A stretch of 64,000 nt of DNA from positions 103,620,221-103,684,220 of the forward strand of contig OZ024931.1 of the NCBI GenBank assembly GCA_964017235.1. The letters run 5' to 3'. Below the pieces are notes generated by a model, which was given only the letters and a program-made list of their open reading frames with translations, was not told the DNA's origin and made no database searches. The translations under genes were made by a program, and so were the position numbers. How positions within the stretch are numbered: position 1 is the first letter of the stretch; the number at the start of each line of letters is the position of its first letter. Shown piece by piece: positions 1 to 64,000 of the stretch. Origin of the DNA: Sabellastarte sp. h YS-2021 (taxonomy: Eukaryota; Annelida; Polychaeta; Sabellida; Sabellidae).

Positions 1-105
1 AAATATACTGGTAAATATATAAGATATATAAGAAATGAGAGTTTGAAGGTCACAGAGGGAGGTTGAAGGTCAAAGGGGAAGGTGATATAGGTGGAAATAA
101 GGAGG

Positions 106-236
106 ATAATACCCATAAGATGCAAAGGTCAAAATTAAGAAAGGCAGTTGAAAAATTTGAAGTGTATAAAATAATGCCCATAAGATGCAAAGGTCATAAT
201 GAAAAAGCAGTAGAAAATCTTTGGTCTTCATGGAAA
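106..236. repeat. two-copy imperfect tandem repeat, period about 65 bp
   Basis: The segment starting ATAATACCCATAAGATGCAA at 106 recurs from 171 with a few changes. Both copies carry AAAGGTCA and an A-rich tail. The rest of 1-904 shows no gene, only AT-rich sequence and a short GGGA run just before 905. Confidence 0.6.
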
Positions 237-904
237 GAATATAAAATCCAAAAGATAATAAGATGATCAGGTAAAAACAATAAAACACAGACTTCATGTA
301 TAGAAGACAGTATAAAATAACATAACAAACACCTGTGTAACTGTTAAGGACAAGTACCTGTGACTGTCTAGCTCATCTGTAAACACCTTACTGAACTGTG
401 CAATACAGCCCCCTTACATTTACTCAAAAAATGAGAAATATATAAAAAGCCACATTGACAACAGTACAAGCCCCAATGTCTGGTCATTATATGCATTTTA
501 AGGAACTCCACAGAGATGGCAAAGCGTCCAAGCCAAATTACAAAATAAATCATAAAAATAATAAATATTAATTATTCTCCAACACAGAAGGGATCCACAG
601 CCCAGGTAGTACTTGATGTAGGGAGGATCACCTTGCTCGGAGCCACCAGCATACAATACTTGATAACCAAGGCAAGAAGCTGCTAAGTTGCCAACAGAAA
701 TAAGCACACATGAAGATGCCAGTCATAAACAACACCAGCAAATACGAGCCAGCCTACAACTAGAAAACTCAATTAGCATACATAATACACACATATCGTT
801 AATGTGACATTGTTATGTAACATTTATGTAATATTTAAATATGATATTATACAATGATCTTACTCAGAATTACAGGCAAGTATTATTGGGAGGGAGGGAG
901 GGAG

Positions 905-1083
905 GGTGTTTTGATGTTCACTGTCCCACCTCCAAGAACAAAGTGACCGATTTATGGTCAAGAAATTGGTTCAAAGTCTCTTGACCAATGAAATGACCTT
1001 TGACAAAGTGACCATAGTAAAAATAAATATTTAAGGTACACCCCAAAGGAATGAGCCCGGTGGCACCCCAATGCCACCCAGCA
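905..1083 (-). repeat. element 1 direct repeat, 3' copy (A2)
   Basis: This 179-bp stretch is identical to 6568-6746. Its inner end (high coordinates, the 5' side in element sense) carries the hairpin GGTGGCA-loop-TGCCACC at 1059-1078. It is followed by a GGGA-rich tract at its outer edge. Confidence 0.9.
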
Positions 1084-1598
1084 CATTCCCCAGGGGAGGA
1101 AGGACAACAGCATTAGATGCAAGGCCAAATGGGATTATATATTTTATTAAAATAGTAATATATGAAATATATACAGTTACTAATTGATAATACTAACTGA
1201 TTTTTAGCTATTAGGAGAACATATACATATTATAGGGTATTATGAGGAATTTGATTTTAAACAGTATACAAAGGTGTTTGGGCAGATGCCTCACCCATGA
1301 TATAATATACTAATTTTTTAATAATTTGAATAATTTTTTATCCCGAAAATGACAACTGTTTACTACCAGATAGAACCCCACCCCGAAAGAGTGAATGTCC
1401 CATGTAACCAGGAAACACCATAAAGGTGAGGCAAATGCAATTTTAGAATTATGAAATAATTTATAACATTTATAAAGGTCAAAGGGCAAGGTCAGGACCA
1501 GTATATATGTACAAACAGAGGAGGAACTATATGAGATTTTTACAGAGATATTTACTGGTCAATGTGAAAGAAATGGAAAAAGCCACCAAACAGCCAAA
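1084..1598 (-). other. 3' untranslated part of element 1
   Basis: About 515 bp lie between the YR stop codon and the A2 repeat. The segment is AT-rich with no recognisable coding frame. It should contain the B1 repeat if the element is a true Ngaro, but I see no second copy of it left of 905. Confidence 0.4.
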
Positions 1599-2572
1599 CT
1601 AGGAATGTAGTGCTGTACGAAAAGAGTTGGCAACAGGGGAAGTGGCTGAAGGGACAGTTTTAATGTATTTCCAAATGGCCTGAGAGGACCATGTGCCATG
1701 GGCCATTATATCTTGCAAACTGACCCCATGCTGGAAGGCCCACGTAGTGCCACCTTTACGAAACATATGAAAAGTTAAATGTGGAAACTTTAGTGAAGAA
1801 GCCAAAGCTTTAAGGTGTTTTCTAGCCACAGAATCTGTTAAAGTGACAATTTTTCCTTTTTGATAAATGGAAAACAAAGGGGCATTATTGTTCCCTGGGA
1901 CAACTTTAAGCATGGTTTTCAGAAGTGTACAGGGACATAATGGTGAGTCACCTAGATCCAGGACAACTATGGTTCGAACCTCACGTCTATCTTGCAAGGT
2001 CTTTGACCATTTTAAGAGGACAGTAGCACCGGTATCGGAGAAGAAAATATCTCCTCTGCACAATTGTCTTGTAATATCAAATGCTGCCACAGTATGGGGA
2101 AGCAAATTCGACATTCGAAGAAAACTAAAAAATGCAAATGAGTACAAAGCTTTGAAAACTAGAGGGTTTTGGAAAAGTTCACATGCTATCAAGATGGATG
2201 TAAGCATATGTTCTGTAATAATGGTGGGAATATTGGGGGTAAATGGCTTATTCAACCTAATAGCTTTCATGAATAATTGTAATTTTTCATGCCTCAAAGG
2301 TCTAGTAGGTAATGAATAGGTGATGAACATAGCCCTGATAGCAGCTATGTAGTTTGCAATATTATCAGGACTAAGACCATTTTCAACAAGGTATTCAAGA
2401 AACGCAAGTATTATAGAAACATTCACCTGGTTATGTGACAGTCCAGCTGCCACCAGGAAAGCCAGGAAATCTCTAAACATTCTGGTATAGTTCTTTTGAG
2501 TTGCTGGTTTATATGAATTTCTCAGACGCTCCCAAGCCCTGGTAGCCAGCTGGACTGTGGGTGAGGGGAAAT
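1599..2572 (-). CDS. tyrosine recombinase (YR) of element 1
   Basis: This integrates circular or linear DNA copies of the retrotransposon, replacing the DDE integrase of LTR elements. Visible are the first catalytic Arg in FLRMSNL, the HxxR box in HMFRKG, a His in HGTWSS and the nucleophile Tyr in WKYI near the C terminus. The first ATG (2480) falls inside the N-terminal SAM-like domain. The frame stays open upstream to about 2572 and there encodes residues similar to the start of element 2's YR (LATRAWERLR, then KPATQKNYTRMF). The upstream limit coincides with a splice-acceptor-like TTTCAG, so the protein is probably made from a spliced transcript. No internal stop. Confidence 0.85.
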
Positions 2573-2578
2573 CTGAAA
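2573..2578 (-). promoter_or_regulatory. putative 3' splice site at the RT/YR junction of element 1
   Basis: On the minus strand TTTCAG sits directly after the RT stop codon TAA (2579-2581). The YR codon spanning the AG is GAT, with the exon taking AT. Element 2 has the same AG at the same codon and phase (20075-20076). The donor was not identified. Confidence 0.5.
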
Positions 2579-5032
2579 TTATATGTTTTCGTTAAATAAC
2601 ATTAAGTCAATATGTGGATACAACCAAAGATGGTTTGGTAAATAAAAATTTAATTTACGATAATTCTCAGCCGAATTTCTCCATCTTGAAAGTAAGTCAG
2701 CCACAGTGTTTTTAGTACCTGCAATATGTGAAACAATAATTTGTATGTTATATATAGCAGTAAGGAGCCAGACGTTTCGAGCACAGGTGGCCATGACTTC
2801 ATCCCTGGCTCGACCTGTATTGAGAACTTCAACCACAGCTTGGTTGTCACATTTTTTTTTATTGGCCCAAGCTTGGCCCCAAATTTTAAGGGCCACCATA
2901 ACATTGATCATTTCTAAATGATTAATATGGTATTGTTTGTAGTCTCTAGGTATTGGGATTGCATACACAAATTGTTGAAAAACCCCACCTAAACCTGTAA
3001 GACAAGCATCTAGGAAAATAGATTCATCTACAGGACGACTATCATAATATGTAACTCCATTGTAACTATTTAAAAATGTGTTAAACCAATTAAGGTCTTT
3101 GAAGAATGAAGCAGACAAGGGAATTCTTTGATTTTGAAAATATAACCTAAATAAAGCCAACATTCTGTTCAAAAAGAAACGAGCAGGTTTAACACATTTT
3201 GTGATATACAAGAGAGATCCTAATAAGGATTGGAATTGATTTTTTGTAGCATATTTTTTGAAAACCCAGTTATTACATAATGTTTTGATTTCCAGGAGTT
3301 TTTCAGCAGGAATTGAAATGGTCCTGGCTTTAGTATCTATCCGAATGCCTAAGCAAATGGCCGAGGTAGTTGGGGCTACCAGCTTTTCTGGACTTATAGC
3401 TAGTCCAATATCCTGGAGCAATTTGAGTAGAAAGTGATAAGAATTATATATATTGGAGGGAAGGCCAGTATATATAAGGTCATCTATGTAGTTCCAGAGA
3501 CCAGGGAAACCATGTTGACGCATGATATGACGTATGGCGTCGCTACACCTTGTAAAAAAAATTGAACCGTGTCTAAATCCGAACGGAAGCGATAAGTCAG
3601 TATATAAGCCATTATGAGATAAACCAAGCAAATCAATATCCCCAGGGTCGACCCTTATGTGTCTGAAGGCCCTACGAATGTCAACTTTGTAGAGCATTGC
3701 ACCTGGACCCAAGGAATTAAGGGCATTTGTGATATTATCTATAGAAGGATATTGAAGTTGAAAATAAGTATTCAGATATATATGCTTGGAAACTCCATGA
3801 TTGACAGAAAGGTTAGGAGGCCAACTAAGGTCCATTATGGTTCTTCTTTTAGTTGAATTTTGTTTGGATGTGGTCATTAGAGGGGAAACATGAGTGGGGA
3901 TTGGATACTGAGGGAAAGGTCCCAGCATTGCACCAAATTGCAATTCTTCATCAATGTACTTTTGAATGTCTAAAGGAAAGTCTAAGGCAGACTTATGGTT
4001 TTCTAATGTGTCTTGTAACGGAGAATTTCTGTCAAAATCTAGAGGAAAACCAAAAGAAATCAAATCTGGTAGTTGTTGATCCCAATAATTTCTAAGATGG
4101 TGTTTCCATCTATGTGCCTTAAGTTGACCTTGAATAGGTATTCTACAACCTAAGAAGTTTGGCTTACCACTTTGTCTGATCATAGTATGAGCTTGAAATA
4201 TATCTGGGATTTCTTCATACTTCTTTTCCATCCCTATATATAATTCAAGTGGAGTCAAAGGAACAAATCCTATATGACTTGCAGTTTGTTGTATACATTT
4301 GTTATAATCTGTGCAAGCATATTTATTTTCTAAAATTTCCTGTGGAATGGAATGAGTATGAATATCAAGTGTATTGTCATAGTTTTGATACACATCTGAT
4401 AAACCCATAATAGGTTTTTGAAATTGTTGGATACAGCCATTATGGTGAGCATAACTGTTTGAGGTAGAATATATTGGAATTGTGGCAAGATGCTGGCCAT
4501 TGTCAGTTGCTGGTGAATTATCCACTGTAATTTGTGGTGCCTGGGAAGTAACGTTTATGGCCAGTTCACTACTAGGCGGAGTGTAATTTGTTACATCCAT
4601 GTGTATTTTTTGTTGGTTTTTTAATTTTTTCTTTTTATTGACAGAACCAGTAGCCTTGGTTTCCTTGCTAGCATCACTCTGATTTGTGTCTAATGAAATA
4701 TCATTGTGACCTGCATTAACCCTATCAACTTGGTCAACATTGTGATAACTTTGGTCTTCTCCAGCTTCAGTACCTGGTATTGTTTCCAAAATGGCAAACC
4801 TATTCTTGATGTAAGTAGAATCAGTTGTTTTCGTTTGGAGAGGTTGAGGGGAAGTGAAGAATTTTTTAGGTAGGTTATGACCTTGAATTTTGTTGTAAGT
4901 CATAACACCCGTTTTACTAGATACGACTTTTAGACGAGTTTGCTTGGGAGAAGGAAAGGAATGCACTCCAACGCCATTATGAGATATTTGAGTATCAAGG
5001 AAACTTGATCTTGTAGTGGTTGTTTGACAACC
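2579..5032 (-). CDS. reverse transcriptase-RNase H of element 1
   Basis: Polymerase that copies the element RNA and removes the RNA template. The open frame runs 5032-2579. Its first codons have no good ATG, and the frame overlaps ORF2, lying -1 relative to it. A Ser/Thr/Asn-rich N-terminal third is followed by RT motifs: VDIRRAFRHIRVDPGD, LPFGFRHGS and the active site YIDDLIY, then CLGIRID. RNase H follows with LDACLTGLGG, HLEMINVMVAL, KCDNQAVVEVL and a final GTKNTVADLLSRW. The D-E-D-D set appears complete. The order and the PFGFRHGS variant match DIRS-order elements, not Gypsy or Copia. No stop interrupts about 800 codons. Confidence 0.88.
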   Translation of the reverse strand, partial: GCQTTTTRSSFLDTQISHNGVGVHSFPSPKQTRLKVVSSKTGVMTYNKIQGHNLPKKFFTSPQPLQTKTTDSTYIKNRFAILETIPGTEAGEDQSYHNVDQVDRVNAGHNDISLDTNQSDASKETKATGSVNKKKKLKNQQKIHMDVTNYTPPSSELAINVTSQAPQITVDNSPATDNGQHLATIPIYSTSNSYAHHNGCIQQFQKPIMGLSDVYQNYDNTLDIHTHSIPQEILENKYACTDYNKCIQQTASHIGFVPLTPLELYIGMEKKYEEIPDIFQAHTMIRQSGKPNFLGCRIPIQGQLKAHRWKHHLRNYWDQQLPDLISFGFPLDFDRNSPLQDTLENHKSALDFPLDIQKYIDEELQFGAMLGPFPQYPIPTHVSPLMTTSKQNSTKRRTIMDLSWPPNLSVNHGVSKHIYLNTYFQLQYPSIDNITNALNSLGPGAMLYKVDIRRAFRHIRVDPGDIDLLGLSHNGLYTDLSLPFGFRHGSIFFTRCSDAIRHIMRQHGFPGLWNYIDDLIYTGLPSNIYNSYHFLLKLLQDIGLAISPEKLVAPTTSAICLGIRIDTKARTISIPAEKLLEIKTLCNNWVFKKYATKNQFQSLLGSLLYITKCVKPARFFLNRMLALFRLYFQNQRIPLSASFFKDLNWFNTFLNSYNGVTYYDSRPVDESIFLDACLTGLGGVFQQFVYAIPIPRDYKQYHINHLEMINVMVALKIWGQAWANKKKCDNQAVVEVLNTGRARDEVMATCARNVWLLTAIYNIQIIVSHIAGTKNTVADLLSRWRNSAENYRKLNFYLPNHLWLYPHIDLMLFNENI

Positions 5033-5199
5033 TCAGCAAACGTACGACCATCGCGTTTGTTTTGAAACGCTTTAAATGTGTGCCACCATCTTGACCACTG
5101 ATTTTTATGAACTGCATATTCTAGTTTACCTTGTTTTGACCAAACATATCTATCACAATGGATGTGGAATTGACCAGTGTCCACATCCAAGCCTATTCG
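4930..5199 (-). CDS. small ORF2 of element 1, reached by -1 frameshift from gag
   Basis: About 90 codons lie in the -1 frame relative to gag, from the slippery site to a TAA at 4930. The frame extends upstream inside gag as a shadow to 5283, but only the part after the gag stop is conserved in element 2. Shared features are Arg-Tyr-Val (DRYVW against TRYIV), a Trp-rich stretch (NQWSRWW against EQWLKWF) and a motif RTFAEVVK against RSYADIVK. The last resembles the Y/F-A-D/E-V-V motif seen in ORF1 proteins of some retroelements. No ATG is available at the gag stop here (ATAG instead of ATGA), so frameshifting is the likelier route. Function unknown. Confidence 0.6.
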   Translation of the reverse strand, partial: RIGLDVDTGQFHIHCDRYVWSKQGKLEYAVHKNQWSRWWHTFKAFQNKRDGRTFAEVVKQPLQDQVSLILKYLIMALECIPFLLPSKLV

Positions 5200-5205
5200 T
5201 TTTTT
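5159..5205 (-). promoter_or_regulatory. -1 programmed frameshift signal at the gag end, element 1
   Basis: In the gag frame the heptamer A AAA AAC occupies 5205-5199, one sense codon (GAA) before the TAG stop. A 9-nt spacer (5198-5190) leads into a 10-bp perfect stem: TGGATGTGGA at 5189-5180 pairs with TCCACATCCA at 5168-5159 around an 11-nt loop. The slip enters the ORF2 frame exactly. Element 2 has the same arrangement with a different stem. Confidence 0.8.
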
Positions 5206-6410
5206 GAATTTTTTAATTTGTTCCTGCAATCTAGATCTGAATGAGCAAAAGATTTGCCCAGTTTTTCGAAGCATGTAGAACAAACGTGTCGGTACAACAC
5301 ACCTTTTGTTTCATGTGTTTTCGGAAAACTGCAAGTATTTTGGTTGAAAAACTGACATGGCATGGTTTTGCTATATTTCTGTGCAGCTCTGGTTCCATTA
5401 TTTTGAGTTTTACTTTGATTTTGTGGCATATGTCTTTGAGCATTTGCTCTTCTTATTCTATCAATTTTTTCCGATTCCGATAAATCCCTAATCTCACCCT
5501 GCTCCATTCTGCATAACAGCACGGCGTGACCGGCCTTTGCCGCACCCCAGGAAAAATCCTGAGCATCTTCCAATAAAGCGACCATATAGTCTAACATATG
5601 TTCTTTTAATTTTGAATTTTTTTCTTCTTTGATGGTGCGGCAAAAGCCAGTCACCCATTGTAAAACCGTGAGCTGATCATAGGATATTCTTTCTTTGTTT
5701 GAACCTGACAGAACATGCTCGTGAGGCCAACGAACGCGATTTTTTACAAATATATCAACACCACCTCTTTGTGACTTGATTTTTGTATCAGTACCTGTAG
5801 CATTTAGACGAGTAAGTTCTTCCAATCTTTGTTGGACTTGCTCTTGTATGGTGGCGTTCTGTCTAAGCTCAACCAAGTTTGGTAAGGTAGGAGTCGTAAC
5901 TGGGTGAGGCACAGAGCTTACAGAAGCTAATTTGGAAGAAGACTTTTTGTTGGGACTACTTGTTTTTGTTTTCTTGTTGCTTTTTATCAGTTCCGGATTC
6001 GAAGTTTTCTTACATCCGGTATTTTCCAATTTATCCAGCCTTTTTCCTAGCTGATCAAGTTTGCTTAAAATTTGTTGATTAACAAGCATTTGAACATTGC
6101 CGCCATCACTGCCAGATGAACTGGCCTGTTGACTGCTTCTTTCTATGCTGTTGTCCTCATCCGACATTTTATTTGAATTGCTATCCGAAGTGTCTGACAT
6201 ATCCACCAAAGCAGAACAATCTAATTCGCTAAGACTAGAAATATCTGACTCCGAATTGACTGTATCAACAGTTTGTTTAGTATTCAGCAAGGTATTCAAG
6301 AATTCTACATCAGTACACGTTTGAATTTCAACGGGTATTGTTACACTTTCATGTTTACCAGAACGCAAGTTATACTGCCTGTTATTCTCCATAAGATACA
6401 CATGAATCAA
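5193..6410 (-). CDS. gag-like protein of element 1 (405 aa)
   Basis: Putative nucleocapsid protein. It starts at an ATG and opens with YNLRSGKHESV, followed by an acidic Ser/Asp-rich region, a short heptad-like segment (LDQLGKRLDKLEN), a basic Lys/Ser stretch and a conserved globular region (RVRWPHEHVLSG, SYDQLTVLQWVTGF, DAQDFSW, AGHAVLL). The C terminus holds a Cys/His cluster (PCQFFNQNTC, H in THETKG, HVCSTC, then H and C) that could bind zinc. Element 2's gag aligns along the whole length with the same Cys/His spacing. It ends at the frameshift heptamer. No homologous host gene is recognised. Confidence 0.8.
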   Translation of the reverse strand: MIHVYLMENNRQYNLRSGKHESVTIPVEIQTCTDVEFLNTLLNTKQTVDTVNSESDISSLSELDCSALVDMSDTSDSNSNKMSDEDNSIERSSQQASSSGSDGGNVQMLVNQQILSKLDQLGKRLDKLENTGCKKTSNPELIKSNKKTKTSSPNKKSSSKLASVSSVPHPVTTPTLPNLVELRQNATIQEQVQQRLEELTRLNATGTDTKIKSQRGGVDIFVKNRVRWPHEHVLSGSNKERISYDQLTVLQWVTGFCRTIKEEKNSKLKEHMLDYMVALLEDAQDFSWGAAKAGHAVLLCRMEQGEIRDLSESEKIDRIRRANAQRHMPQNQSKTQNNGTRAAQKYSKTMPCQFFNQNTCSFPKTHETKGVLYRHVCSTCFEKLGKSFAHSDLDCRNKLKNSKNE

Positions 6411-6567
6411 GAAAACTAAAACAATACCTAAACTATAATGTTACATTAAAAAGTTACTAAAATACTAAAATACTGTAAACGTAAATATTCATATAAATTT
6501 TAAAGATACAAAGCCCAACACGTGGTTGCACCCAGACAGCTTGAGTAATGTTGATCTGTTGAAGTCT

Positions 6568-6746
6568 GGTGTTTTGATGTTCACTGTCCCACCTCCAAGA
6601 ACAAAGTGACCGATTTATGGTCAAGAAATTGGTTCAAAGTCTCTTGACCAATGAAATGACCTTTGACAAAGTGACCATAGTAAAAATAAATATTTAAGGT
6701 ACACCCCAAAGGAATGAGCCCGGTGGCACCCCAATGCCACCCAGCA
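6568..6746 (-). repeat. element 1 direct repeat, 5' copy (A1)
   Basis: Identical to 905-1083 over 179 bp. In element sense it begins TGCTGGGTGGCA and includes the tip hairpin. The gag ATG lies about 340 bp from its outer edge. The promoter probably lies in or just after it, but no TATA box is evident. Confidence 0.9.
6722..6741 (-). other. terminal hairpin of element 1
   Basis: In element sense GGTGGCA (7 nt), loop TTGGGG, then TGCCACC form a perfect 7-bp stem, followed by GGGCTCATT. The second copy lies at 1059-1078. Element 2 carries the equivalent at 15802-15823 with a base-pair swap and one extra pair. Confidence 0.8.
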
Positions 6747-9700
6747 AATTCTTATTGACTGGCCACAAAGTCAGCAAATGCAGCCTGGATAGTATGATAT
6801 TACGAATGCAGAAACATTGGCGATAACAATCAGATATTCAGATGAATGAAATTCTGTTTTTATTTATTTTTTAAAGTTAACCAAAGACTGTTGCATATCT
6901 AATCACAGATTGATGATATCATTGAAAAATAATTTAGACTATTTCCTTAAGACTTTGCAAACACAACATTTTAAACATATCAAAGAAGTGGAATTTATTT
7001 GACTTAATTATCCCCTTTCTTGATAAAGATTTCTTTTCAAACTATTTTGTATCCCTTTTCAAATAAGGAACTACCCCTGGTTTTATTTCACATACTCATT
7101 AGAGAAAAGGTTTTCCCAGAAAAGACAAAACTATTGATAACCAAGACATGTCAAAGAAAAGAGAGAAAAAGTATTAATTTACTTAATTGGCATTTAACAA
7201 TTATTCTTTCCGATATTTTATAGTTTAAGAGACAAAGAAACAGTTGACACATGTCATTTCTTTAGAAGGTTCAGGTGGTTTGTTAGATCTCATGATATGT
7301 TTGGATCTGTGTGACTGGGTTCACTGGGGTCTCACCACAAGTTGGCAGTTTGTTGGTTGATTCTTCAGAAAGTCTTTAAACATATCAATAAGTATGTGGT
7401 GAGAGATTCCCCCCTGGTCATATTGAGCACACATCGAATAATTGCCTAAACAAATATTGATACAAAAACGTCTCTTCAGAGAGAGAGGGGAGGGCAATAA
7501 ACAGGCCCAGGTGGCCTTATTAAAAATATCACTTTCTTCACTAAATCTGTGTAAACAGGAGTTTCTTCTGTCATAAACATGGGAACAGACTAGCCAGAAT
7601 TGATTTAAAATCTTAAGTGCAACCTTAACTAGAAATATACTTATGTGTTGTTTCATTCTCGACAGTTGCATCATTTATAGCTCTGCGTCAGGTAGTAGCT
7701 GAATGAAGTACACTGATACCGGAATTTCGGCAAGTACACCGTATGAATAGTATATAAATCATCCTGTACTTATTGAATGCATGATGCAATAACTTACCGG
7801 AAGCTTTTACTGACACTTTTCTTGTTGTACTACCGCATTCGAAAATCACCAACTCTAAATGAAGTCTTCAACTACCAACTTTAAAGTCCGCATTCGTGTG
7901 AATTGTTCATCTGATTAGGTTGAGTTTATGATACAACAAAAGGGGAATAAACATCTGTGTCAGATAAGGCAGATCTAGCATTGAAAACACAGGTTTGCCA
8001 CATGGAAAGTGTCAACAAAGGTCCTTGTCGAGTGGGGGTATTCGAGTAAACTGACCCCAGTGTTGGCTGTGTTCGTGGTGTACAGAGTGCTAGGGGATTA
8101 AAATGACTTCACCCCAGGCCACGGGTGTATGCAACCAGTGTTAATCAGTGGAGAAAGGGCCATTTGTTTGCACTTCTGTTGTGTTAGTGTATTTCAATAA
8201 AAAACCGTTCTCATTCCATAGGATTGAGAGTGAAATAACCTTAAGTTAAAACTCTTTTTTCCTAATTATGGTGATCATTCTGGGAATACCATTTGATATG
8301 GTGGATGTTAATCAGTTGCTACACCTGTGGTCTTGCATTCTATGAACTATATACTAGTTCAGTACGAGAGGGTCACAAAGAAGTCCTCCTCACATCCTTG
8401 GTACATTAAGGTCTCCAGTTATAGCTTAACTCCAGCCAGTACCCAGGTCTGTCTGTGTGTGGGTCCCGCAGGTCAGCCGAGTGACACTGAGACCCTCCTT
8501 CTTCCTTTCACACTCTCTTCTTATGGTTAAACCATTCAACTCTGTGTAATTAACCTTGTCTGAATCACTTGAACAGTTTGAACAAGTAATAATTGATCCC
8601 CGAAGCTCTCACTTCCCAGGGACCTCTGTTTAAGCACTCTTTGTCTTTCACCTGTGTTCTGTTATTGGATGACCGGGGATGGTCCTTCGTGTGTGTTTGC
8701 TGGGCTTATTAACATCCCACTGAGATCCATTCTCTCTAATAAACCGCATTGTCCAGGTGCCTATAGTAAAAACACACCACCACCTCAGGGCAAGAACAGA
8801 AAAGATTAATAAAGGAAATCTAACTATTAAAGGAAGGTAGCAAATCTCCATGTTACACAGCAACACAATAAACCCCCTTGCAAAGATCTCCCTGGTATGC
8901 CTTCTGGGATACAAAAAATACAGCTGTAATTCTATTTTAAGCCCATCTAAGACACATTTACTCTTCTTTTGTTTACAGTTAAATTTATATTCAACCTATT
9001 TGACCAATCACTGAAGAACTCTGGCTTAGCATCAGTCTTGCTTATGTTTTTTGAAAGATAGTTTCACTGGTTCTAGTAGTTCAAATGACAATCACCTCTA
9101 CCCTCTCTGTTCATTTTATTGAGTGACCAAAGACCTTGTACAATGAAGTTCATCCACTGTTACCTAGTAGCAAAATATTGAACTTTGGTATACAAAACTT
9201 TGGTATACAAATACAGGATTATTATTTTAAAAGGAAAAGGAGGGAAAAAATGAACTCAAACACACACAAACTCCCTACTTCAGGCAATATTTAATGATCT
9301 TTCTCATTCTCTAAGATTACCAACCTTACAAATATCTAAAGTTTTAACTCTCAGTGAATAATGTGACCTTATAGATCAGCAGACAAACACATCATGTCAG
9401 TTTAGTGATCACATATGGATGGCAATATGTATTCCATTTAGGTGGCCATAGATTTGTATTTCAAGTTTTGCAATAGCTGCATAATTGTAAATTTCTAAGC
9501 ATGATCAAGGAATTCAGTGGTTAATCCACTTTATAAGGACAGCACACACCAATACAGTTTACCTGCTCATTTAGATGCCACATCATGCTCATTCATTCCA
9601 CAATTCCTTTATGCTGAAATGATGTATTAAAATAATCTAATTAATCTAAAAATACCAACAGTTTACAAGAACTGCCAGTCTCATTAGTTAGGCAAATATA

Positions 9701-10179
9701 CCTCTGACTGAAGTTCATTGTGGATATTATGTAGCTACAACTCCTTAAGTGAACAAATGTGGTGGCTTCGAGAGATTTTCATGGAAAATAGAGAAATGAG
9801 GTCATAATCAGCTATTACTGTCATTGCATGATGTAGACACTTAAGTATGCATATAAAGTTGTATAAGTACAGCCTCACTCGATGATGAATTACAATCACA
9901 TTTTTCAAACATGACCAGTAACTAGTGTTGCAAAAGTGACCACATTCACTGGTACTTCTGTCAAATGTCAGGGTTTTCTTTGATCCAAGATTCGAACCTG
10001 AGACTACAGAGGAGAAAATCAAGTGGTCAAATTCCAAACTTATTACTAGAATATCAGAATGTAAACTTCCAATCTTCATGTAATAGAATAAAGCAAATCT
10101 ACCTTGAACAAGAATATGTTGCCAAACAACACTTGAACTGTAGGGGATTTACCAGAAACAAGGCTGAAACGGGTTAAAC
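6747..10179. other. no gene recognised
   Basis: AT-rich sequence with scattered short frames that lack family motifs or splice-flanked continuity. A small direct duplication, ACTTTGGTATACAAA, lies at about 9182-9211. A possible 109-nt exon on the minus strand near 8652-8760 is discussed under rejected items. Confidence 0.5.
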
Positions 10180-10184
10180 TCTAC

Positions 10185-10330
10185 TAGCGTGAGCCGCAAA
10201 GCCATCAGAGACACAAGTAGTGTACCGAAGCGGTCACCCATCCCAGTACTAAGGTAGCCCATCAACTTCAGTGAACAGAGAGATACTCATCATGCCATGC
10301 CACAATTCATGAAACTCTGGAAACAAAAAA
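10185..10330 (-). repeat. 5S rRNA-derived SINE, copy on minus strand
   Basis: Reading the minus strand gives the internal 5S promoter region: CACTGAAGTTGATGGGC, then TTAGTACTGGGATGGGTGAC, close to the box A and box C parts of 5S rRNA. It is followed by the tail CTCTGATGGCTTTGCGGCTC and GCTAG shared with the two copies near 40 kb. It is too diverged and too short at its 5' end to be a functional 5S gene. Sequence just beyond it (10331-10375, GTGCGAGCCTCGATAGAGCT) also recurs near 39310. Confidence 0.7.
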
Positions 10331-10539
10331 AGTGATTCCTAGAAGTGCGAGCCTCGATAGAGCTCACACCTAAAAAGGTGAATGATGTGTTGATGTGTTG
10401 CTTCAGGAATTAAAAGTTGCACATGACGCACTGATGCCTCTTGGACATCTCTTTCCTGCCCTGTCCAGGCCTGGTGTGGCTCAGCTTCCTAGATGGTGTG
10501 GAACCACTGATTCAGCTGCTTAACTGGGGTATCTAAATG

Positions 10540-10986
10540 TCGTCACAGCTCCAGCCAGTCCATCTCCATCTTGACAAAAGGTCATTGTCTGTGTCCTTGA
10601 GCCGGTTCAAAACTCTTTGATCCTCTTTATCTGACAGATTGGTGGCAGCAGATTTCTTCTTCTTGAGCCTCTGGCTGTCCTTCTCGTCACTGGCCTCACT
10701 GTTATGTCAAGGGTCTTCGGTGGTTTGAGCGAAACTGTGACATCTTTGGCCTCTGGGTTTCAGGAAACACCTGAGTATCTCTCTCTACTTGGGATATGGG
10801 TGTGTTTGTGTCCTCATCATCATCCTGTGTCATTTTCCACCTCCCCTTTTGCTCAGAGGATGGGGCTGGCACTATCCTTCTCCCCAGTCTACAGGAGTGC
10901 TGCATGCTTGCTATAGGACTGGACCGGCTACATTCGGGAGTGTAATTAGAAGCTTGGCCTATAACCTTGCTCACTATGTGACACAC
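10540..10986 (-). pseudogene. possible decayed coding sequence, family unknown
   Basis: The minus strand has a biased frame of about 150 codons rich in Asp, Glu, Ser and Lys (for example QDDDEDTNTP, then KKKKSAATNLSDKEDQR). Stops follow it on the distal side. Composition and a run of charged residues suggest a degraded transposon or nuclear protein exon. I see no diagnostic motif, and no intact gene is claimed. Confidence 0.25.
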
Positions 10987-11044
10987 ACAGAATTACTGCT
11001 CGTCATTCTGAAGTCATCCTGCATGTTTAGGAGGATTTATTTGT

Positions 11045-11070
11045 GGGGGGGGGGGGGGGGGGGGGGGGGG
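11045..11070 (+). repeat. poly-G run of 26
   Basis: An uninterrupted run of 26 G, followed by TAAA and a further G7 run. Such tracts form quadruplexes and are length-unreliable in assemblies. Confidence 0.95.
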
Positions 11071-13359
11071 TAAAGGGGGGGAGGTACGTCCCACTTTAGC
11101 ATGGGATTACAAAGGGCATTAAAGTAGCCAATATCTCCCCTGCTCCTGTAGTGGTTATGCAGCAGCTTGGATGAGCTATGAATGTGTTTGCTGCTGGTTT
11201 AATTCTGATTAATTATTTGTCCAATGAAAGTTTTGAGAGCTTTGCTACATAGGGATGAAAGATTCATTAATTTTACAGAATACTCACAGTTCATATAGGA
11301 TAGCCTATAATGGCATAAATAATTATCTGGACAATACTGGAGCCTATACGCAGAAATGAAAAGGGCCATAAATACAAAAAAAAATGTGTTGAATTAACAT
11401 GAACCAGATTACTTTATTATCTGACAGATGTGCATGTACCAACATCAGAGTAAAACAAGTGAAATATTCTAAAACTGTTTGTATAACACACATCCAGCAC
11501 TATGTACACAGGTCACATGATGATCTGTCTTTTTCAGTTGGTAAAGTCATTGCAATTGATCAAGATTTTGTAGAACAATCAATCTTTGCTAAAGTATGTA
11601 GCTTAGGTTTCATCATGATCCATATTGATACGTCTTGCTGTAGAGACTGGATTGCATAATTTATTTGAGACTCATAACATCGTTCACTCATATTTCAACC
11701 ATCTATCGTGCATAGCAACAGATGAAGAGAAATAAAATACATTAACCAATACATCTTTAGTGCCAGGGAAAAGCGTTTGTCTTTCATTATTGACATGACA
11801 AAAAAGTACTATCTATCCCAGTCTCACTGTGTGCTTTTTAACATTTCCATACAGATCATAACCTTCTAGAACATAACAAAGGTGTAGTTTTATTAACACT
11901 GTCATCAAAATAATGAATCTATAAGCTCCCGAAACTAGCAAGAGATTAGTAAGTGGCAATGCTGAGTGCCTCTCCAAATATGATGGCTGTTGAATGGGTT
12001 GCAAAACACTCATTTTAACTTTGACGTCTTCTTGTAAATGCTTACTTTAATCCCTGTATGGATTTCAGGGGTTTGAGAACAGTCAGTTGTTTGGTGGTTA
12101 ACATTCCCTGTGGACAGTCATTCCCTGCTGGCATCAGTGTGTGACAGAGCTGGTCAAACCATTGCCTGTTTATTGGTATTTTGGTGACATTAAGCTCCCA
12201 CACACTGCCTTATCACACAAATACACTACCTCACAAACCACCAAATGTCTACATCACACAACCTCTGAGACCAAGTCAAATGGACCTGAACAAGTTGACT
12301 TGCTCAAGTTCTAAAACAGATAAAACAAACCTCTCCTCTTTTGACATTGAAACGTAGTGTTTTTTCAACATTATAAGCCTATATTGGTATGTTTCAAATA
12401 TTTTTTTCATTTAATCTATTTGTATAATTGTACTGGGTAAATTGTACAACTTATATCATAATAGAGAGTTGTGCTAGTGGAGGAAGTGAGTGCAGATTAG
12501 TTGGTGAGAATCTCTTCTGTACACTGAACATCAGCAAATGACAAAGAAATTGAAATTAAGTCCCAGTGTAAATATGGGCAACTGTTGTGCAGAAACACTG
12601 GGTTATATACAAGTGTGTAGTAGTTTAAGTTCACCTTTTCGGTAAATGAAGTCTTCTGGTCACTTTATCTCCACTGTATCTATAAATCTGTCAGATTGAT
12701 TATGGCAGATCTTATCCTATATAATCCTTTTCCTAGGTCAATATATGTATCTCTATACACTTATTGTATATACAGTATCATATGCACTCTTTACTGCCAG
12801 CTGTACACAGTTTTTGGCTTCAGTCCTATTTTGAAATGTTTATGGTGGTCTGTTTATCAACATCCCATAATGAAGATCTAAAACAATTCTGCAATAAAAC
12901 AATAACTTTTGTCCCTCACAACCCTACTGACAACTGGTCGTACCTTTAAAGGCGTATGCATCCATTTCTCTGCAGAGGGTAGGACAAATAAAGCAACTGA
13001 GATAAAACAGCAGTAAATATGGTATTAAGACGTGCTCAGAAGTCATTGAAACCATAACAAGGGGTCAAATAAAAAACCCTCTGTGATAAGCTACGGCAAG
13101 GTAAAAGTTCACTAAGTTTTATTAAGATACACCAGCTTTTTACAGGCATAATTTAGATATGAGGGACAGCACATGCTTGCATTACTAACTTTGTCCCTTT
13201 CTACTACACCGATTGCAACAGGTAATAGTCATGAACAATAAAATGGAGGTCAAAGCAACAGTCAGCGTCATATTGATTCGGGTCCACTGCATAACCAAAC
13301 GTGGAAGTCGATTTCACAAGAGTGACAGTCTGTGACAAGATGCTTAACTTCCTAGTAAA
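11071..13359. other. no gene recognised
   Basis: AT-rich sequence with only short frames and no recognisable protein motif, RNA gene or ordered repeat. Confidence 0.45.
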
Positions 13360-14240
13360 CAGTGCTTAAAATGGTTTAAAGCGTTTTAAAACCTATTTAA
13401 ATCCTAACTTTATAAACGTTTCTGAGTAAACATTTACACAGTAATGTTTAAAAAATGTTTTATAAACATTCGCCATACAAACGTATGAAAACATTTATTA
13501 AACGTTTATAAAATAACTCAAGAAACTAGGTTTGACTACAAACGTGTTTTAAACATTTATTAAAACAGCTGAAGCAGTGAAGGTTATGCTAGAAATGTTT
13601 TCAAACATTCATCATGAAATGTTTAATAAACAGTAAACATAAAACGTTTAAACAACATTTGTTGACAATGTTTTGTAAATGTGTGCCATGAAAATGTTTT
13701 ACAAACGTTTAATAGCAACTGGTTTTCATACCCATCATTTTAGAACATTTTAAAAATGTTTTTCTGTCGAATGTTTTCAAAACATTCTAGCACAAATGGT
13801 TTTTATACCCATATTTCCAGAATGCTTATTGAATGTTCAACTTCAAATATTTCCAAACAAATATAGCAGTGAACAATAATAGGGGATTTTAGAGGAGTTT
13901 GTCAAAAATGGCCGCACATGCAATCCCTAAAAATAAAAACAATGAATGGGGGCACAATGTATAACCCACAATCTTACAATTTAAGGCATAAAAGTAATAT
14001 TTTTATTAGTGAGCAACCTAAAATGATATTGAATTTGACCTCTGATCCCATTTAAGGTAATATTTTTGAGACATTATTATACTCATTTTTAACGTTTTTC
14101 CAACATTTGTTATTAAACACAAAACATTTTGAAAACATTCTATTATAAATGGTTTTTGTACCCATCATTTTTTTAACCTTCGCCAAACATTTTCTTCCAA
14201 ACATGTGCAAAACTCAATAATGTTTACTGGGTTGCAGTAA
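13360..14240. repeat. degenerate repeat rich in AAACGTTT / AAACATTT
   Basis: The octamer-like words AAACGTTT, AAACATTT and AATGTTTT recur dozens of times in both orientations. A longer phrase GGTTTT(T/C)(A/G)TACCCAT is seen near 13722, 13799 and 14150, so the region looks like an old, diverged tandem repeat with self-complementary words. It ends near ACTGGGTTGCAGTAACTA. No known family is assigned. Confidence 0.5.
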
Positions 14241-14573
14241 CTAATGTTAACTTAGATTAGAACCTCATCGAGTAGGAGTTTGCAGGCCTATCTACTCGAG
14301 TCCAACAGTGGCTAACTAACCCATTTACAAATTGTAGTTGGTTCCATCAGTCCAGAAGGCCAAAAGTGGCCAATTAAAATATTGGTCTTTTATAGCCGTA
14401 AACCTATTTGGTAGCCCTCAAGCAACAGTGAGTACTTATGCTCCAAACTTTTGTTGTTTCATTTTGATAAATGGGCTAATATGCAGTCAAAAGTATCGAA
14501 TTCTTAGCATGACTATAATGTAATGATTAAAACCAAAATGAACACACATTAAATGAGGACCCGTGCCACAGCG

Positions 14574-15672
14574 GTTATCTCCCACCTTGGGATCAGTAAT
14601 AATGAAGAACTAAATGAGATATAAGGCCTTTGCAGTAAGATAACCCCACTTGACATTGAAGAAGAGGTCAAAGGTAAAAATCAGCAATTTGAAAAGAGTC
14701 CAAGGCCATGACTTCCTATAAGTTGTTTTCACATTTGGAACCCCTAGTGGCAATAATAAGGGAGATATAAGGCCTTTTTAATAGGATAATCCCATTTAAC
14801 ATTAATTTATTTATTTATTTGGGGTTTTACGTCGCTTTCAACACTGTACAGGTCATACATTTAACATTAAACATGTGATATGACGGCCATTTTGTTTTCA
14901 AAACTAGGCAAAATTGCTAACTGTCCTAGCCATATATCTTTTGTAGAAATTTGATGAACCTAACTGCAAGTTTTAGAGCATATTAATGATTTTGAAATAA
15001 TTGGCTATGGTAGCCATTTTGTTTTTCAAAATAAGGCCAAAATTTTTCTCAGGCAAAACATTTGCAGACCAGGACTTTTCATGGTCTGTCTTTGCATTCT
15101 GAAGCCATAGCACCAATAATCAGGGAAAAATAAGGATGTTTAGTGTGATGACCCCATTTAATCTTGAAGGAGATGTCAAAGGTCAAATTCAACACCTGGA
15201 AAAGTTTCCCAGGAGATGACTTCCTATAAGTTGTTTTCACATTCCGAACCTCTAGAAGCAATAATAGGGGGATATAAGGCCTTTTTATTAGAATAACCCC
15301 ATTTAACATTAAACATGTGATATGGCGGCCATTTTGTTTTTAGAATTAGGCCAAAATTACTATCAGTCCAGATTTTCTAGCCATATATCTTTTGTATAAA
15401 TTTGATGAAGCTAGCTGGAATATTTCAAGATTTAGAGCACCTTTATGATTTTCAAACAATTGGCTATGGCTACCATTTTGTTTATCAAAATGAGGCCAAA
15501 ATTTTGCACAATAAGGTTTTCATAGCCATAAACATTTCCTGCAAATTGAAGACATCTTTATAAATGAATGAGATGTTAAGATTTATGTGAAAATGTGACG
15601 AACGGACATACAGACAGATGGAAGGCGTTTTATAATCTCCCAACCACAGCCTTCAGCCGCTGGCGGGAGATA
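14574..15672. repeat. non-autonomous repeat with short inverted ends and an internal duplication
   Basis: The left end TTATCTCCCACC is matched in inverse by GGCGGGAGATAA at the right end (11 of 12). The right end folds into a hairpin closed by CTCCC/GGGAG. Inside, a segment starting GACTTCCTATAAGTTGTTTT occurs at about 14710 and again about 508 bp later. Further matched phrases are GATATAAGGCCTTTTTA and GGCCATTTTGTTTT. A related fragment lies at about 37490-37555. The architecture resembles non-autonomous Helitron/Helentron-type repeats, but that assignment is tentative. Confidence 0.5.
14806..14857 (-). repeat. 5'-truncated tRNA-type SINE with 13-bp target duplication
   Basis: A 52-bp insert has the tail TTTATTTATTTATTT and the conserved 3' segment GGTTTTACGTCGCTTTCAAC on the plus strand. 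It is flanked by CATTTAACATTAA at 14793-14805 and 14858-14870. The uninterrupted host sequence exists at about 15300 in the second repeat unit, which proves an insertion. The 3' segment matches, in reverse, the end of the longer SINE at 61768-62000. Confidence 0.8.
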
Positions 15673-15801
15673 ATAATCATTTGATGGTGATTCTCACTTT
15701 GTCAGATTTACACCCTCCACCAATTTATGCATGGCAAACACGTATATCTGCGTGATAATACAGAGTTGTCGACTTCAAATTCTCTGTGTACAATTTCTGC
15801 G

Positions 15802-15823
15802 GGATGCCATTCGGGTGGCATCC
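15802..15823 (+). other. terminal hairpin of element 2
   Basis: GGATGCCA, loop TTCGGG and TGGCATCC form a perfect 8-bp stem, followed by GGCTCATT. Compared with element 1, one G-C pair is swapped to C-G and one A-T pair is added, both preserving pairing. Confidence 0.8.
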
Positions 15824-16191
15824 GGCTCATTTTGGCTTCCCTTCTTCTTGTTGTTTAGTGTCCTCATTTCATTTGCATATTCAATTGCTATTGGTCAAGA
15901 CTGACCAGCGTGGGACCTCTCTGTTTCTGCAGGTACATTCTGCCATTCTGTCATTGAAAAGCAACGAGGACACACAAGAATTCATACTGAGTTATATGTG
16001 CAATATTATTAACACTACACGTGTTGGGTTACTGTATGGTTTTCTTTTTATGTTTATATATTTGGTATTTTAGTCTTTTACAACTAACATTATTTTATTC
16101 AATCTCGCCTTGTTGCCTTGTATATTATTGTTCTAGGGACGGACTTGTAAACTGATACAGTGAATATTAGTATTTTAGTATTCTAGTCGTT

Positions 16192-17364
16192 ATGTACAAT
16201 TTGAGATCCAATAAAAAAGAAACGGTTCAATTTCCAGTGCAAATACCAGTAGATGATGAACAATTTTTAAACGAATTATTGGGTCATAAATCTTCTTCTT
16301 TCAACGACAGTACAAACATGTCGGATTCTTTTCAAGAAAGTTCAGACAGTGAACTTGACTGTGATGCCTTGCTTGATAGTCCTGATATTGAAATACATAC
16401 TAGCTCAGACAAAACTAGTAAGCAATCATCTTCACATCATGCTCAGCAGACGAATTTGGCTGACATTACTTCTGATTTCAAAGTCCAATCCGTTATCAAC
16501 TCCCAAATTTTGGACCAACTTCAAAAAATTGGCAAAAGATTGGATAAAATTGAAAATGGGACTTGTAAAAAGATTGCGGATAAGACGAAGATCAAGGGCA
16601 AATCTAGTTCTAAATCAAAAGAAAAAGTTGCACCTAAACTCCAGCAGCATATAGAGGTATTCGAACAAAAACTTCCTACTTTTGATTCACTCAAGGAAGA
16701 TGCTCTTATCCAGTCGAAAGTCGAGCAAAGATTGCAAGAGCTTACCGACCTAGCAAAAACAGGTACGACCCAAAAAATTAAGTCCCAGAGAGGCGGTTCT
16801 GTCGAGGTCACTGTAAAAAACAGAGTTAAGTGGCCACACGAATATGTCCTATCCGGATTAAACAAAGAACGCATTTCATACGACCAGTTGTCGGTTACAC
16901 AGTGGGTGGCTGGCTTTGGTCGAACCATGAGAGATGAAACAAACCCTGAACTTAGAGAACATATGCTTGAATATTTAATTTCACTCATGGATGACGCGAA
17001 TGACTTCTCTTGGATTTCGGCCAAAGCCAGCCATGCAGTGTTACTGTGTTGTATGGAACAAGGAGAAGTAAAATCATATTCTGACACTTTGGCTATTGAC
17101 AGAATTAGAAGAGCAAATGCACAAAAGCATGTTACAAATTCCCCTCAAACTTTGTCCAACGCGAAGAAATATGGCAAGACAACTAAATCTATGCCTTGCA
17201 CATATTTCAATCAAGGTACTTGTGTCCAGAAGAAATCCCATGAGACCAGGGGCGTTTTATATAAGCACATTTGTGCTTCCTGTTTTGCTTCTTTTGGCAA
17301 AACTTTTCCCCACTCGGAAACAGACTGCAAGAATAAACATAAAACGCAGTCAAAAAACGAATGA
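16192..17364 (+). CDS. gag-like protein of element 2 (390 aa)
   Basis: Putative nucleocapsid protein, homologous to element 1's gag over its whole length. It starts MYNLRSNKKETV, then has an acidic Ser-rich segment with SELDCDALLD, a heptad-like helix (LDQLQKIGKRLDKIEN), a Lys-rich segment and the conserved core (NRVKWPHEYVLSG, SYDQLSVTQWVAGF, DANDFSW, ASHAVLL). At the end it has a Cys/His cluster (MPCTYFNQGTC, H in SHETRG, HICASC, then H and C), a possible zinc site. The last codons TCA AAA AAC GAA TGA contain the -1 slippery heptamer and overlap an ATG (ATGA) of ORF2. Confidence 0.82.
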   Translation: MYNLRSNKKETVQFPVQIPVDDEQFLNELLGHKSSSFNDSTNMSDSFQESSDSELDCDALLDSPDIEIHTSSDKTSKQSSSHHAQQTNLADITSDFKVQSVINSQILDQLQKIGKRLDKIENGTCKKIADKTKIKGKSSSKSKEKVAPKLQQHIEVFEQKLPTFDSLKEDALIQSKVEQRLQELTDLAKTGTTQKIKSQRGGSVEVTVKNRVKWPHEYVLSGLNKERISYDQLSVTQWVAGFGRTMRDETNPELREHMLEYLISLMDDANDFSWISAKASHAVLLCCMEQGEVKSYSDTLAIDRIRRANAQKHVTNSPQTLSNAKKYGKTTKSMPCTYFNQGTCVQKKSHETRGVLYKHICASCFASFGKTFPHSETDCKNKHKTQSKNE

Positions 17365-17395
17365 GTCTGGGTGAACACAAACAGGTGCTCACCCA
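17352..17395 (+). promoter_or_regulatory. -1 programmed frameshift signal at the gag end, element 2
   Basis: A AAA AAC lies at 17352-17358 in the gag frame, followed by a 9-nt spacer (17359-17367). The stem pairs TGGGTGA (17368-17374) with TCACCCA (17389-17395), then after one mismatch CAC with GTG, around the loop AAACAG. The -1 frame is exactly that of ORF2. The overlapping ATGA could also permit termination-reinitiation, but element 1 lacks that ATG. Confidence 0.8.
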
Positions 17396-17906
17396 TAAAA
17401 CTAGATACATTGTAAACACAACATTGAATGTTCAAAAAATTCACAAAGAAACTTCTGTCAAGCCGGAACAGTGGTTAAAATGGTTTAAAACCAACAATTC
17501 TGTGAATACTTTTGTTGATAATAGGTCATATGCTGATATAGTGAAAACTGTTCACTCTTGTGTCAACTCAAAACTGATTAAGCTCGATATATTGCAAAGA
17601 CAAAGTACTCCTGTAAATGTAATGCAAGGAAACAAATACAATGCGCTCAACCAAAATGCGTTCGCAGCGAACGCACTCGGACCAAATCAGCCAGTCTTGC
17701 TATACAGTCTCAGGTCAAACGCAATACTTTCCCTAAAGGCAAACAGTCCAATAAAGAAGGTAATATTCAACTGGCCAATAAGTTTACTATTTTGCAATCA
17801 TTATCGGATGATGCAAATGATGATTCATCAGATGGCTCACATTTTACTAACTCATTGGAAGGCAATAAAAACAAAACGGGGCAAACATTGGGTTTGGAGC
17901 CAATGA
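17361..17906 (+). CDS. small ORF2 of element 2
   Basis: 181 codons in the -1 frame relative to gag, beginning at the ATG overlapping the gag stop or entered by frameshift. The first about 75 residues correspond to element 1's ORF2 (TRYIV, EQWLKWFK, RSYADIVK). The later part is not conserved and overlaps the RT frame, which lies a further -1 away. So only the N-terminal half is likely real coding sequence. No function is recognised; the SYAD-I/V-V motif occurs in ORF1-type proteins of other retroelements. Confidence 0.55.
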   Translation: MSLGEHKQVLTHKTRYIVNTTLNVQKIHKETSVKPEQWLKWFKTNNSVNTFVDNRSYADIVKTVHSCVNSKLIKLDILQRQSTPVNVMQGNKYNALNQNAFAANALGPNQPVLLYSLRSNAILSLKANSPIKKVIFNWPISLLFCNHYRMMQMMIHQMAHILLTHWKAIKTKRGKHWVWSQ

Positions 17907-20056
17907 ATACTGTTGATGGTGTGGTGCATATTACTAAACCTTTTAAAGGCAACAAAAACAAAAAGGGGCAAACATTGGGTTCACACTCACCACTACAAGC
18001 GAGTAGTAACAAAATTCACCAGGACAAGCAAAATTTTAAAATTTTCAAGGGCAATAACAACGGAAATAGGGCAAAATTGGGTGAAAAGCTTGTAAATTCA
18101 TCTGTCCAGTCATGCAGAGCTGAAGCATCTGTACTTCCGGTTGTTGAAACAAATGGACAAACAAGGAATGAACCTTTGTTGGGTTGTCATGATTTAGCAT
18201 GCACCCAAAACCCAGAGGACCAATTAATAACAATTTATGATGTTATGAAACCCCCTCAATATAAGAAGAGACATATACCACAAACAGTTATAGATAATAA
18301 AATCTTTTCTAAAGATTATGTCAAATGTGTACAACAAAATGGTTCTCATTATGGTTTCTTACCTCTGAATGACCTTATGGTGTATCAAAATGAAGAGGTC
18401 CATTGGACAGAAATCCCTTCTATTATAGAAGCACATAAAATGGTGAAAAAATCAAAAATGCCGAATTTTATGAAAGCTAGGATTCCGGTACAAAGTCAGT
18501 TGAATATTGCTTCATGGTATAAATATTTAGGTGACTATTGGGACCAACAACTGGTAGATCTTCTACATTATGGCTTCCCTCTAGATTTTGATCGTTTACA
18601 AAGCTTACAGTCCACATTTACTAACCATGCTTCTGCATTGCAGTTTTCTGATCATGTGGACAAATATATCCAAACCGAAATCGATTACGGAGCTATGATA
18701 GGTCCTTTTAAAAAATTGCCTTTTTATTGTCATATCTCCCCTTTTTTAACTCGAGAGAAACAAAATTCGGTTAACAGAAGAGTCATAGTTGACTTAAGTT
18801 TTCCGGTAGGCCAATCTGTGAATGATGGGGTGCCTCATGATAGATACTTAGGCACATATTTTGAACTAAATTATCCATCGGTTGACACAATTGTCAATAA
18901 CCTTAAGTCCTTGGGCCCTCAAGCTTTAATATATAAAGTAGATATCTCCAGAGCGTTTAGGCATATTCACATTGACCCTGGGGATCTGGATCTCCTAGGA
19001 CTTCAACACAAACACCTATTTATCGATTGTACGTTGCCGTTCGGATTTCGTCATGGTTCCGTAATTTTTCAGCGTTGTACGGACACCGTACGTCGCATCA
19101 TGTGCAAAAAATTTAAATTCCCTCACTTGTACAACTATATTGATGATATGATCTATACTGGCTTGTCAGATGAGATACAGGATTCCTATGACACTCTCAT
19201 CAATTTATTGCATGAATTAGGGTTGGAAATTAGTGAATCCAAGCTTGTCATCCCCACAAGTCGTGCTGTTTGCCTAGGAATTGAAATAGATACGGTCAAT
19301 AGAACATTAAAAATACCCGATGATAAATTACAAGAAATTATGAATATTTGCAAAAGTTTTGAATCGAAAACGAAAGTGACAAAAAATCAATTACAGTCTT
19401 TGCTTGGTTCCCTTCTTTACATAACCAAATGTGTGAAACCAGCCAGATATTTCCTCAATAGAATGTTGCAATTGCTTAGAGATCATAATAAATTATCTAA
19501 GATTCACTTAAATGATAACTTTCATAGAGATCTAAACTGGTTTAATGTCTTCTTGCCTCAATATAATGGCGTTACTTTCTATGACCATCAAAAGCCACAG
19601 CACACAGTACACTTAGATGCTTGCTTAACAGGCTTTGGTGGTCAGTTTGCAAATAATGTTTACACCCTAACCATCCCCTTTGGATATAACAATTACACCA
19701 TAGTTCACTTGGAAATTCTCAGTATTGTTGTAGCCCTTAAACTTTGGGGTCGTGAGTGGACAGACAAGGTCATAGAGATTAAATGCGATAACATGGCAGT
19801 GGTGGAAGTATTGAGGTCAGGCAGAGCAAGAGATCCCACGCTGGCTACTTGTGCCAGGAATGTGTGGCTTCTGACTTCCTTGTTTAACATAAATCTCATT
19901 GTCAATCATATCTCTGGAGTTAAAAACCAGGTTGCAGACATGCTATCTAGATGGCAGAATACTATGTTACAGTTACAACGACTGTCCCAACTAGTTCCTC
20001 ATTATGAATGGGTTCAAACCCACTTAGATCACACAAAACTAAATGATAATATTTAA
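17582..20056 (+). CDS. reverse transcriptase-RNase H of element 2
   Basis: Replication enzyme of the element. The frame opens at 17582 without an ATG; a TTG at 17792 is no natural start. The first conserved residues (NKFTIL, like NRFAIL in element 1) precede it, so translation must arrive from ORF2 or by another route. RT motifs: VDISRAFRHIHIDPGD, LPFGFRHGS, the active site YIDDMIY and CLGIEID. RNase H motifs: LDACLTGFGG, HLEILSIVVALKLW, KCDNMAVVEVL and GVKNQVADMLSRW. The N-terminal region contains three similar stretches ending GNKNKxGQTLG, GNKNKKGQTLG and GNNNGNRAKLG. No stop interrupts the frame. Confidence 0.88.
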   Translation, partial: ARYIAKTKYSCKCNARKQIQCAQPKCVRSERTRTKSASLAIQSQVKRNTFPKGKQSNKEGNIQLANKFTILQSLSDDANDDSSDGSHFTNSLEGNKNKTGQTLGLEPMNTVDGVVHITKPFKGNKNKKGQTLGSHSPLQASSNKIHQDKQNFKIFKGNNNGNRAKLGEKLVNSSVQSCRAEASVLPVVETNGQTRNEPLLGCHDLACTQNPEDQLITIYDVMKPPQYKKRHIPQTVIDNKIFSKDYVKCVQQNGSHYGFLPLNDLMVYQNEEVHWTEIPSIIEAHKMVKKSKMPNFMKARIPVQSQLNIASWYKYLGDYWDQQLVDLLHYGFPLDFDRLQSLQSTFTNHASALQFSDHVDKYIQTEIDYGAMIGPFKKLPFYCHISPFLTREKQNSVNRRVIVDLSFPVGQSVNDGVPHDRYLGTYFELNYPSVDTIVNNLKSLGPQALIYKVDISRAFRHIHIDPGDLDLLGLQHKHLFIDCTLPFGFRHGSVIFQRCTDTVRRIMCKKFKFPHLYNYIDDMIYTGLSDEIQDSYDTLINLLHELGLEISESKLVIPTSRAVCLGIEIDTVNRTLKIPDDKLQEIMNICKSFESKTKVTKNQLQSLLGSLLYITKCVKPARYFLNRMLQLLRDHNKLSKIHLNDNFHRDLNWFNVFLPQYNGVTFYDHQKPQHTVHLDACLTGFGGQFANNVYTLTIPFGYNNYTIVHLEILSIVVALKLWGREWTDKVIEIKCDNMAVVEVLRSGRARDPTLATCARNVWLLTSLFNINLIVNHISGVKNQVADMLSRWQNTMLQLQRLSQLVPHYEWVQTHLDHTKLNDNI
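17866..18086 (+). repeat. short coding repeat inside the RT N-terminal region
   Basis: Three units code for similar peptides around GNKNK-(T/K)-GQTLG at about 17866, 17950 and 18050. The linker is therefore partly built from a small internal duplication that element 1 lacks. Confidence 0.6.
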
Positions 20057-20074
20057 AATGTACTTTCTATTTAC

Positions 20075-20076
20075 AG
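20075..20076 (+). promoter_or_regulatory. putative 3' splice site before YR, element 2
   Basis: TACTTTCTATTTACAG ends at 20076, just after the RT stop (20054-20056). The codon across the junction is GAT, as in element 1, with AT on the exon side. A pyrimidine-rich tract precedes it. Confidence 0.5.
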
Positions 20077-21053
20077 ATGACATGCCACACACTTCCAGGT
20101 TTGCACCTTTAGCCATCCTCAGACTTAGGCAGGGTTTTCGGCCAGCTACCTGGGCTCAGTACCACAGAATGTTCTCTCAGTTCATAGCTTTCCTTGAAAC
20201 AGAAAGCCTCACACTCCTACAGGTGAACACTGTTATCTTGCTGTCATTTATGGAGTTTTGTTTCCATAGTGGTTTATCACAAGCCAACATTTCCAACCAC
20301 ATGTCAGCCATTAGGGCAATGTTCATAGTTCATGGTCTGGATACAGAACCTTTTAAAGACCACAGATTGTCTTTGTACATAAAATCTCTTAAAATTAATG
20401 CAAAGTTCACTCCTACATTGACAAAGATTATATCCATAGAAACCCTTCATAATATTGTGCAAGCTTGCCAGGCCCTGCCAGATCCTGTAGTATTCAAAGC
20501 ACTGTACTTGTTTTGCTTCTTTTCTTTCATGAGGTTGTCTAATATTCTTCCACATTCTTCCACACAATTTGACATCACAAGACATTTGGCTAGAGGTGAT
20601 CTGGTATTCAGTCAAAAAATTTGTACCATTTTAATTAAATGGTCCAAAACAATGCAAACTCGTAAAGAAACTACAACTATAAATATTCCTGTATTGGGCG
20701 CATCTCAGCTCTGCCCAGTGGCTGCATTGAAAAATATGTTCACCTCCATCCCTGCTTCAAATAATTCGCCATTGTTTGTACTCTACAGGCACGGGGTTTT
20801 AACTCCACTTCCAGATTCAACAGCTAGGAAACATCTGAAGTCTGTATCCTCTTCCCTTAATATTTCTCCACATCTAACATTTCATAGTTTTAGAAGGTCT
20901 GCCACGACCTGGGCTTTTCACAATGGGGTTTCCTTGCAAGAGATCATGAAGCATGGCACCTGGTCATCGAACGCAGTTTGGAAATACATTAAGTCTGTGC
21001 CCTCTTCTTCTTCACAGGTCTCACGTACATTCCAACATCACCTCTCCCTCTAG
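20077..21053 (+). CDS. tyrosine recombinase (YR) of element 2
   Basis: Integrase of the element. The frame is open from 20043, but the sequence similar to element 1 begins right after the acceptor-like AG at 20076 (SRFAPLAILRLRQGF, RPATWAQYHRMF). Catalytic residues: Arg in FMRLSNIL, HxxR in HSFRRSATTWAF, His in KHGTWSS and Tyr in WKYIK. The length of about 325 residues is close to that of other YR-element recombinases. RT-to-YR is a +1 relation here but -1 in element 1, so a conserved frameshift cannot serve both. Confidence 0.85.
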
Positions 21054-21271
21054 CTTGGCATTTGGCAGTTTCTTTTATTACATATTTTATTGCATATTTT
21101 ACATTTTCCTGTACTATTTACATAAATCCATACATTTTACATTAAGCCATGTAGTCTGGGCTGTGTAAATGGCCAATAATTCATTAGCATAATGCATGGC
21201 TTCTCTGTCATCCAGACGTAATTGGGTAGCCAGTATTGTCAAAATTTGTTTCTTCACAGTAATTACTGTTC

Positions 21272-21299
21272 CGGGTTAGCAACTGTACTTGCTCACCCG
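21272..21299 (+). other. near-perfect hairpin downstream of YR
   Basis: CGGGTTAGCAA, CTGTAC and TTGCTCACCCG form an almost complete palindrome with one mismatched pair. It lies in the 3' untranslated part of element 2. Confidence 0.6.
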
Positions 21300-21463
21300 A
21301 AATTTGCCTGGGTTGATATCAAACCTGGCATTTGTCTTTTTCTTCAAAATTGGGTTTGGCCTAGGTGTACTGAATGTACAATATTGGAGTGACAGGGTTA
21401 TTGTAAAAGTTTGTTTTAGTATGTACATACATAATCATTATGTCCTCCTGCATATGGACATTT

Positions 21464-21492
21464 AGCACTTCAGTGCTTACCACCTTGGTGGT
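21464..21492 (+). other. two adjacent hairpins at the edge of the assembly gap
   Basis: AGCACT-TC-AGTGCT (21464-21477) and ACCACC-TT-GGTGGT (21479-21492) are perfect 6-bp stems with 2-nt loops. The following 15 bases up to the gap (21487-21501) recur immediately after it (21702-21716). Confidence 0.7.
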
Positions 21493-21501
21493 TACTCCCA
21501 T

Positions 21502-21701
21502 NNNNNNNNNNNNNNNNNNNNNNNNNNNNNNNNNNNNNNNNNNNNNNNNNNNNNNNNNNNNNNNNNNNNNNNNNNNNNNNNNNNNNNNNNNNNNNNNNNN
21601 NNNNNNNNNNNNNNNNNNNNNNNNNNNNNNNNNNNNNNNNNNNNNNNNNNNNNNNNNNNNNNNNNNNNNNNNNNNNNNNNNNNNNNNNNNNNNNNNNNNN
21701 N
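21502..21701. other. assembly gap of 200 N
   Basis: Exactly 200 N, a conventional placeholder of unknown true length. Both edges carry GGTGGTTACTCCCAT, which suggests an unresolved repeat or a short contig overlap. The missing A2 repeat of element 2 probably lies here. Confidence 0.95.
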
Positions 21702-21741
21702 GGTGGTTACTCCCATTTGGTAAAGTACAAAAATTCCTGGT

Positions 21742-21787
21742 GGTCGGGATAGCGAAATATTTTCCCTAACCCGACCCCACTGGGGTC
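21742..21787 (+). other. overlapping strong hairpins after the gap
   Basis: GGTCGGG...CCCGACC (21742-21776), extended by ATAG/CTA and GAAA/TTTC pairs, overlaps the perfect GACCCC-ACT-GGGGTC (21773-21787). The two are mutually exclusive folds sharing GACC. Confidence 0.65.
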
Positions 21788-24360
21788 ATTAGATCTTGGG
21801 GCTGGGTCTTGTTATTAAATTTATGTTGTCATCTTGTACAGTATCTCTGCATGTACGGGGCAGAGAGTTATACAGTAAATACTGCCTTTTAAATATGTTG
21901 CTATACCATATTATCACATTATCTGTCTATTAATAATAAAATTATATATCCCAATTCTGTATATTATTCTCTTGGGGGAAGGGTGGCTATAAATGTACAT
22001 GATATTTACACTCGGCACATAGGATGCTTACCTTTATAATTTTATATTTGGATTGAAAATCCCCATTTGACCTTTGACCTTGTTGTATAAAGAATTCGCT
22101 GGATTTTTTTTTTCAGAAAAACATGTTGTGACAAAAGGATAACTGATAAAGGCACTTACGCCAGTAATTGTCCCATCAATAAGTGTTCTTACATTGGCGA
22201 TAATACAATTTTTTTTCTTTAAATTCAGTAATCCAAATTGGCACGTGGCCAATCAACAAATAGCTGACAAATCCTAATTTTATAACAGTGTCCCTCATTG
22301 GTTAGAGATGGAAATCGTTGTTTACGTCATTTTTGTGTCAGTTATAGGTGTATGCAGAATAAGATTGTAGTATTTACAAAATGCTTTGGCACTAGTTGTC
22401 ACGGATCCACACAAGCAGACCCACATCACTCGGGTAATAAAGTCTCTCCACTGGCTCCATGTCAAACAAAAAAACTGCTTTCAGAATTGCAACCCTCATT
22501 TATAAATATTTGAATTCAGGTCTGTTATAGTACTTATGATTTTAGTTCTGACCTTTCCCATTCATACAATTATGTAATTGACTAATAGGGCTGTTCCGGT
22601 ATGGTGTTAAAATCATAAAATTCCTATTGGGAAAAAATTATACCATTCACAAACCGTGGATGTATAATGGGAAATGTTTCAGATATTTTCACAACAGCTT
22701 TCTGAATGAATTGTTCTGACACACTCCTGAAAATTTTCCCAGTCCATACAAATGTTTTTTAACCTTTCCGGTCCTATACAATTATTAGGATCAACTTAAA
22801 ATGGAAAAATTGTTTTACAAATATTAAGATAGCTTTAATATAGGTATGTGATGAGTTCCTGAATGCAAGATTTGATAAGGATTCATAATAATATTATACC
22901 AATTGGGAATAAACCCCCTGAATGTTCTTATTGGTTCCTGATTCAAACCCCCTGGTCACGAGATGGTGAGACGGTCCCAAATGCTTTACAAACTTTCTGG
23001 CTGGGTTAACAAACATTTCGTCATAACCAAACCAGGGGAGTGGAACATAGTGGAACAGGAATTATTATTTTTGTATTCTAGCACTCCTTAGAATTTGCTG
23101 TGTTTTAAAATTAATTGCTTTAGCAGTTTGTAAATAATAATAATTATTATAATACTATAATTAACAATCCAAGCAGTACAAAGGTATATCATTTCAGGAA
23201 ACCACATAAATCCAATGAAATCTAATGGGCAGTGTGACAAAAGTCATTGAAAGTATTAACGTAGGTTTCCAGAAGTTTTTTTTTATTCCAAACTTTTTCC
23301 AGGCATTATCTTGATATTAATTTTTCCCCTGATACATGTTTATATAAATCTGTGGGCTCAACACCTCTCTGAATAGGCTTATATTAATAAGAGTGGAAAG
23401 ACATTTGTTTGTCAGTGTTCAAAACTAAAATTCCCTGTGCGAAACTGTTCCATACTTTTTAGATACTTTTGCGTTGTATGCTGGAGCCATTACCAAATTC
23501 ATTACCAAATACTCAAAGCGATATAAGTGTAATTTTGACAAAATAAGTCTGAATCTTTTTCAAATTGAAATGAACCAATATTTAATGGTACTTAGTTTGT
23601 TATACAGAAAACATAGTCACGATTTTACTACTCCTCTGGTTAAACTCCACATTTACAGAATCACAAGAAAAATTTTAATATCTCCTGTCTTTTTTCTATT
23701 TTCACCAAATTATCTGACTTTTTCCTTATAAACTGGAAACCTGTTGGAATCAGAGGAAGGTTGACATACTGGAAGTATCCTTGAACTTTCAAAAACTTTT
23801 TGCCCATCTCCCTTCCTGCACGTTATCTTGATCTAGATTTAAAATGACACATTCATTCCCAGAATTCCCATAAATTCTGCACTAACATGTAAATAAACAG
23901 CCTCTCTTGTAAAGTACAAGTTCACAGGCATCATACATTCCTTATCCTGTTTCTAGGTCCATATAAAGTTGACTTAGAATCTTTTTATCGCTTGATTTTG
24001 GTACACTTTTGAAAAATATTTACAGCTTGATCACAAGGGCCTCATCTTATATTATTCCCATTCATATGTTTTAAAACATACTCGAACAACTGATAAATCT
24101 AACACAGCCAGAAATCTGTTCACACAGACTGACAGGTACTTGTGTAGCACTGTAGATACATGATATTCCTGTACAACTTTAATAACCAAGATTTTTAGAC
24201 ATGCAATTTAAGGTTGAAACAAGCGTTTTGGTTTTATCATAGACTTATAGAATGCGATCTTACGCCCTTTTCACACTACATGTGATATGTCCCGCGGTTA
24301 GAAGTTTTACTCATCAGCAGAACTGCATCCAAGAATGCCACATACCTGCCAAGATTTGGT
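21788..24360. other. no gene recognised
   Basis: AT-rich sequence with short frames only. No domain, RNA gene or ordered repeat was recognised. Confidence 0.45.
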
Positions 24361-24761
24361 GTATCATTCACACTCCAGGTGGTATATCGTGGTGTTGGGG
24401 GATAAGCCCCTGTTCTTTAACTACCATACAAGGTTTGTATGCCACCTTGTGACACAGTGGCAAAATGTCCATTTACCTCCACTCGTCTTATGTCACTGTG
24501 TTACACTAAAAGATGACTGAGTCACAACCTTGTATACACCATGGACAACACCTTCACTTACCATAGCAAGAAATTCATCTGTGTATGCTCATGCTACTAA
24601 ATTCAGAGGCAGAATTTTTAAACATAGGACGTGCAAGGTAATGGATGTTTCTTCACTGTGTCATAAGTTCACATATGCTCCTCGGACAGTAGTCGAAGGC
24701 CAGGGGCATTTCACCCCAACGGCTATAACCGTGGGTTATACCGCCTGTACTGTGAATGGGG
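24361..24761. repeat. foldback (MITE-like) repeat
   Basis: The left arm at about 24366-24413 (CATTCACACTCCAGGTGGTA, then TTGGGGGATAAGCCCCTG) is matched inversely by the right arm at about 24701-24760 (CAGGGGCATTTCACCCCAAC, then TACCGCCTGTACTGTGAATG). Arms are about 50-60 bp and imperfect, separated by about 290 bp. No target duplication could be fixed. Confidence 0.55.
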
Positions 24762-25412
24762 TATTATATGTGATATACTGAATCTACTTCTTAGCATAGT
24801 AATATAGTACTTTCTAACAGAAGACCTGGGTTTAAACCCACATTGGTCACGTTGTCCTTAAGAGCTAACGAGGCCACTAAAACTACTAGACTAGAATTCA
24901 GATGTAAAAGTCGTCTGAGGCCCACAAGTCAGTGTTTGATAAACAGTGATAGTCTGAATTGATTTCTTGTTGTAAGTTTTAGAATTAACTGACCTTGGTC
25001 AAGGCCTAATGTAATGGGATTGGGTATCTCTGCAGGCACCGTGAAATTGCTGGAGTTGGTTAATGGTAGTCATGTGCATTCAGGTCAATTATGGTCAAGC
25101 ACAAAGCTCTGACGTCTTTACCAGTATCCCAGGGATTGTGACCCCCACCAAACTGGGCAGTTTACCCCCCTTCAACCCAGCTATTGAACTAGTCCAGTCT
25201 TCCCCGAACCAATACAAGTGCGGAAAAGCTGGTGGACAAACAGAATCCCAACCGATTATTTCCGGGTCATAGGGATTTCAAACGAAATTGTGACATGATA
25301 AACAAAATTTCCCGCCAATGAAATGTCCGCTCGTTCTGACGGTGTCAATAAACTGAAAGCGTACGCATGTGTGTGTGTAGTATGTGGATACAACTTGATT
25401 TACTGCACATGT

Positions 25413-25442
25413 GGGGGGGGGGGGGGGGGGGGGGGGGGGGGG
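25413..25442 (+). repeat. poly-G run of 30
   Basis: Thirty uninterrupted G about 400 bp upstream of the first coding exon of the six-exon gene, preceded by a short GT run. Its position makes it a possible promoter-proximal quadruplex. Confidence 0.95.
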
Positions 25443-25836
25443 CTCTTCTATATAAGTAAATGTCTACAGCCAAAAGCCTGTCATTGACAGAAAGTGTCAC
25501 ACTTGAAAAGCTGAACAAATCCCAAAAGGCGGGTATATTTAAGGAGGGGAATCTCTTAAGTGAAAATACAAAGACTGATCCACACAGGACTGAAGATAGA
25601 TTTATCAGGTGGATTGGATGTGTTCTTTGGATCATTGTTAACAGGAAGAATTTTAATATAATTTCTTTTGTTGATTAGATATTTGACTAAAATTGTCATA
25701 GAATTTCGTGGACTTGAAAAGAACATAGATACAGTGCTTCTTGTACATTTGGTACACACAGATTTAAAACTGAAAATTTAAGAATAAAGAAGTGTATCAG
25801 CCATTAACAGAAGTATATTGCTGGGATTAGGCAGAG

Positions 25837-25921
25837 ATGGACTTGTCACAGATGAAGAGTATACAGTGGCTGGTTGTGCTTACCCTCATACATCATGTAC
25901 ACACTCTATCACTGCACAGAG
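25837..25921 (+). CDS. zincin-like gene, exon 1: start and signal peptide
   Basis: ATG at 25837, then 28 codons with the hydrophobic core SIQWLVVLTLIHHV. Donor GAG|GTAAGG; ends in phase 1. Confidence 0.75.
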
Positions 25922-28900
25922 GTAAGGCTCACATGTTCTTCACTACACAAAAACTAACATTATGTTATTACATCTCCAGATAGTGTGATACTGTGACAGG
26001 CCTGAAGCATGTGTCAATGTAACCAGGTCCAAGTTGTGATATAATGTTCCACAGCCAGGGTCATATTGGGACTGACACTCAGAATTTGCCACTTAAGGGT
26101 GCAATCTACTGTAGATCAGATGAAGTAATTTATTTAAGGATTCAGTTTTAAGGCCATAATGTTGTAAAGAGGATGTGGTGGAGGAAGCTAATGCAGAGTA
26201 GTCTTAGGATTAAAATCAGGTGAGCACTATGAACTTTTTTCAGAAAACAGTGGTTTTCTGAAAAAAAAAATCTAAAATAAAAATATTATAACATTAAGAA
26301 ATTTTCAAAAAATAACAATAAAAATCTCTTCAATGTTTTGGGCACAAAAGTTACCTTCATGTGTAGCAACAACTGAAATATTGATGACATCTGCTTTCGA
26401 CAGATTACATTATTAAAATTGCAACAGTCTCACTAATTTTATAAATACTTAATCCTGGCAATTTCTTATTCTAGGAATTTTTCTTGGACAGTTATTGTTT
26501 CCTCAGAATATACTAGGGATAAGAGTAATTCTAAAATATAATTGCTGGAGAATATAGGCTCAGAAATACAGTGCTAAAATTACCACTAGTATAGGGTGTC
26601 TCCTGTTCATGTTTTTGAAAGTAAAGCCATGCATGCAAATAGTAAATCAGCTCAAATTTGAGATTAAAGTAACACACTGAAAGTTTTCAGATTTTGTAGA
26701 AGTATTGTTGATTGGTCGACAATTCCAGTTTAAAATTTCTGCGAAGCTGTTCAATACATATTGGTTTGTAAGCTGGAACTTGATATAACTAGTGAACTTT
26801 TTTGCCAAATAGTTGAACCTACATGAAGGTGTTAAAACTAATAAAACTAATATTTGAAATTTTCCATTTACCAATGCCATACCATCAACCTCTTCCTGCC
26901 ACAGTTGCTTTGAAGAATTAAATATTCAGTCGGATCTCTGTACAGTTTTGTGAGCTTAATATATAACTAAAAGACTGAAAATATTTACACAGGACTTTAA
27001 AAATTATCTTTATTATAAATGCTGTTTTACAAATAGCATTTTTTTTTGTTACAGTGTTTTGCAAATTTTGTAAGCTCTGCTTTTGTTTTTCATAAAAATA
27101 GTGGCCAAAATAATTCAAGGGTGAAAACATGTTTTGAGATTGTTCTGTGTTGTGAAGCCAATCTGCCCTCTGTGAATGCTTGTCATTTCTACCCATTCAT
27201 ACATTGTTATTTATTCCATGTATTGTCTTTTCAACCCATTCTTTTCATATTTGTCCTTTGAAAGTATAAAATATGGTTGGCTATGTAGATTTTATATATT
27301 AATTATCTTATTCAGTATTTGTCAGAGACTAGGATGACTTATAGCCCCTCCTGTACTTATAGCGACTTGTGTATGTACCTTTTACATAAATGAGGTGTCT
27401 GGATTACACACGAAGTGAAATATACATCAGTATCAAGGTGTTAATTATTTGAAATTAAAACAATTAGGTAGTTCATGCTGAGAAACTTTGTCAAGTGTCT
27501 GTTATCTGTTATTGGACTCTACTTCCCCTTCATTTGGGTTTCAAGTAACAAAAGTAATTCTGTAACCCATATGCCAAAATAAACAAAATGTTGAAATATA
27601 AAAGAAAGTGTACCCATTTGTATTTCTTGACATGGTTACCAATCAGTCTGCCCAATTCTTTGGATTCTGTAAAAAATGGTGTACACTTTGTGAAAGACAT
27701 ATTCTTATTCCAGCAACTTTCAATACACGTTCTGACCACGCAGACACCACGTAGGCTGTTTGTTTCTTCTCAGACAGAGTGATACAAGTCATTGTCAGTT
27801 TAGGTTTTAATTATCTCTTCAAATAGAAGTGAGCCTTCTATTACCATCACCGTAAATACCTTAAAACATTTCCCCTGTCACAATATCTGCACTGTTTGTG
27901 GGAAAGTATGCTAATTAGATGTAATGATTGGTTTCTGTATGGATGGTCCCTGTTTTAAAGGCAAGTTTCACAGAATTGCCAAAATAGAATTTAACATAAA
28001 GAAAAAATCAGTGAAGATGACTTAATGGTTTTATTTACACGTCTACTTGTAATCTCTCTGACTATATGACTAAAACGTTTTGACGTACACAAAGCATATA
28101 AAGTGAAAAAAAATATGATTTCCACAAATTGTGTCCCATTTGTGAAACCAGTGTAAGTGCTTTTTAAACGATGGTGGACTTTTTGCTGTTGATACGCCTC
28201 TGTTACACCTTGTTCTGCATCTATTAAATTTAATTAAAGTCAATGCTATCATTTAATAAATACAAAAAAAAAACTTGATAAAAAGGTCCAGGCGTAGGAG
28301 GTTTGATAAACCATGGATCATTGTGAAGATTACTAAATCACCTGACACTTGAGATTACAAACTAACACCTTGACACAATGGAGAGTGTGTTGACATGGGG
28401 AACTTCATTATGATGATTGTTTTTGAAGCTGTGTATTCATCCAGTCTATTCAGCCATTCTGTGTGGTTTGACAAGCAGTTTTTAAACACAGGTTACAACT
28501 TGAGTCATTGGTGGAATTGTTTTCACAAGTACATGATACATTGTTCAGTGCGCATCATGTCTTATTCTAAACTCCATGGATAATTACTGGAGTGTTTATT
28601 ATAAAGACTAACTTCATTGTGACTTGATAGTCAGACCTATTATCTTTTTGTTGTAATATCTTGGCCAAGAACTAAATCGCTGTGTATTATTGGTAGATTA
28701 AACTAGGTCGAAATATATCATGAAATGATTACAATATGTGGCAGATTATTTGCAAATCTTGCATGATCTATTCTTTATCAACGTCTGATAATATTTGAGA
28801 AAATACTTTTTCAATTATTAACAAAATTCATAATATTATGAGTATCCAATGGTCACTGTTGTTACTTTCCTTTGAGTAATTTCCATTTGCTGATATGTAG

Positions 28901-31900
28901 TCTGATTAAATAAGCTAGTTTAATTGATCTCTTTCAGTGTATGAGAATGAGGTCCTGAAGCCAAAGAGGATTCAGTTGGAGAGACTGGCTGAGAGACAGC
29001 TGGAGTCAGGCTTCTATGAGGCGTATGCAGGTAATAGCTTGCTATGTGTAAACTGAATAGAAAACATCAAAACATTGCATACTGCAGGTGTGCTTTTCAG
29101 AATTCATGGTTGTTGATTTCCACTGTTTCCAATAAAAATGTAAATGCTAATGCCACTGAAATTTGTAATGTATGTGCATGTATCTTAGAAGTCCACAGAA
29201 TTTACATGCCAAGTGTGATTTTCAGAATTACTGATTATTTACCTGTACGGACCCGGCCATGGGGACTAGATTATGGAGCTTGTGATTTCAAAAAAAATTT
29301 CATATGTATCTTTGATTTAAAATTCATATTATATATTGCATTAGTACTTAACTTTTGAAACTGGTAACTGTGGTATTTCTGGAGACCTCATGTATTAGTG
29401 GTTGTCTCGGGAAGGCATTAGGATTGATAATCATAGACTGCATCTGCGTTGTCTAGCGTTTGCGTTCTATGATACTTTGTCTTAAAATTTGTCTTAGAAA
29501 GACTTCAGATATTGAGGTTGTCACACATGAGATTTAAATCACCAATGAAACAGTTGGCCCTTGGTATTATCTCCTTGAGGTTTGCATTCCCAGCCCATGT
29601 TGCCTTTTAACTATTCAATAATGTTTCCAACAAGTCTGTTATCTTTGTCTAATCACCCGTGTGTTTGTAACTAGACGCCACCCTAGGTATGTATTAGAAT
29701 TCCGTTACTGTTAATGGTGTTTCCCTTTTCCTGAATATAGTGCATCATCTGGATATATTCTTGTTACAATTTTGACACATTGTTTAATATAATTAGCCAC
29801 TGCAAGATGTATTGTAGGAACTCTGTGATAACCCTGCTTCTATGTTGAAATTGATGCAAAAAGAATTAATATCATACTATAATTAGTGATTCTATCACCT
29901 CTGTGCTTCTGCTGAAATTATATTGCACGTCACTGGATGTAGTTTCATTATATTAGAGTCTTGATACTTGGCTTTGCAGATGAGACCTCCAACATACACA
30001 GACCAGGAACTCCTAATGAAACCAGCAGCTGCGGGGAGATCAAACTCATATCCCACCATGGTCTGGCTGGGGAAATGCCAACTTTCTACTACAAGTACAC
30101 AGAGGCATATGGGATACCAATCATGGGTATGACTACTTATACATCTACTATAAGTAATATATCCTGTTATCTTGCTCATGTCAAATACATTGTGATTCAT
30201 ATCAAAGTAAAGCCAATGACATCTTACAGAAAAATAATTACATGTGTTAACAGGGATTATGTAGAGTACCTTGTTTCATTTCATGTCTTACACCATTGTG
30301 TGGTTCTGTGTTTTAAAAATATAGAATAGGAAGCATTAAATATTGTGGTATGCCACATGGTTTTCGTGTCTGTTGATTCAACACCTGATACAATTTAAAA
30401 TATACAATGTGGCACTGTAGAAAGTCTTTATTGAGGTTGATGATATAATGACCTCTAGTTTTTTTCTGTCCCTGTATTTCCAGGTAGTCAGTACGTCTCA
30501 GACGATGCCCTGTCACGTGCCTGTTATGTGGTGCGTTTCTTTTTCGCTGACAGACGAGATCTGAGAAGGACTTTCTTTAGGGCATGGGGTCGCGTTGTCA
30601 TCATGTCCATGGAAGAAAAGATCACTGCTCTTCCAGAGTACTCTGAGGTTCTGCCAAAAACCTACAGGAATGTACGGGGTCTGGGCGGAGTGCCTGCTAT
30701 CCCTGTAGTGGCTGTTGGGGAGGAGCATCTGGCATGCTATGTGACTGAAGACCTCTTCATACGAGAACTGGCCATTGGGGTGGTGAATATTGCCATCACA
30801 AAACTCTCCCCACGGTATGACTTCCTGTCAAGGTTAGACAGCCAGTACACCAAAGCAATGGCCAGCAAGTTATGGCAGCACACATCATCAAGCCTGTCCT
30901 ACCTGACATACATTGTAAGTACTGCTGACAGAGAGCCGGAAATCTTATCTTTTTAACTCACAGTTCCAGCGCACAGACCTGTATGTTCCAAAGTAAATAC
31001 TAACAGGACACTCCTTGTTCTGACATTGGTTTTGATAACCATGAATTTGTTGTAAGATGTATAGGATCAGACAGCTCCACACTTATGTGAAATAAAGCAA
31101 ATAAAATAATTAAGAGTAAACATAAAAGCTAAGGTATAGTAATTAGCATAACATATATGACTTCTATATCACCTCTGTAGTTTTCTCAGTTGTATCAGTA
31201 GATTTAAGATGAACATGTTGCTTTTTATGCATAGGTAAGATTGATTAAACTCCTATAACAATGAAAATTATTTCTGGTCAACCTCTTTCATGCACAGATC
31301 AGTGTTTGGAAAAATATGATAACGCCATAGATATTGAAATGTTTGTAAAATATCTTGGGATTCCCTGGTATCCTGCAAACTTAGGTTTGGATTAGTCTTT
31401 ATCTTATTCTTCTAAAAGCATGCTGTGTTATGGTTCAGGGTGAGGGAGTACAGAGTTACTTCAATGTGAATGGCTACTCTGACCCTCCAGATGGTGTGCA
31501 CAACAACATCAATGTCAGGCGGGATCTGCAGGAGTACGACCCTGGACTCACCAACTTAATCGTGGAGCTACTGCCTTGTGGGAACAGCTACTTACATAAC
31601 TGTAAAGGTAAGATTACTTCTTATATATTGCCTTTATCAAAACAGAAGCAATAGTTAAACCATTGTTAACCACCCCACCCCTAAAACTTTCTCTTTCTCC
31701 AATTTACAATTGTTTTGAAAGAAATCCCTTTGTCAGTGACACAACCACACATACCAACATTTATTCACTCTTGGCCTTCCTTAATCTGGGATGAAATACA
31801 TGGTTGGGCAACGTGACAACATATATCATGGATGTAGACAGACGTACAATATGCATTGCCAGTTCTGAACATGTGTATCTTGATGTCAGTGGGAAAACAC

Positions 31901-32943
31901 TTATTATTTCTTGTAACTTAACTAATGTCTCGAGTACAAAATAATTCAGCAAATATTATATAGGTAAACTATAATTGAACTCAATGTCAGTGAAAATGGT
32001 GGCACTCTGAAAAACCATTTGTGTCAGTGTCCTGTGTTGTACATCTATGACACATATTCATTAACTAAAATATGCATTATGCAAGGTCAATCTTCTTTCA
32101 CTGTTCAATTTATTTATACTTCATTCTATATCTGACATAGTCCTTTTGTATATATAGTATCATGATTGCTCTTTTGACAAAATTGTATACAATAAGCTCC
32201 CTTGTAAAAAATATAGTGGGAGGCATGAACAAAGTGGTGACAGAGCAATGCACGAATTTATTATCAACAGCACTAGCAATCGTGTCAGGAAAACTGATTC
32301 TTTGTTGTGGGAGGTAAAATTATTTCAAATTATGTAAATTGATACGTCGTTATTTTAGCTTCTAGTTTCCAAACTAGTCAGTTATTAATCAAGTTTGTAA
32401 TAAAAATGCGAATGATAAAATTACTCCTATGCACTATGCATGATTTTTCTATTATATTGACTTCAGATTCATTATATCATCAAAATATTTATTGGTTTGA
32501 TTTCACAGATAGTAATTTCACATGTTATTACCATATTGTTGGTGAAATTGTTGTTCCAATTTATTCCCATTTTGTTGTAGGTGCAAGTTTGGCCAACTCA
32601 ATAACTGGTCCCTGTTGCTATTTAACATATGTGTTTCAACTATTTATATCAGCCCGCAATGTAGATAAATGCAGGGTCAAAATACAAAGTCGGTAAAGCC
32701 TATTGCCATTATAACCAGGTCTTTTTGTAAAATTTGACATTACCTGTAGTAGATTTTTATATATCAGTAGATATATGCTGACCACAGATCTGTGTAAAGC
32801 CTGTATCTACTAATCACCCCAAGTCCCCCTCACCCGCCGCAACCCCTGATGGTTTGTTCTAATACCCCGGCTTTTTTATGGTTTCAGGTATAGAAGACAT
32901 CCAGGTGTTGTCCATGGACTGTCCTGTACAAGTATGGCCATAA
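25837..32943 (+). CDS. secreted zincin-like protein without its HExxH site (six exons, 326 aa)
   Basis: Coding exons: 25837-25921, 28938-29030, 29980-30126, 30484-30914, 31439-31607 and 32888-32943. All introns are GT-AG and every junction keeps phase, giving 981 nt with stop TAA. Residues 12-26 are hydrophobic, a probable signal peptide. The body resembles a family of putative zinc peptidases known to me from animals, fungi and bacteria, with landmarks VSDDAL..A, LPEY, RGLGG, GEEHLACY, GVQSYF, DGVHNNIN and LQEYDPGL. Where such proteins have a HExxH box (about residues 208-212) this one reads VVNIA. Glu254 of the downstream GEGVQSYF, a likely third metal ligand in the family, remains. It is probably a non-catalytic homologue. 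Family recognition is from memory and unverified. Confidence 0.75.
28938..29030 (+). CDS. zincin-like gene, exon 2: charged N-terminal segment
   Basis: Acceptor CTCTTTCAG, donor GCAG|GTAATA. Encodes a charged helix-like stretch (KRIQLERLAERQLESGFY). Phase 1 on both sides. Confidence 0.75.
29980..30126 (+). CDS. zincin-like gene, exon 3: start of the conserved domain
   Basis: Acceptor GGCTTTGCAG, donor ATGG|GTATGA. Encodes SSCGEIKL and the stretch YKYTEAYGIPIM leading into the domain. Phase 1 on both sides. Confidence 0.75.
30484..30914 (+). CDS. zincin-like gene, exon 4: domain core with the altered active-site segment
   Basis: Acceptor TATTTCCAG, donor ATT|GTAAGT. It carries VSDDALSRAC, ALPEYSEVLP, RGLGGVPAIPV, GEEHLACY and ELAIGVVNIAIT, the segment where HExxH would be expected. 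Ends in phase 0. Confidence 0.8.
31439..31607 (+). CDS. zincin-like gene, exon 5: GVQSYF and DGVHNNIN segment
   Basis: Acceptor TGGTTCAG, donor TGTAAAG|GTAAGA. Encodes GEGVQSYFNVNGYSDPPDG, then NINVRRDLQEYDPGL and LLPCGNSYLHNC. Starts in phase 0, ends in phase 1. Confidence 0.8.
32888..32943 (+). CDS. zincin-like gene, exon 6: terminal exon
   Basis: Acceptor TGGTTTCAG. Seventeen codons (IEDIQVLSMDCPVQVWP) then TAA. Its phase matches exon 5. Confidence 0.7.
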
Positions 32944-34535
32944 AACCCTAGTGTGAAGAGTCCACAGATGTGTGTATGTGAGCTTACAGCCAGATGTTGG
33001 CAGTGTGTGTAGTGGATGCAGTTGAAAGCAACCAATGTCCACACACATGTTCAGAACGACTGAGGCATGGCCAACTAGCTCTGAGACTGCTCCTTTAATT
33101 ACAAACTTACACAACCAGCATCTACCTGAACTGATATACTACTCCATAGTTATGGATCTTGAATGGCTACTTCCTGATGCAGGAAGGAATCAATTTAACA
33201 ATTATTTTAGCTTTTCGAGTGGAAATCTATTTTCATCGGTGAAGATTGTGAGATAAATAAATGTAAAAAAGACAGTTCTCACAAATCTCAATTTTATAAG
33301 TCAGCCGAATCTGACACAGGTGTCCTGATTTGTGTACCATATTGAAAGTAAAAAGAAGTTTGTTGGTATTTATTTTTCTCAAAAATGTTATAGTAGACTC
33401 CGTATATTCAAAATGGTATTTAACTCCTGCCAAATTAAGTTACCTGTGTCATATTAGTGAGGTGATATACTTATAATGCCCAACGTATTTCAACATTATG
33501 CTATGCTTATCTCAAACAATAAATACGTTTTCCTTAACAGAGAACTATTAACATTAATTTTAGCTTCACCAGAAACTGACTAATTGAATATATTTTAAAC
33601 ATGAGGTTTGTTAGAAGTAAAAGTCTTCTTGCATATCGAGGATTCTGATGTGCAGTGCTATATGGGTCTGAGTGTGATATTTCATATTGCCTCCCAGTGT
33701 TTTTATTCACCTTTTCTCTCCTTTATCTTAGAGTGTTCTATTTATTATGAGTTGTATTTATGGTATTTAAATATACTTGGTTAATATTTAGCTAATGGAC
33801 TATGTAGATGGCTCTCTGTATATGTGGCTATTGTTATAATGAGTGTGTAAATAAAAGCATACATTCAAACTGGTGCACTCAATAATACATGGAGGAGTCA
33901 ACATATCAGCCATTTGTACTAAGTTATCCTTACACTGTGCAAATATGTACACATAAACCAGATTTTTTTCTACTTTCTCCTCACTACAGGATAACACATA
34001 TACAGCCTGGTAAAAACTCAATAAACATTTTTTACCATTTGGAATTGAACCATTGTACAGATAAAACCTGTGTATTATGTCACACTGAAGAGAACTTTGA
34101 GGCTCCAAGAGTGTGGCAAAACTGATAAAATCCTTTCAAAGATCTTCCTGATTTTCATGAAAATCAAGGTGACTGTCCAATATTACCCGGAGCACTACCT
34201 ACTTGGGAAAAGTGATACTTCCTAGTATAAACTGCTTATGTTTTTTGGAAGAAGTCATAAATTCCAAGAAAACGGTTTACTTTTATGAGAGAGGTCATAT
34301 TACCTAATATAATCTGCTTACTTTCTTGAAAGTAATCATTCTTCCAAATATGAACAGCTTAGTTTATTGGAAGAGGTAATGCAAGAGGTTGGCCAATACA
34401 TCAACTAATATATGAAATGTGAAGAAATATTTTGCAAAGTAGAACCATTCTGTTAATGAAACTCGTGAATATTTGACAGAATCTTTTTAAGTGGACCTCA
34501 CATTTACCTGTTTGGGGACCTAATCTCATTTCAAA
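32944..34535. other. 3' flank of the zincin-like gene, otherwise no gene recognised
   Basis: AATAAA at 33256-33261 is a plausible polyadenylation signal about 310 bp after the stop codon. The rest is AT-rich without recognisable features. Confidence 0.4.
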
Positions 34536-36367
34536 CAAGATGCACTCAGAGAGAGCAAAACGCTCGACTCCATGTGACCAGTCTCTCAAGTGGCAGAAAG
34601 TATTGTAAGGAAGACAATAAAATAAAACCAAACATGTAAATTAATCTTCATAGAAATATCAAGTGGAAAGCCAAAGTCATTAAAAATACATTGAAATGGG
34701 ACCTCTGAAAATTCATGATTTTTTTTTGTATCCAAAAGAAGATCCAGATCCTTCTTTTAGTAAGTTCTTCCTTTGGCCAGGTCCTATCCACCAATTTTTA
34801 ATAAAGATCTGTTCATTACTTCTGGAATAATCTAAACACACACAAAAAAAAATCAGACAAAGAAACAAACAATTAGCAAACAAAAACATAAACTGCAACT
34901 GCTGGTGGAGGTAAAAATATTGCTTAAAGATCACTTCTTGGTGAAAATCATGCATGGTAATTTTTTGTCAAGGAATTGAAAGAAAAAAAACAGAAAATAA
35001 AAACAGAAATAATAATTAATAAAATGATGAATATACCACCTCCCTCTCTATTATCTTTATGTCAATTTCAAGACATAAAATGAGAAGAAATATTTTTACT
35101 TAAAGACAGCAAGTATCACAACCTAGGTTTGTGACCTCACAATGACAATTGTATTGTGACATCACTGAGTAATGACATCATCAAGAGCAAAGCATTGATT
35201 TTTAACGCTCGACGATAGGAGAGGGTTATTGTGATCAGTTTGTTTCTGTCTGTCTGTCTGTCTGTCTGTGCACCGTTTCGCCCTTATAACTCAAAAACTA
35301 TAACACCAATCGAGCTTAAATTTGGTGGGCGGGTATTTCATGGGGTATAGACGGATTCTTTCAAATTTGGTGTAATTTGTGTGAAAATTAAAGCCAGGAG
35401 AGAGTTATTCTTATTCTTAATTGGGCTTTTACAGTGAAATCTGCTTCTCTGTCTGTGCACCATTTTGCCCTTATAACTCAAAAACTATAACATCAATCTC
35501 TCTCAAATTTGGTGGGCAGGTATTTCATGGGATACAGACGGGTTCTTCCAAATTTGGTGTAATTTGTTTGAAAATTAAAGCCAGGAGAGAGTTTTTTTTA
35601 TTTTTAATTGGGAATACACAGTGAAGCTGCTTCTCTTCATCACATACGTAAAAAATCAATATTTTACTTTCTTATGATGTCATTACTCAGTGATGTCACA
35701 ATGCAACTGTCATTGTGAGGTCACAAACCTAACTTGTGATACTTGCTGTCTTTAAGTAAAAATATTTCTTCTCATTTTATGTTTTGAAATTGACATAAAG
35801 ATAATAAAGAGGGAGGTGGTATATTCATCATTTTTACTAATTATTATTTCTGTTTTATTTTCTCTTTTTTTTTTCTTTCAATTCCTTGATAGCTAGTCTA
35901 TCACAAAAAATTACCATGTGTGATTTTCACCAAGAAGTGACCTTTCAGCAATATTTGTACCTCCACCAGCAGTTTATGCTTTCCTGTGTTAATTGTTTAA
36001 TTGTCTATTTGTCTGTTTTTTTGTTGTTTTTTTGTGTTTTTTTTGGGTGTGTGTGTGCATGTTTAGATTACTCCAGAACTAGTGAACAGATCTTTATTTA
36101 AAAATTTGTGGGTAGGACCTGACTGAAGGAAGAAGTTAGTAAAAGAAAGATTTGGATCTTATTTTGGATATAAAAAAATCATGATTTTTCAGAGGTCCCG
36201 TTTCAATGTACTTTTTTAATGACTTTAGCTTTCTACTTGATATTTCTATGAAGATTAATTTACATGTTTGGTTTTATTTTATTGTCTTCCTTACAATACT
36301 TTATATCACTTGAGAGACTGGTCACATGGAGTCGAGTGTTTTGCTCTCTCTGAGTGCATCTTGTTTA
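34536..36367. repeat. large imperfect palindrome with arms of about 0.7 kb
   Basis: The left arm (about 34536-35202) and the right arm (about 35650-36367) are inverted copies. The left begins AAACAAGATGCACTCAGAGA and the right ends TCTGAGTGCATCTTGTTT. Inner ends are GCATTGATTTTT and AAAAAATCAAT. Divergence is moderate, with small indels and separate GT/T-run expansions, so the arms are old. The spacer (35203-35649) holds a direct repeat described in the next entry. Confidence 0.85.
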
Positions 36368-36630
36368 CGTATGGGATGAAGAGAAGCAGTTTCACTGTGT
36401 ATTCCCAATTAGAAATAAGAAAAACTCTCTCCTGACTTTAATTTTCAAACAAATTTCACCAAATTTGGAAGAATCTGTCTGTACCCCATGAAATACCTCC
36501 CCACCAAATTTGAGATTGATTGATGTTATAGTTTTTGAGTTATAAGGGCACAACAGTGCACAGACAGACTGACAGACAGACAGACAGAAACAAACTGATT
36601 ACAATAACCCTCTCCTATCGTTGAGCGTTA
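35203..36630. mobile_element. TIR element of 1.4 kb overlapping the palindrome
   Basis: TAACGCTCGACGATAGGAGA at the left is inverted at the right end (TCTCCTATCGTTGAGCGTTA). The inverted similarity continues inward through the GTCT run and CCCTTATAACTCAAAAACTA. The left side carries two direct copies of this terminal unit, beginning about 35230 and 35440, while the right side has one inverted copy (36362-36630). One arm of the larger palindrome lies between. This looks like a non-autonomous DNA element joined to an inverted partial second copy. Confidence 0.65.
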
Positions 36631-39254
36631 CAAACATGTCTCGTCTTCTGTATCTTTCTGTCACATCATGCTCTGTGCAACTGGCTTCAAGATCTTTTCA
36701 AAAGTCACGCTGATAATACAAAAATCTTCTAAACTTATATAACAAATAATTTGTAAAGCCCCGAATTGATGTACACATTCTTTTAGACAACCAATGTCCA
36801 AAAAGGGACAGTCCAGTTACCATAAAGATATGTCCAAGACTATTGAGGTGGAATAGGCAAGTCTGAACAAAGAAGTCACGAACTGCCGGCTAAACCCAGT
36901 GACAATGACCTGGGTTCTGATGGCTTGCGGAAGTTTCTTCCATTCAGAAGGCATAGCTGTGGCAAAACTGCACATGCCCATGTGGTTGTTGGGTCTGGGA
37001 AACTTTTCAAACTAAAATATTTTGGATGCTAATGAAATTAACTGCATATTTTAATGTTCAAAATTTTGTATTATACAAGATCTTTGCTTATTGCAATACC
37101 GAATATCCAAAAGAAAAAAAAAGAAACTTTCCTCATGTCCCCCATGTCTGACAGGTGATAATAGGTGACAAAAGAAAAATCTTCATATTAACCCAAATAA
37201 AAGTCATGTCAAACCATTACAAACATATACATGTATATACTTATGAAAATACCTCCACAAAATTATGTCAGATCCATTCATGAACTGACTACAAAATACG
37301 GCAGCCTGTAAGAGTCACATTGAAAAAAGTTTTGAATTGCAAAATTGAAATACAAAGTCAAAATTTAGAAATCGTTGACTTATAACTTGACTTAGTAGGT
37401 CAAAATTTTGAGATTAAATGTCAAATTTTTTAGTTAGATTTCATGTAAGTTCACACGGTCAAATCTGATGTCATCAGAACTTTGAGCCACACAATTTCCT
37501 ATAAGTTGCCTTCCAACCCAAACCTCCAGAACCAATAATAAAAGAAATACAATGCATTATAAGTATCCCAAAGCAGTTTTTAATAGCCTCTGTAGGTGAC
37601 TTTGGCTTAATGGTGAAACAGTTAAATCGAGGAGATATATATTCCTTATAAACATCAGCCATAGAGCTGTATTGCCAAAAATAAGGGACATGTATTGTCT
37701 CACAGCCATATACAGGCACATGTAGAGTAAAAGGTGCCATTTTTGAGTACTTAGAGCAGCCCCAGGGTGATCTTGGAGAAAAAAATCCCAAGGTCAACAA
37801 AGTGGGTAGCAGTAGTCTACCCTGTAATCTGTCTCCAAAGTCATTTTGAATGACTTCCATCAGATATAGTCAGATCAGTCAGATATAGTCACAGATCCGA
37901 AAAATATTTTTCCATACAGCCCCTCTTCATGTGGAAGCTTTTTTTTCATCTGCCTGTGCAGGAGTTTTAAACATGTTTAACATTTAAGCAATTTCAATTT
38001 TGACTTTGCTATCTCAAAAGTTTGACTTTTATCTAAATATTTTGACTAACTCAAACTTTGGAATTAGCTATTTAAAAAAAAAAAAAAATTATTTCGATAT
38101 TTCATTTTCATTTCATGAACACATTTGAACTTTCTTTCTCAATATCTTGACTTTTTACTAAAACATTTGAAAACTGTTTTTTTCAGCATAGCTCTTCTAG
38201 GCTTCCGTCACAAATGGACCACACTTTGACCTTGATTTCCACACGAAAATGACATGGAAAAAGCCCATTCCATCTATACTCATTTGAAATCTGCATCACA
38301 ATTGAGTCATATTCTTATGTCGATTATATTGGCCCAAAACATTTTAGTCGTGAAAAATGACCCAATATGTCAAAAGGTAAGCTATTTCCAACAATGTTGA
38401 CTATTCCTACTGATGTTGTCGAGCTAAAAACGTCTCTGTTGTACCAGAGACCTGTGATTGGACCTTAAATAATCAGTCAAAACTTCCCTAATGAGCTCAA
38501 ATAACGAATCACACTCAAATTGAATGGTTAGATTTACATGCTTGCAAACAGAGACCAAAAGTGTGACTTTCAAAATTAAAATTACCCAGCACAGTACCAC
38601 AACGTGCTCATACAGGTTATGTTAAACAATTGGGTACACAATGCACTCATCAGAGATTTTTCGCCGAGTTGTTTTACTGGATATTTTCCCAATAATAATG
38701 ATAATAGTAATACTAAAAACATTTGTGCAGCGTAAAATTGATGAAGATTGAAGATCCTTCAGTGCACTGATATCCTAAAAAGGAAAGCCCTTAACCCTAG
38801 TAAAGTTGTAAACCAGCAAGGATGACTATGGTGGTAGGTAAGCAAGTCTTAACTGTTAAGTGCACAATTATATTGTACCATCTGTAAACTTTAATTTAAT
38901 TTTAAGTCTTGGTGCCAGGAAGTAGTTTATGTGGTAGATCACTCAAGATATTGCATATTCTGTAGACATTTAATAATGGTATGTGGAATACATAGCAGTT
39001 TGTTATTCTGTGGCTAACACTATGGCATTTTGCAGAAGTAAATAGGTGCCCAATTGGGTGCAAGGAGTGATATGTAAACGTAATTGCATATAACTCTATG
39101 GTAATGTGATTACGTAAACACTAGCTTTGATATTCCTATATATAGTGAAATTACATCACAGCTCTGAGGGTCACCTTTGGATTTATCGGTCATATACTTT
39201 ATACCCAGGTCATACTGTCTCATACTTATTACACTAATGCATTTCTTTTCAAGC
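36631..39254. other. no gene recognised
   Basis: AT-rich sequence. A short stretch at about 37490-37555 (TTTCCTATAAGTTGCCTTCC and following) is a diverged copy of the unit in the 14.6-15.7 kb repeat. Words such as TTTTGACT and TTTGAATT are locally frequent near 37.3-38.2 kb. Confidence 0.4.
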
Positions 39255-39640
39255 GCAAGCTCTTGGAGGCTCGTGTTTCTAGGGATCACTTTTTCCAGTT
39301 TTTTTAAGTGCGAGCCTCGCTAGAGCTCCCGCTTCTACAGATCACTTTTTTTTTGTCTCCGGACTTTGATGAAATTTACCCTTGCATTCTGAAGTTACCT
39401 CTCTTGCTCTAAAATAGCTAAAAGGACACATGTCCTTTTGGCTTTTGGCCATACATATGTCCTTTTGTCTCCGGACTTTGATGACATTGACAACACTCCA
39501 ATAGCTAAAAGGGCACATGTCCTTTCGGCTTTTGCCCATACATATGTCCTTTTGTCTCCGGACTTTGAAGACATTGACAACACCTGTACATTCTGAATTT
39601 TACTCTCTTGCTCTCCAATAGCTGCCTTTTTCCCAATACA
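39255..39640. repeat. short tandem repeat with the phrase TTTTGTCTCCGGACTTTGA
   Basis: The phrase occurs at about 39352, 39463 and 39550. Between copies lie ATAGCTAAAAGG(G/A)CACATG and GGCTTTTG(G/C)CCATACATA. CACATGTCC is self-complementary in part. Upstream GTGCGAGCCTCGCTAGAGCT recurs beside the 5S-SINE at 10.3 kb. Confidence 0.7.
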
Positions 39641-39654
39641 TATGTCCTTCTTGC

Positions 39655-39870
39655 ATCGGACTTTCAGAAATTATGGCACAGAGTGATGACTATTTGTCTG
39701 CTCATTGAAGTTAAGTGGCAATGGGCTTTGTTAGTACGTGGATGGGTAACCGTCTCAGTTCGGGACCAGCTGTGGGATGTATCTACGTTGGAATTTCTTT
39801 ATGTCATGAGACTTTTGTAAATTCTAGTGCACTACTGATGGCTTTGCACTCACGCTAGAGGACCAAAAAA
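39655..39870 (+). repeat. 5S rRNA-derived SINE, copy with internal insertion
   Basis: CATTGAAGTTAAGTGGCAAT and TTAGTACGTGGATGGGTAAC follow the 5S internal promoter. The 3' tail CTGATGGCTTTGCACTC and CGCTAG matches the other copies. About 70 bp between AACCGTCTCAG and GTGCACTACTG are absent from the copy at 39.9 kb. Confidence 0.7.
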
Positions 39871-39904
39871 CACCTTTTGGCCTTGTTTTGTTTGTTTTGA
39901 CTTT

Positions 39905-40052
39905 CATGAATTGTGACGTAGCATGATGAGTACCTGTCTCATTACTGAAGTTAAGCAGCAATGGGCTATGTTAATGCTTGGATGGGTGACCACCTCAGTG
40001 CATTACTCATGTCTCTGATGGTTTTGTGGCTCGTGCTAGTTGACTGAAACCC
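39905..40052 (+). repeat. 5S rRNA-derived SINE
   Basis: CACTGAAGTTAAGCAGC is represented here as TACTGAAGTTAAGCAGCAAT, then GCTTGGATGGGTGACCACCT. These equal the box A and box C parts of 5S rRNA with few changes. The tail TCTCTGATGGTTTTGTGGCT and GTGCTAG is shared with the copies at 10.2 and 39.7 kb. It is not a true 5S gene because the 5' third and the terminal stem do not match. Confidence 0.75.
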
Positions 40053-40527
40053 CTCTCGACCTTGTTTTATATCAACACACTTGTATTGGAAATTGTCATG
40101 CCTCCCCATTTGTCTGACCCTTTATACTGCTTAGCTGAAGAAAAATCCCTAAAAGTTATTTATAAGAGTTGAACTGCAAAAGGATGTTTAGTGTGCGTGC
40201 GAGAGACAGAGAAGATGGTATTTCGGGTGTTGCTTAGGTTATGGAGGAAATGTTCTCTGACATCACCGTGTGTGGAGGAAGGCCTTATATCAACAGGCTA
40301 TTTCCAGCTACGTAACTCACATACAACCTTTGTGGTATGGACTCAATCCATTAAAAAAACATGAAATTCTGCTCATAAAAGGGACATTAAACTGGACACT
40401 GAATCCCTCATTTGTCCCAAACTGGGGGAAAATAAATAAAACGTAGATAATGGGGTAGATAATAAAACGTTACAAGAGTGTTATCAAGTCATTAAACTTT
40501 GACAAATGTTTGTACAGCTCTCACTTA

Positions 40528-40627
40528 TGTGGTTGTAGGCTCCAATCCAATCCATGACATCACATGGCAGAGACCAATGCGGTTGTAGGCTCCAATCCAA
40601 TCCATGACATCACATGGCAGAAACCAA
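40528..40627. repeat. two-copy tandem repeat, period 50 bp
   Basis: TGTGGTTGTAGGCTCCAATC and the following 30 bases are repeated from 40578 with two substitutions (GTG to GCG, GAGACC to GAAACC). Such similarity indicates a recent tandem duplication. Confidence 0.9.
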
Positions 40628-41189
40628 TGTTTTAGTTACGGGGCTAGGTCTTAAACAGGATGTTTCATTCAGATTGGACTTTGATAGTGCTTTCTTATCC
40701 CCTGTATGAAATAAATGAAATTTTTGGATATACACAAATGTCAACTTTAGCATTTGAAAATATGAACTTTTTCACAAATGAGGTAAGCGACTGACCTCTT
40801 GGTGATATCCAATGATAGAACTGCACTAGTTCATCTCACATGATAGAATGTCATGTGTTAAAAGCAAAAACAGTCCTGTACAAAAGATGGAATATTGTCA
40901 ATTTTAGCTATATTATTAACAAATGTGCCCCTGCAAATGTGACCAAGGTATAATATATAAACTATATGTATGTCACAAATTACATCACACCCCCAGGAGA
41001 GTCTGCAGAAAGAATCTTGTCTCTGATTGGCTGGTGTGTTTGAGCAAACTCCCGCACCATTCCTGTGTGTGGGCTTTACAATTCTCTCTCAGACTTACCA
41101 AGTCTGTTGACAGCAGAGGTAGTACCGCGAAGTCTACGTAAAGTACATGTTACATCAGACACTAGGCGATAGAACACAGAGGCGTGAAG

Positions 41190-41237
41190 ATGAAGTGTGC
41201 GTTGTGGAGCAGTGTCATAGTATTCCTATGTGTACAG
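41190..41237 (+). CDS. peroxidase exon 1: signal peptide
   Basis: ATG then 16 codons ending GTACAG|GTAATC, phase 0. Chosen because it is a signal-peptide-like start in the right phase upstream of exon 2. The 4.8-kb intron leaves some doubt. Confidence 0.6.
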
Positions 41238-44200
41238 GTAATCTTAAAGCAACTTTCTCCACTTCATTTGGTAGAGTCTTAAATTTACAAACTATTGGTT
41301 TAAAAATTTCATAGCACTACCCGATTACTGTAACTCTCAACTATTTCAAATTTACAATAAATATTAAAGAACCATATTTATGTGAAAGTTTGCCATTTGC
41401 GTTTGGATAAATGGTGACGTTGAAACAAACGTTTTGTAATTTTTTTTCACTTTCTTGTATTAAGAGCTTAACCATTTCAATGCTATATGTTATTCGTTTT
41501 TTAAGTATGGGCAGGTAAAGTATTTCAGTATTATGTAAGTTTAAAATGTAAACACTTTTGTTAGCAACATGCTAAAGATATAGCTTTATTATTTATTTTA
41601 TTAAGTGACATAGTATACAGGGGCGGATCCAGCTTTTATGTAAGGTGGGGGTTCACATCGAGTAAGGTGGGGGTTCACATGGAGTAAGGTGGGGGTTCAC
41701 ATCAGACATATTATAATTAAGGGGGTCGGGGGGCATGCCCCACTGGAAAGAAATTAATTTTTGGTAAAAATAGTGCATTTCCTGTAAATTTAACACCACT
41801 GTCAAGAAATAATTTTGTACTTTGGGTTGAACCCCTTTACATTATTTTTCAAGGGGGGGGTTCGACCCCCCCCCCCCCCCCTCCCCGATCCGCTAGTGGT
41901 ATACAATAACTGGTACAAAATATCAAATTATTGATGCCGAGCCCTAAAGGACTCTTTTTTTTCAGTCGCCATTTCAACAAAGTGGTAGGACATCTTTTGG
42001 AAAAAGAAATAGTTTACATTAAGAAGACAACTTCTTACTGTAACACTAAAGATTACTTAAAAGTTGATCTATAAGTTTCATATTAACTGAATAATTGGAA
42101 TGTGACACTGATAGCACGTGAATCCTCTGTGTGGATCAACACAAACAAATGGGTCTTACACCAGTTTTAATAAATGAAATTTTAAATGTAGTCTTTTGGT
42201 TCTGCACTATTGGTTTATTGCGACAAAATGCACTAGCCTTTCACACACCGCATACTGATTGGCAAGATATTATCAAGTCATGATTCTATTAGATAAAAAC
42301 AGAGCCAATATCATTCAATTTGCACTCACTATCTGTCGTGGGACAAAGGTTACACTCAATCACCAACCTCTCTATGGAGATCTACTCTCTTGAGGTTAAC
42401 ACTACAGGAGAGCACTACTAAGTCCATATATTTTTCAAATACATATTATTGATCCAAGTTTGCTAAGCAAGTTTGGGGAGTTGTGACCAGAAGTCACAAA
42501 CCTCTCATTGCTCCAGTTATTTTAAAACGTCTCTTCTTGTTAACCAAATGTTAAAATATGATTGGATGACCTTTAACCTAGGGTCATTTGAACTCCCGCG
42601 AAAATCAAATGATTCATCACTTTTGATAGGGAAGTCAGACTGGGCAGACGCCATTTAAAAATTGTAAAGTAAATTAGTTTAAAATAAAATAGTTTAGATG
42701 TTTATTTTAAATAAATTATATTATCCCCACACAGTCTTTAAATTTCACATCCTTTTCATAATCTGGGGCAATGAGGTTGCTTCATTACCAAGCATAACTA
42801 TTATGTATAAGCCAGTATGCCCAAGCGTACCATTTTCTTGGTGGAATTATTGAGATATACAACCCCACCCAGAAAAATATTCACCAAAAACAACTATTTG
42901 CAATAACATCAGGGAGTATTAAATAACTAATCTTAGCTTTTACCCAGAAAGTTGATTTACTGATGACATTGATCACACAAACATACTGCATGAAAGGCTA
43001 AGTAGTGGAGCTAAGTATTGGATCTTTGGAATGAATTTTTGTTACCCCACAGCCCTTAAGGCCTGTCGGGGCATTGTTTTCACCCATGGTGTCCGGATGG
43101 GAGGGCGGGCGGGCGGGTGGCAGGAAGAAGTTTGTCCGGCCTGTATCTCAGAAAGGAAGTTGATACTTGATAGGGACATTGGTTAGGGGGTGTAGGTGTG
43201 CAACGTCATGGTCTGACCTTGATTTGACCTTGCCGTAGTGACCTTGAGTTTGAAAATCTTGTCCGGGTATATCTCAGAAACCGTAAGGTGTAGGAAGTTG
43301 ATACTTGGTAAGGACATTGGTTAGGGGGTGTAGGTGTGCAACATCATGGTGTGAACTTGATTTGACCTTTGACCTTGCTGTAGTGACCTTGACATATAAA
43401 ATTGTGTCCGAGCTATATCTCGGAAACCGTAACGTGTAGGAAGTTGATACTTGGTAGGGACATTGATTAGGGGTGTAGGTGTGCAACGTCATGGTGTGAC
43501 CTTGATTTGACCCTTGACCTTGCCGTAGTGACCTTGACCTATAAAATCTTGTCCAGGCTATATCTCGGAAACTGTAAGGTGTAGCAAGTTGATACTTGGT
43601 AGGGACATTGGTTAGGGGGTGTAGGTGTGCAACGTCATGGTCTGACCTTGATTTGACCTTGCCGTAGTGACCTTGAGTTTGAAAATCTTGTCCGGGTATA
43701 TCTCAGAAACCGTAAGGTGTAGGAAGTTGATACTTGGTAAGGACATTGGTTAGGGGGTGTAGGTGTGCAACATCATGGTGTGATCTTGATTTGACCTTTG
43801 ACCTTGCTGTAGTGACCTTGACATATAAAATTGTGTCCGAGCTATATCTCGGAAACCAAAAGGTGTAGGAAGTTGATACTTGGTAGGGACATTGGTTAGG
43901 GGTGTAGGTGTGCAACGTCATGGTGTGACCTTGATTTGACCTTTGACCTTGCCGTAGTGACCTTGACCTATAAAATCTTGTCCGGGCTATATCTCGGAAA
44001 CTGTAAGGTGTAGGAAGTTGATACTTGGTAGGGACATTGGTTAGGGGTGTAGGTGTGCAACGTCATGGTCTGACCTTTCTTTGACCTTGCCGTAGTGACC
44101 TTGACCTATAAAATCTTGTCCGGGCTATATCTCGGAAACTGTAAGGTGTAGGAAGTTGATACTTGGTAGGGACATTGGTTGGGGGTGTAGGTGTGCAACG

Positions 44201-47200
44201 TCATGGTCTGACCTTTCTTTGACCTTGCCGTGGTGACCTTGACCTATAAAATCCTGTCCCGGCTATATCTCGAAAATGTAAGGTGTAGGAAGTTGATACT
44301 TGGTAGGGACATTGGCTAGGGTGTGTAGATGTAAAACATCATGGTGTGACCTTGATTTGACCTTTGACCTTGCTGTAGTGACCTTGACCTATAATGCCTT
44401 GTCTGGGCTATATTTCGGAAATCATAAGGTGATTGGAAATTGATATTTGGTAGGGACATTGGTCGGGTGTTATGTGTGACCTGGATTTGACCTTTGATCT
44501 TGCATATCTGATGCTATTTATCTCTCTACAAGGATATCTAATACTATTTTATCTCTTATATCTCTTGTATCTTTTAGTTGAATCTTGGTTGTTGCACCTT
44601 TGGGTGTCTTTTGATGTAGATTAAGCACTGCTAAAGTCATATTAGAATTCATTAACTGTTTTACTTTTCTAACTTCCCATTGTAACAGATGGTATTGCAT
44701 CAAGTGAGCCACAGGTTTTGCCCGAACTCCACACAAAGGCATGTGTTACCACATCTGTATGTATGGGTAATATTCAAAACTTGCAAACCATAATTCGACC
44801 ATACAAATGAATATCAAAATGGAAGAAGTCTTAAAGCTTCATAATTTTTACCCCACAGCCCTGTCGGGGTATTGTTTTCACCCATGGTGTCCGGATGGGC
44901 GGGCGGGCGGCGGGAAATAGTTTGTCCGGGCTGTATCTCAGAAACCGTAAGGTGTAGGAAGTTTATACTTGGCAGGGACATTAGTTAGGGGTTGTAGGTG
45001 TGCAACGTCATGGTCTGACCTTGATTTGACCTTACTGTAGTGACCTTGAGTTTGAAAATCTTGTCCGGGCTATATCTCGGCAACCATAAGGTGTAGGAAG
45101 TCGATACTTGGCAGGGACATTAGTTAGGGGTTGTAGGTGTGCAACGTCATGGTCTGACCTTGATTTGACCTTTGACCTTGCTGTAGTGACCTTGACCTAT
45201 AAAATCTTGTCCGGGCTATATCTCCGAAACCGTAAGGTGTAGGAAGTTGATACTTGGTAGGAACATTGGTTAGGAGTTGTAGGTGTGCAACATCATGGTC
45301 TCGCCTTGATTTGACCTTTGACCTTGCTGTAGTGACCTTGACCTATAAAATCTTGTCCATGCTATATCTCCGAAACCGCAAGGTGTAGGAAGTTGATACT
45401 TGGTAGGAACATTGGTTAGGAGTTGTAGGTGTGCAACATCATGGTCTCAACCTTGATTTGACCTTTGAGTTTGCTGTAGTGACCTTGACCTATAAAATCT
45501 TGTCCGGGCTATATCTTGGAAACCGTATACTCTGAAAGTATCTTCAACTTTGTACTGTTACACTACTTCTATATCTCATGGTGTTGAAAAATATTTCCCC
45601 AGGCTGTGGGGTACAGGCATCTCTGATGCTATTTTTAGTTTAACTGAATTGTCCTGTTTTAATACTTAATCTTTACATGCAGTTTCTTTCTCTTAGACGT
45701 TATTTTCTCTACTTAAACATTATTTGGACACTGACACTGCTCTGAAAGTATCCCAATCTGTGTACTGTTGCACTACTTCTATATCTCATGGTGTTGAAAA
45801 CTATTTCCCCAGGCTGTGGGGTACGGGCATCTCTGATGCTATTTTATTAGCCCTGCTGTCTAAACATCTGGTGAAGTATTATCAGGGTTAGTTAGCATTT
45901 CAATTAAAAAGTGGGTTTGATATAAATCAGTCCAATCTAATAGAATCCACTGACCTGTTTTCAGGCTGTGGCCTAGTCGTTTACAATGTAGAATATTGAC
46001 TAATGTTTATCAATCTGGCTGTTGTACCCATGTTTTAAATCAGTCATATCCAAGAGTACAGCGGAGTAGTGGTTTTCAGGTTGTGAGTGGTGCCCCAGCA
46101 GAGTCTGAGGTGGAGGAGGCTCTGTTACACCTGTCAGACAGAGAACTTCACACACTGGCCGATACCTTACTGAAAGAAATGAAAACCACAGAGAAAAGGA
46201 GTCAGTATTGGCATGGTGGATTTAATAGTTTAAATGTAATCTAACCTGGCCTTCTTATACTGTTTAATCGTATTTGGAGATTTGAGCTCATTAAGGAAAT
46301 GCCAATGTTCTCAAAGTACAATCAGAGGTAATCAGGATACAGCATTCAGTGCCCGGCTTCTGAATTTGGTTGTCAATAAATAAATCTAAAGCCAGTGAAA
46401 TATATGTTAATTATGTATTCCATTTTAATTGTTGGTAACTAAAGACATATTTGTGTAATTACTTGCAAACATGAGACACTTCCAGATCTACTGTTCCAGA
46501 GTTTGATTTTCTTCAATTTTTGCAAAAATTGCTCCAGAAAGACTCCAGGAGAATGTGCATGTACAATATTACAATTTTGAACATATTTGAAAGCCCTACT
46601 GTCTTCGTAGCTACATAAAATTTGATCTGGTTCATTTTATATGCTTGAGCAATCTGCCTAACAAAGTACTAAATATTACACAGATCTAATCTAGTCTAAT
46701 ATGGACTTTTATAGCACTTCATCTCCATCTTGTACAGACTCTAAGGCTCAATTATCAACAAGATTAGAACCATCTGCTTCATTGTGGTTTTAAGGTTAAT
46801 TTTAAACTACACTATTTATATTTTTCAGTTAAATATTATCCGAGTTAAGGATGTTCTTCAGTGTTCTGTTTTTTTTCAGAAATGATCAAAGAAGATATGC
46901 TTGGAGATGCCACCAAGATGACAGAAGCTCTGATAGAACAGGAGAGAGTTGCAGCAGAAACAGGCACAGGTGAGTCCTAGGTGAACACCTTCGGGTGAAT
47001 GTGCAATTTTATTATCAAGTGTAATAGGAAAACCTACTGAATGGCATGCATGAATAACGTATATAATGAGTGAAGATGACAATATTATGAGAGCACAGCA
47101 TGAGTATTGTTAATTTTCATGATTAATAATTTTTTTCACACATATCTAATGAGGGATGTTTTACCTTAATAATCAACCTTTAATACTAAATATAGGTAAA

Positions 47201-50200
47201 ATAAATATTTAATTCAATAAAGAATGCAAAAGAGACTGTCATATATACTGTAGGGGCACCAGTGAACATAAAAACTTAAATGTATGGTGATGTCTCCATT
47301 TCTCCATGGGTTTTAATGCTTAATAATTGAGCACAAACTCCCTAAAATGCCTTTCTAATGATGTATAATGATGTATACATATTTGTGGTTTATATAGTTC
47401 CTGAAATATTCACAAAAAATCTGCACTTGTTGACTAATTTGTAATACTAATTATCCATGGGTATGGGATACCGCTGTACACCAAAAATATCCTGCTCTGT
47501 ATATCCCCCTATATACGCCATACACAGGTCATGTTGGATAATAACATTAAATATGAAGGCTATTTTCCTGTAGAAATTCAGTTACCCAGAGGATTAGATT
47601 TTTGGTTAGATTGTGATATTCTTGGTCCCTGAATATTTGACATGGGTTCTATTACATATGTGAATTCAAGGGGCCCTATTCACAAAATGGATGAAGTCAA
47701 GATGAAAGTTAGATTAACTGTTATATAAAAATGACTTGGCAGAGTTTCGGATTAAGTCACTATTCACAAATTTAAGCCAATTTTCCGGTTCAGAGCAGCA
47801 GATTCAAATATATGTAATCAAATTTAATCCATTTTGATTCATGAATTAAAGTTAATCCAGGGTGTTAACTTCACCTTTGTCTGACCTTGGGCTTGACTTT
47901 TAAATACAACATTAAAACATTCATTAATTTTCAATTGGTATTGCTTGGAAAGAAATATTTTTATAATGGTGTCAAATGTTTTGTCATACAACTTGATTGG
48001 AGGATAAAGCAAACTCATTGTCAAAATTTGTCCTCCACAAGTCTACAATGACCCTGTACAATGTAGATGAATATCCTTTTAACATGCCTTGTACTATAAT
48101 TGCATTTGGGGTGAGATATTAACTTTAATTTTACAAAGATATGTATTGTATTCAAAGTCTTATGACGTTCTTTGTTAGGTCTTGCACGAATTTATTATTT
48201 TTTTTTCAAAACATTAATACTTCCTATATGAGTTGTATAAAACAAGCTTGTAAATTGTATGCCACAGAGATAATTAACCTTTACTTCCACAGAAAGTGTA
48301 GTATATGCATCCAGTTTATCCAGTTACACATGTACATTCTGTCAGTCAATGAGGCCACTAAGAAGCTGCTTCAGTTCCTGTCGTCTAACCCCGGTATTAA
48401 GAGAGCGGGTCTGGCTGCACACACTCAGCTTGAGGCCATCAAACAGTACAGACACAACTGGCTGCAGACACGGGGGTAAGCAGGAACTGTGGTCTGTGGC
48501 TATACTGTGGCTATACTGTAAGTTTGAAAGCTAATCGCTTTCACTTCAGTGGATGTAGTTCAAATCTAGCTAGCGACTTGTAGAATGCACTTCAGGTTTG
48601 TTCTGATGACTGTAGTTGCTGAAAGGATTGCTAAAACTTCACAACTTTGACTTTTGTTAGTAAACTAATGTGTATTGGGTAGCATTTTGATATATGGCAG
48701 GTGTATTCTGTATGAAAAATATGATGTAAAGGTGACATATTTTGCCACAACTGAGGTATCTGAAATATGGAGTTCTTGTTTTCACCCACAGTGTTTGGAT
48801 GGGCGGGCGACGGGAAAAAGTTTGTCCGGACTGTATCTCAGAAACCGTAAGGTCTAGGAAGTTTGATACTTGGTAGGGATATTGGTTAGGATGTGTAGGT
48901 GTGCAACGTCAAGGTCTGACCTTGATTTGACCTTTGACCTTGCCGTAGTGACCTTGAGTTTGAAAATCTTGTCCGGGCTATATCTCTGTAACCGTAAGGT
49001 GTAGGAAGTTGATACTTGGTAAGGACATTGGTTAGGGGATGTAGGTGTGCAACGTTATGGTCTGACCTTGATTTGACCTTTGACCTTGCTGTAGTTACCT
49101 TGACCTATACAATCTTGTCCGGGCTATATCTCGGAAACCGTAAGGTGTAGGAAGTTGATGCTTGGTAGGGACATTGGTTAGGGGTTGTAGGTATGGAGCA
49201 TCATGGTGTTACCTTGATTTGACCTTTGACCTTGTCGTAGTGACCTTGACCTTTAACATCTTGTTGTACCTTTGGGTCTGTCTTTTGATGCAGATTAAGC
49301 ACTGTTAAAATCATATTAGAATTCATAAAGAATTTTACTTTCACAACTTCCCATTTTAACAGATGGTATTTCATCAAGTGAGCCACAGAGCCAACACCAC
49401 ACTTAAGCATTCATTAAAAGTATTACCACTTCTGTATGCATGGTAATATTCAAAACATCTAAACCATAATTCGGCCATGCCAGATGTAGATAAAGTACAT
49501 GAATTATCTTTCTCTCAGACATTATTTTCTCTATTTAAACATTGTTTGGGCCTTTATATAACTGACAGTGCTGTGAAAGTATCCTGAACTTTGTACTGAT
49601 ACAGTACTTCTATATCTCATGGTGTTAAAAATAATTCCCTAGGCTGTGGGGTACGGGCATCTCTGATGCTATTTTTATACCAAGTGAAAATATTGCTGAA
49701 TACCTCTAGGTGTAACTGTCCTCACCTAATTAAGGAACAATTAATGCAGTGACTATGAACAAGAGGAAATCAGCATGCCTTGATAGCTCTGACACTGTAA
49801 ACACTTAGCTATGTGCCATAAGTCTAGTGTAACTAAATCTGTAGAAACAATGTTTTTAAGTGGTAAAAAGTTGATTTTTATGCTCCACGAGGTTGTCAAA
49901 ACTGAGAGGCCTAGATGAGGAAGAGTTCTGGTCTGACATGAAGAGGGACATTGGGTCCAGTTTTCTCAAGGAAAATCCGGAGGTAGTGCATCCAGACGCC
50001 AGGCAAACTATTCACGATCCAGACACCTGTCCCTTCCCAAAAGTGACGTGCAGCAGCACAAATTATAGGAGCATTGATGGAACCTGCAACAACCTGGAGG
50101 CTGACAAGGAAGCCTGGGGCAGCAGCCACAGATCACTAGCAAGATTGATATCACCAGATTATGCTGATGGTAAGTGTACATGGTAAACTAATCTTACCTC

Positions 50201-53200
50201 CACATTCAGTAGTTCTAGGGCACTGGTCTTACCACCTCAGTGTGATTGTAAGTAGTTCTGGGGGCATGTCTTACTAACCCATTAGGCTTAAATAGTTATT
50301 GGAAACTGGTCTTACCAAGCCAGTGTAGTAATGATTATACAGAACTAATCTGGTCTCCAAAGTAAGTGTAAATATTTCTGGAGACCCAGTGTTATCATAT
50401 CAATAATTTAATAAGTAGTTACACAGCATTGCCAAATTCTTCTAGAGTAATTGTTGCCTTCATAAATGCACGAATGTCTGAAAATTAAATAGTACTTATA
50501 ACAATTTAATGTAAACCATACATGTTAGTAACTGAGAATTTATCAAATATTGCTAATGACAAGTTGCTCTTAGCATTATGCTTATGTCTTCCAATGCAGT
50601 CCCTTGTAACATGTATCAAATACTTATAACATTTCAATATGTTGCTTCATTCTATAACACTTGATAATCAATGGAACAAGTTAATTTTTGTCAGTAATGA
50701 CTACTCTCAAGCTTGGTGAGCTCTTAGACTTCTTCCAAAATTGAGATGAGCCACAATTTGATTCAAACCTGGTAAAACAAACTCTAGAGTCCCAATCTTA
50801 TTACAAGTAGCAGTTGTTGGAGTGTAAAGCCTCTGACCTGATAGTTCAAAGCTGTTGGTAAACTCTGGCACACCCAAGAGTGTGTCGGTATTTATCAAAT
50901 GGCAATCATGAGTCCAAGATTGATCTTTGCTATTTATGAATTACTCCACCAAGCTCATTAATACCAATAGTGAGAGGAAGTTGGAGTAGCCCATTGTTAA
51001 ATGAAAACTAGTTAAGAACCAAAAGGGTAGAGGTCAAATTTCTTGATCAAGGTCAGGTCACAATTGCTGGTACATAAATATTTTTCTTGTTTACATGCTA
51101 AATTTAAATAACAAAGTTTGCAGAATTCATTAAATGTTTTAATACAGTTTGTTAGCATAAAGTAGTATGAAATTTACTAGTCCAGCTGTGCTCATGGGTC
51201 CTTTGCTGGAAGGACAGTAAAAGTTCGTGATGGGGTATATTGTAAACATGGGCGTGGTGTGAGCATGGGCAATTAATGTAAATGAGAACTGCTGTATGTC
51301 TTGTGTAGGTGTGGAGTCTCCAAGGATGGCTGCAAATGGACAGAACTTGGGCAGTGCCCGTCTTATTAGCAGAAAACTATTTGCTATGGATGATAAGCCC
51401 AGTAGCATCTACACTCTCCTCAACATGGTGTTTGGCCAGTTACTGGACCATGACATCAGCCATACCCCTATATCTGTACTTGCCACAGACATCAGTACAC
51501 TGGGTAAGAATGAATTGCAGGGCGTCGAGTTCCTATTTTTCCTATTTTTTGACAAATTCTTGTTTATTCATATTTTCCAAGATAATTCCTATTTTTTCCT
51601 AATTTTGGTGATATTAATGTGTTTTAACACACTAAGTTTTCCTGATCACATGCAAAATGGCTAATTTTCTCACATCATGATACAGTATAAATTTACCGGT
51701 ACAAATTATCCTATGTGATTTTGTCTGGTACATGGTTCAAGTCTTCAAGAAGTTTAGTCAAATAACTGAGTTGTAGCTTCTGAAAAACATGATCTAAAAT
51801 ATTGCATATCTTTTATGCTTAATTTAGAAGCTTAGAGTAAAGTGATACTACAGGCCTATCAAAATTGTAATTTAATCAGTAATTTACAAGTAGTGCCCGT
51901 CTATTTAACTATTATTATATCCCCAGATGACAGTGAGGGATATACTGGTTTCACATCTGTTGCGCCACCACTGCCGTATATTTTGACTTGTGTTAGCGAT
52001 AACTCCAAAACTCTTTCACCGATTTCATTCAAACTTGGCACAGACATGTATTTGGATTGGGAGAGGAACACTAATTTAAGGTGGGTTTAAACTTCAATAA
52101 TAAAGAAGTTATGGCCACCTTTAGGTCAGAAATTTACCTTTTGGCCACTTAATGCCCTCTACATTAAAAAGTACGTGGCTCATATAGCTCAGACTTTTCC
52201 TCAAAACACATTAGTACATTTTTCTTACACATGAAAAAAATCGTCTTTATATCTAGGGATTTTTATAAACCATCCCTGTTAACATTTAAACCAGAACTTG
52301 ACCTGTGTACACATATCAGCATCTTTCCCACAATATATCTCACAATGGTGGGACAATGAGTGGACCTTTTGTTTGCTTTAGCAACAGGGGCTTTATACAA
52401 GTGTTACATTTTTGTATGATAAATCTGAAGGTGCGAGTGTTTTTGTGTGTGTGCCTAGGTGTCTGTTTTTTTCTACATAGAAAAGAAACCTAAAATTCTT
52501 GAGATATAACTGAATCTGCTAAGATCTGATCATAGTATTTTATGATGTCAGCTCTCCACTAATGTATTAAAGGCATACAAGCCCAACAAAAGTTTTGAGC
52601 TCCTATTTCAGAAAGTACTGAAAACCATTTAAATATTTTGAAAAGGGATAAATCTTATCATTGCAGGAAAAGTGACCAAGAAAATGAAAAATGGTTTATA
52701 ATAATTGTGAATCTCACAAAATGGGTCCTACCAAAAATACCCAATGAATAACTGTGGCATGAGATGGCCTGTCTGATATTTTGGCATTGAGTCAGTGCAA
52801 TCTAGTTATGATTTTACAGTAGTGTAGGAAGCGTATAAAAAGTGGGGGGCCAAAGTTAAACTCAGCCGTTGTGTTAACTTATGACACCAGTTGAAGTGAT
52901 ACCATTCTCAAGGAGTCAAGGGGATGTTAAGTTAAAATGTAAATATTTTTGTCATGGGGGGGGGGAGGGGGGTGTGAGTCCTAAGGCTATTATTCCAAAC
53001 TTTTAGTATCGTTTTTGTGGAACAAAGGTAAAGTGGGGATACACTGCAAAATAATTTGAAGAATTTGTCTTTAATCTTAAATGAATCTTCCGTGAATATA
53101 CAACAAACTTTTACACTAACAGAAGTTACTGTATCATTGAGAAAATACAAAAAAAATCAATGGTTAATTTTGCTTAAAACACCAGTATGATTAAACAAAA

Positions 53201-56200
53201 ATGATCAAATTTCAACTTGCAAGTTAACATAAGTAAAATTTGGGAAGCAGTTTGAGGGTGAGGGCATTCAGAAACTAGAAAATTGCTCAAAGAAGACCTT
53301 CATTAGGCCATAGGGTCTCTAAACTCATATCCATTCTGGATCAACACTAACTGCAAATAGTTAAACCTAAACTGTATAAAAATTTGTTATAGTTGTATTC
53401 GGAATCTAATCATAGGCGGCCATCGCTGGGGTAATGAATTTGAATCTCACATAGATGCTGAGGGCCTATCTCTGTATGATTCTGCCTATTGAATGGGACG
53501 TAAAACCCTATACTTTAACCTTTGTTGTATTTCAAACTTACTATATATTTATGGGAATAAAGTGCTTTAAAATAATTTGTCAACCTGGGTTTTAAGTCGA
53601 GCATTAATAGTGTCAATGGGTTATTGGGTTAAAACATATTAGTTGGCTTGGACAATGAAATGCAAACAATGAGATTGGGCTACAGAATGACTGGATTTGG
53701 CATCTCATGAAAACAACCACTAGGCATAACATAACCAAACTCACTGCAGCATGACGTAGAACTGAATAGCAAGCAATATGGTTCTTGCCCAAAGCCTTAG
53801 AAAGAAAGAAGAATAAAGTTGTATATAAATGCATTTATATTTTGATGACCTATATTTTGACCTTTCAATATTTCTCATGTTACCCACATGCCAAATTTAA
53901 AAGTTCTATGTAAAATATTTTCTAAGTTAATACATGCCGAAACAACTCTATGTGGCAGCGACAACGGCATGATTGGGCTTTAGGGATCATATTTTTGTTT
54001 CCATCATTATAATATTCAAAGATCCAGTTACAATCATCTCCCAGAAATTGACACTACACGTAACCAAGGTATGCACACCTCAGTCTGGTTGTAGGTAATC
54101 CTCTCACCCATCTATAACATCCCTTCAAAAAACTCCTTCATGTAATTAAAATACCATTGACAACTTGCATTAAATGTATCCCTCTTTGCAAAAGAAAATG
54201 TAGATAGGAAACTGCTCAGGATACAAACCAAAAACACTCTAGTTGAAGTATAGTGCTGTCTGACAGGCCTTTCTGTCAAAGCTCAAGTTTTTTTAAATAT
54301 TATATATACTTCATTTGGGATACTAACACGCTTTCAACACCACATGCTCTTATGGCTCAGTTACCTACTACACACTGCAAAGACATCTTAGTCCTTAGCA
54401 AGAGTCAAAGGTTGTGACATAAATTTTGCAACATATTTAAAATGTACAGTGGCTACATCAGTATCTCATTGCACTTTAAAGTTACATGGACATGTTTCTT
54501 AATGTTATATGTCTAAGGTTATATTTTTCATAAATTTAAGTTGTGCTGGATTCATCTGGTTAAAATAGTTTAAATAGTTAAACTCAAAATATATTTAAAC
54601 TTGATAGACTGTGAATTTCTTGAAAAAGTTTCTAAAATTTATCAGATATCATGGGTTTCCAATGTCAAAAAGTGGGGGGGGGGGGCATGGCCCCCCGGCC
54701 CCCCTGCTTCCTATGCTACTGTTTTGAACCGAGTTACATGTATATCTGTAGTTCAATAGATGTGTTTTTATGATAAAGATTTTTATAATGCAAGTCAATA
54801 AATATGTTTACCTAAGTTACACATGCATTATTTGGACTATATTTTCCATTGTTCTAAGTATAAATAAATGTAAATTTGGTGGATCATGATGGCCATAGGG
54901 GTGTTAAAAGGCCATCTCAATAAGATTTCTATTTTCACTATATTTTTTCAGTGATATTCCTATTTTTTGACTCCTGAAATCCCTACTTTCCTATTTTGTG
55001 AGACCCACTTTTAACTTGACGCCTTGGAATTGATGAAACTATATCTCTCATTCCAAACTGCTTGTCAGACAATCATACTTCAAGCTGTATTGAAGTTAAT
55101 AAATGTGTCAGTGATTTTTATAGCTTCATAACTTTTAGGTTCCAAATGAGTGCTGTCATCTTAGTATTAAATTATTGTTTGTATACTTTGCATACATTTT
55201 CTTTGAATATTATTTCTCCTGTACCTTTACACAATTTGCATTTCCTGTTCTGAAAAACTTCTTTATCAGTTCTATTTTTTCACCTCTTCTGTATCTCATG
55301 GTGTCCAACACTACATCCACAGGTTGTGGGGTAGGGATATCCGTGATGCTACTTTTAAATATGGCTATGTATATTAAATGTAAATTTTCCATATTAAAAT
55401 GCAACTTTATGACTGTCCTGATTGTGCACACATCATATCAGACCCATGTTTTTTCCATATGTCCTCAGGTGCTGTACATATTACTTAACTAAATTGTCTG
55501 AAATGATTTTTTGTAGCCGTTTTCTCATTGAGAGTTTACCATTTCATAAAGTGTTAAAATTGTGCATCAATTCAGCATAAATCTTTGCATTTCATTCCAG
55601 AAAATGCCACCATTAACTGTGGCACTGGTGGCTGTGATCAGAACAATGGAGTGGATTTATCAAAGAAAGAGTGCTTCCCCATATTTTTCCCATCTGGTGA
55701 CATCTATCAAGAGAACAGAAACTGTATTCCTTTTGTGAGATCCCAGGCCTACCTCAACTCCAACTGTGATCTGGGTAAGTATCCTGAATTGGACACAAAA
55801 GCAGCAAGCATAAATTTGGAAGAATTTACCAAATATACCATACAACCATAATGGTGTACACCCAATATCCTTTGTAAGCATGCCTTAAGTTGTGTACATT
55901 TTCCATATTACTGCAGATGTGGTTAATTAGTTCTACATTGTAATACAAAACAAGTTTGAAAAGGAAACATTTGTCCAACAGGTATTCAGCTATGTTGTAA
56001 AATACAATTTTTAATGCAGCAAGTGCAGGGACTGTATGTTATCTAAGAATGTTATTTTTTATTCTTTAGTACATATCAGTGAAAATGTGTTTGACATTGT
56101 ATCAGTGTAAGTGTATTTAACATTATTTCAGACAACCTATCATAAAAAGTTCTGTCCAATTTGGTCTGTATGAGCGATTCTGTTGGATGTCAAATAGAGT

Positions 56201-59200
56201 ACCTACTTGGCTAAAATTACGGGGACTGTTTCAGTTTTAAAAGCTCAGTGACTGAAATTTGTTCTGCAAGACCCCAGGGCTTCAGTGTTAATCAGTCATT
56301 ACAGATAAAATCCCAATATTCAATCTTAAGTGTTGTAGAATTTTTACAAATGCATGTTGTGGCCACCATTTAAAATAAAAAGCCGCTACAGTGAACTAAA
56401 TGTACCAAAGCTCTAAGTCAAGTCATAACATTATATGATGTAAGCCTACGATTGGGCCGATAGCTTTGATTAATATTACTTGAACCAATTACATATTTCT
56501 TGTGGTAACGTGCTCTGTTGCAATGCATGTCTTGTCAGCGCCCAGACAGCAGGCTAATACCATCACCTCCTGGTTGGACACCTCCATGGTGTATGGAAGT
56601 AAACTTACAACAAAGAACCAGCTGGTGAATGATTCCACAGGTAATGATCTCTGTTATGGCAGTGATGGAACAATTTAATGTACACTCATTTAAATATCTT
56701 AAAAAAATTGAGGTATTTCTTATTGTTTGTAACCATTGTCATTCGGCAAAATGATCGATTGGTTTTTAAGTTTGCTATATGCCCAAAAATGTTTGTTTAT
56801 ATTGAATGTCAAAACTGAAAAATCAAAGCTTGGATTAATGTGCAGTACAACTTAAAAGTTAAACACTGATTGGACACCAGCAATGAAGCAAAAATTATCA
56901 AACTAGTTCTTAACTCGTTTGCACAGCTTAACATCCCTTATATTTGATGGACAATAGTGCTTCCTGTTATTTATTTCTGTGTTACTACTTTTTATATATT
57001 CTCATCTTAGCCTCCCATTGGCCTGCTGGTAGGAAAAATGCATGGTGTGCCTCAAAAATATCTATAAAAGGCAGGGTCTCAGGGTTTTAGCTAAAGGACC
57101 TTTTTAATTTATGTTATCTTGGTAAAATGTTAACTACTTTTAGTTGTAACTACAAGATGGTACCTTTTTTAGCAGACTATTTGATACTGATGTAATATCT
57201 ATATTTAGTTTTTCATTATGATTAAAGTGCAAATGATTATCTTTGTAACTATAACAGTTATGTTTTTATCAAATATGGTCAGTTACTTTTTTGGTTACTT
57301 AATCATTGAGAAGTTTCAAAACTGTGGCTCCACAGCCAAAATAGTAGTGTGTACTTAGGTATTTCCCCATTGATTGAGAGTTTTTAATTGTTTGTCGCCT
57401 ACTTTGGGATGTACTGTAGTTTGGGAAATTTTTAGAGCTTGAGCTCCATAGCCAGTTAATCAATTATACCTACAAGACCACTGAATTTAGTGCTTTTTTG
57501 TGAAGTATGTTGTGCATTAACTTTTGGATGTATTGTGTCACAGCTGTAGCTTCAAAGTTGATTAATGGCTATTTTGAAGTGACACTTGACCTTGGGATCC
57601 TCCAAGGTCAAATATAATCTTAATGCTTGTAATGCTTGGCATCTAGTTTATTATTGAATTATTTGTGCTTAGAGGTTTGGGGATGTGAAGACAACCTGTA
57701 AGAAATCATGAGCTTCAAATGAATCTGTTGATTACCTCTGTCAAGAGCTCTGCTTCTGAGTGTTTGTCATGTGTGTGATTTCTACAAAGCACAGTTTTAT
57801 ATTTTAGATGTGGGTAGGACTAAAGGAAGAAGTGATAAAAGTTTTGGAAAGATCTGGAACTACACGCTAGATACAAAAAAATTCAAAAATTAAATTGTTT
57901 TGGGTTTATCATTGATTATTCCAAAAAATAACGAATATTTTTTAAATTTACACATGCATAGCCTGACCTGGGGAAGAATTCATTAGATTTTGGGAAAGAT
58001 CTGGATCATATTCTGCATATTGGGCTGCTGAGGTGGTCTAGGAGAGGTTTCTAATTTACTGTTTATTGAGAGCACATTTTACCACAGAGATGGTCAATTT
58101 TTAGGTAAAAATAAAATACTTTCTGAATTGACCCTTAAAGTTTGGAAGGACCTCTCACTGTAATATGAAAACGTTTTGTACTGACTGTGGCATTATTTTA
58201 TGTGAACTAAATTATCCTTCTTAACACTTATTGTTTGTTGCATTAAACACAACTTTACTGTAAGTCTGTTTATGCAGGTGAAATGATCATGATGGAGAAT
58301 CCTATAGATGCCTCACTGAAGCCTTTGTTACCACCAATTGCAAATGACAAAATGTGTACTGGCTTAACTGATGTCATCCAGTGTTTTCATGCAGGTAGGT
58401 GACTGTATTGGAATCAAACATCACTTACCTGTGACCATATAAATTTGAATAAATACACATTCTATATGGAAATAAAACCTTTACAAAAAAAATCATTGGA
58501 AAGTTCAAGCATAAATCTTTTAACAGTTTAATAAATAGATCATGGAAAATGTTTGCAAAGTCTCTCATAGCCTAAAGGAGTCTGTGAAATCATATAACTT
58601 GACAAGAGATTTGTATCCTGTGCAGGAGATGTACGTCAGAATGAGCAGGTGTCACTGACTGCCATGCATACAGTGTTTGCTCGCATGCACAATCATATCC
58701 TGAATCAACTGAAGACAGCCTATCAAAACAATGCGCCAACCACACCAGATGCTGACACTCTTTTCCAGGTATTGTTACTATTTCTTTGCATATAGATATC
58801 ATTCAAAAACATTTCTGAAATTACAACTATTTCAAGAAGCTAACTGAATTTGTATGTGACATATTGACTAAATTAATGTATATATTTAAAGCCCCAGGTA
58901 ACCTCGCCCCCTTAGATTAATTTTTTTATATTTCTAATTTTCAAGCATCTTCACATATGTTAGTGTATTTAAATAAATGTATGAAGTATAGAGGCAATTT
59001 GGCTACTGGTAATTAAAATATCCTTTGGTGTTAATACATCTTACATAATGGACAATTTGCTAAACCGGTCAGTGCAGACCAGCCCACCTAATGCCAGTAA
59101 AAAGACGTCCTCTGTTTCCACCTGCAAGCCCAATCTTGTGAGCATTCACTAGATAGCATGTCTTAATTCCTGCCCGTCTTCCTATCAACTTCAACAGCTA

Positions 59201-62200
59201 TTATCACCTCACCAACCCTACCGACTAAACTGAGTCTGACCAAGATGCTGAGATGGAGACCAACCCTACCCAGGCTTTGGACCGACCAACTGAGGAAGAG
59301 AATGAACTATCTGATCACAACAAGGAATCAATTACCGCTGACCTAGACTAGGTTCTAACTTAATAGCAGTCCTATCAGGAGACTGTCGGAGGCATTAGGT
59401 TGTAGAGTGGCTGGAGTCATATACCAGATTTTGAGAATTCTTCCTCAGATTACAACCCATTTGCTGCTCAAATGTTCAAAGAAAAGTCCAGTAGGTCTAA
59501 CTGCCATGGATGAGCTACAGTACCTTATGGACTTTAATCAGAGCATCAGTTTAGCAATGACCAAGATGATGCAATACCTGTCTGACTGTATTGTAGGGGC
59601 CAAATTGCGCCAATTTTGGGAAACATGGACAACTCTATGAGCCCGTCCAAAGGTCATAAGAATCTTTAGCGAAGGCTACACCTTCTGGATCCAACCAATC
59701 TTGATAAGGTCACCGACTTTCATAAGTGGGTATGTACATTTTTACAGGAACAGCTACCTGATAGATTCATTAATGCACTTGCGCAAAAGAATGCAGTAGA
59801 ACAGGTCAGAACTCAGAAATCTCTAGGTTTCTTCAACCGACTTTTCTTGGTTCTGAAGCCCAACAACCAGTGGAGACCTATATTAGAGCTCAGGTAATGT
59901 GAACCAGTTTGTAAAAACCGAAATTGCAATGGAAACATTAGTGACTATGAGAACCTCCCTTCAGCCAGAGGAGTGGTTGACGTCCATAGACTTCAAAGAA
60001 GCCTTCCGACACATTCCAATACACACAATCCAGGAAATACCTACATTTTCATGTTCAAGTCAATCCTACCAATTCAAAACACTACCATTCGGTCTGTTCA
60101 CAGCACTCATGGAATTCACAGTACCACCATCCTGTCTCCAGCTTACAAACTTTAGTATCTCTGTGTCAGGAATTTGGTTAGATGGTGAACATAGAATAGT
60201 CAGAACTGGACCCCAAATATCAGCCTTTTACTTTGTAGGTTACTAGTTTGACCTCAACGAGGGCAAGGTCAGACCAACCCTAGAGTGCTAGCAGACCTTG
60301 ACAGCTGATGTCCCTGATAGGGTTGTTAACAGCTAAGGACAAAAGGTCAACCTAGGTCGGCTCCATATGAGGCCTATACAGTGGCACTTGTAAAACAATC
60401 GGAGGGTACCAGAATCACTACAAAAAATTAATACCTATCCCCAGGTCACTCCACGCTCACCTAAATTGGTGGATTTGAGAAGAAAACTTCCTTCAAGGTG
60501 AGCCAATACACCCTCTGTCATGCTCTCAAATCTTTATACTGTCAGATGCATCAAAAGAAGGGTGAGGGGCTCACTAAGGGGACCACACTGCAAGGGGTAC
60601 TTAGTCCCTTCCAGAAAGCAAGTAACATATTAAACTATCTGGAACTAAAGGCGGTCTTTCTAGCCATAGGAGTTTTAAGACCTCTGCTCAAACGAGATAG
60701 TACTTACAGCTACAGACAACGTCAGTAGTTGCCCATATAAACAAGGAAGGAAGCATGAGATCAGGCCCACTGTCTATCCTCACCTGGTGCAGTCAATCTG
60801 AGAAGCGGAACATTTTTCCCAAGTGGTGCCACAGTAATCGGGGAGACATCAGGGCTGCACCTATCAAATCCATAGCGGACTTCCTCATGTATCTTTTCTA
60901 GGACAGGAAGTTACAGCCAAATACTATTGATAGCTACAGATCAGCCATTGCACACAAACTATGAAAATAACTCATTAATGTCAGCAAAGATGAGAATATC
61001 ACTCATCTCTTTGATACTTTCCATAGACAACCCAAGGGTCAAAGGGGTATCCCGTCCTGTAACTATCTCTTCATGGATCAAGCACACAGTGATCCTATGT
61101 TATGAACACTCTGATCAATAGGCCCTCACTATAACTTCAGGTTAAAGCCCATGTTAGGGCCTTTGCTGCTTCTAAGGCCTTCCAGTCAGGAGTTCCTTAG
61201 AACAACTTTTTGTCATTGGAAGTTTGTCATTGGAAGTCACATAACACCTTCAAACAATTTTACCTGAAGGATGTGGCCGGGCTGATTGAGCTTTTCCACC
61301 TGAGTCCAGTGGTGGCTGCCCAGCAAATACACAAATAACCCGGTTTTGTGGACCAAAAAAATTCACCTTTTGAACCTATCTACTAACTTTATGGGACCTC
61401 TTCAGGGACTGAACTCGTACTTCTCTTCCCCTAACTCAGAGCAGGTCTATTTAAAAAGGGGTGGGCAATGCCAGTATGCAGACCTATTGGACCCACTGGA
61501 GTCCTGTTTAAGGCCACTATTGCCTTAATTTGGTTTCACTTGCAGTCCTTAGTAACTGACCTGCCTTCCAAGCAGTACTTAATTTAGCAAATGGTCTATT
61601 AGGTAATATGTATTAATGAAAAAAAATTGCAAATTTAATAAGTAAATTAATTTTTTATCAGTTAATACCTTACCTAATGGACAGGTAAGGCACTCCCAAC
61701 AGACCTCCCTATCAACTTACTGGGGTTTATCTAGGTTTATACAAAAAAGATATGTCACTGTCTAGACTGGGGCCACGGTGGCAGAGTGGTAATACTCTCG
61801 CCTCCCACCTCTGAGGCTGGGGTTCAGTTCATGGCCCTACCTCAAGTAGGAAAGCTGGTAGTTGCTTGCCGTTGGTAGGCAGTTTACAGTACAGAACCTT
61901 GACCAACTGTATGTACTGGTTTCCTCTGCCTTTCCAACTACCCATCGTGATATGACCTGTACAGTGTTGAAAGAGACGTAAAACCTCAAATAACAAACAA
62001 GTGACTGTGTAGACAGGAAGTATTACACGCTATGTAGAAAATGCTCACTACTAGACCAGATTTGCCGATGGAAACACAGGATGTCTTTTTCTGATGAATG
62101 GTAGGGCTGTCGGCGCCAACCAGTTTAGCAAATTGTCCATTTGGTAAGGTATTATTAAAAGTTAATTTAGTTTTTAAGTTTGCAAATTATACTATAGCAA

Positions 62201-63618
62201 ATTATACTATAGCACTTTAAGCACTACTGGAGCTATCGTATCTAAACAGACCAGGGGATGAGGGATGACAATCTAAGGATGTTTAGTCTGCCATTATGGA
62301 TAGGAGCCATTAAGAGGACCATCATTTGTTATCCAAGCCACTATGTATGTACATGGATGAAATCCAGGACCCTCTAGGCCACAGTGGCAGATAAATAAGA
62401 CTATCAAAATAAATTAAACTTTGTATCACATAATTTTTGAAACCAGTTCTTTTTTTTTTGTTAACCTGTAATCAGGAGACCAGAAAGATTCTGACAGGAG
62501 TGTGGCAGCATATGGTGTACAATGAGTACCTCAGAGCACTGCTAGGCAAAAATCTGATGGAAGAACACCAGATTGTACCACAAAAGCAGGGTTTCTTTAC
62601 TGGTTAGTAAATAAATTATTTGGATATGTCTAGAATATCACAAAAAACTTTATACTTTGCAACAGCTTACAGGTTATTTTGTACAATCAAATTAATTGAA
62701 TAAGTTTCAGAATGGAAAGGTCAAAAGTTCCTTTTCAGATTTATGGTATATAATTTCTTTGAGTTCTAACCCATTAATACACAATGCATATTTGAACACA
62801 AATACCCATAATTTTAGCCTCTCATACACGAGAACTAGATTGAATCCTGTTGGATACTAATGTTGTAAAGTAATTGTTTTGCATTGTATGTGTATTTATA
62901 TTTGGTGCAATATGTCCATGTATTATACCTGAATAAACCCGAGTCACACATGCATCAATTTAGGCTGCTAAGTAGAGATTTTGTATGGACACTTTCAGGT
63001 TATGATCCAGCTGTGAGGGGAGATGTGGTAAATGTGTTTGCCACTGCTGCCTTCAGATTTGGTCACTCAGAAATTCCAGACATGTTGAGGTTTTCCAGCA
63101 AACTCTTTGATGTTTATGAAGAAATGCACCTGTCTAAGGTATGCACATTCTATCCCCAAAATGGAAGTTTTAATAATATGGAATATTTCAAAAAGTGCTA
63201 GATACCTCCATACTTTAATTGTGCAGCAGACATTAATGTAGAAACTCAGATAAAGATGAAGTACAATCTAGCATTATTGTTCATAACTTAAACTTTTTTT
63301 TTGTATTTGTTGTCCAATTGCTGACAGAGTGTTTTAGAATAAGTTAGTCCTGATGCTAATTTCTATAGGAGCCAATTAGTTTAATATTTTCTGTCTAGCT
63401 CCTGTTTGCCCCAGAGACTTTGTACCACAGCCCTGTGCCTGAGATGTCTGCAGTGGATGCCATCTTACTGGGCATGATTTCAGCTAAAGCAGAGACCCCA
63501 GATGACATGTTTTGTGGCCAGATTTGCAACCATCTCTTCACCTCCACTCCACCCTTTGGTTGGGGCCTGGATCTCCCAGCACTCAACATTCAGAGGGCCA
63601 GAGATCATGGCATTCCAG
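41190..63618 (+). CDS. animal haem peroxidase, first 13 exons (partial, continues past window)
   Basis: Coding exons: 41190-41237, 46080-46200, 46880-46969, 48346-48475, 49892-50169, 51309-51503, 55601-55774, 56539-56640, 58278-58394, 58626-58768, 62476-62602, 62999-63138 and 63399-63618. That is 628 codons plus one base. Phases agree at every junction. The start is a short signal peptide (SSVIVFLCV), then a charged propeptide-like region with helices. The peroxidase domain shows GQLLDHDISHTP (Asp269 haem ester, distal His270, Asp271 calcium ligand), the calcium loop TSWLDTSMVYGS, GDVRQNEQ (Arg422, Glu425) and FRFGH with proximal His531. It ends at RARDHGIP. The residue after Glu425 is Gln, not the Met that forms the sulfonium bond in myeloperoxidase. 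A secreted enzyme oxidising small substrates with hydrogen peroxide is expected. Confidence 0.88.
41619..41898. mobile_element. MITE-like element with GCGGATC ends and 6-bp target duplication
   Basis: Ends AGGGGCGGATCC and GATCCGCTAGTG share GCGGATC in inverse. GTATAC flanks both sides (41613-41618, 41899-41904). Inside are three tandem copies of GTAAGGTGGGGGTTCACAT, a GGGGGG(T/C)C-rich middle and a C16-type run near 41867. It lies in peroxidase intron 1. Confidence 0.75.
43130..44515. repeat. minisatellite array 1, period about 140 bp, with a three-unit higher-order period
   Basis: The unit contains TATATCTCGGAAACCGTAAG, GGAAGTTGATACTTGGTAGG and GACCTTGATTTGACC. Segments around 43255-43500 and 43685-43930 are nearly identical at an offset of about 430 bp, so three-unit blocks were duplicated together. 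Confidence 0.85.
44849..45631. mobile_element. HINE/Helentron-like element B nested in A
   Basis: Same ends as A (TACCCCACAGCC; GGCTGTGGGGTA plus the 3' hairpin) with four minisatellite units. It lacks the unique segment of A and C, so it is a shorter subfamily. T-runs flank both ends. Confidence 0.75.
46080..46200 (+). CDS. peroxidase exon 2: acidic propeptide segment
   Basis: Acceptor GGTTTTCAG; donor AGGA|GTCAGT, the only GT whose phase fits exon 3. Encodes ESEVEEALLHLSDRELHTLA, then LLKEMK. Ends in phase 1. Confidence 0.6.
46880..46969 (+). CDS. peroxidase exon 3
   Basis: Acceptor TTTTTTCAG, donor CACAG|GTGAGT. Encodes an amphipathic stretch MIKEDMLGDATKMTEALIEQ. Phase 1 on both sides. 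Confidence 0.6.
48346..48475 (+). CDS. peroxidase exon 4
   Basis: Acceptor ACATTCTGTCAG, donor CGGGG|GTAAGC. Encodes TKKLLQFLSSNPGIKRAG and a helix AAHTQLEAIKQYRHNWL. Ends in phase 2. Confidence 0.7.
48774..49671. mobile_element. HINE/Helentron-like element C, 5' truncated
   Basis: Starts within the element at TTTTCACCCACAGTGTTTGG, lacking the first about 30 bp, and has about three minisatellite units. The unique segment and the same 3' end with the GCATC-TCT-GATGC hairpin follow. It lies in peroxidase intron 4. Confidence 0.75.
49892..50169 (+). CDS. peroxidase exon 5: start of the conserved region
   Basis: Acceptor CTCCACGAG (weak tract), donor GATG|GTAAGT. Encodes CPFPKVTCSS, YRSIDGTCNN and WGSSHRSLARLISPDYADG, the conserved lead-in of animal peroxidases where the substrate channel begins. 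Ends in phase 1. Confidence 0.8.
51309..51503 (+). CDS. peroxidase exon 6: distal histidine
   Basis: Acceptor CTTGTGTAG, donor CTGG|GTAAGA. Encodes SARLISRKLF and VFGQLLDHDISHTP with the haem-linking Asp, distal His and calcium Asp. Phase 1 on both sides. Confidence 0.9.
51904..52110. repeat. repeat with GATAACTCCAAAACT motif
   Basis: The stretch GATAACTCCAAAACTCTTTC, ACCGATTTCATTCAAACTTG resembles in layout the units at 35.3 kb (TATAACTCAAAAACTATAAC) and 43 kb (TATATCTCGGAAACCGTAAG). It lies inside the 3.5-kb element. Confidence 0.45.
52816..54722. mobile_element. nested TIR element ACAGTAG...GGAAGC
   Basis: The left end ACAGTAGTGTAGGAAGC is inverted at the right (GCTTCCTATGCTACTGT), 15 of 17 matches, followed by G/C-homopolymer stretches with GGGGGGCC at both sides. 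Flanking T-runs prevent fixing a target duplication. No transposase frame is visible. Confidence 0.65.
53408..53515 (+). repeat. possible SINE remnant
   Basis: GGCGGCCATCGCTGGGGTAA, TTTGAATCTC (box B-like) and GGGACGTAAAACCC resemble the tRNA-derived SINE tail at 61.9 kb, but the middle is missing. Confidence 0.35.
55284..55351. mobile_element. HINE/Helentron-like 3' end fragment D
   Basis: CTCTTCTGTATCTCATGGTG, then GGTTGTGGGGTA and a mutated terminal hairpin match the last about 70 bp of copies A-C. Confidence 0.65.
55601..55774 (+). CDS. peroxidase exon 7: Cys-rich loop
   Basis: Acceptor TTTCATTCCAG, donor CTGG|GTAAGT. Encodes NCGTGGCDQN, KECFPIFFPSGD and CIPFVRSQAY, the disulfide-bearing segment with the conserved FVRS. 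Phase 1 on both sides. Confidence 0.88.
56539..56640 (+). CDS. peroxidase exon 8: calcium-binding loop
   Basis: Acceptor TCTTGTCAG, donor CACAG|GTAATG. Encodes RQQANTITSWLDTSMVYGSK, the calcium loop typical of this family. Phase 1 on both sides. Confidence 0.9.
58278..58394 (+). CDS. peroxidase exon 9
   Basis: Acceptor TTTATGCAG, donor GCAG|GTAGGT. Encodes KPLLPPIANDKMC and VIQCFHAG, the LLP segment before the catalytic arginine. Phase 1 on both sides. Confidence 0.85.
58626..58768 (+). CDS. peroxidase exon 10: catalytic Arg/Glu
   Basis: Acceptor CCTGTGCAG, donor TCCAG|GTATTG. Encodes GDVRQNEQVSLTAMHTVFAR and MHNHIL. Arg and Glu align with the catalytic Arg and haem-ester Glu of myeloperoxidase. 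Ends in phase 0. Confidence 0.9.
59031..59120 (+). repeat. DIRS left inverted terminal repeat
   Basis: About 90 bp, matched with roughly three-quarters identity by eye to the inverse of 62071-62158. Confidence 0.75.
59740..60250 (+). pseudogene. DIRS reverse transcriptase remnant
   Basis: Readable blocks are FFNRLFLVLKPNNQWRP, then VKTEIAMETLVTMRTSLQP, WLTSIDFKEAFRHIPIH and YQFKTLPFGL, matching the start of the palm domain of DIRS1-type RT. The YxDD block is not found, and stops and shifts break the frame. Confidence 0.75.
60480..60850 (+). pseudogene. DIRS RNase H remnant
   Basis: Blocks LELKAVFLAIGVLRPLLK and, one frame away near 60722, VVAHINKEGSMRSGPLSIL match the E and D regions of DIRS RNase H. 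At least one frame break. Confidence 0.65.
60865..61530 (+). pseudogene. DIRS tyrosine recombinase remnant
   Basis: The block around 60866-60960 (ADFLMYLF, stop, RKLQPNTIDSYRSAIAHKL) is the typical N-terminal SAM-like segment of DIRS recombinases. The catalytic part downstream cannot be followed with confidence. Confidence 0.6.
61587..61690 (+). repeat. DIRS internal complementary region
   Basis: Contains GTCTATTAGGTAA and, 60 bp later, ACCTTACCTAATGGAC, complements of the outer tips of the two ITRs. Confidence 0.6.
61768..62000 (+). repeat. tRNA-derived SINE with 14-bp target duplication
   Basis: A 233-bp unit. Box A-like GTGGCAGAGTGGTAATACTC and box B-like GGTTCAGTTC (61821-61830) lie at tRNA spacing. 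It ends ACAGTGTTGAAAGAGACGTA, AAACCTCAAATAACAAAC. GTCACTGTCTAGAC and GTGACTGTGTAGAC flank it. It inserted into the 3' part of the decayed DIRS. The fragment at 14806 is a truncated relative. Confidence 0.8.
62071..62158 (-). repeat. DIRS right inverted terminal repeat
   Basis: GGAAACACAGGATGTCTTTT through TTTAGCAAATTGTCCATTTG is the inverse of the left ITR. Confidence 0.75.
62476..62602 (+). CDS. peroxidase exon 11
   Basis: Acceptor TGTAATCAG, donor ACTG|GTTAGT. Encodes ETRKILTGVWQHMVYNEYLR and ALLG, the helix before the proximal histidine. Ends in phase 1. Confidence 0.88.
62999..63138 (+). CDS. peroxidase exon 12: proximal histidine
   Basis: Acceptor CACTTTCAG, donor AAG|GTATGC. Encodes VFATAAFRFGHSEIPDM with the proximal haem ligand His. 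Ends in phase 0. Confidence 0.9.
63399..63618 (+). CDS. peroxidase exon 13
   Basis: Acceptor TTCTGTCTAG, donor CCAG|GTGTGG. Encodes ETPDDMFCGQICNHLF, LDLPALNIQRARDHGIP, which in the family continues as GYN; that part lies outside the window. Ends in phase 1. Confidence 0.88.
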
Positions 63619-64000
63619 GTGTGGCAGTCATTTGCAAAACTTGTGTATGAAATGACTGTAAAAATAGGTCTTTTGACATGACATGAGTAAATGTGATTTT
63701 GTTAAATCTTATCTGGCTGTTATTGTAGTATTTTATCCTTAAACTAAACACAAGCCTACACAACTGAAAATCCACTCTCTGTGTTGTATGTTGAAAAAAC
63801 CCATAATAATGTGCTATCCACCAACTTGAATTGACATTTAAAGTTACCAATATGATTGGCCGTAATGCAAAAACGTTTGTTTTCATCTTCTGTTAATTTA
63901 TTTGTACAGTATTTATAAACTAGCTTAAAATTCACAAACCATGCAGCATTTCAAAACTATATCCTGTTGAAGGACCACATCTACATGCGAGTTTTAGATA

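Follow-up and report, generated by a model that had tools for sequence, protein, structure and literature searches.

Where gag meets pol, a clade of tyrosine recombinase (YR) retrotransposons carries a cassette that is very probably a programmed -1 ribosomal frameshift signal, and the comparison of related sequences strongly backs a ribosome-slip signal at the end of the first gene. The cassette consists of a slippery heptamer in the phase of gag, a spacer of fixed length and a covarying stem, and it is followed by an open -1 pol frame; each of these features is established. We infer from them that ribosomes would slip at the heptamer, as well as the frequency of slippage and its stimulation by the stem.

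The cassette was found in two elements within a 64,000-nt stretch of DNA (the window), both of which have the gene order gag, RT/RNase H (RH), YR on one strand, as judged from their ORFs and from Pfam matches. In element 1, on the reverse strand, gag runs from the first ATG of its frame to its stop (5193..6392) and is followed by an N-terminal piece of pol in the -1 frame (4930..5205), an RT/RNase H piece in a frame that differs from that of the N-terminal piece (2579..5032) and a YR ORF (1599..2591). Element 2, on the forward strand, has the same layout: gag, delimited in the same way (16192..17364), the N-terminal piece of pol in the -1 frame (17352..17906), the RT/RNase H piece in a different frame (17582..20056) and the YR ORF (20043..21053). 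A Pfam scan of these eight ORFs identified RT/RNase H and YR domains in both elements, and gave no match to a protease, DDE integrase or methyltransferase. The gag proteins of the two elements are 49% identical, the RT proteins 55% and the YR proteins about 51%, and the -1 frame pieces just past the heptamer share 26% identity (E about 2e-4). Element 1 is bounded by terminal direct repeats of 184 nt (5' copy at 6568..6751 and 3' copy at 905..1088, both on the reverse strand), and the 99.5% identity of the two copies suggests that its insertion was recent. Element 2 has a gap 3' of its YR gene, where a run of 200 N (21502-21701) has the same 15 bases (GGTGGTTACTCCCAT) on either side. This run may conceal the 3' repeat of element 2.

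The 3' end of gag reads tcA AAA AAC GAA TAG in element 1 and tcA AAA AAC GAA TGA in element 2. The heptamer A AAA AAC lies in the phase of gag (5199..5205, reverse strand, in element 1; 17352..17358, forward strand, in element 2), and is separated from a hairpin by a 9-nt spacer that contains GAA and the gag stop (TAG in element 1, 5190..5198, reverse strand; TGA in element 2, 17359..17367, forward strand). The hairpin of element 1 has a perfect 10-bp stem and an 11-nt loop (5159..5189, reverse strand), and that of element 2 has 7 bp, one mismatch and 3 bp (17368..17395, forward strand). The original prediction had placed the heptamer one codon before the gag stop and a hairpin exactly 9 nt past the heptamer in both elements; its coordinates proved exact to the base and its account of the two stems was verified in the sequence. 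It had also held that the stems are alike in position and strength, and they are, with the same 9-nt distance and a local minimum free energy of the downstream fold of about -15 kcal/mol in element 1 and -14.8 kcal/mol in element 2. Each gag contains four in-phase XXXYYYZ heptamers, with the strong 3' fold located at the junction; in element 1, another of the four, A AAA AAT, lies 9 nt 5' of A AAA AAC and faces the same fold. When the -1 frame was recoded synonymously, an equally stable fold was obtained with p = 0.002 in each of the two elements.

The next open frame after gag is the -1 frame in elements 1 and 2 alike. This part of the earlier claim that the -1 frame is ORF2 stands, but the ORF2 of that claim is merely the N-terminus of pol. 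The extent of the frame was determined in 31 loci (L001-L030, of which L001 is element 1, and element 2), and it was free of stops from the heptamer through the end of RT/RH in 17 of them, over 863-878 codons; the heptamer therefore marks the gag-pol boundary. The scripted junction pattern overlooked L009, L010 and L023. In elements 1 and 2 the signal is present and pol is split farther downstream, which is why RT/RNase H is found in a third frame in both copies. In two relatives that are 85-86% identical to element 1 (L002 and L003), N-terminal pol and RT/RNase H occupy a single frame, and in the copy behind L031, which is 96% identical to element 2 in RT, pol is open for 907 codons. As the relatives have one frame, the two-frame pol of elements 1 and 2 is explained by a broken pol. 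A second canonical heptamer bridging the pol pieces was also sought, and none was in phase in element 1 or element 2.

Relatives of the elements were sought in the whole genome (1.786 Gb in 647 contigs). The searches returned at least 56, at least 55 and at least 74 relatives in overlapping lists, and the best candidates were scored. In all, 91 loci were surveyed (L001-L063, element 2 (W2), L071-L077 and L078-L097), and the gag-pol junction was located in 88 of them: 61 of 64 by a filter, L010 and L016 in addition, six of the seven in L071-L077 and 19 of the 20 in L078-L097. The junction was absent from the stretches examined at L061, L072 and L085. AAAAAAC is kept at 84 of the 88 junctions, a count in which copies inside one lineage are near-identical and hence not independent; the other four have AAAAAAT (L024, L046 and L073) or AAAGAAC (L047). 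Gag is in the phase of the heptamer at 85 of the 88 junctions. The exceptions, L010, L016 and L086, all have the heptamer, and in L016 gag and pol are read as one frame. The gag stop codon varies among loci between TAG, TGA and TAA, and has been lost in L023. Mismatches occur in the stems of L003, L005, L024, L033, L035, L074 and L077; the stem of L075 is rearranged, and a deletion runs through that of L054. Viral contigs, scanned twice with protein and once with a DNA pattern, and prokaryote contigs, scanned once with protein, yielded no relative; the sole DNA-pattern match in the viral contigs, L070, had no significant similarity to the elements.

The conservation that had been proposed as a check of the signal was thus found in the same genome: the heptamer and the -1 pol frame are present in every sampled lineage, and the 9-nt spacer with a stem of variable sequence is present in all sampled lineages but one clade. 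Copies of the kind that the original prediction had named as evidence against itself, with an intact reading frame and an altered heptamer or stem, do occur within limits. One clade combines an open pol and the heptamer with the lack of a strong stem, and single copies with an open pol have an altered heptamer (L046 and L047, open for 909 and 916 codons, respectively) or one stem mismatch each (L003 and L033). L046, L047 and L073, which resemble L037, L040 and L041, have AAAAAAT or AAAGAAC and mostly retain the stem. The altered heptamer of this subgroup could be the product of decay or a weaker slip site.

The geometry of the stem was compared in 17 of the first 64 loci, selected as representatives for their distinct junction sequences and RT groups. 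In 16 of the 17, an uninterrupted helix of 7 bp or more (with G-U pairs allowed) begins exactly 9 nt past the heptamer; resampled sequence gives a chance expectation of 3% for each. L036 reaches its 7 bp in a different register; in the register common to the set, its stem has 6 bp, a mismatch and 3 bp. Six of the 16 could also form a helix of 6 bp or more that starts one base nearer the heptamer and lengthens the stem outward. The gag stop of L009 lies one codon farther 3' and its 9-nt spacer is unaltered; as the distance holds with a shifted stop, the stem is tied to the heptamer and not to the stop. L010, a relative of L009, has the same layout with gag out of phase.

Pairing in the stem is maintained while its sequence changes. 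In a MAFFT alignment (A4), 93.4% of the cells of the 8-bp stem pair, versus 29-50% when the partner strand is slid by 1-3 columns. Two-sided changes are seen in five of the eight stem pairs, a count reached by nine of 500 shuffles, and the covariation score of the stem was reached by none of 500; both figures are uncorrected for relatedness, and the representatives share ancestry. RNAalifold, run unaided on A4, predicted seven of the eight stem pairs. Folds were more stable than those of synonymous recodings at p<0.05 in 15 of the 17 representatives, the other two being L027 (0.062) and L058 (0.44). As the representatives are related, a p-value combined over all of them is not to be read at face value. 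Since other codons for these pol residues rarely fold as well, the stem does not simply follow from the protein; the pol residues that it encodes vary between lineages. A search for a pseudoknot between the loop and downstream sequence gave p below 0.05 in two of the 17 (L011 and L012) and no consistent helix.

The clade without a strong hairpin comprises L058, L059, L063, L078-L084 and L086-L097; it has kept AAAAAAC, and its pol is mostly open. Both the L058 group (L058, L059, L063 and L095-L097) and its relatives (L078-L084 and L086-L094) have AAAAAAC followed by one sense codon and then a stop. Among the 19 clade loci with a junction in the L078-L097 set, 16 derive from stop-free RT matches. 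The fold test with a 40-nt window gave p<0.05 in two of 19 clade loci (L084 and L088), L097 reached 0.04 solely in the longest window (106 nt), and no convincing longer-range structure was found in the clade. In an RT tree of 16 rows, the three rows without a hairpin form one clade (support 100/99), which is nested within hairpin-bearing lineages under midpoint rooting, and a single loss or replacement explains the missing hairpin of this L058/L078/L080 clade. These elements would either slip less or have a different stimulator that escaped detection.

Programmed -1 frameshifting that makes Gag-Pol is, on the sequence evidence, by far the best explanation for the cassette. Most ribosomes would terminate one or two codons past A AAA AAC and thereby yield Gag, and a minority would be paused by the stem 9 nt 3' of the heptamer. 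Paused ribosomes would slip by -1, the tRNAs in their P and A sites would pair anew as AAA AAA, and translation would proceed into pol to produce a Gag-Pol fusion. Such a mechanism would cover the heptamer, its phase, the spacer, the stem, the position of the stop and the missing start codon of pol.

It is very unlikely that pol is instead made by termination and reinitiation, with the hairpin retaining ribosomes that then restart at an ATG near the gag stop. A stop/start overlap (ATGA) is present in element 2 and L012, and the first 18 codons of the -1 frame contain an ATG in nine of the 17 representatives; the other eight, element 1 included, have none. Reinitiation also leaves unexplained the conserved AAAAAAC and the constant distance between heptamer and stem despite the moved stop of L009. 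The missing early ATG in eight representatives and the unexplained heptamer make it a poor fit.

Fainter still is the prospect that gag and pol are joined on the RNA and not by the ribosome, through splicing or through slippage of RNA polymerase on the A6 run. Acceptor-like motifs are present elsewhere in the element, 5' of YR, and an A6 run could in principle slip during transcription, but a stem at a fixed distance with compensatory changes is unexpected under either process. It is just as improbable that the hairpin has a different function, for example in RNA packaging, and that the heptamer owes its conservation to the KKR/KNE residues it specifies. In the -1 frame, the heptamer plus GA does read as KKR in each of the 17 representatives, and one clade has retained the heptamer after the loss of the stem. 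However, the codons for K and N are free at their third positions, yet the exact heptamer is present at 84 of the 88 junctions, and the position of the stem is locked to it at 9 nt in 16 of the 17 representatives. Readthrough of the gag stop is ruled out because pol is not in the frame of gag and TAA, TAG and TGA all occur.

A motif resembling a 3' splice site lies directly 3' of the pol stop in element 1 (TTTCAG, 2573..2578, reverse strand), and another lies 3' of the pol stop in element 2 (TTTACAG, 20070..20076, forward strand). A T-rich stretch ending in AG (TTTCAG, TTGCAG, TTTTAG, TTTACAG or similar) was found directly 3' of the pol stop at all 11 loci inspected, namely elements 1 and 2, L002, L003, L006, L009, L011, L012, L018, L021 and L027. 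The YR frame has no ATG 5' of its conserved block in element 1, L002, L003, L006 and L026/L027, which suggests that YR would be made from a spliced RNA, for which the sequence offers a candidate acceptor only, with no donor identified. An earlier ATG is present in the YR frame of element 2, L009, L011, L012, L018 and L021.

Several features of the element ends were also observed. A short inverted repeat, found by eye, is located near the 5' end of three elements (6722-6741, reverse strand; 15802-15823, forward strand; L068:597-616). Its arms differ between the elements and pair in each (GGTGGCA/TGCCACC, GGATGCC/GGCATCC and GGTTGCA/TGCAACC), and are followed by a common GGCTCATT; the repeat may serve as the site of YR recombination. 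A leader motif, TATTTTAGTATTYTAR, also found by eye, lies just 5' of gag in three divergent elements (6457-6472, reverse strand; 16171-16186, forward strand; L068:861-876). The copy behind L012 is located in an array of repeats of about 682 nt each, with an overlap of about 4 nt between its flanks at the ends of the element (L066:973-976 and L067:703-706). In L012 the first bases of the element were not found again on the 3' side; L013 has such a copy.

Retroviruses and many LTR elements produce Gag-Pol by -1 frameshifting as a matter of course, and the ratio of Gag to Gag-Pol that it sets is a hallmark of both. The present elements share with retroviruses and LTR retrotransposons an X XXY YYZ heptamer in the phase of gag, a downstream RNA structure and a pol frame at -1. 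They differ in that they encode a tyrosine recombinase and that none of the eight ORFs scanned matched a protease or DDE integrase, which speaks against their assignment to LTR retrotransposons or retroviruses. They differ also in the minimal overlap of gag and pol, since one or two codons separate the heptamer from the gag stop. According to the consulted part of PMC5009743, A_AAA_AAC is among the most shift-prone heptamers for mammalian ribosomes, and a survey cited there covered 51 animal LTR retroelements and placed pol in the -1 frame of gag in 28; that part makes no mention of DIRS, Ngaro or tyrosine recombinase.

The elements are like Ngaro in their gene order on one strand, in that none of the eight ORFs matched a methyltransferase, and in the terminal direct repeats of element 1. 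The repeats of Ngaro are split direct repeats with the layout A1 ... B1 A2 B2. Repeats like A1/A2 were found in element 1 (184 nt) and L013 (192 nt; L068:587-778 = L069:717-908) and were not found in L012, and a B repeat was not found in element 1. The elements are provisionally filed as Ngaro from gene order and the missing methyltransferase match, with B repeats not found. DIRS1-like elements have gag, YR and then RT-RH-methyltransferase, between inverted terminal repeats (PMC3266345, in part). The present elements are like them in being YR retroelements with RT/RH; element 1 differs in its order of gag, RT/RH and YR, in having no methyltransferase match and in its direct terminal repeats. 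A DIRS1-like assignment was rejected on the gene order.

The consulted parts of PMC3783388, PMC8547959, PMC3266345 and PMC2632668 describe the gag, RT/RH and YR ORFs of Ngaro and no frameshift signal; ORF overlaps are given as not usual in Ngaro and VIPER (PMC3266345), and a frameshift is mentioned for the YR ORF only (PMC3783388). No report of a frameshift signal in DIRS/Ngaro-type elements was found in the literature searched, which was covered in part and to which the founding 2004 Ngaro paper (Goodwin and Poulter) does not belong. The type of signal is already known, and within that literature no earlier report of its occurrence in this group of elements was found.

A broader, tentative proposal, with slightly less than an even chance of being correct, is that these elements follow a retrovirus-like plan. 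Gag would be made by termination, Gag-Pol by -1 frameshifting and YR from a spliced RNA with its acceptor directly past the pol stop, in the place that env occupies in retroviruses. The signal would be ancestral to the clade, with the hairpin swapped for another stimulator in one sub-clade.

A covarying signal of this kind in elements that encode a tyrosine recombinase would mean either that this form of control predates their split from retroviruses and LTR elements, or that it arose twice. Frameshifting by -1 would account for the expression of a pol that has no start codon of its own, and would explain why pol may appear shortened in annotation. The elements also provide a natural series of stems at one constant spacing, including one stemless clade, in which the requirements for a stimulator could be tested.
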